From assembly GCF_905475395.1 (NCBI RefSeq), contig NC_058338.1, forward strand, positions 311,001 to 375,000: 64,000 nucleotides of DNA, read 5' to 3'. The translations under genes and the position numbers were made by a program. The first letter of the stretch is position 1. Each line of letters starts with the position of its first letter. The notes beneath the pieces are model-generated. The model had not been told where the DNA came from and searched no databases. It saw nothing but the letters and a program-made list of their open reading frames with translations. This document shows positions 1 to 64,000 of the stretch, piece after piece. This DNA is from Chrysoperla carnea. Its lineage: Eukaryota > Arthropoda > Insecta > Neuroptera > Chrysopidae.

Positions 1-395
1 CTGATTTCAGTATGTTCGTCTCATCATTTATTTTGATATTCACTTTAACATCTTCAATTCTATCAAAAAATTCATTAACAATCAGATATTTATTTCAAAC
101 AAATCGAGGAACACACACGTCAAAATCGGGAATCTTCAGAGAATGAGATTGACCGGGAATTATTATGAAACCAACAATAAAATGATCGAATTTTATCTCA
201 TTCCGAAACAAAATAAAAAGATGTTTGTGATTGTATTGTATTTCTAAAAACTATGTGTGTAGTGCCCATTAGATTATTGTCAGTTTCAACAATAGATGGT
301 TTGTAAGTTATTCGTATAAACACGAGTAAAATTCGGTCATCCAGATACTTAATAATTTAAATTTGAATTGATTATTATGTATGATTAATAATAGT
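1..395. other. Region 3' of the unknown minus-strand gene
   Basis: No gene can be supported. It includes the downstream flank of the minus-strand gene that stops at 396. The first ~100 bases are open on the minus strand (a short acidic and hydrophobic stretch), but no splice acceptor or start precedes it, so I do not call an exon. Confidence 0.4.
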
Positions 396-3300
396 CTAAA
401 ATAAAAATGGCAATACGATGCCATACCGTTCTTTCTTCTTGTTCTTGTTCTTGTTACATATAGTAGTTAAACGTATATCAGATTTATTGGTTTTAATTTT
501 AGTTTCTTTGCCAATCATTGCTGAATATTGATGTTGATTGATCTGTTTGATATTGGTCAATGGTGTAATAATATTTGATAGCTGTTCAATGCTCTTGATC
601 TCTTGAGGCATGATCACCGTACACACATAATTATCCAATTCATTTGGATTGATACGATTTAAATCGTTCAATTGTATTCGTCGGATTTCAATATCCCATT
701 CATCATCATTTGTAAAGTTCTCTTCCAACGACAATGATTCCTGCAGGTCAAAGTAAGTCAATAGTTAGGAAAAAATTACGTGTGATAACGACTACAGTTT
801 ACCTTTTTAATATCACAATCTGTTACAGATTCCTTATTATCTGATACAGATTGTGATGAAAATTCTTCATGTTTAATAATCGATTCTTTTTGTAAAGAAT
901 CTATGGATTCTTTTGGTGTGAATGATGGAAGTTTTTGGTTGATTATGGATTCTTGTTTCAAGCTTGATTTTGATGTTGTTTGAAACATTTCATTGTTTTG
1001 GATGAACTCTTTTTGACTTGCATTCAAACAGCTTGCTCTCACAACAGATTCCACAGATTTTATTGGATTTGAAATGGATTCTTTATGTTTATTAATGATT
1101 GTTCTTGTGGATTTTTTAAATGAATCCACTTTGTTTTGTATCTTCTCCATGTTGGTGTTAATTTCACTATTGCTATCGCTAGCTATCGTATATTTCGTTG
1201 GTTGATTTGAATTCGTTGCAATCAAGGCTTCTTCTCCTTCCAGTTTCTCTTTACAAGTACAATATTTTATATTAGAATTAATAACATCGTCATCGTCAAC
1301 ATTTCGTTTCTCTTTACAAGTACAATACTTTATATCAGAATTAATGTCATCATCATCGTTTAATGAACTCCTTGTACCGGCATTCTTCAATTGTTCAACG
1401 TTATTCCCTTCTGCAGCCATGTTGAATACTTTAAGTGATGAAAACGTTACGGTATCCGCTGTATCCAAATCTTTTTTGGAATCTGTACGTGAGGATTCTT
1501 CTTGAATTGTATTCATACCTTTGTATGGAAAAATTGTGGTCAAAGTAACGGTTTTTAGAACAAAGATTATAAAATAGCAGAATACTTCACTAAGAGTACC
1601 TCGGTAGGTACCTATTCTTTTTGGAATATATTCAGGGGAATCCCCCGAATGTACACCCAAGTTGGTATAACGGGGGCCAGTGCTTCAGTCGCCATCTTTA
1701 AAAACACGTTTTATCAAATATCTCGTGAATCATGCGTCTTACGACAAAAATAATTGTGATCATTTTTGTAGATAATAATATTTTCTATATCTTTTATTTG
1801 AAACTTTTTTCTGTATAATGCATAGATTTTTATTTATAGCACGCTCCAAAGCAATCATCATATTGAACAAAGTTTGGAGTACTATAAATAAAAATTTATG
1901 AATTACAAAGAAAAATGTTTCAAATAAAAGTTGTAGAAAATAATTTTATCCACAAAAATCATCCATACTGTTTTTGTCGTACGATGCATGATTTACGAGA
2001 TATTTGATATAACGTGTTTTCCAAGATGGCGTCTGAAGTTATCACTGTTTTTCCTTTTTAATTCTGGATTTAAAAGCAGACACGCCATTTACTCGTCCCT
2101 CATAATCAAAATGGTACCTGAATTTCGAATATCATGGATTTTATCGACTTTCTCATCATTTTGTGACTTTGCATCTGCGAGTTGTGTCTGTGTCTGGGTC
2201 CAATTGGTTTCATCTGCGTCCTTTGGTAATTCAATGTGTGAGATACAGCTCGTTTTTATTTTCACATCCTTAAAATCCTTGCCCATGTAAATGGTTTTCA
2301 ATATTGCAGCTGGTTCTTCTTTTGATAAATTATTTTTACTTGCATTTATATTGAAAACATTTAATGAGTCGTCAGTGCTAGCCGTACCATCTATTGAATC
2401 CTTTTGTGATGCTTTCAAAAAGTTTGACTCCATACATGAATCGTTATTAACCGGGTTCGAAACGTTTAATTCCATACGTGAATCATTATTAGTTACTTTC
2501 GAGGCGTCTGATTCCATACGTGAATCACTGTTAAACGATTTCGAAATGCTTGATTTTAAATGTGAATCACTCATAGATTCGTTTGATTTGAAAACGTTGG
2601 ATTCTTTAGAATCGTTAGAAGCCTTATGTGAATCATCGTTATTTAATTTGATTAAAGAATCTTTATCTTGAAGTGATTTTTGATTAGTTTTATCAATTTT
2701 ATCTACAATATTGACTTCTGTAGATAAATTAGTAGCACTCATGAACTGTGAAATACTTCTGGATGAATTCAATACTTTGGATACTAAAACAAGATTCCAA
2801 ATTAATAGAGTTAGAAAAAAGTTTATAAACTTTTTAGAGCTAATACAAATTGTCTAGTTAACGATAGTTTTAGAGCATTTTATTACATTTACGTCATACG
2901 ATCATACTCCTTAGTTTGTTTGCTTACCTAACTCGTCATTACATTGAAATTGGAGGCATTCAGTAGAGGCTGCATTCAAATCACTACAACTATTTGTTGC
3001 GTTAACACCAACTTTGAATTCTTGAAGTGGTTGACAGCTGCAATTATTAGAATCAATCTCAGCTGTCTTCAAAACCTTTGATTCCTTCTTAATTGGCAAC
3101 GAATCATTAATTTTTGTTGTACGATCAAATTTAAATTCTTGAATCGATTGAGAACTTTTTGGAGCTGAGGTTGCATTCACACTACTAGATGTTGTTTCAG
3201 CTAATTTTCCATTAATATTCATTAAACCAATTTTTCGTTTGATCACACGTTTCTTTGTCTCCCCCCTCCTAACATTCAATTTAAATGGTATGGCTTTTTC

Positions 3301-5208
3301 AAAATATAAATCTTGTTGTGAAGCTGCTACCGTTGCTGATTTCCATTTTGTTCTGTGTCGTGTTGGTGGCGCAACGATATTTAAATTTTTTATCACGTTT
3401 TCAATACTAAGTCGTATCTTTTCTGGTGATCTGGTACCTTTGTTGGTTGACGTAGATAATGACCCACGATTACTTTGATCTTTAAATATGTTCTCGATGC
3501 TGTCTTTCCTTGTTAAATCGTATTTGAACAAGATGTTCGAAGTCACATTCATTTTCATTGAGTTTGAAACAGTTTTAGTTGCTATTTTAGTGCCTAGAGT
3601 TCAGGATTAATTAAACGTTAAATACTATAAATCTTAAAATCTGGTTACAAAAGTTCACACATGCAAGATAATTCTTGTTTTGCTAAATTTCTATTTAATC
3701 GAAAACTATTCATTTTAAAGAAAAAGTAGATCAATCCAAAGTTATTTGGCGTAAAATTTTTGATCGATTTGTATATATCAACTAAAACAAGAATTATCGA
3801 GTTCACACGGGAAATAACGCAGATTTGCAAAACTAACCATCTGCTGATTTAAGAATGTACTTGGGGGCTGCTAGAATATATTTAGTTTTGGTTTTCCCAA
3901 TTATTTGTTTGGTTTGACGAAGAATCCGTCCAGGAAATTGACTAAAATAATGTATCTCTTGTTTATAATAATTATTCTGGATGAGATGTCTTTTAATTAA
4001 TCGATTTGCATTCATTACTATTTGATTATTGTATACTTTATCTGATGCTAAATGTTGTTTACGCCATTTATTCATTTTAATCAATAGATTTGCAACGGAA
4101 TTAAACATACTGTTAACAACACGATACATTCGCCATATTTTACAATTCATACTTTTTAATTTACTCACAAACACATCTAACAATTTAATCAAACGTACTT
4201 TTCGAGGTTCATCGAAACGTTCCACCATACGATCGATTCGTTGCATAAATAATTTTACCAAAAATTCGAATCGTCGAAGCTTTCGTAATAGGATACGACG
4301 ATTGATATTATTTCGTAAGTTCTGTCGTATTGATTTTGTGATCGCTTGTATGGTTTGAGTAGTTTGATAAAACTTTTGTTTGATTAAAAATGGTGACCAC
4401 ATAAAATAATGTTTTAAGTTTGAATCGTTTTTAATTTCTTGTTGATCGCTAGCCTTGGTTCGTTCGACGGTTTGATTTAAAACTCGCCAAAGTTGATACG
4501 AATTTGTCCAATTTGATGGTTGCGTTAGATTTGAGTAAACTAATTTGTTGTAATAACGTTGGATGTCTTTTAATACATTTGTTGTGTGTAACATTCGATG
4601 GACGTTCCTAAAACAAACACTGCAAAATATACCCCAAATAGCCAGAGCAAAAAAGTAGGTTCATAATGCAATTTACTGCACAAAAAGTACCTGTTATTGG
4701 TCAAATATATGAAACTAAAAAGTAGGTATTCTACACGGGTCGAGTTAGTTATTTCTAATGACGTATGACGGACCTATATAACGTTTGACGTATAATGACG
4801 TACGTACCATTTTTGTGTAGACGTACAATATTTACGTTGTTTTAGATCTCCATTATTATTATTTTTATTAAATTTAATATTTTGTGCACTTTTCTTTATT
4901 TCATTTTCATACATTCTTTGCATTTTTTTCCAATTTGGATCCTTTTCCAATGCGTTAACAAAATCACTAACTTTAAAAAATCCATTATTCACACCAGTAT
5001 TATTAGTGCCCGTCTCCCCACTTGATGATCCTTGAAACTCTCCTAAACGTATTTGTTCTGGTGTCCCTTTATTATTACTTTTGTTAATATGACAATGTTT
5101 CTTAATAATTTGTTGGTAACCTGCTCCCCATCGTTTCAGAATGTTATGGTATCCTATAGGACGTCCATAAATTTGTGTTGTAAAGCCTAAACATATAACT
5201 GTTGACAT
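396..5208 (-). CDS. Unrecognised six-exon gene encoding a basic, Ser/Asn-rich repetitive protein
   Basis: Proposed coding exons on the minus strand are 5208-4808, 4607-3838, 3593-2928, 2783-2118, 1518-803 and 740-396. All five introns have GT/AG ends and junction phases agree (2, 1, 1, 1, 0), giving 1187 codons before the TAA at 396-398. The ATG at 5206-5208 follows an in-frame stop, but a further 5' exon cannot be excluded. I do not recognise the protein. Residues about 135-390 (exon 2) are very basic and probably helical, with many Arg/Lys/Asn/Gln. Residues about 610-1070 are Ser/Asn/Asp-rich with internal repeats: a 14-residue repeat (catac-anchored at 2431, 2473 and 2515, period 42 bp) and a Cys-containing YCTCKEK motif repeated 21 residues apart (1243 and 1306). 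KES-type motifs recur in exon 5. There is no clear signal peptide or membrane span. Low-complexity sequence suggests a fast-evolving, partly disordered protein. Intron 4 carries a palindromic MITE, and part of exon 2 is duplicated inverted at 11296-11875. Confidence 0.72.
1240..1335 (-). repeat. In-frame 63-bp direct repeat (YCTCKEK motif)
   Basis: Two copies of a segment encoding an Asp-rich stretch followed by YCTCKEK lie 63 bp apart in exon 5 of the unknown gene. The near-identical DNA suggests recent in-frame duplication. Confidence 0.75.
1674..2060. mobile_element. Palindromic MITE in intron 4 of the unknown gene
   Basis: Two arms of roughly 190 bp are inverted copies. On the left (from ~1680) are CGCCATCTTTAAAAACACG, the ATCAAATATCTCGTGA block and the region up to the ATTTTTATTTATAG segment. 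On the right (up to ~2055) the same blocks run in reverse order, ending CCAAGATGGCGTCTGAAG. A whole palindrome of ~390 bp with no coding capacity is typical of a foldback-type MITE. Termini and target duplication are not resolved. Confidence 0.7.
2425..2560 (-). repeat. 42-bp coding tandem repeat (14-residue unit)
   Basis: Three units of a 14-residue Asn/Asp/Ser/Met repeat (core NDSRMES-like) with an exact 42-bp spacing (anchors 2431, 2473, 2515), all in frame in exon 4 of the unknown gene. Confidence 0.75.
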
Positions 5209-6059
5209 GATAACTAGTTCACACTTGTCCCCCTTGTCTTAGAAATCTAATTTTGGCATTATTTACAGCTATTTCCGATTGAAAATTTAATTTGTGTTTC
5301 CCTAAATTTAATTAAAATAATATTTATTTAGTTTGTGGTTCTTACATTTAAGCGAAAATTTTGTCAATTTTATGGGATATTTTTTTTTTGGATGATTTTA
5401 AACAAACGAATCTCGAATGACATAATTTTGTAAATAATCAATTTTAAAATGTTTAACAACGGAAATGTTTAAATGTTTTATTATTCGTTATTCGTTGTAT
5501 AGACAACGCCTTTTAATACAAGGTGTCCTGTATTTTGTACCTGTTTCAGTATTTTTTGTTATTTTTTAATAGACCATTTCGAAAGATCATCGTTTATAAG
5601 AAAAAAATAATTAATAAAGAACATAAATAGAAAAATATCGATCCTGGGAAAAATTGATGAGAATTAAAATTGTAGGAAATTTTATTCTTAATAACTTTGG
5701 TAATGACCATATTTCGTGTAAAATTGAAAATAAACGAGTTATTCAAAAAACAAAAATGCAAACTATGTCAAAACAATGTTTGAAAATAAGTAATACTTAC
5801 TAATTTACGTCACAGCGCCATTCGTATAACTTCGTCAGTTTCCGGATCGTTCACGCAGTTCGGTATGAAGTATTTCGTTAGTAGCCAGTGACATCTACTT
5901 GTTTACATTCTAAGGACCGTTTGACACTACGGATCATCTGATTCTAAAGGTCAGATGACACTACAGTCTATTTAGCATTACCAGCATCCACTTTAATAAT
6001 AAACTTACAGAAAAAAATGATCTTAACAACTAATTTATTTTGTTTTTTTTTTTTGTTAG
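5209..6059. other. Intergenic or intronic spacer
   Basis: About 850 bases with no coding exon that I can support. It contains the 5' flank of the minus-strand unknown gene. A dispersed repeat (5640-5760) is similar to sequence at about 11900-12020 in COG1 intron 3. At 5930-5976 two gacactac motifs flank a short imperfect inverted repeat. The polypyrimidine tract at 6040-6057 precedes the acceptor of the NADPH oxidase exon. Confidence 0.5.
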
Positions 6060-6188
6060 TGCCAAAAAATTGGAGTGTTTACATGTGGCCCTGCACCATT
6101 TACTAAATCAGCCGAAGACGCTTGTGCAAAAATGAACACCAAAACAGATGAAGGACCAATGTTTGTACATCATTATCATAATTATTGA
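6060..6188 (+). CDS. C-terminal exon of an NADPH oxidase (NOX/DUOX family), partial
   Basis: After a long T-rich tract ending TTAG (AG at 6058-6059), an open frame of 42 codons runs to TGA at 6186-6188. It reads KIGVFTCGP near its start and ends in HHYHNY. Known family fact: the NAD(P)H-binding end of NOX/DUOX/ferric-reductase proteins carries a V-x-x-F-x-C-G-P block, and DUOX proteins end in a closely similar HHYENF tail with an intervening TK...A...N segment, as here. I therefore call the last exon of a DUOX-like NADPH oxidase, a membrane flavocytochrome that passes electrons from NADPH to oxygen. Polyadenylation hexamers follow within 60 bases (6196, 6230, 6235). No other exon of this gene is visible in the window on the plus strand, so upstream exons either lie left of base 1, which would nest the 396-5208 gene in its last intron, or the exon is an orphan fragment. 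Confidence 0.62.
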   Translation, partial: CQKIGVFTCGPAPFTKSAEDACAKMNTKTDEGPMFVHHYHNY

Positions 6189-6195
6189 TTATATT

Positions 6196-6240
6196 AATAA
6201 ATGTAAATCTATCGAAATATTTGATTTGAAATAAAATAAA
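6196..6240 (+). terminator. Polyadenylation signals for the NADPH oxidase exon
   Basis: AATAAA occurs at 6196-6201, 6230-6235 and 6235-6240, that is 8 to 52 bases after the TGA of the oxidase exon. In AT-rich DNA such hexamers are common, but the spacing suits a short 3' UTR. Confidence 0.4.
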
Positions 6241-6270
6241 CATTTTTTAAATTATCAAAAACTTTTAAAA

Positions 6271-6276
6271 TTTATT
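6271..6276 (-). terminator. Polyadenylation signal for COG1
   Basis: TTTATT on the plus strand is AATAAA on the minus strand, 27 bases beyond the COG1 stop codon at 6303-6305. Confidence 0.4.
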
Positions 6277-6302
6277 TAAAAACAAAAAAACAAAACAAAA
6301 TT

Positions 6303-9300
6303 TTAGCCAAACCAATCAGATAAAAAGGAGGCTGCACCAGATCGTACCAAGTTGCCAGCAGATGAATTATTATCTGTTGGTTTTGAATGTTTTGGACTTG
6401 ACTTGATTACCTGCAAATTAAAAATATTAAGCATCAAGTTTTTCTTTTTAAAAATAAGAGACTATTATCGATTTATATTTTGAATATGGAAGTAAACAGA
6501 GCAACCAAAATTGTTTTTACAATTTCAATAACTTCAAATTATTATTTTTAAAATTATCCAAACGTTGCATGCATTTTTATTCACACACAATTATTTTTAG
6601 TAGTAGTTAATAAAAAATTCAAAATATAAAGCAAAAACAATTCCTTTTTTGACTTATCGTGATAACAGACGGACGGGTAACCGGAAATGAACTAATTAGG
6701 TGATGTTATGAACACCTATACCAAATTTTTTTTCGTAGCATCAATATTTTTAAGCTCTAGTTACAAACTTGGAACTAAACTTAGTATACCTTGTTATATT
6801 TCATTTACATGGTATAACAAAGTTTGAATTTCGCTCTTAGTGCTTGCGAAAGACAACCAATCTGAATGGTTAATTTCGTTTAGTTTAAAACTGTGCTCAA
6901 CGACATCTATGAGAACATTAGGTTAACTAAAAACACACGCACATCAGCTGTTAGAATCAACATATCGATAAAGTAGAAAACTTAAATACGTACTCATATA
7001 TATTTTAATAAAAAAAATTGAAATTATTCTGAAATGAATTTAAAATTTTTAGTATTTTGAGGATGATAATAAAGGCATTAAGGCATACATGTACTTTGTA
7101 GTAAGATCTGATCTTTGTAGAATCAAAGGCTTCGCATTCCTCTTATTCGGAAGTTAGTAAACTGGTTTATTAGCTCCCGCTAAATAAGTAGTGAATAAAC
7201 GCACCATTAGCTCTAGAGTCCGTGACAGTAAAACAACACTTACATGGATTTCGAATACTTATTGTCACGATAAAACCTAGCACACCTAGTACATATTATG
7301 TGTAAGTACAGGGCGCTCCACGGACTCCAAAACTAAAACAATAATGACTCAAAGTTTTACTGTACTTTTTACTCACCTTTTTCTTTTCAACTTTATTAGT
7401 ATTTTTATTGATTTGTATCGAAGATGAAGAACTATTTTGTGATTGATTCTTAGAACGTGATATTAATGGTGCTGTAACTGGTAACAATGGGAACCATACA
7501 TTTGAACAATTTGATATTGGTAAGATCATTGCATCTTTTTCTGGTGCAATTTGATGTTGATTGATTTTCATTTGATTTGCTAACATCGATGCCAACGATT
7601 CTGGTTTATTTATTAATATTCCTAGGATACACTAAAAAACAAAACAAAATATATATTGATAAAGAGAAAATCGAGAATGGAGCGGACTAATAACCATCAA
7701 AATGAAAATGTAATAAAACATTGATAAAGAAGAACTCTGAATTTAAAACTTACTTGTGTTTTCTGGGCAGCAATTAAAACCGCTTGTTGTATATGTGGAT
7801 AGAAGACATCATAATCAAATGGATCAATTAATTGTTGTAATTGTTGTAATAATTGTTGAATAATAGAATGTAATTGTTGATTATTATGATCAGATTGTTG
7901 TGATATAAACATAATATTTAAATATTTAATATCAAATAATAATTGTAAATATAATAATGATTGTTGTGATTGATTTTTATTGATTGTTGTTGTTGTATTA
8001 TTATAATTATTAATTATTTGTTTAAATATTTTTAATATATTAAACATAATTGAATCAATTAATTTTGAATGAATTAATTTTGGTAAAGTGTGTGGAATGA
8101 TGCCATTTAATTTACAACAAATTTTAAATAATAATTCTTGCAAATAAAAATTTATTTGTGATGGAATATTAATTATTGATTTATGATTATTATCTCCATC
8201 TTCTTCTTCATTCTTCTCTTCAATTTCAATTCTACACCATTGCTAAGGAATCATATAAAAACAAACTGAGTTCACTGAGTTATTTGTTAAAAAACTTACT
8301 TAGAACTTACCGGATAGAATTCTAACATTATACTTGGATCCGCTTGTATACATGGCCTTAAAGATTCCTCAATAATTTTACATAAACGTGCATCCATTAC
8401 ATCCAACCATTTATTCCACGTTTTTAAACGTTGTTCCAATAAATATTGACAGAAGTCATTCCATTGATTTGTTGATTTGGTGGTGTTGGAGCCACGATTA
8501 CTTAGACCCACATCACGTTTAAAACATTTCAATAAGTTTGGACTCAATTGTTGGATGGCCAATAAAAATCGTGCTATCATTAAATTATATGATAACACTT
8601 CATTCTCACTTAAGGTTTTATTTTCTGATTTTGATAAAATGTCTCCGATTAATCTGCAAAACACAAACAAGATACAACACAATCAAATTGTAGCCAAATT
8701 ATTCTAGCAAAACAAGCATTCAAAACTAATACGGTCAGTCATTCCCTTGCTTCGAAGAGCTGAATCACTTGGCACAGAACAACACAGACGGACTGATCTG
8801 GATTCAGAGTCACTCTGGAGTTAAAGGAACCCACTTGGGGAACCCCTCTTTTGTTTTAATATTATTATTATTCCATAACTTTTTGCTTGTTTATAATTTA
8901 AAAACTAACCTTTCCATTTGTTGCCTGGATATTTGTTGTAAATGTTCTTGTATTTCATGTTTGTCAGAGAACTTATCATTACCAGTACCAACACCACCCC
9001 CCGCCATTACTTTACCACCAGCAGCAGCTGTTGAATTAATACGATTCAAGAAGTGATCAACACGTACACTAGCACGTTCTGTATGAATGTGTTCCTTTCC
9101 AAATAAATAAACATCCAGATCCGTTAATAACATTCCTAAACGTCCATCAAAATCTTCACACAATTTTAGAACATTCGGTGAGTAACCTTTACTTTTCATT
9201 AATAAACCTAAAACCAACAAATTCAATCGTTTAAACACTTACTTAACTTAGGCATAAAAACCTTGAAAATGAGGGGTGAATTTTGGATTTTGATAAAGGA

Positions 9301-12300
9301 ATAAGGACGATAAGGGTAGGACAAAAAAAAAACTTGCTAAAATAATAAAATATAAGATATTATTTCAATTTTAAAAGTGTGTGCAAGACTTTTGAAGCAC
9401 TCTGTATGTATGTACCTTTAGCAATAAATTTATTTTCACCATCAACATTAAATTTTAATGGAACATCGGTTTTCTCCTCTTTCCATGTGAACCAACGCAA
9501 ATCAATTTCAGGTTTAGCCGTTTTCCCACTGGATGCATTGATTAACGCATCTAACATCTCTTTTGATGTGATTTCCACAATTTGATTCCATTTGATTTGG
9601 ATCAGTTGAATGACTCGTTCCGTAATTAATGGTTGAAATATTAAAAACCAAACATTAAAATTACGTTCTAATGATAATTTTTGACATAATTGTTCCCAAT
9701 TATCAACCAATTCTGTTCAAAACAAAAACAGAAAAACAACAAATAAATTACCCACAAAACTACAATCTTGATTTGAGGTTATATTAGTTTAATTAATTTA
9801 TGTAACTTACTAATTTTTAACGCTTCTTCCCGAATGCTATCCAGACCTTTAATCGATGTCACCATATTTAAACGTTCACTCAAATTTGAATTAATGGATT
9901 GCTTGACCCAATCCAACCAGCGCTGGATACAATCTCCTGCAGCTTGTGGTGTTATCAAATCACTTCTCGATTCAGTTACAATCGGCCTAAAAAAAAAACA
10001 TCAAACAAGTGAAATTTACAAAATTTGAAACATATCAAACAACACTATCCATTCAATTACTATTTTTCCTTAAAGCTTTTTCCAAGGTGAACCAATTTTA
10101 ATTTTTTTTCGGTTTCAGAACCCTAAACTTTCACTTGAAACATAGCTAAGAACATTCTCCATTAAATTACCTTTCAAACAAAATACAAAAAAATCAAAAT
10201 TGGTTCACTCGTTTAAGTGCTATAATGCCACAGACAGACAGACACACACAGCGGTAAAACTTACTTGTATTCGTTAACAATCTTTGGTAGATATTTAATT
10301 AATGGATCACTAAATACAAAATCAACACAATTAATTGTTGGTTCTGCATCTTTACTCACGATATTCTTTAATTTCTGATAAACTAAACCTTCGTTGCCAT
10401 TCCCACCATCTAAAAACAAAAAAAAATTGATTTTCGCGTTAAAAACAATTAATTCGGAAACGGATCCAACGATTTTCATGAGAATTAGAATGCAGGTAGT
10501 TTTTGGGACGAAAAATCTATCTAGCTAAATTTTATTTAAAAAAAAATATCGTTTTATCCGAGTTTTCAGGAAAAACTGAAACAATGACTGCAAAATATAA
10601 CTCTTCCTGACATCTATTGGTGACGAAATAAAGTACATTATACCGGGACATTCAAATTGGTTTTTGTGTAGAGACATTTTAAATGATTGATAACTCAAAA
10701 AATAGGGAGTAAAGCTCGTTGATCCTGTAATTAAAATTAAATACGTTCCGTTACATACCAATAAAACATAAATAAATTAATTGTATTGTATTGATAATTA
10801 ATTTTAATGTTGAACATGTTATTGTTTTAACACTAATTGCACTGATTGTGGCTGCTATGGCAACAGACGATCCTTGATCATGATTGATTTGTAATTCATT
10901 TTGTAAAATGATTTTACGGAATTCAATAAATTTATGTAATAACGCACTAATATTAATATTTTCTAATAATGCGTACGCTGTTAAATAATTCGATGCAACC
11001 TAGAAAACAAATCAAAATTAAAACTCTAGTGTTCTAGTGCTGTTGATTTAGTGGTCAGGTACTAACATCTGCAGAAAGTGTACTATTTTGTAGATGATTA
11101 TGTAAATTATTATGGATACGTTTGTGGAAATGTTCAATTTTCATCCATTGTGTTTTAATTATTGGATAATTCTGTAAAACTTCATTTGTTGTGTCCAATT
11201 TTAATCCTAAAAAACATTTAAAAAAATATGGAGAAACATTTACGAATAGGGTATTATCGTTAGTCAAAAATAAATCATGAAATTTGAAAAAAGTAACGAA
11301 AGCTTCGACGATTCGAAGATTTGGTAAAATTATTTATGCGACGAATCTATCGTATGGTGGAACGTTTTGAGGAACCTCGAAAAGTACGTTTGATTAAATT
11401 GTTAGATGTGTTTGTGAGTAAATTTAAAAATATGAAATGTAAAATATGGCGAATGTATCGTGTCGTTAACAGTATGTTTAATTCCGTTGCAAATCTATTG
11501 ATTAAAATGAATAAATGGCGTAAACGACATTTAGCATCAGATAAAGTATACAATAATCAAATAGTAATGAATGCAAATCGATTAATAAAAAGACATCTCA
11601 TCCAGAAAAATTATTATAAACAAGAGATACAATATTTTAGTCAATTTCCTGGACGAATTCTTGGTCAAACCAAACAAATAATTGGGAAAACCAAAACTAA
11701 ATATATTCTAGCAGCCCCCAAGTACATTATTAAATCAACAGATGGTTAGTTTTGAAAATCTGCGTTATTTCCCGTGTGAACTCGATAATTCTTGTTTTAG
11801 TTGATATATACAAATCGATCGGAAATTTTAGATTGATCTACTTTTTCTCTAAAATGAATAGTTTTCGATTAAATGGTAAAAATTGTGGAAAAATGTGGAA
11901 TTAAGATTAGAAAAGAAAAGATAATCATGGAAATTTAATTTTTAACAACTTCGTTGATAACCATTTTTCGTGTAAAATTAAAAATAAACGAGATATACAA
12001 CAAACAAAAATTCACGACCATCTCTTTTCGGGTCTAAATCGAAAAATATCGATTCTAGAAAAAAAAAGTAAGCTTGTACTAACCTGTATAAATATGTTGA
12101 GCTAATAAATATAACTGCGTTGCTTTTAAAAAGTTATTCTCATCAATTGCCGTCCAAATTTGTTCTGGTATATAAATCAAAATTTTTATTTGCATTGATA
12201 TACTTTTTTCGAAAATTTTTTGTTCTTTTCTACAAAAAAACAACACTCATTAACCATGGGGAGAAGAAACATCACGTCACGTCAGTCGAATAATAATATC

Positions 12301-12721
12301 ACTTACTCTTCTTCCAAATTGAATGTTGAATTGGAATCTTGACGATTTAATTCATCCTTAATTGCATTCATATTTTCACATAAATCAACAATTTTCTCAA
12401 TACCTGTTAAAACATTCGTAGCGGATTCTTGCATCAATTTGATTGTATCCGATGCTTCAATCACATCTCGATATCTTTCACTAAAAACAAGTACCAAAAT
12501 TAGGAACCAAGGTATTAATTATCTCGTGTTTAAAACGATCCAATGTTTTTCAGAAGACTTTTTGGAGTCTTATTTTGTATTACGTACCCGACCATCGTTC
12601 GTAATTCTTGATTTTTCTTATCAATTTCATATTGAATTTCTTTTTGAATATTTACAATTTTATTAATCGGATACTTTTGAAACAGTTCTTCTGTATTTAT
12701 ATTTAAATATTTCTCAGCCAT
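6303..12721 (-). CDS. COG1: Conserved oligomeric Golgi complex subunit 1, complete 13-exon gene
   Basis: Exons (minus strand): 12721-12588, 12480-12307, 12229-12084, 11206-11067, 10999-10759, 10409-10265, 9986-9811, 9712-9416, 9207-8910, 8653-8311, 8242-7754, 7631-7377, 6410-6303. Every intron has GT/AG ends, every junction keeps frame, and the sum is 2946 bases (981 residues), close to the length of animal COG1. The N-terminal block (ELRTMVG joined to ERYRDVIEASDTI) is the family hallmark of the Vps51/COG1-type coiled-coil N terminus. Further matches to the family are KATQLYLLAQHIY, the KGLDSIREEA segment, LIDPFDYDVFYPH, FPLLPV and the C terminus ending FLSDWFG. COG1 is a lobe A subunit of the COG tether on the cytosolic face of the Golgi, needed for retrograde vesicle capture and recycling of glycosylation enzymes. 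The start is the only ATG before this conserved block. Asn/Gln-rich runs in exon 11 are insect-like. Introns are short except introns 3 (878 bp) and 12 (966 bp), which hold repeats; intron 3 holds an antisense exon copy. Confidence 0.96.
6651..6820 (-). repeat. R1 dispersed repeat fragment in COG1 intron 12
   Basis: Reverse-oriented copy of the R1 family. It has the complements of the CCGTCTGT block, the GGTGTTCATAAAATCACC block, the GATGCTACGAA block and the TATACCATG end found in the long copies at 32356 and 42387. Confidence 0.75.
10060..10255 (+). repeat. Dispersed repeat R4 in COG1 intron 6
   Basis: Contains blocks for acceptance of a repeat shared in reverse with 19795-19990 and partly with 29700-29830: the ACTTGAAACAT-AGCTAAGAAC-TTCTCCATTAAATTACCTTTC run, the AAATTGGTTCA-TCGTTTAAG block and the GTGCCACAGACA end. 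Confidence 0.6.
10545..10670 (+). repeat. Dispersed repeat R2, copy 1 (COG1 intron 5)
   Basis: Shares about 115 bp with 17795-17910: a TTATCCGAGTTTTCAGG block, CTGACATCTATTGG, GACGAAATAAAGTACATTA and CATTCAAATTGGTTTTTGTG. Reverse copies lie at 26968-27080 and about 43020-43110. Confidence 0.75.
11296..11875 (+). pseudogene. Inverted partial copy of exon 2 of the unknown 396-5208 gene, inside COG1 intron 3
   Basis: This segment matches, in inverted orientation, 3694-4292 of the unknown gene. It covers the 3' half of exon 2, the splice donor and about 140 bp of the following intron. Because intron sequence is included, it arose by DNA duplication and not by retroposition. The copied frame (11321-11746) is still open, with 140 or so residues and only scattered substitutions (for example Gln to Arg, Asp to Tyr, Ala to Thr), and the donor GATG/GTTAGT is preserved at 11743-11749. 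It lacks the 5' half of the exon and an obvious start context and is antisense to COG1. A non-functional copy is the simplest reading, but the intact frame is notable. Its 3' edge passes into the dispersed repeat also seen at 5640-5760. Confidence 0.82.
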
Positions 12722-13219
12722 TTTTACTTCTTATTAAATATATTCTTATAAAAACTTTTTTTTAAAATAAATTTTATACAAATTTTGACATAATATTTGA
12801 CATGTCAACAAAATCGTTTCTAACCTTCTATTAGAATATTTACAACTTATAAAACTAAGTTTCAAATATAGATGGCTTACACTGTCCATCAATTTAAGTT
12901 CAAGTTCAAGCAATTCAATCAAGTACTAACATCTATGAATGATTTGTTTGAACTTAAAATGATGACTTTATTATGGATATCAACTGAAATCTAAGAAGTT
13001 GTAGGTCTGTTTACATTTTAAAACTAAAGAGCGTGATTTTTATACGAATGCTTACAAAATAGGAACAAATTTACTAATACACTAAGTTCAATGTTTAAAT
13101 ACTCTGCATATACTAAGTACCAGTTAACCAACATTACAAATACTTACCCATATAAATAAATGAAATATTTTTTATCATCGAATGCTCATTGTAATTATAG
13201 ACAATGTATATATACATAT
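12722..13219. other. 5' flank of COG1
   Basis: About 500 AT-rich bases upstream of the COG1 ATG, so the promoter and 5' UTR of COG1 must lie here or just beyond. I see no clear core promoter element that I would defend, and no other gene. Confidence 0.4.
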
Positions 13220-13818
13220 TCATTGATTTCGAGAAAGCCTTCGATTCCATCCAAAGAAGTGCCATTTGGAAAGTACTTGCAGAATATGGAGTATCCACAA
13301 AGTTGGTGAATCTCTCAAGGAAACTTACGAGGGTGTGATCTGGAGATCACACCAACTCAGAAGACACACTAAATTAAAAATATTCGAGACAAATGTTAAA
13401 AGTGTTCTTCTGTATGGATGTCAAACCTAGAAAGTCTCGTAAAGAATCACTAGACAACTGCAAGTCTTTATCAACAGTTATCTCAGACACATCCTCAACA
13501 TTTATTGGCCCAACACGATTTCCAATGAGAACCTGCTGGACATCTGTCACCAAACTCCAGTAGCACACACCATCAAGCAACGCAAATATGGTTGGATTGG
13601 TCACACACTCAGGCGAAACAACAGCATTGCCAAAGAAGCACTTGAGTGGAACCCCCAAGGAAAAAGAAGGGTGGGCCGACCTCGTCATACCTGGCGAAGA
13701 ACCCTGGAGCAAGAAATTACTGAAGAAGGCAAATCTTGGGTAGAAGTCAAGTCCATGGCACAGAATCGAGTTCGTTGGAAGATAGAAATGCTTTGGAGCC
13801 TCTTGCGGGACAAAATTT
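13220..13818 (+). pseudogene. Decayed non-LTR retrotransposon with internal deletion
   Basis: The first ~100 bases encode a reverse transcriptase palm block (IDFEKAFDSI, with the FEKAFDS motif of LINE RTs) followed by WKVLAEYGVS. At about 13320-13380 the frame jumps directly to the C-terminal region: VLLYGCQT, HILNIYWPNTISNE, KYGWIGHTLRR, WNPQGKRR-GRPRHTWRRT, which is the tail commonly found after the RT domain of insect LINEs. Most of the RT, including the YADD active site, is missing. Two in-frame stops occur after YGCQT. It is therefore a dead, internally deleted copy. Confidence 0.85.
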
Positions 13819-14639
13819 TGAATTATTTCATTTTAAAATTGTGATTTTTGACATAGGACCTTATGGAAGAAATCACAATAATGTTAATTGTATAAAAACT
13901 AATTGGTGAATGAGTGCTTTCCACACTGCACTTTCCAAAATTTACGTTCGATATTCTTATAGCAAGTTCTTACATTTACGTCATACAAATTGTCATGTGA
14001 TATCCGAATCACTTAAAAGATTATTGTACCTACTACATATTCGATACCTACATTTCTGGGTTCGTACGGCCGCACCTTTGGGAACTAAAAACGATTTGTT
14101 CTTGTACGGTACCTAAATAAAATAAAATTTGGAAATGATCTAAATAAATTTGACGCTAATGATCTATCTACCTATCCAATAAATAAATAAATGACCCAAA
14201 TGATTTTAACAAAATGATGCTCCAGAATCCATTAAATTATTGACTTTTTAACGATGCAATATGTAAAGCCCCACTGGTATAAATATTTAAAAAAATTAAT
14301 TATATTTGATGTATACCTACTGGACACTAAAGATCTTTGTGCCAAGCAAGGTCTGACTGACCTCTGCCTCTATTATGTATTATTCACACTAGAATTCCAA
14401 AATCATTTGTTACAAATTCGATTAACAAAACTTTTACAGGCTTTTTCTTTTTCGGACATTTTGATATCATTAATAATGATCAAAACAATTTTTTGAACTT
14501 GGCTTGGTTCTAAAACTTACTTACATTAGTTTTAATTTAATGGTTGTACAAAATACACTTATTTATTGAAACTATGTTCCTTATCGCACGTTATAATTTG
14601 TTTTGAAGGTATAAAGCCAAAAACTGTGCAACAATTTAA

Positions 14640-14830
14640 AGCGAGCCCAAAATCCGACGATGTGTTATCTAGGACACTACAAAAATGATGTTACAAAATC
14701 GAATATGTGTATAATCAATGATTCAAACAAGCAAAAAAATTAAAACAAATCTGAGTAAAAAAGTAAGTGCTACATTTATAATATACGGAGATACGTTAGG
14801 AACATCCAACCGAGTGTCCCACGACTAGTG
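14640..14830 (+). repeat. Dispersed repeat R3, copy 1
   Basis: Ends in GGAACAT-CCAACCGAGTGTCCCACGAC and contains an ATAATCAATGATTCAAAC block and GAGTAAAAAAGTAAG. Related copies are at 16990-17095 and 56205-56340 (plus) and 28785-28925, 44950-45120 and 56740-56895 (reverse). Confidence 0.7.
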
Positions 14831-17794
14831 ATTCGTCATTTTAACCGATTGTGATTCGACAGATAAAAATAATTGTACTTTATACAACCCTTAAAATGTA
14901 AAAGTTTTTGTAAAATGATGTTAAACTTTCTTAAAAAGAATGAAAAATAAAAAAAATCCATTAGCTAACATGTCAAATACACGCAAAGTTAACTAAAAAC
15001 TATGTACCTGAGTGTAAATATAAAACTACCCTATCTTACTCTATTTACAGGGTGTTCCAAAAGTTAAGTCACCAATCTTCCGACAGTAGAAATTCCGGGC
15101 AAAAGTCAGAAAACTCAATTCTTTTACTTTGCATTGAAAGTATTTTTAGGTGTAGTTGTACCGCCTATTTTGTAAGCCGCAATCTACCTGCTCTTACGGA
15201 TGCATGTTATTATTGTTGTTACTCTCGATTTACCGTGTCATTCAATTTACAGTTTGTTCCTTATTTATTTGTATTTAATGTTAATGTTTCTGTTAATATA
15301 ATTGCATATTTGTGATTCTTATTTCCTGTTAAAATTCATTAAATTTATCAAATTCAAAGCTTTTTGTTCATGTGCCCTTTTTTTACAAGGTAAATTAAGA
15401 CTAAGATAAGGATAGAGGTTAAGATAGCTTAAGTCAAAAGTGAAAAAAAGGAGTAAGTAATTTTCCACGTTACTAGGAAACAAAAGCAAGTGTAGATAAG
15501 AAAAAAAGTGACTCAGAAGCAAAACAAAAATTGAAGAAGAAAATGAAATAATTGCGTTTGAAAACGAATACGTATAAAAGGTACTTTTGCATCTAAATAG
15601 TCTTTTGAATCAACTTTGAGATGTGATTTTTTGAACACACAGTAATAATGTATGAGTATGTATGTTACAAATAAGTAAAACAGTAGGTATTTTCTTGTTT
15701 TTGTAAAAATTTGCACTTAAATAAACAATTTTGTAATTTGGTTATTTTTTTTGTGATTAAATAAAATTGAATCGGTCACTAATCGATGAATTATCAAAAA
15801 AATAAATAAATATTATGATTAATGACTGTTTGACCCCTCTAACATCTAACACCTAACACAAAACATTAACATTAACATCTAGTTTGGTATTTAGTTAATT
15901 TTACCGTTAGTTAACAATGAATGAGTAAACACAGATAGATTTCTGGATTCAAATCTTTACCTTCTTTATTCTGTTTAAGATCGATCATTAATTTATTTAT
16001 TAATTCATAATTAATTTAATTATTGGCTTAAATACGTAAATATTGACCAGTTGGGGTAGATCTGTTGGTACAATTGTGAATCGATCGTGTGTATGGGAAA
16101 ATTATGAATATCACATACAAAAAAGTTAAGAATTCGTTAATGAACGACAAAATAAATCTTATGGGAAATTGATCTTGAATTTCTGATATGTATTCTCAAC
16201 TTGCTCATGGTTTAATAGCCCTAGAGCTGGTGACAATAAAATTGCACTTACACGAATTTTGAAATTTCACATATGAAATGTACTTACTAGATTTGCCAGG
16301 GTTTATCCTGGCAGAAATTTTTTCAGGCCTGGCGATAAAAATGTTTGGAATCTTGATTCGAAATCTAGAAAATACAAGCTATCAAAACACATCCAATCAT
16401 TTTTCAGCGAAATACACCATTTCGAGAAAATTTAAAATTGGACTAATTTCCTAATAGAAAAATATGGAAAAATAGACTTTATTCGTTTAGTTACCGCAGC
16501 TGCTGCGTGCTGTCAACTTTTGTTTAAATTGAAGTGCTAGTAAGTAAGGGATTAAATATTATAGAATTGTAAATACACCTCCCCCCCACTTCCATTTTCT
16601 TTCATTCCTTTGTGTTTTTTATCAATTTATTTATTTTGTATAGGGTGTCTTTAAACAACATATAATCCTGCAGGATGACAAAAACTACTCCAACTATCAA
16701 ACTAATTAGTTTATATTTTCACTGGGAATGTAATCTAAAGTGTTATATTTTGGAGATGATGAATGACTTGAAAAATTGTAGACTTTGATGAAAAATGTAT
16801 TTGACTTTTTAACTAAATACTTTAAATTTTCAGAATTACTAAAGCACAGATTCGCAAACAGTATCGTGAAAAAAAACAACCCATTAACAAGAAACTAATT
16901 ACACAAAACCTGCGTAAGATAGCGTACCACAAAACTGTAATATTTTTGTGTAGAAAATCGACTACAAGTCACACTAAATATTTTAAAAAAATAGGCAGAA
17001 GAAGAAAGCACAAAATGATCTTACAAAATTGAACTTGGCCATCGTCAATCGACACGATAGGAACATAGTTCCAACCGGGTGTCCCAGGAAACCTCTCTTG
17101 TTATGTAATGAAAATTTAATGTAATATAATAGTAAATGTATGAGAATAGTTCCTTAATGTTCCTTATCAGCTTTATTAACTTTTAATATCTATAAGCTCA
17201 CATTTTAAGAATGTTACACTCTGTAGGTATAGATAGAATGGTGCAATGGTTGTTTTCTGTTGATATGTTAAGTTACTTATCATTGACAGTTGTCAATTTA
17301 TATGACATGCCATATAAAATACTTATTTACCAAAACAAATCTATAAGGAAAGAGTGGCCCATCCATCTATCATCCTATCCAAATAGGTTGGTATAAAAAC
17401 TAGAGAAATGGAGATCAATAAAAACTAATCGAAAAACTTACCTAAATAAGTTTGGAATATGAACTTTTTATTTCAATAGAAAGGTAGAAAATGGTAAAAA
17501 ATCCGTCCGTCCGAAAGTCCGTCGTTTTCTGAATTACGATCTCACACAGGAAAAATGCATGAATAATAAAAGAAAAATTATCGAAGGGAGAAAATCTGTG
17601 ATTACTTTTCCAAATATTTTTTTGCTTGGCAGGAAATTTTTAAGGTACCTTCATATCTGTTCAAAAAAATTGATAAAAATAACTGACTTACCTATTTTTA
17701 CAAATTTGTTCCTAAACCAAGTGAAATTAACAAAATTTAAAAAACCCCCGACAAATTTTTCGCGTACGAAACCCTTAATTCACATTTGAATCAT

Positions 17795-17910
17795 ATTTAT
17801 CCGAGTTTTCAGGAAAAACTGAAACATTGACTGCAAAATATGACTTTTCCTGACATCTATTGGCGACGAAATAAAGTACATTACCGGAACATTCAAATTG
17901 GTTTTTGTGT
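17795..17910 (+). repeat. Dispersed repeat R2, copy 2
   Basis: Nearly identical to 10548-10668 over about 115 bases, from TTATCCGAGTTTTCAGG to TTGGTTTTTGTGT. Confidence 0.8.
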
Positions 17911-19299
17911 TACTGATAAAATTTGTGTCTTTTTAACTCAAAAAATGGCAAAAGTGGTTCAAGGTACAACACTTGACGCTCTACAGTCTATACTTACACT
18001 GAGGGTGGTAACTGGAGTCTGTGTGTGTGATATCACACCAGTGGCATCTTATTGTCACAAACGGTACCTTCGACTATCTTTGTATTTTTTTTTTAAATTC
18101 AAAAGAAATTGATTTAAAAAAAATGATTTAAACTTTAGGTGACACACCAGCCTCACGGTGTGATGTCATTTCCTTTTTTTGTTCAGTTTCCTTTAAAAAA
18201 AAATGTCTCTTATTAAAAATACTTATTGTGACATGAAGCGTGGTGCGTTTGTGTTGGTTGGTGTCAACTGAATCCAATATCAATTCAATTTAAAGTCCAG
18301 GACCAGATGAAGTATTGAACAGCCATTTCAAAACGGTTGAAATGCCTGTTCGATAGGCAAATTATTGGTAAAATAAGTCTAATTTTAAAATAAAAATAAA
18401 TATTTGCGTTTTTATCTCATATTTTTTTACTTGTACCCACAATTCATACTTTTCCCATTCTCCATAAAGCAACTTGCCTCTCTCTTTGCCATCGGCTGGC
18501 GACACCCTTGAATGTTTCCTTGGAGCATCAGAACTTGGAGCAGAATGTTACAGCATCTCGTTACTTTTGAAACACCTAATATAGGTAATTATAAAAATAG
18601 CTTCAATATTTTTAATTATAGATATAAATTTTAACTAGATGTTTAAACAATTAATTCTGTTAATTGGTTTGTCATAATAATTTGAATCATGTGACATATA
18701 AGTTTAAATTTGTTACAAATACAAATGATTGATTCCATCTCTTATTGCATTGAACACAATATTAATATTATTGGTCTTACAACTCAATATTTTTTAATAA
18801 TTTCCTGATAGAAAGTTACCTACTATTGTTTTTATCACGAAAACAATAAAATATTTAAAAATATTGATTACTAGTTCGACCCGTATGGACCCGCTCCAGT
18901 AGTTGCCGTAACGGAATAAGGAAATAAGGGTAGGACAGTTATGGTAACTATCGGAGCGGAATTCCGCACGAGTCTAGCTATTTTATACTGACCATAAAGC
19001 TGTTGGTCTGACCTGTGTGATCCATTTCACCACCGTTCCTTCTTATTTATTTTTTTTTTATTTATTTATTTTGATCAAATATCTTTAGTTGTAAAGTTGA
19101 ATGACAGATTGACAGATTTGACATTTTTCATTTTTTTTTTATATATATATTTGATTCAATCAGTGTGAGTTATGGAGTTTGAGACGACCCCATATGGGTG
19201 AATCTTCATCTTCATCTTTGAACTATGTTTGATGGAAAGTTTGTTCATGTTCTAACTAACTTGCTTACCATCAAATATTAACACCCAAATAAGAAGCAA

Positions 19300-19640
19300 A
19301 CAAGTTCGTAGCGTAGTAGCTGCGTTTAACTAAGCGAATTCCCCCAGAATTTTCAAGAATTTTTTTTCGAAAACTAAGTGTTTAGAGAAAATACCTCAAA
19401 ACCACCACCACCACCCCTCCAAAACTCTTAATCAATCTTGTAAACCATTAGTGATAGAACAAAAGTTTAAATGTAAAAGTTATTCCTTATACAAAAATTA
19501 ACAATTTTTATTTGAATCATTCTTTCGTAAACATCACTGTACGTGTAAACGTGAGGGCGCAAATTCCGTGACGTCAATCTGGTCTTGTGGCCTAATGGTA
19601 ATAATTAATAAACAGTATACACAGGGTATCTATCTATTCA
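19300..19640 (+). repeat. Fragments of repeats R5 and R1
   Basis: 19300-19385 resembles the GTAGCGCAGGAGCTGCGTTAG start of R5 at 62044. 19430-19640 holds the R1 internal block (CTTGTAAACC-TTAG, AAGTTTAAATGTAAAA, AACATCACTGT, GTGAGGGCGCAAATT). Confidence 0.65.
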
Positions 19641-21035
19641 TATAAATTATAAAACACTCAATATTTACAAAATAGCAAGTGATTCAATTTAATAATAAAA
19701 TTGTAAGTGAGAGTTTGAACATAAAGAGTACAAGAATTTAGTAAAATATGTTTTTGACTAGCCATTAAAATGCTTATTCCTTTATCTTTAACCCCCGAAC
19801 CAAAAAAAAAGGGGGTTTATAAGTTTGACCGCTATGCATGTGTGTCTGTGGCACCGTAGTTCTTAAACGGATGAACCGATTTGGAATTTTTTTGGTTCTT
19901 TTGAAAGGTAATTTAATGTGGAGTGTTCTTAGATATGTTTCAAGTGCCAGATTAGGGATAAGTACCTGAAAAATTAGTTGGGGGTGTTTTAAATATTGTT
20001 AATTTCTAACTCTAAAGAGTTCAGAGTTGGTAAATCAATTTTTTTTTGATTGATTAAAAGAAAGCTGAATCAGCTATAATGTAAATCAGTCTAAACTCAG
20101 TCAGTCAGTTCTAATCCATGATTGTTTATGTTTATGACTAGACATATGATTATGTACTTAAATTTATAGAATACTTACAGTGTGTAACAGTAAACAGTAT
20201 AATACGCAGACAGATATAATAGAACTAGCCATTTATAGTTAATAAATAAATAATATATTTATAGCTTAGCTATAAGCTTAACTCAAAGCTGCTGTACGTA
20301 GCTTTTATTATATTTTATGTATTTGTTGAATTGAATAAGTATCAACAATCGAAATTCAAAAGCATATTCAACAATTTATAACAATACAAATATTATATGT
20401 ACTGCTATTGCATCTATGTGTTACAGGGTGTAACAGTTATTTATAAATACAATCGATTTACAAGTATATTAGAGTTATTTAATATTATACATGCCAAGAA
20501 ATGCATACGAATGGGGTTAAAACGACCGGAAGTGTAGAGAATTTCATAGAATTCTTGATATTAATAAAGTTGACATGATATTAAAAAAATATCGTTAATA
20601 ATCTCAACTTGTATTAAATTATTTTTTGAAGCTACAACACGATTGACCACTTAAATAAAACAAAAGTTATTGATAAAATAAAAATTTTATAACGCCACTA
20701 ACTTTGTCTTTTTTGTGAGATTAAAGCAAACTGGGGCAATAGCGTATTGAAATACCGCTCATTTCAAACAGGATAATTTTTTGGTAGATGAGAAATTCAT
20801 AAATCATTGAAGCGGACTGAAAATTAAAATATAATGTGTGCTCTTTCAAAAATGAACATTGTATTTATTATAAAAAATTTATTATCTACATTATTTTGTT
20901 AGCTATTCTATATTATTGTAAAGATTAGACTGTACATACTTTGAAAATCGGTCCAGTCGTTTTTGAGTTTTAGCGAGACTAACGCACAGCAATTTATTTT
21001 TATATATACAGATCAATAAAATTGAAAAAAAACCA

Positions 21036-21120
21036 CACCCACTCAACCCACACCCACACCCACACCCACACCCACACCCACACCCACACCCACACCCACA
21101 CCCACACCCACACCCACACC
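21036..21120. repeat. Hexamer microsatellite (CACACC)n
   Basis: About 13 uninterrupted CACACC units. The apparent Cys/Gly reading frame on the minus strand is an artefact of the repeat. Confidence 0.95.
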
Positions 21121-21265
21121 TAACCCAACCCAACCCAACCTAACCCAACCTAACCCAACCTAACCCAGCCTAACCCAGCCTAACCCAGCCTAACCCAACC
21201 TAACCCAACCTAACCCAACCTAACCCAACCTAACCCAACCCAACCCAACCCAACCCAACCCAACC
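21121..21265. repeat. TAACCCAACC-type array, telomere-like
   Basis: Alternating TAACCC, AACC and TAACCT steps, grading into pure AACCC at the right edge. It is related to, but not identical with, the insect telomere repeat (TTAGG/CCTAA)n. Confidence 0.9.
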
Positions 21266-22604
21266 AAAAATTACAAAAATTGTGTTTTTTTGAATTTTTT
21301 ATGATTTTTTCGATTTTTACAAATTGCAAAAAGTGTAAAAAAAGTTTTTGTTTCCGATTTCGATAAAACTAAGTTTATAAGGTAATTTTGACCCGAAAAT
21401 TACAAAAATCGTGTTTATTTGACCATTAAATGAGTAATTTTCGAGATATTTTATGAATCTGACTGTAGAGCCAACATTTTCATTCCGTTCAGTCTCTGAA
21501 ATTATTCCGCATTGAATCTAATTATTCCGAAATTGTCCTTTTCATTTCAATTACGATTCATTACTGTTTCGGACACACAGTAATAAGTTGGACAAAGACC
21601 CAAGATATTTGTTATTCATTTTATTACATTAGTTTTTTAAGAAACTGTCCGAAACAAAAGGTAATCAATTTTTAAAATGAAAATGATTTTTTTTCTAAAC
21701 CATCCCTGAACTATAACGAACAAAACAAACAAAAAATTTTGAAAATCGGTCCAGCCGTTTTTGAGATTTAGCGAGACTAACGCACAGCAATTTATTTTTA
21801 TATATATGCAGATTTTAATTAAATTTATCGATAGTTAAACATATATTTAATGGCATGGATATTAATATAAGGTATTTTTATTTAAACAATGAGTAAATTA
21901 ATAAATTCAGCCCAGTCTAAGTGCACACTATTTTCTTGTACACACTGTACATAATAATATAATGTCTGTATATTAATAATAATGTGAATAGAATAGATTT
22001 AATATTTAATATTTAAATGTTCAATTCATTGTTAATAATTCTAGCATTGTAGTTAATTATTGTACTGTACAACAATTGACTATACTACACAACAATACAA
22101 TACTGTAATACTGTAATACTGTAATGTAATGTAATGTAATATGTTTGTGTGTATAAAGGCGTTAGACTGTAAATATAAATTGTAATATGAATTACAGTTA
22201 AATAATAATACAAGGATTCAATCCATGTTGAATTCATTCATTCTATTCTATTCAATCAATTCTATATCCACACATATATATATATATAATATATACAGGG
22301 TTGTTCAATAAAGTGTTACCACATAAATGAATTGGGAGATGTGTATTTTAAGAATTTATTTTGACAAAAATTAAAGTATTCCCATCGTTAACAATTCATT
22401 CCTTAAAACAATTATTTAAATACACACTTACATATCTCGGAAGTGATTTTTTGAACCGTTTGTTTCTCCTATTATCTGTTCTAAGTGGTCTACATTTCTA
22501 AATGATCATTAACATTCTTATCTTACTTTTTCAATTTGTAGGAACCCAGTACATTCGATGTTAAAAGTAAATAGCTGCATTATAATAATAAAGTTTTCTA
22601 CCAT

Positions 22605-25600
22605 TAGTGTGATCAAATTAACTTTTTGAATTCTTTAATTCTGAGTTTGGAGAAAAAAAATTGAATTTAGTAGATTATTATGATACAAATTGAAGAAACT
22701 AAAATCTAACATTTTTTGATGGTCGGAAAGGGTCCAAAAAAAATGGTAAAGTGGCCTAATCCGGTCTTTCGCGTCAGACACCCTCGGCTTGAGTTAAAAA
22801 TAAAAAAGCGTTTAATAAGCTTAGGCGTCGTAAAAAGGCAAAAAAAATGAGCTGCAAATGAACCCGATTGGTCCATCGATGTCCCCACAAATTGCAAAAA
22901 ACCATCGATTTTGCTCGAAATTTCAAAACTTCATAACTCTTGTTGTTTTAAAGATTCAAAGCTGAGATTTAAATGGATTGTAGCTTTTATGCCCATGAAG
23001 TATCACACACAATTTCAGTAAGATCGAATGTATACTTTTTGCAAACCGCAACTGAATGCAAAAAAACAGGACTTTTGTAAAATGGCTCTAAAAAAGTTGT
23101 GGTGCGGTAAGGCGCTATTTTTTTTACGCGATCGTATGCTTCAATAGTTAAAATAATACCTACTAAAGTGCCAACCTCTTATCTTTAGTAAAAGTTACTA
23201 AAATATTAATTTTAAATTACTATTATTTTAAATTATAACATTAAAAATAGGATTGGAGTAATGGGAGCAATTGTTAAGAGACAAAAGTTATGTAACATTA
23301 TAACAACAACAGTCACTTATGGAAGTACTAGGATTATTCTTGCTACCCGGGTAAAAAAAATTATATATAATTATATATAATTACATATAATTATATATAA
23401 TTACATATAACTATATATAATTATATATAATTACATATAATTATATATAAATTACATATGATTATATATAATTATATATAATTATACATAATTATATATA
23501 ATATTATATAATTTTATATAATTACATATAATTATATATAAATTACATATAATTATATATAATTATTTATAATTACATATAATTATATATAATTATATAT
23601 AATTACATATAATTATATATAATTATGTATAATTATATATAATTATATATAACTACATATAATTATATATAATTACATATAACTATATATAATTACATAT
23701 GATTATATATAATTATATATAATTATACATAATTATATGTAATATTATATAATTTTATATAATTACATATAATTATATATAAATTACATATAATTATATA
23801 TAATTATATATAATTACATATAATTATATATAATTATATATAATTATATATAATTATATATAATTATATATAATTTCATATAATTTCATATAATTATATA
23901 TAAGTATATATTATTATATATAATTATATGTAATTTATATATAATTATAGTTAATTATATATAATTAATATAATTATATATGTAATTATATATAATTAAA
24001 CATAATTATATATTATTATATATTATTATATATAATTATATATAATTACATATAACTATATATAATTATATATTATTACATATAATTACATATAAATTAC
24101 ATATAATTATATATAATTATATATTATTATATGAAATTATATATAATTATATATAATTATATGTAATTATATATAATTATATATAGTTATATGTAATTAT
24201 ATATAATTATATGTAATTATATATAATTACATATAATTATATATAATTATATATAAATTACATATAATTATATATAATTACATATAAATACATATAGTTA
24301 TATATAATTTCATTTAATTTACTATAATTATATATAATTATATATTATTATATATAATTATATGTAATTATATATAAATTACATATAATTATATATAATT
24401 ACATATAATTATATATAATTATATATTATTATATATTATTATATATTATTACATTCTAGTATAGCAAGATTAAGAACAAATTTTCTTGCTACCCGGGTAA
24501 AAAAAATTATATATAATAATATACAATTACATATAATTATATATAATTTCATATAATTATATATTATTATGTATAATTATATGTAATTTTTATATAATTA
24601 TATATAATAATATATAATTATATAAAATTATATATAAATTCCATGTAATTATATGTAATTATATATAATTATATATAATTATATGTTATTATATATAATT
24701 ATATATAATTACATATAACTACATTACTATATGAAATTATATATAATTACATATAATTATATATAATTATATATAAATTACATATAATTATATATAATTT
24801 TATATAATTATATATAATTATATATAATTATATATAATTATATATAATTATATATAATTATATATAATTATATATAATTATATATAATTACATATAATTA
24901 TATAAAAATTACATATAATTATATATAATAATATATAATTATATGAAATTATATATAATTATATGTAATTTATATATAATTACATATAATTATATATAAT
25001 TATAGTAAATTATATGAAATTATATATAATTATATGTAATTATATGTAATTATATATAATTATATATAATTATATGTAATTTATATATAATTATATATAA
25101 TTATATGTAATTATATATAATTACATATAATTATATATAACTACATATAACTATATATAATTTCATATAGTAATATATAATTATATGTAATTTATATGTA
25201 ATTATATGTAATAATATATAATTATATATAGTTATATGTAATTATATATAATTATATATAATTAAACATAATTATATATTATTATATATTATTATATATA
25301 ATTATTAATAACTATATATAATTACATATAATTATATATAAATTACATATAATTATATATAATAATATATACTTATATATATAGTTATATGAAATTATAT
25401 GAAATTATATATAATTATATATAATTATATGTAATTCTATATAATTTTATGTAATTTATATATAATTATATGTAATTATATATAATTATATATAATTATA
25501 TATAATTATATATAATTATATATAATTATGTATAATTATATATAATTATATATAATCATATGTAATTTATATATAATTATATGTAATTATATATAATTAT

Positions 25601-26400
25601 ATATTGTTATATGTAATTATATATAATTATATATAATTTTTTTTACCCGGGTAGCAAGAATAATCCTAGTACTTCCATAAGTGACTGTTGTTGTTATAAT
25701 GTTACATAACTTTTGTCTCTTAACAATTGCTCCCATTACTCCAATCCTATTTTTAATGTTATAATTTAAAATAATAGTAATTTAAAATTAATATTTTAGT
25801 AACTTTTACTAAAGATAAGAGGTTGGCCCTTTAGTAGGTATTATTTTAACTATTGAAGCATACGATCGCGTAAAAAAAATAGCGCGTTACCGCACCACAA
25901 CTTTTTTAGAGCCATTTTACAAAAGTCCTGTTTTTTTGCATTCAGTTGCGGTTTGCAAAAAGTATACATTCGATCTTACTGAAATTGTGTGTGATACTTC
26001 ATGGGCATAAAAGCTACAATCCATTTAAATCTCAGCTTTGAATCTTTAAAACAACAAGAGTTATGAAGTTTTGAAATTTCGAGCAAAATCGATGGTTTTT
26101 TGCAATTTGTGGGGTCATTGATGGACCAATCGGGTTCATTTGCAGCTCATTTTTTTTGCCTTTTTACGGCGCCTAAGCTTATTAAACGCTTTTTTATTTT
26201 TAACTCAAGCCGAGGGTGTCTGATGCGAAAGACCGGATTAGGCCACTTTACCATTTTTTTTGGACCCTTTCCGACCATCAAAAAATGTTAGATTTTAGTT
26301 TCTTCAATTTGTATCATAATGATCTACTAAATTCAATTTTTTTCTCCGAACTCAGAATTATCTAACAATTGACGCCATTTTTTTTTATTTGATCACACTA
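22605..26400. mobile_element. 3.8-kb foldback transposon with long inverted arms and AT-array core
   Basis: Left arm 22605-23360 and right arm 25637-26400 are near-identical inverted copies. Outer ends are TAGTGTGATCAAAT and its complement ATTTGATCACACTA, so the element appears bounded by TA, as in Tc1/mariner-type insertions. Inner ends are the ACCCGGGTAAAAAAAA boundary. A third copy of that inner boundary lies at 24484-24508 within the core. Each arm carries the same 63-codon open frame (22706-22897 minus, 26100-26291 plus), which has no recognisable domain and is probably chance. No transposase is present, so it would be non-autonomous. Confidence 0.88.
23361..25636. repeat. 2.3-kb TATATAAT(T) satellite-like array
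   Basis: Degenerate (ATTATATATA) and (ATTACATATA) units repeated for the whole span between the foldback arms, interrupted once at 24452-24508 by a GC-containing boundary sequence. Confidence 0.95.
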
Positions 26401-26967
26401 CATATGTAGCCAACTTAAGTAGTAATAATAAACATCCTGTATATATTGAACGCTTGTTTTTAGTGTAGTGATGCTATTTTAATACGATTTTGAATTAAAT
26501 ATGTGTGTGTTGTTTCATTTCCTTGCTAATACTAAACCACTACTTGGTGGTGGTGGTGTCATGTTGATACCACCACTATAAGTATATTGTATATATACAG
26601 GGTGTCATTCATGCTTTGAGGATCATTAGCATAGATCAAACCTTTCAAATATAGTCAAAGAAAGGCAATTAATAGGCGTTAAATTTCCAGATTTACGCAA
26701 TCAATTAACGTTACGAAACGAATCTTAAAATGTTCAAATATTTTGTTATGTTTTGTAACGAAGTGATTTGAACAATGGTAAGCAAATTGGAAAAATTTGT
26801 CACGTAAGTATGTGAAATATGTTGTGTGTAAGTCATGGTAACCATTATATGTTCAACTATTTTACACTCATCAAATTCATTACTATTTTGTTAGCTATCA
26901 AACCCAACCCAACCCAACCCAACCCAACAATTTATAAACGTGAATTATTTAGTAAAAATTTTTAAGA

Positions 26968-27080
26968 ATTGGATACCAATTTGAATGTTCCGATAATTTA
27001 CATTATTTTGTTACCAATAGATATCAAGAAGAGTCATATTTTGTAGTCAATGTTTCAGTTTTTCGTGAAAACATGGATAA
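26968..27080 (-). repeat. Dispersed repeat R2, reverse copy
   Basis: Reverse complement of the R2 blocks: CCAATTTGAATGTTCCG, ACCAATAGATATCA, GTCATATTTTGTAGTCAATG and a TTTCAGTTTTTCGTGAAAAC end. Confidence 0.75.
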
Positions 27081-30017
27081 AGCAACGTTTTCTAAAATTG
27101 AAATCGTTGTTTTTGGACAGGTTTCGTAAGGATTTTGAAACGTGTCAGTATTTTCATAAATATTTAAAAAAATGAAACAACCTATATAAAAAATAAATTA
27201 AAAAGTAGTAAATTGTGAGTGTGTGGTCCACCCTGTCTGATATATAACCGTACGATACGCTCTTGATTGAGTCAATTAAATTAAACTAAATGGAATCAAA
27301 TATAGAATGCATTGCAGCTCAGTTCAGCTCAGCTCAGCTCTCATTCATTCATTCACTCATAGTGTAGGTGTAAGCAAGCTCTTTCTCTCTTTATTAATAT
27401 TTAAAATATGTTCTTTATAATCCTGATTCTGATTCTGATGCTGATCTTTGATGATAATCTGTTATATTTATATGTTCCTTCCTTGCTTTACTTTGCTATG
27501 ATTTTTATTTTTTAGCTAAATCAGCTAAATTTTTATATTATAATATTATCTATTTATTACGCTATTCGTTACGCTAGATGAGATATGTTTGTGAGCATGC
27601 GTACACGCTTATTATTAGATCACACATCGCATTGTAAAGTAATAGTACAATGAAATTAAATATCTAAACGGGAAAAATTAATGCATCTTTGAAATTTTCC
27701 ACAGTTGTTTAGTACTCTCAGGGACGTACCTAACCCCTTTTGTTTAGGGGGAGTGTTACGGTAACTGTGGAAGCAGAATTTCGTACGGGTTGAGCTAGTT
27801 ATTTCTCTATTTAACAAAATTTGAACTTTGTTAACTCGACTATTACTTCCATAATCAAGAGAAGGATGAACTTGAATCCATTAACAAGAGTACCTATACC
27901 TAATTCTTGTATGAATCAATGGTAGTTATACGATGTATTTAAATCCATAATAATAATTATAATAATAATAATAAATGGTTTATGAGGTATAGGATATATA
28001 TATATATATGTATAATAATTCTATCCTACAGGAATATATTACAGGAATATTAAAATTATATATTTGTTGAATTTTTAATAAATTTTAATGATAAAAGTTG
28101 AGGGTTTTATTCAACGACACCTGTGACAAAAACACAGGTACGGTAATGTGTTGTACCTTGAACAGATACTTATAAATTACTACATACATATATGTGATAG
28201 AGATTATATACGTTTAAAAAGATGCATCGTCATGTAACTTGGGTCAAACAACGTCCTTTAAATTACTAAAATTGTTTTTATACCATGTTTAGTTTAGTCC
28301 CATATAGGTGTTCATAAAATCACCTAATTAGTCCATTTTCGGTTGTATTTTACAACTAACAAGGTTAATTGATTAAATAACCAGTGTGTGCTGTGATTTA
28401 TTTATTTTCTACGTAATGCCATTACAGAACAGGATAAGTTCCCTCTTAAACATTGATCCAAAATTATAAAATGGATCAAAATAAATTATCCATAAATGTA
28501 AATTGTAGTTCAAGGTACTACAACCTTCCTTATTTATTAAACTCAAACCAACAAGAAATTTATACCATTATTATGATTATTATTATTATTATTATTATAA
28601 AACTGTAATGGGAGTGGGAATGATATGAACGGGGGATGGTTAGGGGGTGAAGAGTAGGTTATTCATCAAGTTATCACTGCTGGAACCGTGTTTTTAGCTC
28701 ATCAACATTCTATATTAAAATAATTATCTTTTTATTTGAGTTATTTGTTGTACAGGATGCTTTAAAAGTATGGATACACTACACATGAAAGATGTCGTGG
28801 ACATCCGGTTGGAATTATGTTCTATCGTATTTTCGTATAGTGCTTACTTTTTTATTTAGATTTGTTGGTTTGAATGATTGATTATGCATATGTTCAATTT
28901 TATAAATTATTTTCAAAATATTTATTCTATCAACAAAATTTTGGTATAAGATGTTCATAAAATCATCTAATTAATACATTTTCGGTTGTCTGTCCGTCTG
29001 TCAGTGTTACAAACTTGTGGCCAAACTTAGTATACCTTCATATATTTCATATAAATGATATAAAAAGCTTTTTCTTTAAGTATTTACAGCAAACAGACAA
29101 TTTTTCCTTGATCATTGAGAATTAATAAAATATTTAGGTAGGTACTATTAATAAACGTCTATGTACAGCTTTACAATCAAGTATTATATTTATTTTAATA
29201 AGATGATACAAATACAAAATAGGTTTGGAGTCAGATGTGCTATTTGATTAAGTATCAGAAAGTTTTGAAGTAAGTCATCAAATATGACTGCAGATCCCAG
29301 TCCAACTGTATGTATGGACTGCTTTTTGCTATTAAAATAATGGATTTAGAGTTTTAGCAGGTTCTTTTCAAATAAAATATTAAAGTTTTTTCATCATAAA
29401 TTAATAAATTTTAAAATATTAATAATTTATTATTCTCTATTCTATACATATAGTAAAATGTTTTTATTTTAATATTTCAAGTTTTCATTGCTTTCTTCTA
29501 TATCTTCTTTATTTTATAACCTTTGTTATAAACTTTTTATTTATTTATTTATTTATTTATTCTGTTTTATTATTTGTTAGTTAGTTTGTTTTAAACTTTA
29601 ATGCACATTCATTTACATTTCTATATCAGCAACGTTTTTTTTGTGATTTTACTTTTCCTCAAACAAATTTTCTATCAACCAATCATAATTACATGAAATA
29701 ACTAAAACATTGGCGAATTTCTTCAAAATCGTTTCAGTTTGGAAAAGGCTTTAAAGAAAAAAGTAATTTAATGGAGAGTGTTCTTAGGCATGTTTCAAGA
29801 TACCTTTTCCGATAGATCTGAAAAATTTATCGTAATTGACCTACAGAAATCATAGAGAAGGAATGTCTTGTATTGATCTTTGGTACACTTACAAAATGAA
29901 AGTGTCCATATTTTCATACAAATAATTAACATCAGACCTATTAGAACTATATGGACGGTTGTTGGGGCCATTGGGACTGTATACAGTTATAAAGCTGTCA
30001 TTATTGTATAAGTTAGA

Positions 30018-30240
30018 TATATACAGGGTGTTTACTTAAGTTGGTTACATATGCAAAACTGTTTTATTATATAGTTTACGAAAAAAAAATTATTCTCTAA
30101 AAGTACCACTAGATACCATATTTCTACTCTTTTAATGGCGTATAAGGTTATTTTTAATTATAAGAACGATTCACAATGGGTTGCGTCCTTTTAGTTGACC
30201 TTTAAACAATTAAAGTGGTGGTGTTTTGCACCCTGTATAT
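30018..30240. mobile_element. 223-bp MITE with TATATACAGGGTG ends
   Basis: Starts TATATACAGGGTG (30018) and ends CACCCTGTATAT (30240), giving terminal inverted repeats of about 12 bp, with no coding capacity. The same terminal motif brackets 55075-55412 and occurs singly at many other places in the window. Confidence 0.75.
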
Positions 30241-32355
30241 GTATGAATGGTGTTATAAATGGTAACAAATGTGACCAACATGGATAATAAACTAACATGA
30301 GTACAAGCAACACTATAAACTTTTTGACTAATTATTTGTGATGGTGTTGTAAACACTTATACAGCGTTGTATGTATATGTATGGTGTCAACATAACACCA
30401 GTGCTACAGTTATTATTATTATTATTATTATTATAGCTGTTAGTACTTTATTGTTTCACATTTAAAACACCTGAGACCATCACACAACAGACCAATTCAT
30501 TAAAATGTGTGTGTGTGTACCACCTAGATAAGGGAGGGTGCTTTAGTATTTAAAGTTTCATATAAAAGTTGTATTAAATGATTAAGTTTTAACCAAACCC
30601 AAATATTTCGTTTTCGATTTGAATCACGCTCATTGTCCCAGCCATGAAACGGAAAGATATGCTGAATTTTGGATCCATTACAAGAACTTCCGTATAATTT
30701 AATATTTAATCTTGTATGAATTTTAAAATTAAAATTTAGGTAAAATATAAATAATAATAATAATAATAATTTGTTTGAAATAAAAAACTTTCTTAAAAAT
30801 TAAAATTAATAACATTTTGTTTTGTTATAATTATTATTAATGTCCATAAAGCCAACCATTTATTATTATTTTAAATTTATAAAATACAAAAAACAAAACT
30901 TGAATAAAAATATCTCACACATAATTCATTTTAAATAGAATTCATATTACACCTATTTTTACTGAAAGTTTCATATATATTGAAGGTAGATATTTAAAAA
31001 AATACAAAACATGCATTAAATTTTATTTTATAAAGTTCAAATACTAAAACCCCATCTAAGATTAAACAGTTTTCCACAGATTAGAAAAGAGATTCCCCGA
31101 CTGTAATGATGATTTTACTAATTATAGTAATTTCAGATGAAAATATTTTCTTGTTTTCATACTTCTAAAAGCGTGATTATGTAGTCGTCGAGACATAATC
31201 CCGACTACATAATGATATTTTGTTTTAACGATACATCATTTGTCAAATTTTGCTAAGTAGCCAAGATGCTAGATGGGAATAGATGAATATATTCATTGTG
31301 AACAAAGAGGGTGAACAAGTATGAAAGCCATATAAACGCGTTTAACAGTACAAACAAACACCTTAAATGTTTGTGTAACACATTGTACTTAAATAAAGTT
31401 AAGTGCCAATGCCAATTAAGTGTCATAGTTTTAGTAAAACTCAAAACTAATAAATTATATTTTTGTATTTGCGTGCATGCATTAAGAATAAATTTTTGTT
31501 TTAAGTAGGTATTATTACTTCAATATGATATGACGATACCTTATACTTTATCTACTTAAATAAATTTAAGATTTTAATTTGTATTCTTTATTTTTAAGAA
31601 CACATTGCGACACTGAAACGATACAATGTTTTCGTGTGTGTGATCAAAATGACCATTTCATTTCAGAAAGATCCCAATCTTTTTCAGTCATCTCCGTGCA
31701 AAAAGTGTCCACTTTTGTTCCACTGTGCAAAACAAAATTGTCGTTTTCTACCTCTTCGGCGGCGAGAAAAATAATATACACACACACCAGAGTAAGTAAA
31801 GAATGTCTTAGATATATATTTATCGACTACAGGAGTGTAATTCCGTACGGGTGTAGCTAGTTTATAAGTATTATTAATTGATGTTTTATAAATAAATGAC
31901 CTTGCATGACCTTCAATAATAATTGTCCATCTGGTCAACTGTTCAATGGTTGTACCTTACTTACTAAGTCAGACTCAGATAGGTACTTACTTACTTAAGG
32001 TGCGTTATTACTTTACTTAAGATAAAACATATTCATTAAAATTGAGAATAGCTGACATCAATATTTTAAGTAAGTGTTTATTAATTAATTTGATTCATGG
32101 GAAAAACAGCTTTTTTTTGGGTCTTTTCAAGAAATATGTGGGTCAGTGAATGGGAATTACACAATCTAGTTGAAGTTAATGTTTGAAACAAAATATGCAA
32201 ACATAATTGAAATTTTTCATGTAAACACTACAAAACTCGAAATTTTGATAATTAGTAAAATTGTAAGAAATAGATTAAACAATAATATTTGATTGATTTT
32301 ATGAATTTGTATCAGTTAAGGTGTAAATACTTGGATGATAGACCTTTACTCCATA

Positions 32356-32790
32356 TTTTTATACCATGTATATATGAAATATACATAGTATATTAAGTTT
32401 CGTCCCAAGTTTGTAATGCTTAAAAATAATGATGCTATAAAAAATTTTGGTATAGGTGTTCATAGAATCACCTAATTAATCCATTTCCGGTTGTCCGTCC
32501 GTCCGTCTGTGGACACGATAACTCAAAAAAGAAAAAAAATATCGAGCTGAAATTTTTACAGCGTACTCAGGACGTAAAAAGTGAGGTCAAGTTCGTAAAT
32601 GAGCATCATGGGTCTTGGGTCTTGGGTCAAAAGTTTAAATGTAAAAAATGTTCCTTATAAAAAAATAAAAACTTTTGTTTGAAACATTTTTTTGTAAACA
32701 TCACTGTTTACCCACGAGGGCGTTAATTAGGTGCACATTTTATAGTATGTATTAATATAATTAACTCAGTGTTTGTTTTCACTTGTTTTT
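32356..32790 (+). repeat. R1 dispersed repeat, long copy
   Basis: Order of conserved blocks: TATACCATGTATATATGAAA, CCAAGTTTGTAATGCTTAAA, GGTATAGGTGTTCATAGAA, CCGGTTGTCCGTCCG, GATAACTCAAAAAAG, AGGACGTAAAAAGTGAGGTC, CATCACTGTTTACCC and a final GTTTGTTTTCACTTG. The same order occurs at 42387-42985 and, diverged, at 58332-58692. No open frame. Confidence 0.85.
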
Positions 32791-33960
32791 TTTTTATTAT
32801 AAAATCATCAACATCAAGTAAAATGGTTGCAAGTAAAAAACAAAAAACCTTTTATAACATGTATATGAAATATACCAAGTTTAGTCCCAAGTTTGTAACG
32901 CTTAAAATATTAACATTGGTCAATTGGGTCTTAGGTCCGTAGGACTCATCTTGTAAACCGTTAGAAATAGAATTTATAAAATTTATAAAATCAAATTCAA
33001 ACTGTGATTATATTTTCTTTGTATCATAATAATTTTAATAACAGTAATTGAAAATTGAGTTTTTTTCTTTTATATTGTTTTTGATTACTTTGATCTTAGT
33101 GTAGGTACGTAATCTGGAGAAAGTCATCCCTTTTAATGAAGTGCACAAATAATTGGTTTTCTTTCTAATTGTATCAAGAAAAAAAAATTGAATGAAGGAA
33201 AAGTTTTTAACGAACTGTGTATTTAAAATAAGAAAAATACTTTGGAATATGAATAAATAAAAATACATAAATAATACATTAATATCGATTTAGAAAATAT
33301 TTCTAACGATTTGGGATTTTCCTTGACCTAAGAGAGTCCGGTTCCTAAAATGGCCCATAGTAATATCAAGTTGAGATTCGTGGTTGAAATTATTTGTTCT
33401 TTATTTTCAACTCTGATCATGAAAATACGAAATTTTTCGTTATTTGTCTTGGTTATCGAAATATCGAAAGCTAAATAATTAAACAAAATTTTCAATTTTC
33501 GATATTTTAAAAATTACTCCACATATCGAAAAATTTTAATGATAATCATTATGTTAATCATTTACAGTGGAAAAAAAACATTAATCATGTGACATAAATG
33601 TAGTAAAAAAACCGAGGAAAAACCTGATATTTGTAATAGAACATTTTATAATAGAAGCAAAAAATTCTTAATAAATAGGGTCTATGAATAGTTATTACTA
33701 CACTGTATCCGAATGACTTAATGTGTTTCGGTTTAGAAGGATGTGTTTTCGGTTTATACTTATTCGGTTTTCTCACTCAAATCCCGAATAAGTATAAACT
33801 TTAATTTTTTTTTTTATGAATTTATTCATATGATTTTTTGCAAATCAATTAAATTAATTTGAATACGCATTTATTTTGGAATAAGTTAAATTTATTTATT
33901 CATTAGGTTAATATAATTTTCTCACTGATATTAGATTTTTAAATTGTATGTATATATATC

Positions 33961-34046
33961 GGGTTATATGGCGGAGTGGTAAGCGAGTCCGACTCGTAGT
34001 ACTAAGATCGTGGGTTCGAAACCCACTAAGGCAGAAAATTTTTTTT
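33961..34046 (+). repeat. tRNA-like module with pol III A and B boxes
   Basis: An A-box match (TGGCGGAGTGG, 33968-33978), a perfect B box (GGTTCGAAACC) within a 5-bp T-stem and 7-base loop (GTGGG-TTCGAAA-CCCAC), and a T9 run at 34038-34046 that could end pol III transcription. The acceptor stem does not pair and the anticodon arm is replaced by a CGAGT-CCG-ACTCG palindrome, so this is not a functional tRNA. It may be a SINE-type or tRNA-derived module. Confidence 0.65.
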
Positions 34047-34119
34047 TTCCCTACGTTATTAATTTAAGTTTGTATAACAATCCCACAGGTGTTTTAGTCA
34101 CTCAAAGTTTTTCATTAGG

Positions 34120-34525
34120 TTTGTACAGCTTTATCACCGATAATGTCTCTTGATATTGTTTCATCATATAAGAGGTGTCGCAGCTCGGTGTTAAGCGGGT
34201 GCGACTCGTAGATCGAAGGTCTATGGTTCAAAGCTCGGGCAAATAAAAATTTTAAATTTTTTCTCTACATTTCATGGTCTGATTTATTCAAATTAATTTC
34301 ATTAATTTAAATGCGTGTTAAATTTCCGCGCTTTTTTCGGGTGTGGTCAATCAAAATTATTCATTAGGTCAGTAGTGTTTCATCGTTCATAGTGGACAGT
34401 TGGTTACATTTGTGCTTTGTGTTTCACCTTCATTTGACTTCCAAACGTCAAATTTCATTTTCGAATTTGTTTCTGAGTAAGTTTTTGTTTTAATTTACAT
34501 TTTTCTAATTCTTTTTTTGTATATT
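34120..34525 (+). repeat. Diverged duplicate carrying a second tRNA-like module, copy 1
   Basis: Matches 36230-36550 in block order: CATTAGGT, GCTTTATCACCGAT, a tRNA-like AAGCGGGTGCGACTCGTAG with GGTTCAAAGC (34190-34245), GTGTTTCACCTTCATTTGA, TTCCAAA-TCAAATTTCATTTTCG and TTTGTTTCTGAGTAAGTTT. Confidence 0.6.
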
Positions 34526-34914
34526 GTAAAATTCTATATTATATTTAATTTGTTTCACATTTTGTCCAAATGCTTTTTTACACAAAACTTTTAATATTAA
34601 TTAAAAAAAATTATGTTGGAATCATTTGTTTATTTTTTCTAATTGAAATCACATTCTAGAATTAGTTGTTTTATTATTAGTGATTGACTACAAGTATTTT
34701 TATTTGATTTCAAAATTTTTCGATTTCGCGATTTTTCGATTTCAAAATTATTCCCAAGAGATTCAATCTCATTTATACAAAATTTATTTATAATAAATAT
34801 AACAAAATGAATATGTACTATGGTTCGATAAAATTTTTTGACGTTAGTGTTATTTTAGATGTAGAGTTTACTAATAAACACACAGTTTTAATATTAATAA
34901 TTATAATTTTTATT

Positions 34915-35235
34915 TAAAGACGTTCATTCATCAACCTGTTTTGCTATGTGCGTTTATATGGAAACAGTATTTAAATTTGAAATAATTTTGAAATTTTATT
35001 AAAATTTTTAATAATTACTAACTGATAAAAGTTTCAAGTATAGTTATCGATATAATTTTTGAGAAATATCGATTTATATTTTCCATTTAAACCTATGTTA
35101 AAGATTAATTTTTGTCACTTTTTGAATTTAAAATTTAACATTAATTACGTTTCGATTAATTTATATAATTGTATATTTTTTCTTTCTTAAATCATTTAAA
35201 CTTTTTTATCATCATAATTATTTTTATTTGTCTAC
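34915..35235 (+). repeat. Hairpin-bearing repeat, copy 1
   Basis: Shares block order with 35515-35850: AACCTGTTTTGCTA, GTGCGTT, GGAAACAGTAT, an A/T-rich stretch, CGATATAATTTT, TTATATTTTCCATTTA and ATTTAAA-TTCAAT-like blocks. The hairpin is CTGTTT (34936-34941) with AAACAG (34962-34967). Confidence 0.6.
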
Positions 35236-35379
35236 TTACAAGTCTCATGAATGTACGTCCTTAAATGAATAACTAAATAACTCTACAATCCGTTACTAAA
35301 TATCGAAAAAAATTCTATCAAAATAATAAATGAAACTAAATTTGTATTCAATTGATTTCAACACTCCGCTCAATTCAAA

Positions 35380-35515
35380 CAAAACATATTCCTATGGGCT
35401 GAGCAAATTTGTGAAATTTTTGATTTGATAAACCTTTGGTACAAATATCAGCCAGTTCATTTTTTGAAGGTATATAATCAATTTTTTTTAAAATTCTGAT
35501 CGAATGAAATGTTAT
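35380..35515 (-). pseudogene. Copia-type RNase H remnant (minus strand)
   Basis: On the minus strand the sequence reads CATTTCATTCGATCAGAATT and then, after a frameshift, DYIPSKNELADICTKGLS followed by KFHKFAQPIGIC. This is the end of a Ty1/copia Pol (HFIR...IPTENQLADIFTKGL in the family). It is short and frameshifted and therefore dead. Confidence 0.85.
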
Positions 35516-35850
35516 TTAAGTTCACGTACATGCGTGAACCTGTTTTGCTACGTGCGTTCGTAGGGAAACAGTATGTAAATTTTAAAGAATTTTAAATTAA
35601 TAGAAATTTTTTTGAAATTCTATTAAAAGTTTAAATAATTATTACCTGGTAAAAGCTTGTAAAAAAAAGTATTGGTATCGATATAATTTTAGAATAATAT
35701 CGTATTTATATTTTCCATTTAGTCCCATATTAAATCTTACTTTTAGTCAATTTTTTAAACTTAAAATTCAATGAAAATAATTCGATAACAGGTTATTTTT
35801 CTTGTCTTAAATCATAGAAAATCATTTAAACTATCGCATTACCATATTGT
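35515..35850 (+). repeat. Hairpin-bearing repeat, copy 2
   Basis: Second copy of the 34915 unit. It has a hairpin CTGTTT (35540-35545) / AAACAG (35566-35571) with an inner CTACG/CGTAG stem and a TGCGTT loop. It is preceded by a perfect TTCACG-TACATG-CGTGAA hairpin at 35521-35538 that copy 1 lacks. Confidence 0.65.
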
Positions 35851-35927
35851 TTTTTGTTTCTCTACTATTATCGTTGACGCATGTACGCCCTTCAATTATT
35901 TGGAAATAATATATTTTGAAAATCTAA

Positions 35928-36177
35928 AAAACAGAATATTAAGTTGCATTAGCTAGCTGCGGTTTGTAAAATGAATGTTTTAATATTATCGTTAAACCAG
36001 TAATTTTTGAGGATAATCAATCAAGTATTCAATAAGTTAAGAATTGGGAAAGTAAAAGAAGTAAACACATTGGCATTAAATACCATTTCATTCGATCAGA
36101 ATTAAAAAAAGATAATTTAAAAATTGAACATATACCTACAGAGAATCAATTGGCTGATATTTGTACATACACTAGAT
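35928..36177 (+). pseudogene. Copia-type RNase H remnant (plus strand)
   Basis: The frame gives TEY-stop-VALAS, then KPVIFEDNQSSIQ, a stop, VKNWESKRSKHIGIKYHFIR, and IEHIPTENQLADIC before a stop at 36175. These are the conserved blocks of Ty1/copia RNase H. Several stops show it is decayed. It is inverted relative to the remnant at 35380-35515, about 0.5 kb away. Confidence 0.9.
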
Positions 36178-36229
36178 AATAATAAAATTATTTTTAATTA
36201 TTTTAATTATTTATCACTAAAATATATTT

Positions 36230-36555
36230 ATTCATTAGGTTGGTCCAGTTTTATCACCGATTATGGCCGTTTAAATTGTAACAAGCATCAAGTCGTGTGG
36301 CAGAGAGTATAGCGAGTCCTACTCCTCTTACACAGGTATGGAGTTCAAAATCCAGGTAAGTAAAATTTTAATTTTAATTTTCTAAATCTCATGTAATAAT
36401 TTATTCTTAGTAATATAATTAATTTGAGTGTGTGTTTTACTATTCACTATGAATAGCTTATTTATTTGACATTTATCTATTCCCTTCATTTGAATTCCAA
36501 ATCTTAAATTTCATTTTCGGGTTTGTTTCTAAGTAAGTTTATGTTAATAAAGGTA
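36230..36555 (+). repeat. Diverged duplicate with tRNA-like module, copy 2
   Basis: Counterpart of 34120-34525. The tRNA-like part (36293-36357) has TGTGGCAGAGAG, AGCGAGTCCTACTC and a weak B box GAGTTCAAAATCC. It ends directly before the 1173-bp tandem array. Confidence 0.6.
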
Positions 36556-36579
36556 AATTAAGATTAAATGAGCCATCTT

Positions 36580-39500
36580 TAATTGTTTATGCATAAATAT
36601 TATTGCAAATTAAGCAATTTTTAACTTTTATGCCCAGAGATATTTTTGGTTTTTTTCAATTTATTTTACTCTAAATATCAGTTCATTAATTTAAATTTGT
36701 AAAATCGGTCTGCCCTATATCCTGAGAAGCGACGTTGACTAACTAAGGTTAGTATGATGTTTCTCAGGAAAAACTCGTTCGATTTGTTGCATGTGTTATA
36801 ACACTATGAGAAATTGTGTAGTCAAAAATCAATTTTTTCTCGTTATGTCTGTCTAAAAGCTAAGCGCCTCGATAGGGGATTATGTATCAACTCATGATGA
36901 CGGTGAGACGGGACATGCAAAAAAGCGCAGTCATCACTTAAAGTGAGTTAGGTATATCTAGACAGATAATGTACGGAAAAAATGATCTTGATTGCATGGA
37001 TTTTTCGCCTGTGTTATAGCCTGTGATATATTGGATTGGTTTCATTCTGGGGTAAGTCAACTTATAACTGGGTTGAAAAATTGCCTAATTTTTCTTTTTA
37101 AATTTTTTTTATTTTCTTTTTTAAATATATTATTTTAAATTTGTAAATTCGGTCTGCCCTAAATTCTGAGAAGCGACGTTGACTAACTAAGGTTAGTATG
37201 ATGTTTCTCAGGAAAAACTCGTTCGATTTGTTGCATGTGTTATAACACTATGAGAAATTGTGTAGTCAAAAATCAATTTTTTCTCGTTATGTCTGTCTAA
37301 AAGCTAAGCGCCTCGATAGGGGATTATGTATCAACTCATGATGACGGTGAGACGGGACATGCAAAAAAGCGCAGTCATCACTTAAAGTGAGTTAGGTATA
37401 TCTAGACAGATAATGTACGGAAAAAATGATCTTGATTACATGGATTTTTCGCCTGTGTTATAGCCTGTGATATTTTGGATTGGTTTCATTCTGGGGTAAG
37501 TCTACTTATAACTAGGTTGATATGGTTGATTCAAATGGACCTTCAGAAATATTTATGCATAAAGGTTATTGTAAATTAAGCAATTTTTATTTATTCCTTT
37601 TCTTTTTAAAATAATTGAATTTTTTTCCAGAGATATTTATGCTTTTTCATCTCCGACAATGTCATTCGTATAATTCTGTGTTTGTGACTTGTAAAATTCA
37701 TATCCTATCCTAGAATTACCTTTTTTTATCATATCCTATCCTAGAACTTTCTTTAATTGTTATGCATAAATATTATTGCAAATTAAGCAATTTTTAACTT
37801 TTATGCCCAGAGATATTTTTGGTTTTTTTCAATTTATTTTACTCTAAATATCAGTTCATTAATTTAAATTTGTAAAATCGGTCTGCCCTATATCCTGAGA
37901 AGCGACGTTGACTAACTAAGGTTAGTATGATGTTTCTCAGGAAAAACTCGTTCGATTTGTTGCATGTGTTATAACACTATGAGAAATTGTGTAGTCAAAA
38001 ATCAATTTTTTCTCGTTATGTCTGTCTAAAAGCTAAGCGCCTCGATAGGGGATTATGTATCAACTCATGATGACGGTGAGACGGGACATGCAAAAAAGCG
38101 CAGTCATCACTTAAAGTGAGTTAGGTATATCTAGACAGATAATGTACGGAAAAAATGATCTTGATTGCATGGATTTTTCGCCTGTGTTATAGCCTGTGAT
38201 ATATTGGATTGGTTTCATTCTGGGGTAAGTCAACTTATAACTGGGTTGAAAAATTGCCTAATTTTTCTTTTTAAATTTTTTTTATTTTCTTTTTTAAATA
38301 TATTATTTTAAATTTGTAAATTCGGTCTGCCCTAAATTCTGAGAAGCGACGTTGACTAACTAAGGTTAGTATGATGTTTCTCAGGAAAAACTCGTTCGAT
38401 TTGTTGCATGTGTTATAACACTATGAGAAATTGTGTAGTCAAAAATCAATTTTTTCTCGTTATGTCTGTCTAAAAGCTAAGCGCCTCGATAGGGGATTAT
38501 GTATCAACTCATGATGACGGTGAGACGGGACATGCAAAAAAGCGCAGTCATCACTTAAAGTGAGTTAGGTATATCTAGACAGATAATGTACGGAAAAAAT
38601 GATCTTGATTACATGGATTTTTCGCCTGTGTTATAGCCTGTGATATTTTGGATTGGTTTCATTCTGGGGTAAGTCTACTTATAACTAGGTTGATATGGTT
38701 GATTCAAATGGACCTTCAGAAATATTTATGCATAAAGGTTATTGTAAATTAAGCAATTTTTATTTATTCCTTTTCTTTTTAAAATAATTGAATTTTTTTC
38801 CAGAGATATTTATGCTTTTTCATCTCCGACAATGTCATTCGTATAATTCTGTGTTTGTGACTTGTAAAATTCATATCCTATCCTAGAATTACCTTTTTTT
38901 ATCATATCCTATCCTAGAACTTTCTTTAATTGTTATGCATAAATATTATTGCAAATTAAGCAATTTTTAACTTTTATGCCCAGAGATATTTTTGGTTTTT
39001 TTCAATTTATTTTACTCTAAATATCAGTTCATTAATTTAAATTTGTAAAATCGGTCTGCCCTATATCCTGAGAAGCGACGTTGACTAACTAAGGTTAGTA
39101 TGATGTTTCTCAGGAAAAACTCGTTCGATTTGTTGCATGTGTTATAACACTATGAGAAATTGTGTAGTCAAAAATCAATTTTTTCTCGTTATGTCTGTCT
39201 AAAAGCTAAGCGCCTCGATAGGGGATTATGTATCAACTCATGATGACGGTGAGACGGGACATGCAAAAAAGCGCAGTCATCACTTAAAGTGAGTTAGGTA
39301 TATCTAGACAGATAATGTACGGAAAAAATGATCTTGATTGCATGGATTTTTCGCCTGTGTTATAGCCTGTGATATATTGGATTGGTTTCATTCTGGGGTA
39401 AGTCAACTTATAACTGGGTTGAAAAATTGCCTAATTTTTCTTTTTAAATTTTTTTTATTTTCTTTTTTAAATATATTATTTTAAATTTGTAAATTCGGTC

Positions 39501-39990
39501 TGCCCTAAATTCTGAGAAGCGACGTTGACTAACTAAGGTTAGTATGATGTTTCTCAGGAAAAACTCGTTCGATTTGTTGCATGTGTTATAACACTATGAC
39601 AAATTGTGTAGTCAAAAATCAATTTTTTCTCGTTATGTCTGTCTAAAAGCTAAGCGCCTCGATAGGGGATTATGTATCAACTCATGATGACGGTGAGACG
39701 GGACATGCAAAAAAGCGCAGTCATCACTTAAAGTGAGTTAGGTATATCTAGACAGATAATGTACGGAAAAAATGATCTTGATTACATGGATTTTTCGCCT
39801 GTGTTATAGCCTGTGATATTTTGGATTGGTTTCATTCTGGGGTAAGTCTACTTATAACTAGGTTGATATGGTTAATTCAAATGGACCTTCAGAAATATTT
39901 ATGCATAAAGGTTATTGTAAATTAAGCAATTTTTATTTATCCCTTTTCTTTTTGAAATAATTGAATTTTTTTCCAGGGATATTTATGTTT
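36580..39990 (+). repeat. Higher-order tandem array: ~2.9 copies of a 1173-bp unit holding two structured ~370-bp cores
   Basis: The TATGCATAAAT anchor recurs at 36588, 37761 and 38934 (exact 1173-bp period). Each unit has core A (starts 36706, 37879, 39052) and core B (starts 37150, 38323, 39496), 444 bp apart. Cores of the same type are virtually identical between units; A and B differ at under a dozen sites. Each core contains several inverted repeats. In A1 they are CCTGAGAA (36721) with TTCTCAGG (36761) enclosing CTAAC/GTTAG; the palindrome GTGTTATAACAC (36793); and TCTGTCTA (36848) with TAGACAGA (36959) enclosing AACTCA/TGAGTT and TGATGAC/GTCATCA. No long open frame. The third unit diverges after about 39985. 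Function unknown: a structured RNA gene cluster or a structured satellite. Confidence 0.95.
36706..37075 (+). ncRNA. Candidate structured RNA core A1 of the array
   Basis: Representative core. The nested pairings listed for the array predict an imperfect three-stem, branched fold on the plus strand (on the minus strand too, as these are DNA inverted repeats). A to B sequence changes keep the first stem (CCTGAGAA to TCTGAGAA against TTCTCAGG, a G-U wobble). No match to tRNA, 5S, snRNA, SRP or RNase P features that I know. The assignment as a transcribed RNA is inference. Confidence 0.35.
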
Positions 39991-40107
39991 TATCTCTTTC
40001 TTATATTTTAGGAATACCTGTCCTGTAATTATATTAAGTGATGTCAAATTTAGGCTGATAGTATTTGGGGATTGTGAATTTTTATTTTTAGGAATTGCGA
40101 TAATGTT

Positions 40108-40289
40108 ATCCAATTTGTCATGTTCCGGTCACGACAAATTGGATGATTAATTATCTTTTTCTTCTGTTTAAATGTAACCGGATGCACTTAAATAGAAGGA
40201 AAAGATCGTGGATTAGGCCTATAGGGGATACCACGTAAAAAAAAACGCGCTGATGTATCCTACCTCAATGGTAGTGTGGAAACGGATAC
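40108..40289 (+). ncRNA. Candidate structured RNA: four consecutive hairpins
   Basis: H1: 12 bp perfect, 40108-40119 with 40133-40144. H2: 22 bp with two wobbles and one mismatch, 40153-40174 with 40185-40206, 10-base loop. H3: CGTGG 40207-40211 with CCACG 40231-40235. H4: GTATCC/GGATAC (40255, 40284) with inner TACC/GGTA. This is an unusual density of stems in 182 bases, directly beyond the tandem array. Transcription is not shown. Confidence 0.4.
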
Positions 40290-42386
40290 AAATTTCTTTT
40301 ATAATGATTTTCTTTTACAGTGAGAATTTTGGGTTACAAATGACAATCTTGGCTAAAAATGCAACGATCTGCCAAAATTTCAAGTATATCCATCGAATAT
40401 AAATAATATCAACAAACATTTAAACAAACAACAGACTTAACAGCACACGTGAGTATTTGTTTTATGTTTCTTGTAAATAAGTCATCCAAAACAACATTTA
40501 TCCAACTCAACAAGATTCAATGGTTTTCGTGATTCAATATTTTGTTTCATATAAATTATATTTGAAGGTATCATAAAGTTTCAATGCCGGAAAATATAAA
40601 ATTTGTAATAAAATTTGTGCTTTTTATTTCTTTATAAATTAATAATTTATTAATTGATCACTAGAAAATAAATATTGGCTTAGGATATCGATTCTAAGTG
40701 CTGTTAAATTAGTTGCAAATATTATTTTATTATTTTAACATTTGGGCAACTTTTGCTTAAGCATCTTTCTGTATCTTGCGTTTTTTTTTCTTTCGATTCA
40801 ATGCAACAATGATATATTTTTCGTATTTCGTCGTATTTCCTCCGAAATCTTACAATTTTCGAAAGAATATTTTCAACCAATTTCCTAATTTAATGTGTTA
40901 TGCTATCTCTTACATTTTAGGATTAAAATTGATTAATAAAGCAACCCCAAAAAATAGCTTCAATCTGAACGAACTATTTTAGCCATAATAGATTAAAATG
41001 TTCTACCCTGTATATCCAGAATTCATGTTCCCAGAACATTTTTCCCAACTAGATTAATCAGTCCCTATATGCGTAAAATAGTATAAAATGCGAAATAAAA
41101 AACCTTATTTTTATCTTCGATTGTCAAGAAAGAAACAAGCTTTAAACTTTTTATTATTTTTTTATTTAAAATTTGCACTGAATTCTTAAGATCGTGTTAA
41201 ATCGATCTTTACCGATGTCATTCACAGGTAATTACAGTAAAATTGCGTTATAAAATACTTGATATTAAATAAAATGACTTGCAGAGTTGCAGTACATGTA
41301 ATAAATTAAGGGCATTATTTAATACTTGAAACAAAATATGTAATTATGAATATCATGAATTTATAAATAGGAGCCGAGTCGAGCTGAGCCGGCATCAACC
41401 AAAATTATTTACTTTCACTCATAGCACGTCGATCGACCACCGTTGGCATTGTGCATGACTGTTCTACGGGGCAGAGGCATACTGGCGGTGTAATACGTAT
41501 TGTTTTCAACAGTTAAACAATTTTTTAATTTTATTACAAGATAATTACTTTAATCTGATTACCAGACTCTTTTTTTTTTATTTGTTTTCTTTCAAATTCA
41601 GTTTCTTTGTCGATATGTCCTAGATATCTTTCTTATTTATTCCAAATATTTTGATACTTTGATTTTTATCTTAATTAAATGTTTCTTGTGTAATTCAATG
41701 GCTCGCCTCACATAGTTCAAGTATCTTACAAAAGTGATTCAAGACTCAAACAGACTTAATACTCTATCTATTTTTTATCAGGGTAAGCTTTCATTTGGGA
41801 AAGTGGGATCTTAGATTAAAGCAATTCTGGGTAAAATGTAAACGCAATTAGCAACTGTCTATGCATGGTATTTCAACAATTAACTCAGTCAATTGTTTGT
41901 TTTCACTTGTTTTTATCAAAATAAATATCAAATAATATTTTAAGAAATGCATTTAATTATTTATTTATTTCTTTATTTTTATGCTAGTGTTTTAAAAAAT
42001 AACTTTATATAAAAATATGTAGAGGCTATGATTAACAAATATTTGACACATTTTTAAAACGCGTGAGCAAATCTTTGATCATCTTGACGGATTAATGGTC
42101 CCATTTTCTTTGCCCAAAAGTATACAAAAAGATAATAAATAGATTTGAATTAAATATCTATCAAAGATTTTTTTTTATTATTTTGTTTTGAGAATTATTT
42201 CTATAATTAGAAAAAAATTCCTTTTTGTATTTAAGTATTTTTTTTGTAAATTTGATCCCGTAAAATCTTTAATTCAAGAGAATTTTCCGGGAATTAACAC
42301 GAATGAAAGAATTTATTTTAAACAATACCTTGAAAAATTGTTCTTTTTTTCAGGAAGGTCTACGTTTATGTTTTTCGATATGCATT

Positions 42387-42985
42387 TTTATACCATGTAT
42401 ATATTAAATATATTAAGGTATACTAAGTTTAGTACCAATTTTGTAAGGCTTTTAAAATATTGATCCTACAAACAAAATTTTGCGATAGGTGTTCATAAAA
42501 TTACTTAATTAATTCATTTTCGGTTGTCCGTCTGCCCGCCCGTTACCACGATAGCACGAAAACGAAAAGATATATCAATCTGAAATTTTTATAGCGTGCT
42601 TAGAACGTAAAAAGTGAGGTCGAGTTAGTAAATGTGCAACATAGGTCATAGGTCAATTGGATTTTGGGTCCGTGGGACCCATCTTGTAAATCTTTAGAGA
42701 TAGAATACAAGTTTAAATGCATAAAATGTTTCATATAAAAAAATTAACAACTTTTGTTGAAACATTTTTGTCTTAAATATCACTGTTTACCTGTGAGGGG
42801 GCAAATTAGGCACAAATCATATTATACGTGTTATACGGGAATATCAGTTATGTATGTGTGGCTATCTAAGAGTGGCTATCTTTTTTACTAACATGACGTA
42901 AAAAAACCAACGATTACGTAACCAACACTGTCTATACATGGTATTTCAACAATTGAATCAGTCAATTGTTTGTTTTCACTTGTTT
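42387..42985 (+). repeat. R1 dispersed repeat, near full-length copy
   Basis: The longest copy (~600 bp), from TATACCATGTATATATT to TCAATTGTTTGTTTTCACTTG-like end. It also contains the CATGACGTAAAAAAACC and CTATACATGGTATTTCAAC blocks seen separately at 41850-41915 and 58630-58690. Confidence 0.85.
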
Positions 42986-43514
42986 GAGTTAAAAAGACAC
43001 AAATTTTCTCATTAATATAGGAACCATTTAAAATGTGTATATGTCGCTAATACATGTCAGGAAAAGTCATATTTTACAGCCAATATTTAAGTTTTTCCTA
43101 AAAATACAGATAAACTCTATGAATATCAATTTTCAGGAAAATCGTCGGAGAAGTAATTTTTTAAATAAATACTTATTTACATTTTTTTAAACAAAATTTA
43201 AGTGAACTATTTATTTAAATAAAAAATAAATAAATAGAATTGAAAATAAATATAATAATTATAACAATATGTATATCTATGTACTTATTATACATATTAT
43301 TATTAATATTTAGTTTAAGTCGAAAGTAAACTCATACAAATTATTATCAAATGTTCTTATAATTTTATTTATAACAAAAAATATTATACAAATTCCTAGA
43401 AATTGGTAACGAGTTTAAGAGCGTTTCTTTTTGTATTTTCTGCGGTTTCAAAAAGCAATTTTCTCATTTTTTGATAGTTATCATTTTGCGCTCGTACGAA
43501 TAAACATTAATGTT

Positions 43515-43825
43515 TACGAAAAAATGTTTCAAACAAAAGTTTTTTTTAATTTTTTATCTTTAACGGTTTACAAAATGAGACCTACGGATTCAAGACAAAA
43601 TTGTCCTATGTTGCTTATTTAAGAACTCGACCTCACATTTTGAGCACGCTTTAAAAATACCAGCTTGATATCTCTTTTATTTTTTGAGTTATCATGTTGA
43701 CAGACAGACAACTCAAAATGTACTAATTAGGTGATTTTATGAACACCATTACCAAAATTTTGTTCATAGCATCAATATTTTTAAGCGTTACAAACTTGGA
43801 ACTAATCTTAATATACGTACACGGT
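43515..43825 (-). repeat. R1 dispersed repeat, reverse copy
   Basis: Reverse complement of R1 blocks: AAAATGTTTCAAACAAAAG, GACCTCACATTTTGAGCACG, GAGTTATCATGTTGACAGAC, CTAATTAGGTGATTTTATGA, CATCAATATTTTTAAGCG. Confidence 0.8.
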
Positions 43826-46800
43826 ATGAAAGCACGTCAGTTTCATCGCTGAACTTACAAAAGAGTAAAGTTGACATGAAATCAAAACTAAAGAAAGCAT
43901 GGCTTCAAAAGAAAATTAATTAAAAGTTGTAAATAATATCATAAATCATATAAAAGACCATGTATTGTTTTTAAATTTGCAATTTAAAGTCAGCCATATT
44001 TATTATTAAGCCACGCTTCATGATATCAGTTGTCAATAGATATAATTAGAAGTAAATGTATGTATTTACTTACAACCTATCTGTAGTTAGTTAGTTAGTT
44101 ACTCCATTACAGTTATTACGTTTAAGTTGACTTAAAGGTCAACTTAAAAGGTTATCAACAAAACAAAACAACACACAACTCTAACACAACTAAAAATATT
44201 TATTTAAATATTTTAATATTTATGTTTTATGTTTTATGTTTGTTACTATGCGAACATATCAACGAACATACCAGCTAGTTGCAGTACAAGTACCTACAAG
44301 TACAATCAAAAATGAATCTATCGGTTATAATGACGAGGAGCCATTATAGCTTGCCAAATGAAAAGCTCCAGATCAAATCATTGTTTAAACGTATAAAATC
44401 TGTCGCATTTAAGATGACAACATCCTCATATATTCTTTATTTATAGGAGATTGCTCACTCTCTTCCCATTGTAGGTACAAGGCACAATACTTTACCTTAC
44501 TATTTAGAGTAAATTAAGGAATTTGTATGTTCGTTGTTCGTTCGATGCAGACATATCTAAGTACAATTAAAAATATTTTGAAATTTGAACACCTTGCAAA
44601 TAAATTATCATCAACATTTTTATTGCAGTCTGTAGTCTGCAGTCTGCAGTTTGCAGTAGACTTGAAAGATATATATTCATTCAAAAAAAATAAAAATTAA
44701 AAACAGAATTACAAAATATTTAAAGTTTATTGTTCGCTACTTAAAAATATAAAAATTTAAATAATTTTTATTCATTGGACTGGAGTCATACGTAGTATTT
44801 GATAATAAGCATTTAATAATGCTTGGAAATTTGGGGAGCAAATATTGTCCAACTTGAATCTAAACACTTTTTAAAATATGAAAATAATCACAGTTGAGGA
44901 GGTTTCTTTCTAAAAGGAAAATATTTAATTGTGTGGCAAGATTTAAAAAAACAAACGAGTTGTGCAATGAGATACCCGGCTGGAACTATGTTCCTATCGT
45001 ATCTTCGCATTATAAACATAACGCTGGCTTTTTTACTAAGATTTGCTTTGCTTTTTTTTGCTAGATTGAATAATTGATTATACAAATGTTTAATTTTGTA
45101 CGATCATTTTAATAACTAATGACTCATTTTTTTGGAATGAAAAACATAAACTTTGGATGAAAAATTTAAATTGACAGATTATAAATTATTTTCAAAATAT
45201 TCTGAAAATTCATGGCAATCGATTATAAAAGTTTTAGTTTTCTACATAACACATCGTTGGATTTCAAGGTCGTTTAAAATTGTTGCAAGTTTTTGGCTTT
45301 ACTTCACAGCCAGAAAACAAATTATAACGTGCGATAAGGAACACATATCCAAAGTACGGTCCTAGACCAGACTATTAGGCACTATTGACTGACTGACTAG
45401 ACTACAAAAGACATACAAATAAGTAATTTTATTTTTAAAAACGTACTTACGATACATAGCGATGAATGCAATGTGGCGTTAATAGTTATAAATTTAGTTA
45501 TTTACAATAATACATCAAAATTAACTGCTTTGAATTGGATGCCATTCATTGGACACCATCTTAAATCATTGTTCTTGTTGTTGTTATTGTTACGGATTCA
45601 TCCATCTTGAATTCAATTCAAGTCAATACTAACCAATCTACTAAATCAAACACTTATTTTATTTTTAAACCAAAAAAAAGTAATTTTATGGTTTTTATGG
45701 CACATTCTTTGTGCATCATTTATTTATGTGTAATCTTTTTATAAAGCATCCTCTACAATGAATCAATTATGTTATATGCGGAAAGCCGGTGCCAGCACTT
45801 ATACGATTTTCGAAATTTCGCTTATGAATCGATACTATTTAACGATAGGTACAAAATGGACTAGATGTGCCAAGATTCATTCTGGCAGAAATATTATTAT
45901 ATTTTTAATAATTACAAGTATTTTGCACTTTCATGGAAATTGGTTAAATAGTTTTGGAGTTTTATGTAAACTAACATCCAGGCATGAGATTTTTATATAT
46001 TAAGATATAGTTTTATCATATTTACAAAAACCAGAAATTTGAGAAAAGCAAACTGAAGATTTCTTTTACCATTTTCCGTAGTTACCGTAACTCGTGACTA
46101 CTCTGTACCCGTGACAAAAAATAACAAACGACAAATTTCGTAGAAAAGTGGTTAAAAAAGGCAAGAAAGTAAAGAGTAGGGCAGAAAAAAACTTGCTAGA
46201 GTAATAATATATAAGATTCTACACACTGTTCTATTTTTGAAATGTTTCAGTGTATGTAAGTAAATATTAAGACAAATTTAAAGAATTATTTTTACTTTTT
46301 TATTTATATTTATAAAAAATAATTTTGGTAGGAATTAAAAATAAATAAATATTCTAGTCTTTACTGCAAATTTGTATGTACAGAATGTTTTTTAAATTCC
46401 TATACATTATAAATATGATCAAACTTATAACATCTCTTTTTTAAATTCGGGGGTTAAAAATGAGAGCAAACGGGTACTTTTAAACTCAACGGGTATCATA
46501 CTAGTAAACATATAATTAATAGTTCAATGATTATCACTTCAACATATATATGTAAAGTATTTAAACAGTTAACTCGGTTAGTAATTAATTTTACTTATAA
46601 AATAAAATATTTTATTTTGGTTAATGACCTTCAATTTTTATTTCATTTAAAAATGATATTTTTGTATTTTAAATAAATTTTTACATCAAAATAATTGAAC
46701 TGGTAAAAACAAATCTTTAATTATGTAATTTATTTTTTTATCAAAATAGGTAAAATCTTTATACTTTCTATTTAAACGTTCAAATACCTGAACGATACGA

Positions 46801-46934
46801 TTTATTAATAATAATATTTAAAAAAAAAAAAATTAATTATTTAGATATTAGTAAAAAGAACTAATTGTATAAATACCATGTAATTTATTAAATAGATAGA
46901 TATGTTATTAAATAAATAATAACAAATTATATGC

Positions 46935-47262
46935 CGTTAGTTATTCAAAGGTTGATTACTCAGAACTAAGAAGTGATTTTATAGAACTCAAAAGTGAATT
47001 AAATTTTTTGACTTTAAAAAACTTTTAACTTTACTAATCTGTGTGATTCCATGAAAAAGTGTACCGTGAATGAAAAACAAAAAGAGTTTTTGATGGTAAT
47101 TATTTACTCAAAGGTTTATTACCCAGAACTTAGAAGTGAATTGATAGAACTTAAAAGTGAACTAAATCATGTTTCTATATAAAAAACCTTAACTTTACAA
47201 ATGTGTGTTTCCAGGAAAAAGTGTACCATGAATGGAAAAAAAGAGTTTTTGATGGTAAAATG
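46935..47262 (+). repeat. Two-copy tandem duplication, ~159-bp unit
   Basis: The GAGTTTTTGATGGTAA end occurs at 47084 and 47243. Units share ACTCAAAGGTT-like start, CAGAACT-AGAAGTGA, TAGAACT-AAAAGTGAA and AAAAAGTGTACC-TGAATG. They have diverged by perhaps a fifth. Confidence 0.8.
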
Positions 47263-47489
47263 AACTGTGGTGACTTTCAGCTTTCAATATGGTAAGTACC
47301 CAAAATAATTTTTTTTCATAGTTAATGCTAAGTTTTCAAATTATATTTGTTTTAAATTTAATTAGTGAGTTTTTGATTATTATTAATTGTACTCAAAAAT
47401 AATATTTTACTATATTTTACCTCTTTAAAATGGTTTTGAAGTTCCTATCTTGTGTACTGTAATGTTAATCTTTAATGTTTTTGCAATTC

Positions 47490-47830
47490 AAAGTGACAAT
47501 AGTGTCAGTCACAATTTATTTTTCTAAAGAATTTGATTTTTTTAATACTTAAAGTCTTTATTTTACACATTTTCCAATAATTTGGCCCCAGATACAATTT
47601 TAAATAATAAATCAAGCATAGAGGAAAATATTCGCCGTTTAAAATCACTTTCGAACGTGATTTTCTTTTGCATGTAGTGTCAGTCACATTTGTATTTTGT
47701 TAAATAAATCATTTATCTTAAAGTTTTTACATCACACATTTTTATTACAGAGTGATAAATTAAAATCGTTTCTAGTAAAACGCATTTTAGATCAAACTTA
47801 GTGTGTTAGTCACATATGAAGTCATTTAGT
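47490..47830. repeat. Recurring AGTGTCAGTCACA motif
   Basis: AGTGTCAGTCACAA (about 47500), AGTGTCAGTCACAT (about 47678) and AGTGTGTTAGTCACAT (about 47800) with partly similar A/T-rich spacers. A decayed tandem repeat is likely. Confidence 0.45.
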
Positions 47831-48375
47831 TTACGCAGTACATGCGTGATGAATTTTATAAGTTTTAATAATCACTCTGTATAATTGAATAAATTAAAAT
47901 TGTAATGAATTAACTTATAAACATAGAATAAAGATCTAACAACGTAAATATTTTAAAAATGATGTTTAAATCACAAACAAACAGACTTTTTACAAGAAGA
48001 TAGATGTACAGACAGACAGACAGACAGACACAGACAAACATACGCATATGACAAGAGAAGACATAAAAGAATTAAATATGTATTAAATAGTGAATATAAG
48101 TAAGTCATTTATTATTTAAATACATAAATCTATCTACAGCTACAGTTTGAGTTAGTTAGCAACAAATTAAATTTATTAGCTTATTTAATTACTGATACCA
48201 AGTTATTTGTTTTAAACCTGAAAAATATAATCAAATATTTTTTTTTTTTTGTGTCGTTTTTCTGTGTGGTGGGTTCAAATAATCATTTTCTTGTTGCTTA
48301 AATGTCCAATGAATAATCCAAGTTTGCGACCTCGATCACCGAACAGCTGTGTCAAAAAGTCGAAAATACCGTGAA

Positions 48376-48830
48376 AATTTTGGCCTTTTTTCAAATTTTA
48401 TCGATCATAAACCTAACGAAATAGTTTTTGATGGTACCATTTCAGGACTTTTTACAATATGAGACTAGAATTGTCTCTGTAGAGTCAATAGTTTCCGAAA
48501 AAAAGCCTTTCAAAGTTTATCATTTTCATAAAAATCGCAATTTTTTGCAATATTCATCGTCGTTCTGAATAAGTTTTGAACTTAAAAAAGCCGAAATTTT
48601 AATACAATACGACAAAAAAATTGTGAAGTTCGAAAAAATGATAAAGTTTAAATTTTGATAGGCTTTTTCTCGGAAACTATTGAGTCTACAGAGACAAACC
48701 TAGACTCAAATTGAAGCAAATATAGTTTACTTTAAAACCATAAAAAGGTTTATCAAAAACTAGCCCTTTAAGGTTGTAATCTCCAAAATTTGAAACAAAA
48801 CCAAAATTTTAACGTTTTTTTCTTGTTTTC
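48376..48830. mobile_element. Palindromic MITE-like inverted repeat
   Basis: Left arm blocks AAATAGTTTTTGATGG, TGTCTCTGTAGAGTCAATAG, TTTCCGAAAAAAAGCC and AAAGTTTATCATTTTC recur inverted at 48636-48770 (GAAAAAATGATAAAG, GGCTTTTTCTCGGAAAC, CTATTGAGTCTACAGAGACA, ATCAAAAACTAG). Arms are about 125 bp with a 100-bp centre. No coding. Confidence 0.75.
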
Positions 48831-48959
48831 ATTTTTGGCAAAATTTGATTATTTTTTGAATTAACATCATAAACAAGTTTGCACATTATTTTTCATTACG
48901 CGTCTAAAGAAAAAGTTATTGCAAAATATAGAAATTTGATTTTTATAATGGATGTTTAA

Positions 48960-51900
48960 TTAATGAATAAGATTTATCAGTAAGCTGTTGATCTGATGTA
49001 TAAAGTCCACAGTCTTATATTTATTATTAAATACTATTTACTACGACATGACATTAAATACATTGATGCTGTGTCCACCACATTACTTGTTTTACAAATG
49101 TTATTAAAAAGTATTTTGTTTTACAAATGTACGCCAAAAAAATGATAAACACACACACATGGAACAGGGAAAAAAAATTGAAAAAGATTTAATTTACCTG
49201 TATTATAATATCACAATTGGTCTAGTGCCAAGCGAAGTAATTGACATTTCAAAAAATAAGGCTAATTTTTCCGAAACAACAAAATTTATATTGAATTTCC
49301 ACAAATTAAATATCTTACTTACCTCTAAAACTAATTTAAAAAAAAAACGATTTGATTTTGATCTGAAAAATAAAATTTTGGAAAATGAATAAATAAAATT
49401 TGCAATTTTGTATATAGACGATTCAAATGACTTTATTTACATACAACTTTTGTTTTCATCTTTTTGATTTTTTTTTAAATATTTATTTTATAATATTTTA
49501 AAAACAAACAAAAAACTTAAAATATTTATTAAAAACTTATTTGAGATGAACTTTGTACATTTTTAAAATAAAAACATTCTTATTATTAAAAACATAACTT
49601 ACTTATTTATTTATTTATTTATTTTAATATTTATATATTAATTTTTATTATTCTTTACAATTAATTAATATTTATTTATTATTAATTAATTATTTATTTA
49701 TTGTGTCCACAAGTTTACTTTATTCGCAATTAAATAATTCTTTTTTTATTTTTCTATTCCACAAATGTTTTACTTATAAATATTTATACTTTTAAAACAA
49801 TTTACTCCTCAATAATTTTCAATTTTATATATTGGAATATAAAATATCTATTTTAAAGTAAAACTTTTTAAAAGTAATTTTATTTAAAGTAAAATAATTG
49901 TGGAGTAGAAACATAAAGGCTAGAATTATTTTTATGTTAACAATTTGATTTATGATTAAAAATTTTTTGATTGGCATTCATTTAATGGATTTGGGGGTAC
50001 AAAAATTTGATTTATAGTTTGTATTTTGGACAATTTACAATGAAATTGATAAATGTATTTTTTTTTATAATTATTTTTCTTGATATAATATTAAAAATTT
50101 TTAACATTTAATAATAATTTTTTTATTTTATTTTGAGCAAAATTATTTACATATTTTTACAAAAACATTTTTTATTTTAATTAAGTTTCTTTTTTTAAAT
50201 AAAACAGCTTTCATTTTATGTACTCAATACACCTTAAATCATCAAAAATTGAACCAATTCAACGAAAATTTTACTGTAAATTTAACAAAAAAATCTAAAA
50301 GTTTGATGTAATTCTAATTTATTTTTGAGCTACCAATTTAAGTCCAGGGCCAAATGTTTGATATGATTCAATTTAATTTGAATATAAGTGTACACATAAA
50401 TAGAAATTAATATAAAAAATTATAAATTAAATAAGTAAAAATTAATTAATGACTGTGTTCATAATAAAATGATTCAAAAATTATTTAATTTTCTCAAAAC
50501 GAATTGATTTATTCGCAATTTTTTTATAATTTTTATTTTTTTTGAAATAAATAAATTAAAATCAAAAATTCTTTAAAAGAATTTATTTGTTTTTACAAAA
50601 AATATTCTAATATATATTGTTTTGTTTTTTTATTAATTATTGCACCATTTTAGTTTTTATATAAAAGCTCTTTCTTTTTTGTCATTTGAAATAAAAAATT
50701 ATAAAAATATTTTTTTCAATAAGTTTTGAGCTTTTTTTCTTTTGGTGTAGTAACTTTTTTACACATTTTGTATTGTTTTTTTACTCATCTTCTCACTTGT
50801 AATATGTTGAAATGAAGTAAATAAATATAATTCAATATGACACACTTCTTCAATGTGTAAAGTTACTACAATCAAATATGACACGCACATAAAGTGTGTG
50901 AAACTAGGACTCTTTTTATTTTAAGAACTTAAACCGCATTCATTCGATTCTCTAATCAAAAGTTTGGGTAGAAAAATTGATTGATTGATTTCCTATAAAA
51001 ATCCTAAAATTAATAATGTACATTTATTAAATTATTATACCTGTATTTAATTTGATAGATGTGTCCCTAAAATCTAAAATTTTCTATACAATCAACATGT
51101 CGGTAAAATAGATTCAGATTCCTTCACGTTCGATTCCTAAAAACTTATTTTTGATTTTTTCTTTCTAATTGTTTTATATTTCTATTTAAATTCGTAATTC
51201 TATATTTATTTTTGTTTATTTTAAATTTTTATATTAATTACAATTTATATATATATATATTTTTTTTAATAATTTTTATTAATTTATTTTTACAAGTTAA
51301 TTAAGAAAGTAAATAATAATTATTTATATGGCTTGTCTGAATTTAAATATGTATTTTTTTAAATTACATTCCGTCATGATTTACAACAATTTATTTTTAA
51401 TATTCACCAAACTACGTCATCAGTTTATTAAAACAATATACAGTTCTTTTAATTTTAAATTCTATTTGATGGATGACAATTTAAGTGATTTTAAATTAAT
51501 TTATTAAATTGTTCAATTCAAATTAAGTATTGAATTTATTTCAAAGGTTTAGTAACATAAAACGATAAAATTTATTTATTTTTTCTTGCATTTTGGATAA
51601 ACACATTACTTTGTGGTTACAATGCCAGAATATATAAATAAATATATTTTTATTAACAATTATTAACCGTATTTATAAAAATTGTGATTAATTAGAATGA
51701 AAATACCAAAATAAGATAAAAATATATGTTTTTTTTTTATACTTTTATCTTTTTTGGGTATTTTAGAAATTTATTAAAATTTGAATTAAATATTATGGCA
51801 CATTATTTGAAAAATAAAACATGGCATTAAGGATCTGAATACTATTATTAAAACAAAAAAAACTGTATATTGAATTTAATTGAATTGAACACTCACAAAA

Positions 51901-53452
51901 TCAACGGTACCTGCGGTAGTTTTTACTCATTTTATGTGTAAAATTGAGTGTAGTAACTTCTTACCCGCTTGTGTATTTTTGATTGCAACGAAATATACTC
52001 ACTTGAAAATTTTAAGGATGTATGATCACGTAACTTCAGATCAATAAAAAAAAATTTTTAATTTTGAAAGTGAATTTTGTTATAACTTGACAATATAAGA
52101 CCAGAAGTAAGAATAACTACATATTCTTTGAGTAAAAGTCCACCTATAAATAAATTTTGAGACTTTGAATCAAATAGTGTTGCGATGCTCGTACATCCTT
52201 AATTTTAAACATTTCTCCTATATCAAAAAATTTGTGTAAAAAGTGACTACATTGTAATCCCGTAAACATAAAATGTGTAAAACCAACAGCACACGGTCTT
52301 GTTTTACGCGTGAAAATAAAATGAAATATTGAAAGGTGCACAAACATTCATTATTATTTATTATTTATATTGATTTTTTTTGGACGTACACACATTTACA
52401 CAACATACAAAAATAATAACAAAAAAAACAAAAAAAAAAATGGTTTTTTATTTTTTTAAATTGGCAAAAATTTTATTGTACTCAAGGTATTGTAATTATA
52501 GCCCTGTATTTATTTTATTAAGGATTCTTTTTTTTGGGGAAATATATTTGAATTTAAAAAAAAAAAGATTCAAAAACTTTTTGACTAGATTAACCATAAT
52601 TAGTGGTATAGCCCTGGATCCCGTCACAGTAAAACTGTCTGGATTTTGAAATTGCGCATATGAATCAATACTTTTAGGTCCTATCGTTAAAATCTATAAA
52701 ATCCACATACTTGTATTTTGTATGCCATATAACGTCAAAAAATTTATTGGAAATCGAGTATTTTTATCGAAATTTTATAATTTCCGAAAAAATTGGATTT
52801 TTTTTTTTTTAACAAATTTTACATTCAAATTTCCTTTTTGAGAATATGTATCGAATAATTTCAAGAAAAGGAATTTGCAAAATTAGTAATTTTAAGAAAA
52901 TAATTATAATTTTCCACACTAAATTGTACTTTTCTTATCTATAAATTATGGCAAATATGTCTTTTTTTAAATTAATATTCATAAATATATTTCCTATTCA
53001 AAATTCATATATATTTCCCAAGTATTCACAAGAAAGTCTTTATTTCATAGAAATCCTTTAGTTTTGGTCTAACATCCATAAATTAAAAGTTCCAAATTTA
53101 TTCAAGTTTTTTCTAAATTAAACCATGCCTTATGAAGAGTAACGACTTTAATCGAAATATACAAATTTGGTATTTGCCTTTTAAATGTTCTTACAAATAT
53201 GACTGTATTGAAAACCTATTTATTTGAAAATGGACTCAAAGTTTTAATTTCATTTGATTTGGGATCTTTCTGAAGCAGTCAATTTGAAAAATTATATCTT
53301 GGCCACAATGTTCTTTGGTTAAGGCACAGAAGATTCAAGAAGCATAGACCACAAAAAGACTTGTTTATGTGGTCTGTGAACCCTAAATTTATGCTTGAAC
53401 TTATAATTTATGGACATTGACAGATAAACTAACAACCAAAATGACGTCATTA
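48960..53452. other. Gene-free, extremely AT-rich region
   Basis: Downstream flank of svp on the minus strand. A/T homopolymers and TTTATT runs dominate 49400-52350. A 77-codon open frame at 49159-49392 is low-complexity and not supported as a gene. 52612-52690 is one end of the GGAGCC-type MITE (CCCGTCACAGTAAAACTGTC). Confidence 0.5.
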
Positions 53453-53752
53453 TCATTTTAATGACATATAACATTTATTAATTAAACAATAAAGTCTCCA
53501 ATTATCATAAATATTATTCCAAACTGGACCGCCATTTAAAGATGGCGGTAGTGGGGGCGGTCCTAGCAAGTGGGGTGGTTGTGGCACTTGAGGAGTGGCA
53601 CTAGATTGACATATGTCAAAACTACTGTCCACAATAATTGTTGGACTATTAGCGCCACTATTATTGGATGTATTTACCAAATTATTTGTATTTTGTGTGG
53701 ATAAAGTTGTGGTGAGGGTGGTAGTGGGTGTTGGAGTCTGGGTGTTAAGTGT
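53453..53752 (-). other. Thr/Asn/Pro-rich open frame downstream of the svp stop, same frame
   Basis: Reading on in the svp frame past the TGA (53789-53791), ten sense codons lead to TGA-TGA (53753-53758), then 99 open codons to a TGA at 53453. The translation is Thr/Asn/Ser-rich, then PQVPQPPHLLGPPPLPPSLNGG, then hydrophilic. The region is distinctly GC-richer than its flanks. It could be 3' UTR with chance openness, or an alternative C-terminal coding segment. Three in-frame stops argue against simple readthrough, and I found no in-phase splice route. An AATAAA (minus strand, TTTATT at 53474-53479) lies inside it. Confidence 0.3.
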
Positions 53753-53788
53753 TCATCACGCGGAAGCCAATTGCCTCCAAACACTGTG

Positions 53789-54063
53789 TCACATGGAGGT
53801 CATGTACGGCCAACTGAATGAACTGCCTGATAAGAGCATGTCACGGATTAACGTTTCAATCGGTGTTTTACCAACTAAACGGACAAAAAATAATTGTTCT
53901 ATGACTTGAGATGAAACGGTTCGTAGGGATGGTAAGCGTAGCAACAGTTTACCAAATCGTGTTGGTTGATTTGGATATTGTGTACGACAGTATTCTTCTA
54001 ACGCACATTGGGTCTTCTCTTGTAGGGATTCGATATGTGCCACGTCACTTAACCCGCATGCAT
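53789..54063 (-). CDS. svp: Last coding exon of seven-up (COUP-TF family orphan nuclear receptor), partial gene
   Basis: The acceptor TTACAG at 54069-54064 is followed by an exon that starts in phase 1 (ATGCATGCGGG completing a [14 protein letters not shown] run) and ends at TGA 53789-53791, about 91 residues. It reads [49 protein letters not shown] and [15 protein letters not shown]. These are the last helices of the COUP-TF/Svp ligand-binding domain, including the helix 10 dimer region and the [14 protein letters not shown]-2 helix. Seven-up is a nuclear zinc-finger transcription factor with roles in photoreceptor and neuroblast fate in Drosophila. Cys in EEYCRTQ replaces the Val of many relatives. 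The DNA-binding domain and the rest of the LBD must lie beyond base 64000, since I see no other svp exon in the last intron. Confidence 0.96.
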
Positions 54064-54353
54064 CTGTAACAAAGAAAAAGACAAAACATTATTAATTTTG
54101 TTGGGGTGGGTGACACTCTGTACTGGATATACAGATAAAACTTTATCAATACAAAAACAAGAATAAGTTTCATCGTTTATAATTATCAAAATGTTGATTG
54201 CATTCAAGATGAGTAAGGTCTGTCTGTATGTCCATCCATCTTAATAAAATTTAAGTTAGTCTTATCACGAAGCATTTAAGTCAATTTGTTTTGTAATTTA
54301 TACAGAGTGGTCTCATTAAAAAAGAGTTATTTAACAGAACAAACAAAAAATTG

Positions 54354-54490
54354 TAGCGCAGGAGCTGCGTTAGCGAAAAATTTTGTACTTTGCGCATTCC
54401 CTCATCCCTTCTTGATACCAAATTTGATTCAAATCGGACTTAAATTGCGACCGCTAGAGAGCGTACAGACAAATAAATGTCTAATAGATA
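54354..54490 (+). repeat. Dispersed repeat R5, short copy
   Basis: Contains GTAGCGCAGGAGCTGCGTTAG, TTTGTACTTTGCGCAT, CCCTTCTTGATACCAAATTT and AAATCGGACT-AAATTGC, CGCTAGAGAG; all recur at 62044-62405. Confidence 0.85.
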
Positions 54491-55074
54491 CATAAACAGT
54501 AATCGATGTGACTGAGAATAACTTTTATAAAACAATTATATAAATAAATACACTAAGTACAATAATTAATTATAAAATGTTTGTCTTAATTAAACGCAGA
54601 CATCACAGATCACGCAGTATTACGCACGCTATTTTGTAGTTTAAACTCAACATTCTTTATTAATTTTTATCATTTAATTAATTTTCATCTTAGAATTACA
54701 TTCTGGAATAATAACACAACACACTCATCACATGTACACAGAAAAATAAATTAGATTTACTTGAATTAAAACGTTGATAGTTTATTTTAATTTTAAATAA
54801 AATATAATATATGTGTAGTGACACTCTGTAGGAACTATATAATAATTGGTATAAAATATTATTCATTCAATATACATATAATATGAATGTATATCAGTTT
54901 AATAAATAAAAATAGATAATAAATATTAAAATAAATAAATAAATAAATCTTAATAAATAAATATGATAAATAAATACAAAAAAGATTTAGTTTTAGTGTT
55001 AGAAGACTAAATAAATGTCAACAAAGACTTTTATTTAAAAAATTATTATTATGGTTATTAATTATTAAATATCG

Positions 55075-55412
55075 TTTACAGGGTGTCACAAATAATAAAT
55101 TTATTCTATGACAAACAGAACTTTATTTTTTTTATGGTAATTTTAAAGTTACAGACAGTTCTAAAAGAACTTTTCAAAAGAGGAACGAAAACCTTCGACG
55201 AAACAAATGTTCTTAAAATATCGTTGTGACGTAATATTGTTAACTGAATAGTGTACACTTAGAAAATTATTAATTAACATTATGACGTACAAAAATATAT
55301 CATATACAACTTATTGAATTTAAGTTTATAGTTAGGATTCACTCTTAATGGAAAACCTTTTCTATAAACAATATTATTAAGAAGGTTTTATATAAAATAC
55401 ACCCTGTATATA
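55075..55412. mobile_element. 338-bp MITE with TACAGGGTGT ends
   Basis: Begins TTTACAGGGTGT and ends ACACCCTGTATATA, the same terminal motif as the 30018-30240 element but with an unrelated interior. Confidence 0.7.
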
Positions 55413-56204
55413 ATAATAAATATGATGTTGATAAATAATGATAATAAATTATTAATAAAAGACCCTTTTTATTTAAAATGAAGAACACTCATTGATGTTG
55501 AATGAAATGAATCACTTCTTAAATTCATTAATTTTAAAAAAGATAACACAAGAAGAAGAACTTGAACATAAAACTAAAGAGTAAATATTGATAAAAATAA
55601 TTTGTTTAGAATAACCATCAGATGGATGATATCAGATATCTTATCTATTATGATTTATAATCTGAACAAGATAAAGAATCTTATTTATTACACAGTAAAA
55701 ATAATTATTGGATTCAAGTTAACCCAATTTTATATATATTATTACTCCCTTAACAAATTCCACGATTCACTTCTCATTTTCAAGCTTATTATGTCTAAAT
55801 TTGACGAAAAATATACTCAAGACAAATAAGTTACTTAATATCATCAAAATCGGTTCGTCCAGTCGAAAGTTGTGATGTAACAAACATAAAATAGAGTAGA
55901 ATTGAATCGTTTTTTGAATTTGAAGTCAGTTAAAAAGTATTAATTATATTTATGTAGTTAAACATTCTTTAAATTTGTATCTATTTATGTAATAAGTATT
56001 TATATAATTATTTATGTTACATTATTTTAATTTTAATTAATTAAAGTGACGACTTAAGTAACTATTTTAAATATTTTTATATGAGTATATTAATTCATTC
56101 ATTAATTAATGTGTTATTTTTAAAATAATATACGTACAGATGTATACTTATACAAACTTTATTGTCTTCTTTAAAAATAAATAAATCATTTTACAAAATT
56201 GAAC

Positions 56205-56895
56205 ATTTGTATAATTAATCATTTAAACCAGCAAAAAAATCAAAGCCAATTTGAGTAAAAAAGTAAGCGTTCATTTATGATACTCGAAGATACGATAGGT
56301 ACATAGTTCCAACCAGGTGTCCCACAACATCTCTCGTTTTCTTTTTTTAAATAAAATAAATAAAATACAACACTGTTTTGATGATGCTGCCATGTGATGC
56401 ATTATTAATTTAAATAATAAATAATAATAATAATAAATCTTTATTAAAATTAAAATAAATAATATTTAAAATTGGTTACAATTAAAATTGATGTGTGATA
56501 TGATATCATGTGATATCACACATCACGATCATTTTAGTATTTTAGTGTGTTCACATTGATGTGATATAAGAACCCATATAATAATTATTATTTATTATTA
56601 ATAATATAAAATAATATTCATATTTAATAAATAATTTATATTTAATCATTTTAATATCATTTTGATTTAATCAATTCATCTATACCTATAAAGTACACTG
56701 ATGTACATTTATAAATGAATCACAACAAAATAAACCAGAAGTGTCGTGGGACACCTCATAGGAACTATGATCCTATCGTATCTTCGTATATTATAAATGT
56801 AGCACTTAATTTTTTACTCAAATTTGCTTTAATTTTTTTGCTGGTTTGAATCATTGATTAAACACATGTTCAATTTTATAAGATCATTTTGAGAA
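56205..56895. repeat. Inverted pair of R3 copies
   Basis: R3 in plus orientation (56205-56340, ending ACATAGTTCCAACC-GGTGTCCCAC) and in minus orientation (56740-56895, starting GTGTCGTGGGACACC-ATAGGAACTATG) face each other across about 400 bp of A/T-rich DNA. This could be one foldback element or two insertions. Confidence 0.7.
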
Positions 56896-57192
56896 TTTTT
56901 CATCTGTCTAAAAAGTGATTTAAGAAGTCAAATTTATTATGACATCACATAAAGTTCCATCCATTTCATACTTTTGACATAAATTTGTTAAAATAATTTA
57001 TTAAAATAAATTAATTTAAAATAAAATCTATTTTTAAAAATAAATCCAAGATATTTTTAAATTTAAATCTAAAAATAAAATGCAAAATAAAAAGACATTG
57101 AAATAAATAAATATTAAAAAAAGAATTTAAATATAAATAAGTATATAAAAGTATATATTATTTTTAATAAAAGTGAGTAATTATTATTATAA

Positions 57193-57232
57193 ATATGATC
57201 CATGATCCATGATCCATGATCCATGATCTATT
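57193..57232. repeat. ATGATCC heptamer microsatellite
   Basis: Four to five ATGATCC units in a row, then a partial unit. Confidence 0.9.
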
Positions 57233-58331
57233 GTCTTGTCACATTTAGACCTTTGACTTAATTTTTAAAATTAAACATTAATGTATTTAATTAATTATTT
57301 TATACACAATATAATTATTATTATTAATTTTTAATGTAACAATTTTATATATTTATTAATAATTAACATTTTTTTAAACAATTTTAATTTTATTCATTAA
57401 TAATTGTTCTTTTATTTTTTTTTTTTTGCAACTATATTCTTTATTACACTTTTTTTTTCTAATTTGAGGAAACTAAAACTTTTTCAATAGAAAAACGGCA
57501 GCTATATAATAATTATTTAAGTTGTATAATTAACTATTAATAAAGTGAGGTTCATAGATAGCGGTTGATATAAAAGATAATTAATTTTATGATTTATTTA
57601 TATTTTTATAATAATAATAAACTATCTCGACCTTTGTTATTTTTTAATTTTAATTTGACTAGCGAAGCGTTTGAATAACTGCTAGTATTTTTATATGAAA
57701 ATAACAAATAAGCATATATGTATAATATGATGTAAAGTTTTTATTATTGAATAAATGATGACGATGGCGCCAATCATAAACAATAAAATTATTAAAATAT
57801 TAATATTAACAACATATGAATATGAATAACATACAAGACAAGTGACAAGTGACAAGTAAGCATTGAGTTGTGTTGTTTGATTTAAAGTACTTTAATTTAA
57901 GTAGTTATTAAAACCATTTTTATTATTATTTTAAAATTTTATATTATTATAAGAGTGGCAGCGGGGAGAAGGATAGTTGGATGTAAAGTTTTACATGTCA
58001 ATAAAAAAAAGGGTTGAATTTTAAACAGAGACAATTCATTTGAAACGCTAAAATTATACGATTCCTAATATTATTTTATTATTAGTTTATTCAAAATTTT
58101 ATTTAGTTTTTTTTATTTTTATTTTATAGAAAAAAACGTGATAAAATGGTAAAGTATTGCAGGGTGTGAGTTGGGGTAAAAAGATGTAAAAATTCTATCC
58201 TTAAAGTTTTCATCAATTTGCTTGTTTCAAATTAAGTAGAATTCATAAACAGGCAAAATTAACTCAAAGATTAATTAATTCTTTGGTGTTGACATACTTT
58301 TTCTTATATTTCTGCATGGAATCTCATATCA

Positions 58332-58692
58332 AATGTGTTTTTATACTCTATATATATGCAATATATATATCAAGGTATTATAAGTTAAGTCCCAAGTTTG
58401 AAATGCCTCAGAATATTGATGCTACCAACAAAATTTTGGAGTCTATCTGTCTGTGTGTCTGTGTTAGAGATAGTACAAACGTTTAGATGTAAAAAATGTT
58501 TCAAACAAAACAACTTTTGTTTGAAACATTTGTTCGTAAACATCATTATTTAACCGCCAAGACGCAAATTAAGTACAAATTTTTTAAGTATGTAATATAT
58601 GGGAATATCAGTTACATGTGTGTGGGTCATGAACACTTTCTATACATGATATTTTAATAATTAACTCAGTCACTTGTTTGTTTTCACTTGTT
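58332..58692 (+). repeat. R1 dispersed repeat, diverged copy in svp intron
   Basis: Same block order as 42387-42985 with an internal deletion after CTGTGTGTCTGTG. Ends CACTTGTTTGTTTTCACTTG. Confidence 0.8.
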
Positions 58693-59604
58693 TTCTTATA
58701 AATTATTTTTCATCAACTCCCTACTTCGCTCCCTCTTTGCTCCCTATTATTTCTTTCTTTCACTTTAAACTATTGTTATTTTTTTTTAGATTGATAATAT
58801 TTTCAATTTAAATAAATTTTCTATCATTAATTTAATTGAATTTAATTTAAAATAAATTTATATTTTCTTTGATTTGTTTTATTTTTATTATTCTTCTAAT
58901 ATAATAATAAATGTATATGATCATTAATATCACCTTTTTAAAATTGGTCCTTATATAAATAAGTTGATTAATGTTAGATTGAACAAGCTGTGGTTAAAGA
59001 AGTCTGCTGCGACCATTGAGGTCCACACGAATAACTTCCCAGCATCATAGAAATCTTAATGAAAAAAACTCGACCGACTCGAAACGGCTCGATCGAATGT
59101 TCTTTGTAAGTGCAGTTTTACTGTGACGGACATCCTCGCTTAAATAAGTCTTTGACATCACTTTTGTATATTAATTTATAATTGTTCTTATTTTAAAAAT
59201 AAATAAATAAATAAATATTTTTTTAAATGAAAGAAATAATAAATTAAGTTTTATAATTTTATATTAAAAATAAAATTTAAAGTTTTAACTAAGCAAGCAC
59301 ATCATCATAGTAATGTAGTATTAAGTAAGTAAGTATGTTTGTGCTATAAATAGCTTTATAGTTAAGTTAAATAACTAAACTTAAACATCATCTTTAATTA
59401 TTCAATAATTAACCTTAATTATCATAAATAATAAACATTTTATAAAATATTGTATTGTATTGTATTGTATTGTCAACTATACATATACTATATACTTACT
59501 TAAGTACAGGCTGGAACTTTAAACATATTAAATATTTATAATCAATATATTGAAAAATTAACTTAATTATTTATTAGTTATTTTAAATAAATTTTTATGT
59601 AAAC

Positions 59605-59790
59605 AGAACAGTAACTCATTTTTTTGAATGAAATATATAAATTGACAAATTGTTAATTATTCTCATAATATTCTCAAAATTCATAGTAAGCTGAATTGAT
59701 TAAAAAAAGTATTAGTTTCCTAGGTAACACATCCTCGAATTTTAGGGTCGTTTTAAAATGTTGCACATTTTTGATTATCCAATAAATATT
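59605..59790 (+). repeat. Dispersed repeat R6 (pair with 45115-45310)
   Basis: Shared blocks: ACTCATTTTTTTG-AATGAAA, AAATTGACA-ATT, ATTCTCAAAATTCAT, GTTTTC/TAGG-TAACACATC and GGTCGTTT-AAAAT-GTTGCA. Confidence 0.65.
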
Positions 59791-62043
59791 ATATGATTTA
59801 TAAACAGAAAAACAATTTTACAAAGTTTGGACTGAAAACAATTTTTTATGTAAAAGTTGTTTTAAAGCCCAAAATCTTTATTTTTAATTCCAATATAATT
59901 CACCGTGAAGCGGATTTGGAGCTTTCTCATAAAATCGCGACTAGTTCGTTAGAAATATAGAGCTTTTTTAATGATGATGACAGTATAAACATTGGTGGGT
60001 GGATGGACACCCAATACTTTTAAATAAAATATAAAATTCTACTACATAAGTATAGTTATGTTGTAGTTACAATTAAAACTTTAATATATTGCATTTAATT
60101 TTAGTTTTATTTGAATTAAATTTAATTCATCATCTGATCTGTTGCTGTTACTAACTAACCATTTAATTTATATAAGTTTTTAAAGAATTTCTTCTTCTTA
60201 AACAAAAAAAAAAAGAAGCTATTGGTTTAGTATCGAAGCAACGAATTCATATGTTCATAGAAACACCAACAAGATATTAAACAAGCAACTTTTTTACTTT
60301 AAGAAAACTTTCTATATATTAGCAATCACAGAAACGACTCTAACTATTTTCATGAAAATTAGTATTCAGGTACTTTACTGTATACATATTACAAAATATT
60401 ATTTATAGTAATTCTTTAAGTGCACGCATGCAAGTAGATTTATTATGAACGAACATGTACGAATATGAGTGACTGAATGATATAGTTCGTATTTTTAATA
60501 ATAATAATAATTATTAAAAATAATAATAATTAATAATTTTGGCCTAGTTTTTTTTTTAAACATTTATAAGTATAACAATTATAATTATTTTATTTTTATT
60601 TATATATTTATTTTAAATGTGTATAAAACCAATTAAAAGTAATTTTAAAATTATTAAATATAAAGCACCGCATACATACATGCATACATGCATGCATTAT
60701 GCATCATGCACGCAAGCGATATTAAATAAATATGATTCAATCACAAGAATATGAATTTCTTAATAATTTTTAATCATTTTTTTGTAAAAACACTTTATAG
60801 CTTTACCAACATATTAACATATTTACTGTGATTCACAAATTGCTTTATAAAAAGGGCTTTTTTTCTGAAAATTTACAAGTATAGCTACCGCTATCCGTAG
60901 GTTGACACACTGTAAACATAATAGTAAATAGTAGTTATAGTATTAAATGTTTAGCACATTTAGCTCCTACTCTACTAACTTTTAACACAAAACTAGACAT
61001 TTTAAAAAGGTTTTGTCATCAGTATTTACATTGGATTCACACTGGATTCACTGCAATATAATTCTTGCCTTTTTATTCATCTACACAACACAATCTACAA
61101 CATACATTCTGATTCATTCAAATTGAAATGATTTTTTTAAATATAATATTTTATTTTATTTTATTTTGAATTAAATGAATTGTAAAAGATAAGTTTTTAA
61201 CTTTACGTTGTTTGTTAAGGGTTTGTTTTGTGTTGTTATATAACATACAAAACATTAATACCACACATACAATCTATTTAGAATGTGTGAATGTTTATAA
61301 TATTGTATATTGTGGGTTGTGTTCTATACAGAGTGGTGAATATGTAAATATACATCACACAGACGTATCTATTTAAATATAGTCTATGAATCACTTTCTT
61401 AAAATTATGTTGGCGTCTACAACGTGTAATATTGGTGCAAAAAACACCAATAACTACCAAAACTTGCTAAGACACTTACAAACTACTCAACAAGAAAATT
61501 ATAAATGTAAATTTTAAAATTTGTTTCATCATAAAAATTCATAGTTCAAATTCATCACACAAATCAACACTAAATAAAAAAAAATTGTTACTTTTTATAA
61601 TTGTGTATCCACTAATGACTCACTCTGTATGATGATATGTTTTAATATACATGAGCACACTCATACAGATCCTATTATAATCCATTAAATAATAGAAGTC
61701 AGAGCGATGAGCATTGCTGTGTGTTACATATTTTGATGTCCTTGTATTTTAGGTCTCATCTTAATGTATACCGGGTGGTATTTAATTGACTCTGAAAAAG
61801 TGTACTACAAGATTAAGCTCATTAAGCTGAACGAAAAAGTTCTTTATAAAATTTCTATCTGATACGTACTTTTCGAGATATTTCTAAGCGTTAATCTTGA
61901 TATTAAACTTATAATTCCTTATTAATTCATTTATAAATTTCTACACGTACTATTTAAAAAACAACTTGTCCAGTACGCTCACTTCGTCCCATGATCGACC
62001 AGTTCAACTCACGTCATAAAGTCTATAAATAATAATAAAAATT

Positions 62044-62405
62044 CGTAGCGCAGGAGCTGCGTTAGCTAAGCGAATTCCTCCAGAGATTGAAAAATAACAC
62101 ATTTTTTTTAAAATCGAACGCATTTTTAATTTTTTAAGAATTTTTATTTGGAAAATCAAGCGCTTAGAGAAAAAGATCAGACAGGAGTACTTTTTTGCTT
62201 AAAACTGATCAAAAAATATAAAAATAGTTTTTATTTTGTAGAAATTCGTAACTTTGTACTTTGCGCATCCCTCCACCCCTTGTTTATTGGTAGACTTTTC
62301 CCATTAACGAGCTTGAACTTAAAAGTATTAAAACCCTTCTTGATACCAAATTTTATTCAAATCGGACTGAAATTGCTATCGCTAGAGAGTTTGCAGACAC
62401 ATTAA
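62044..62405 (+). repeat. Dispersed repeat R5, long copy
   Basis: Long copy of the R5 family, with a GTAGCGCAGGAGCTGCGTTAG start and a GAAATTGC-ATCGCTAGAGAG end. An 85-codon open frame across it belongs to the repeat and shows no domain. Confidence 0.8.
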
Positions 62406-62922
62406 TATTTAATTATAATTTTAACGATGGTCATTTTTGACATCTATTAAGTAGGATTGATGAACATTTGACGAAATTTTTTAAAAATTCCTCCAACAGT
62501 ACAAAATCAACAGCTCCATTTCCTTGGGCAATTCTCTAATAATAATTTAGTTGAATTTTGAAGTAAGTTTTAAGTACATGTTTTTTAGTTGACTTAAAGT
62601 AAGTAAGTATTACTTAGGTACTTTAAGTAAGCGTCAACAACAACAAAAACAACATGTTACTTACTTAGATATTATAGCTTAACTTAGCTAGGTAGGTACT
62701 TCGTTCTTACTTTACTTACTTACTTCTTAGTGTACATGAACTCGACCTCATGACCTCTTAGAGATCCATACAGCTACAAACGGTTACGGTTCAGTTTGGT
62801 TTGGTCATCAACATTCAGCATACTTTATTTTGTACGAATATAACAAGTATGAGTTAAAAAAAATGTTAAACTAGTGAGCTGGTAGTCCAAATATCTAATA
62901 AGACTTTAATATTTATAGTCTT

Positions 62923-63361
62923 GGAGCCAGAGACAGTAAAACTACACTGACTAGAGTCTATCCTGGCAGAAATATTATTTGTCAAGACTTTTTTATTTTG
63001 TACTTTTGTGACAGATATTTTGGGCGAGTTTTGAGTTGTTACATCGAGATATTTCAAAAGTAGAACTTAAAACGAACAAAATTAAAAAAAAAAGTAATCT
63101 CGCGATTAGGGTAAAATTTTATTGGCTTTACATATTAAACATCGGTGTGGCAGACTCTTACTTACCACGATTAGAGCTGCCACAACAAATTTTATTGAAA
63201 ATAGATAAAATTTGCAATAAAATGGTCTCTCACAAATTAATTTCCCTGAAAGTGAAAGAATATTCTGGCACACCTAATCCATATTGTACCTATCATTAAA
63301 TATCTTTTTTTATGCGAAATTTCGAAATCAGTGGAAATGCAGTTTTACTGTGACGAGCTCC
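62923..63361. mobile_element. 439-bp MITE with GGAGC/CAGTAAAACT terminal inverted repeats
   Basis: Left end GGAGCCAGAGACAGTAAAAC (62923) and right end complement GGAGCTCGTCACAGTAAAAC (ending 63361). Interior shares CTATCCTGGCAGAAAT with 16300-16320 and 45885-45900. Single ends occur at 7205-7235, 16217-16250, 52612-52645 and 59115-59145. Confidence 0.75.
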
Positions 63362-64000
63362 CCGATATTAAACTAAAATAGATATAAAAATTTCCAAAAA
63401 CTACCAGCTCACTATTGATCATAGTGAGAGTTTGTAAGTATCGACATGTTGCATATTTTTTTTAAAAATAAATCTTCGTTTTCTTTCTTCTTGTTGCTCA
63501 CCATGATAATAACTGTATGAAGCGAGCAAGCGAGCGTTTTAAGCTGAACTATGGTTTATGGATTGTGGATTGCATGGTCTATCGATACGATGCGATCCAA
63601 TGTAACCATTACATTTATTATTACATTCATTCATTGAGTTGATACTTTTACAACACAAGTGAAAGAATTACAAAAAGTATTTAAATACCTACTTTTATAA
63701 CAGTAAATACTTATATGATGTGATGTTCTGTGATGTTCATGTCGCATCGCGTCGCTATTGTAGATATCTTTATTTTATATAAATTATTTATGATTTATAT
63801 TTTATAAAAATAAATTATTAATAAATATTTTATTTATTTATATCTTTAGGTACTTGTTTTTATCAACTCAGGTGTATGCATGTATCTAATTCTCACACCT
63901 GTTTTGGGTTACAAAGTCTGAAGTCAAATTCAAATAATCATTTATTTGGTTAAAAGAATGGTGACTCGAAATATATATATATCGAAATTTTAAAGTATTT

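Follow-up and report, generated by a model that had tools for sequence, protein, structure and literature searches.

The window analyzed here is a 64-kb stretch of lacewing DNA (C2 311001–375000), and all coordinates are positions within it. It contains a tandem array identified by self-BLAST. The sequence at 36587–38814 differs from the sequence 1173 bases on by 5 mismatches over ~2.2 kb. Unit borders consist of a direct repeat, with P ahead of core A and P′ behind core B. The six cores are ~370 bp each, A and B are 98.1–98.4% identical, and the two cores of one unit lie 444 bp apart. These data confirm an initial annotation of the DNA that described three 1173-bp units of two ~370-bp cores each, and the nested stems that it named are present (CCTGAGAA/TTCTCAGG, CTAAC/GTTAG, the 12-bp palindrome GTGTTATAACAC, and a further core stem read in the sequence, TCTGTCTA/TAGACAGA). 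Its claim that the array lacks a coding frame holds for stop-to-stop frames of at least 60 aa wholly within the array; two listed frames overlap the right end at 39937–40128 (− strand) and 39965–40150 (+ strand). The array has the following features.

36576–39994, + strand: central tandem array built from three 1173-bp units in the order P, core A, link, core B, P′
36586–36623, 37760–37796, and 38933–38969, + strand: P repeat, 5′ of core A
37552–37589, 38725–38762, and 39898–39935, + strand: P′ repeat, after core B
36706–37075, 37879–38248, and 39052–39421, + strand: core A, from self-comparison and fold
37150–37519, 38323–38692, and 39496–39865, + strand: core B, from self-comparison and fold
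36720–36769, + strand: hairpin 1 of core A, CCTGAGAA...TTCTCAGG with inner CTAAC/GTTAG
36770–36855, + strand: 5′ arm of the rod, with the 12-bp palindrome (36793–36804) and a T6 run
36856–36958, + strand: apical domain, hypervariable between subfamilies, with its tip at core positions 195–221
36959–37042, + strand: 3′ arm of the rod

The array lies within a larger element that has Helentron-type ends, and a short relative of this element is located downstream.

32355–41912, + strand: non-autonomous Helentron-like element (HINE) containing the array, ~9.6 kb, with a 5′ T-run and subterminal inverted repeat (subTIR) and the 3′ end CACTTGTTT
32360–32371, + strand: 5′ subTIR ATACCATGTATA
41860–41871, + strand: 3′ subTIR TATGCATGGTAT, 41 nt from the 3′ end
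41874–41899, + strand: 3′ palindrome CAACAATT / AATTGTTTG, 13 nt from the 3′ end
42384–42985, + strand: short DINE-1/HINE-like element without the core, its last 59 bp ~95% identical to 41854–41912

HINEs are described in PMC4067079 as having 12–15 bp subTIRs, the 3′ copy ~38–60 bp from the 3′ end, and their palindrome is expected 8–35 bp from that end. The lacewing subTIRs ATACCATGTATA and TATGCATGGTAT match at 11/12 positions in inverted orientation, and the 3′ subTIR and the palindrome lie within these distances. The 5′ subTIR is 5 nt from the 5′ end in the window compared to two to four in HINEs, with the leading T-run varying across three C1 copies and the 5′ base uncertain. At the occupied sites the ends are T-rich and the flanks unrelated; HINE insertion is expected at TT or T-rich sites without target-site duplication. 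The longest stop-to-stop frame within the element is 84 aa; HINEs have no coding capacity and depend for their movement on an autonomous Rep/Helicase partner. Pfam matched 0/6 fragments of the element and 0/1 fragment just downstream; two of three other frames in the window gave only matches far below the curated cut-offs. A HINE 3′-end remnant is found inside the element near 32763–32789.

The ends were examined in 17 copies, namely 14 arrays and three C1 stretches of 9–10 kb. The 3′ end at ~41912 is followed by unrelated DNA in 8/17 copies (BLAST ends at 41911–41916, and one at 41963 with an AT-rich extension). Four of the 17, all on C2 and including the window, have a further few hundred bases in common past 41912, and similarity is lost earlier, at 40359–40983, in the remaining 5/17. 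The 5′ end (32355–32371) recurs beside different DNA in C1_45.09 and C1_62.28 (continuous alignment) and in C1_78.75 (colinear with a gap). There are alternative left ends, since two copies start at 33825 and one C2 copy (0.72 Mb) matches 27 bp further left. Two other copies of the element are 7.0 and 7.3 kb long, and the number of array units differs among copies. This layout of subTIRs and 3′ palindrome is as published for HINEs (PMC4067079 and PMC7492417). These data identify the carrier of the array as a large non-autonomous Helentron (HINE) that is spread over the lacewing chromosomes.

Copy number was determined in the 559-Mb genome (337 contigs). The core search gave 79 matches in 14 arrays among the best 40 of 377 candidates scored, and both flanks are conserved in the alignment of these 14 arrays. 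A 42-bp pattern for hairpin 1 with up to 3 mismatches occurs 698 times (383 + 315) compared to 0 for the reversed control. The exact hairpin-1 matches listed, at least 100 and all on C1, form 21 clusters, and the listed arrays on C1, which is 140 Mb long, range from 3.7 to 98.5 Mb. A subtelomeric repeat was rejected on account of these positions, although several of the 14 arrays are near chromosome ends. A 46-bp pattern for the 3′ terminus (up to 3 mismatches) has 22,036 copies and 0 in the reversed control; the termini at 41854–41912 and 42927–42985 are 94.9% identical over 59 bp. The short DINE-1-like relatives in the window are ~0.5 kb and none carries a core. The most diverged core used as query gave 75 matches, and among the best 40 of 376 candidates scored these belonged to the same subfamily, with no more distant relatives. 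The only weak core remnants in all genomic DNA examined were array-edge pieces below 250 bits, and a 27-mer of the core had no exact match in viral and prokaryotic collections.

The right flank served as a query independent of the core, and the best 40 of 807 candidates scored were all 97–100% identical to it. Twenty previously unseen copies were picked from these 40, and the 1.7 kb upstream of the flank contained two full cores in 20/20. The core therefore belongs to the element. A stand-alone noncoding RNA gene was rejected, because the flank alignment of the 14 arrays and the 20/20 copies make the core transposon cargo. The array represents the interior of a single copy of this dispersed element and is no unique locus.

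The + strand of core A as RNA has a predicted folding energy of −127.5 kcal/mol (z −8.0) and none of 100 shuffles folded as well. The − strand has a z of −1.6 with 4/100 shuffles as good. Six diverged core copies from five loci behave alike, with z from −4.3 to −6.8 on the + strand and −1.1 to −2.2 on the − strand. Chance is excluded because the hairpin occurs 698-fold in the genome and the fold beats 100/100 shuffles. Background was scanned in 134 windows of 370 nt taken every 900 bases outside the array, on both strands with 12 shuffles each. The z values of cores A and B with 12 shuffles were −6.0 and −9.0 on the + strand and −1.3 and −2.7 on the − strand. Only an AT microsatellite at 23.4–25.6 kb beat the z of core A, and the next best window was −4.9. 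The strand difference exceeded that of core A in 2/67 background window pairs, both in the AT microsatellite. In 574 nt of context the core fold retains 130/138 pairs; when all 1173 bp of a unit are folded, arms can be swapped between the two cores, and 57/138 core pairs are retained. The structure predicted for the + strand (5′-to-3′ in the element) as RNA is a rod of ~370 nt composed of a basal stem, a hairpin of 50 nt, a long G-U-rich helix, and a branched apical domain.

The array could be an inert HINE satellite. Slippage, unequal exchange, and rolling-circle spread would have multiplied its central repeats, and its fold would be a chance legacy, without function, of an ancient palindrome. 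Short satellite-like central arrays are known from HINEs, for example in oyster, where 13 clusters were studied (PMC7492417). However, a decayed DNA palindrome predicts about equal numbers of G-U and A-C oppositions on the + strand, and the ~85-nt arms of the rod contain 57 Watson-Crick pairs, 15 G-U, 2 A-C, and 6 other oppositions in an alignment that ignored wobble. The halves of the whole core have 28 G-U and 9 A-C oppositions in an alignment that scored transitions alike. The predicted + structure contains 26 G-U pairs compared to 7 in the − structure. The strand specificity of z also argues against an inert satellite, as do other hairpins in the element (33701–33900, 35501–35700, and 40101–40300), which fold well on either strand in the manner of plain palindromes.

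Substitutions were classed as private (one locus, recent) or shared (at least two loci, older), with fixed A/B differences counted as shared. The sets were 34 loci (127 cores), 54 loci (167 cores), and 59 loci (177 full cores, 1 partial core dropped). The pair-keeping tests overlap with one another as variants of a single test, and their p values, from 0.003 to 0.22, are uncorrected. At 34 loci the paired:unpaired ratio was 43:9 for private and 15:17 for shared changes (p 0.0013, uncorrected). Recent changes disregard pairing, as an inert satellite would have it. The ratios of pairs kept to pairs broken by private and shared changes were 15:28 and 9:6 at 34 loci (p 0.13), 15:29 and 17:11 at 54 loci (p 0.03), and 13:31 and 19:12 at 59 loci (p 0.009), all uncorrected. 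The structure of a diverged copy gave 12:29 and 18:9 at 59 loci (p 0.003, uncorrected). Single-copy structures favor their own alleles, hence a majority-consensus structure with canonical majority pairs only was also used. It gave 12:32 and 18:20 (p 0.07), 12:32 and 16:11 without the tip (p 0.012), and 12:6 and 18:2 for transitions only (p 0.12), and its paired:unpaired contrast had p 0.37. In the 14-locus set, variants broke pairs more than they kept them.

Transitions at Watson-Crick pairs were divided into those making G-U and those making A-C. The ratio was 11:1 for shared and 9:7 for private changes at 54 loci (Fisher p 0.09; shared compared to 1:1, p 0.006), and the same transition classes in the flanks of this set gave 4:6 and 7:11. 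At 59 loci the ratios were 11:2 and 9:6, a contrast that is not significant (p 0.22; shared compared to 1:1, p 0.02), and the structure of the diverged copy gave 9:1 and 9:6 (p 0.18). The preference of the older transitions for pairing speaks against an inert satellite. Pairs survive older substitutions more often than recent ones, and the kept:broken ratio points the same way in each version. These data are suggestive.

The covariation that the initial annotation named as possible support for an RNA gene did not emerge from 45 aligned cores (39 distinct). Only 1/138 pairs changed on both sides and 206/500 shuffles were as good, as an inert satellite would predict. The covariation score and the percentage paired were slightly above shuffles, with 15/500 reaching each, and the RNAalifold covariation term was only −0.92. 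Shared changes affect 2–3% of sites in the rods and hairpin (2–4 of 84 or 136) and 1–3% in the A–B linker (1–2/74), compared to 10/86 (12%) and 6/121 (5%) in the outer flanks. That the rods vary as much as the linker also fits an inert satellite, and for this reason rod conservation was given no weight. The apical domain stands apart, with 22–25 shared changes in 103 columns (21–24%). Its 27-nt tip has 15 shared changes and zero private ones; these represent few events, because the tip consists of a few linked haplotypes in the alignment. At 14 loci π was 0.002–0.003 in the cores compared to 0.014–0.023 in the flanks. Other copies show the reverse, the core having diverged further than the right flank (one element has cores at 91% identity and a right body at 98%). 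Arrays and flanks differ in history because core and flank divergence reverses among copies, and constraint was therefore not inferred from low core diversity.

The initial annotation proposed an undescribed structured RNA or satellite and set against it a dispersed transposon interior with random substitutions and no covariation. The initial annotation described a real and striking feature and read its fold correctly, yet overlooked the carrier. The array is the interior of a dispersed HINE, which does not support a discrete RNA gene or a stand-alone satellite, and the aligned cores give no clear covariation. The strand-specific predicted fold and the lean of older changes toward pairing are what remain of the proposal. 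The system is a HINE with central repeats, which is a known kind, plus an interesting putative RNA cargo that is unproved.

We favor a Helentron-borne, sense-transcribed tandem-hairpin RNA, perhaps hpRNA-like, with a probability of roughly 0.5; for the structured-RNA part the odds are about even. The element would be transcribed in the sense direction, now or formerly, by RNA polymerase II, giving one to several tandem hairpins per transcript. The + strand is the likely sense strand because pairing selection and a transcription-linked strand bias would each point to it. A polymerase III RNA is unlikely, since it should have no internal T4+ terminator and the core contains T6 and T5 runs; polymerase II is probable because these runs would stop polymerase III. 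Selection may have kept the fold in the lineages that spread while single copies decayed freely. In the least certain step, Dicer-type enzymes would process the hairpins as long-hairpin precursors, or double-stranded-RNA proteins would bind them, by analogy with the tandem hpRNA loci of flies; such an hpRNA-type role is conceivable and rather unlikely. An inert satellite is a tangible possibility at less than even odds. It is doubtful, and slightly less probable than an inert satellite, that selection maintains an undescribed structured RNA (rod scaffold and hypervariable tip) as Helentron cargo, present in ~700 copies as tandem hairpins, to the benefit of the element, which might for instance use it to disturb or to supply host small-RNA pathways.

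The fold could instead act as single-stranded DNA, with + strand hairpins aiding replication or target joining. The orientation of the fold agrees with the 5′-to-3′ strand of the element, which is presumably the strand displaced in rolling-circle transposition, and a selection signal in the lineages that spread is expected of a cis-acting feature. However, under DNA parameters the core folds only moderately well, and to a similar extent on either strand (z −2.7 and −2.5). Spread does not need the core, because the 3′ terminus has ~22,000 copies compared to 698 hairpins and the short relatives are coreless. We consider this reading improbable.

A captured host or viroid-like RNA gene amplified by the element (RNase P/MRP, SRP, 7SK, telomerase RNA, or a self-cleaving retrozyme) is the least probable reading: the core G+C of 0.39 exceeds that of its surroundings (0.08–0.29), as expected of captured DNA, and we take the size and rod shape of the core to resemble viroid-like RNAs, but Rfam had no match in the window, and a single-copy host homologue was not seen among the best-scored candidates of genome searches that were swamped by repeats. 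At E up to 5 over 33800–42000 Rfam gave one weak match, outside the core, and the initial annotation likewise could not place the fold in an RNA family. A retrozyme or viroid identity was rejected for lack of a ribozyme match in Rfam, and ARAGORN found no tRNA genes in the window. The available parts of the literature on Chrysoperla repeats and small RNAs and on Helitron hairpin or structured RNAs contained no description of the element.

If the fold of the favored tandem-hairpin RNA is used, the lacewing has a rolling-circle transposon with its own structured RNA, whose hundreds of dispersed copies join a steady scaffold to a tip that changes fast, and it would be a natural experiment on selfish DNA exploiting RNA structure. 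If the fold is unused, the array gives clear reason for caution, since even a very strong strand-specific fold may then occur in a transposon satellite that lacks covariation.

Retrozymes and viroid-like elements occur in tandem copies. They are likewise non-autonomous with compactly folding RNA (PMC4918200), but the lacewing core is without a ribozyme match and the ends are of the Helentron type. hpRNAs, as precursors of endo-siRNAs, are expected to be transcribed inverted repeats with long duplex arms that yield Dicer-2-dependent ~21-nt RNAs and have a target gene. The fly hpRNA loci described in PMC10317233 share near-identical long hairpins in tandem and labile copy number with the lacewing array. 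One of them, hp-CG4068, has 20 copies in D. melanogaster and 9 in D. simulans, and a common transcript covers the tandem copies (PMC10317233). In contrast, the predicted lacewing hairpins are transposon-dispersed in many copies, and their duplex is imperfect and G-U rich. HINE / DINE-1 elements (Drosophila DINE-1, oyster Cg_HINE, and Pearl) are alike in their subTIRs, 3′ palindrome distance, T-rich ends, short tandem array between two modules, and very high terminus copy number (PMC4067079 and PMC7492417). The lacewing element differs in its central unit, a dimer of 1173 bp in which each ~370-nt core has a strong strand-specific predicted RNA fold, and at ~9.6 kb it is far larger than its ~0.5-kb relatives in the same window.

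Three stretches inside the HINE, a non-autonomous Helentron on the forward strand of the window, were recognised by eye as tRNA-like, with A- and B-box-like motifs:

33960-34045, tRNA-like (A/B-box-like) stretch
34165-34250, tRNA-like (A/B-box-like) stretch
36290-36355, tRNA-like (A/B-box-like) stretch

ARAGORN found no tRNA in the window. The second and third lie within a common paralogous segment that contains TTCATTAGGT. A peptide at 36066-36176 resembles, by eye, the C-terminal RNase H end of copia retrotransposons. Its partial copy, at 35439-35519, is inverted and close by, and a Pfam search with the peptide gave no match. The copia-like stretches are possibly captured fragments.

Strong folds occur outside the array that holds core A, a repeat core of about 370 bp. 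The right part of the HINE has strong hairpins at 40100-40300, with z about -5 on both strands. A 3.7-kb AT-rich inverted repeat spans 22636-26360 and encloses a period-10 AT array at 23359-25638; windows of this array fold more extremely than core A.

Among the exact matches listed for the HINE 3' end on chromosome C1, copies before 5.18 Mb are on mixed strands, and all copies between 5.18 and 7.48 Mb are on the plus strand. The latter interval is a possible large directional block of HINE insertions.

An inverted duplication of 594 bp (3693-4286 versus 11296-11874, 94% identity) includes part of a 253-aa frame. The window also carries a repeat array of the ACCCAACCTA / ACCCAC type at 21044-21265, which resembles a telomere-like motif. 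Tandem satellite repeats are found at the ends of chromosomes C1, C3, C5, and C6 (600 bases, one end per chromosome).
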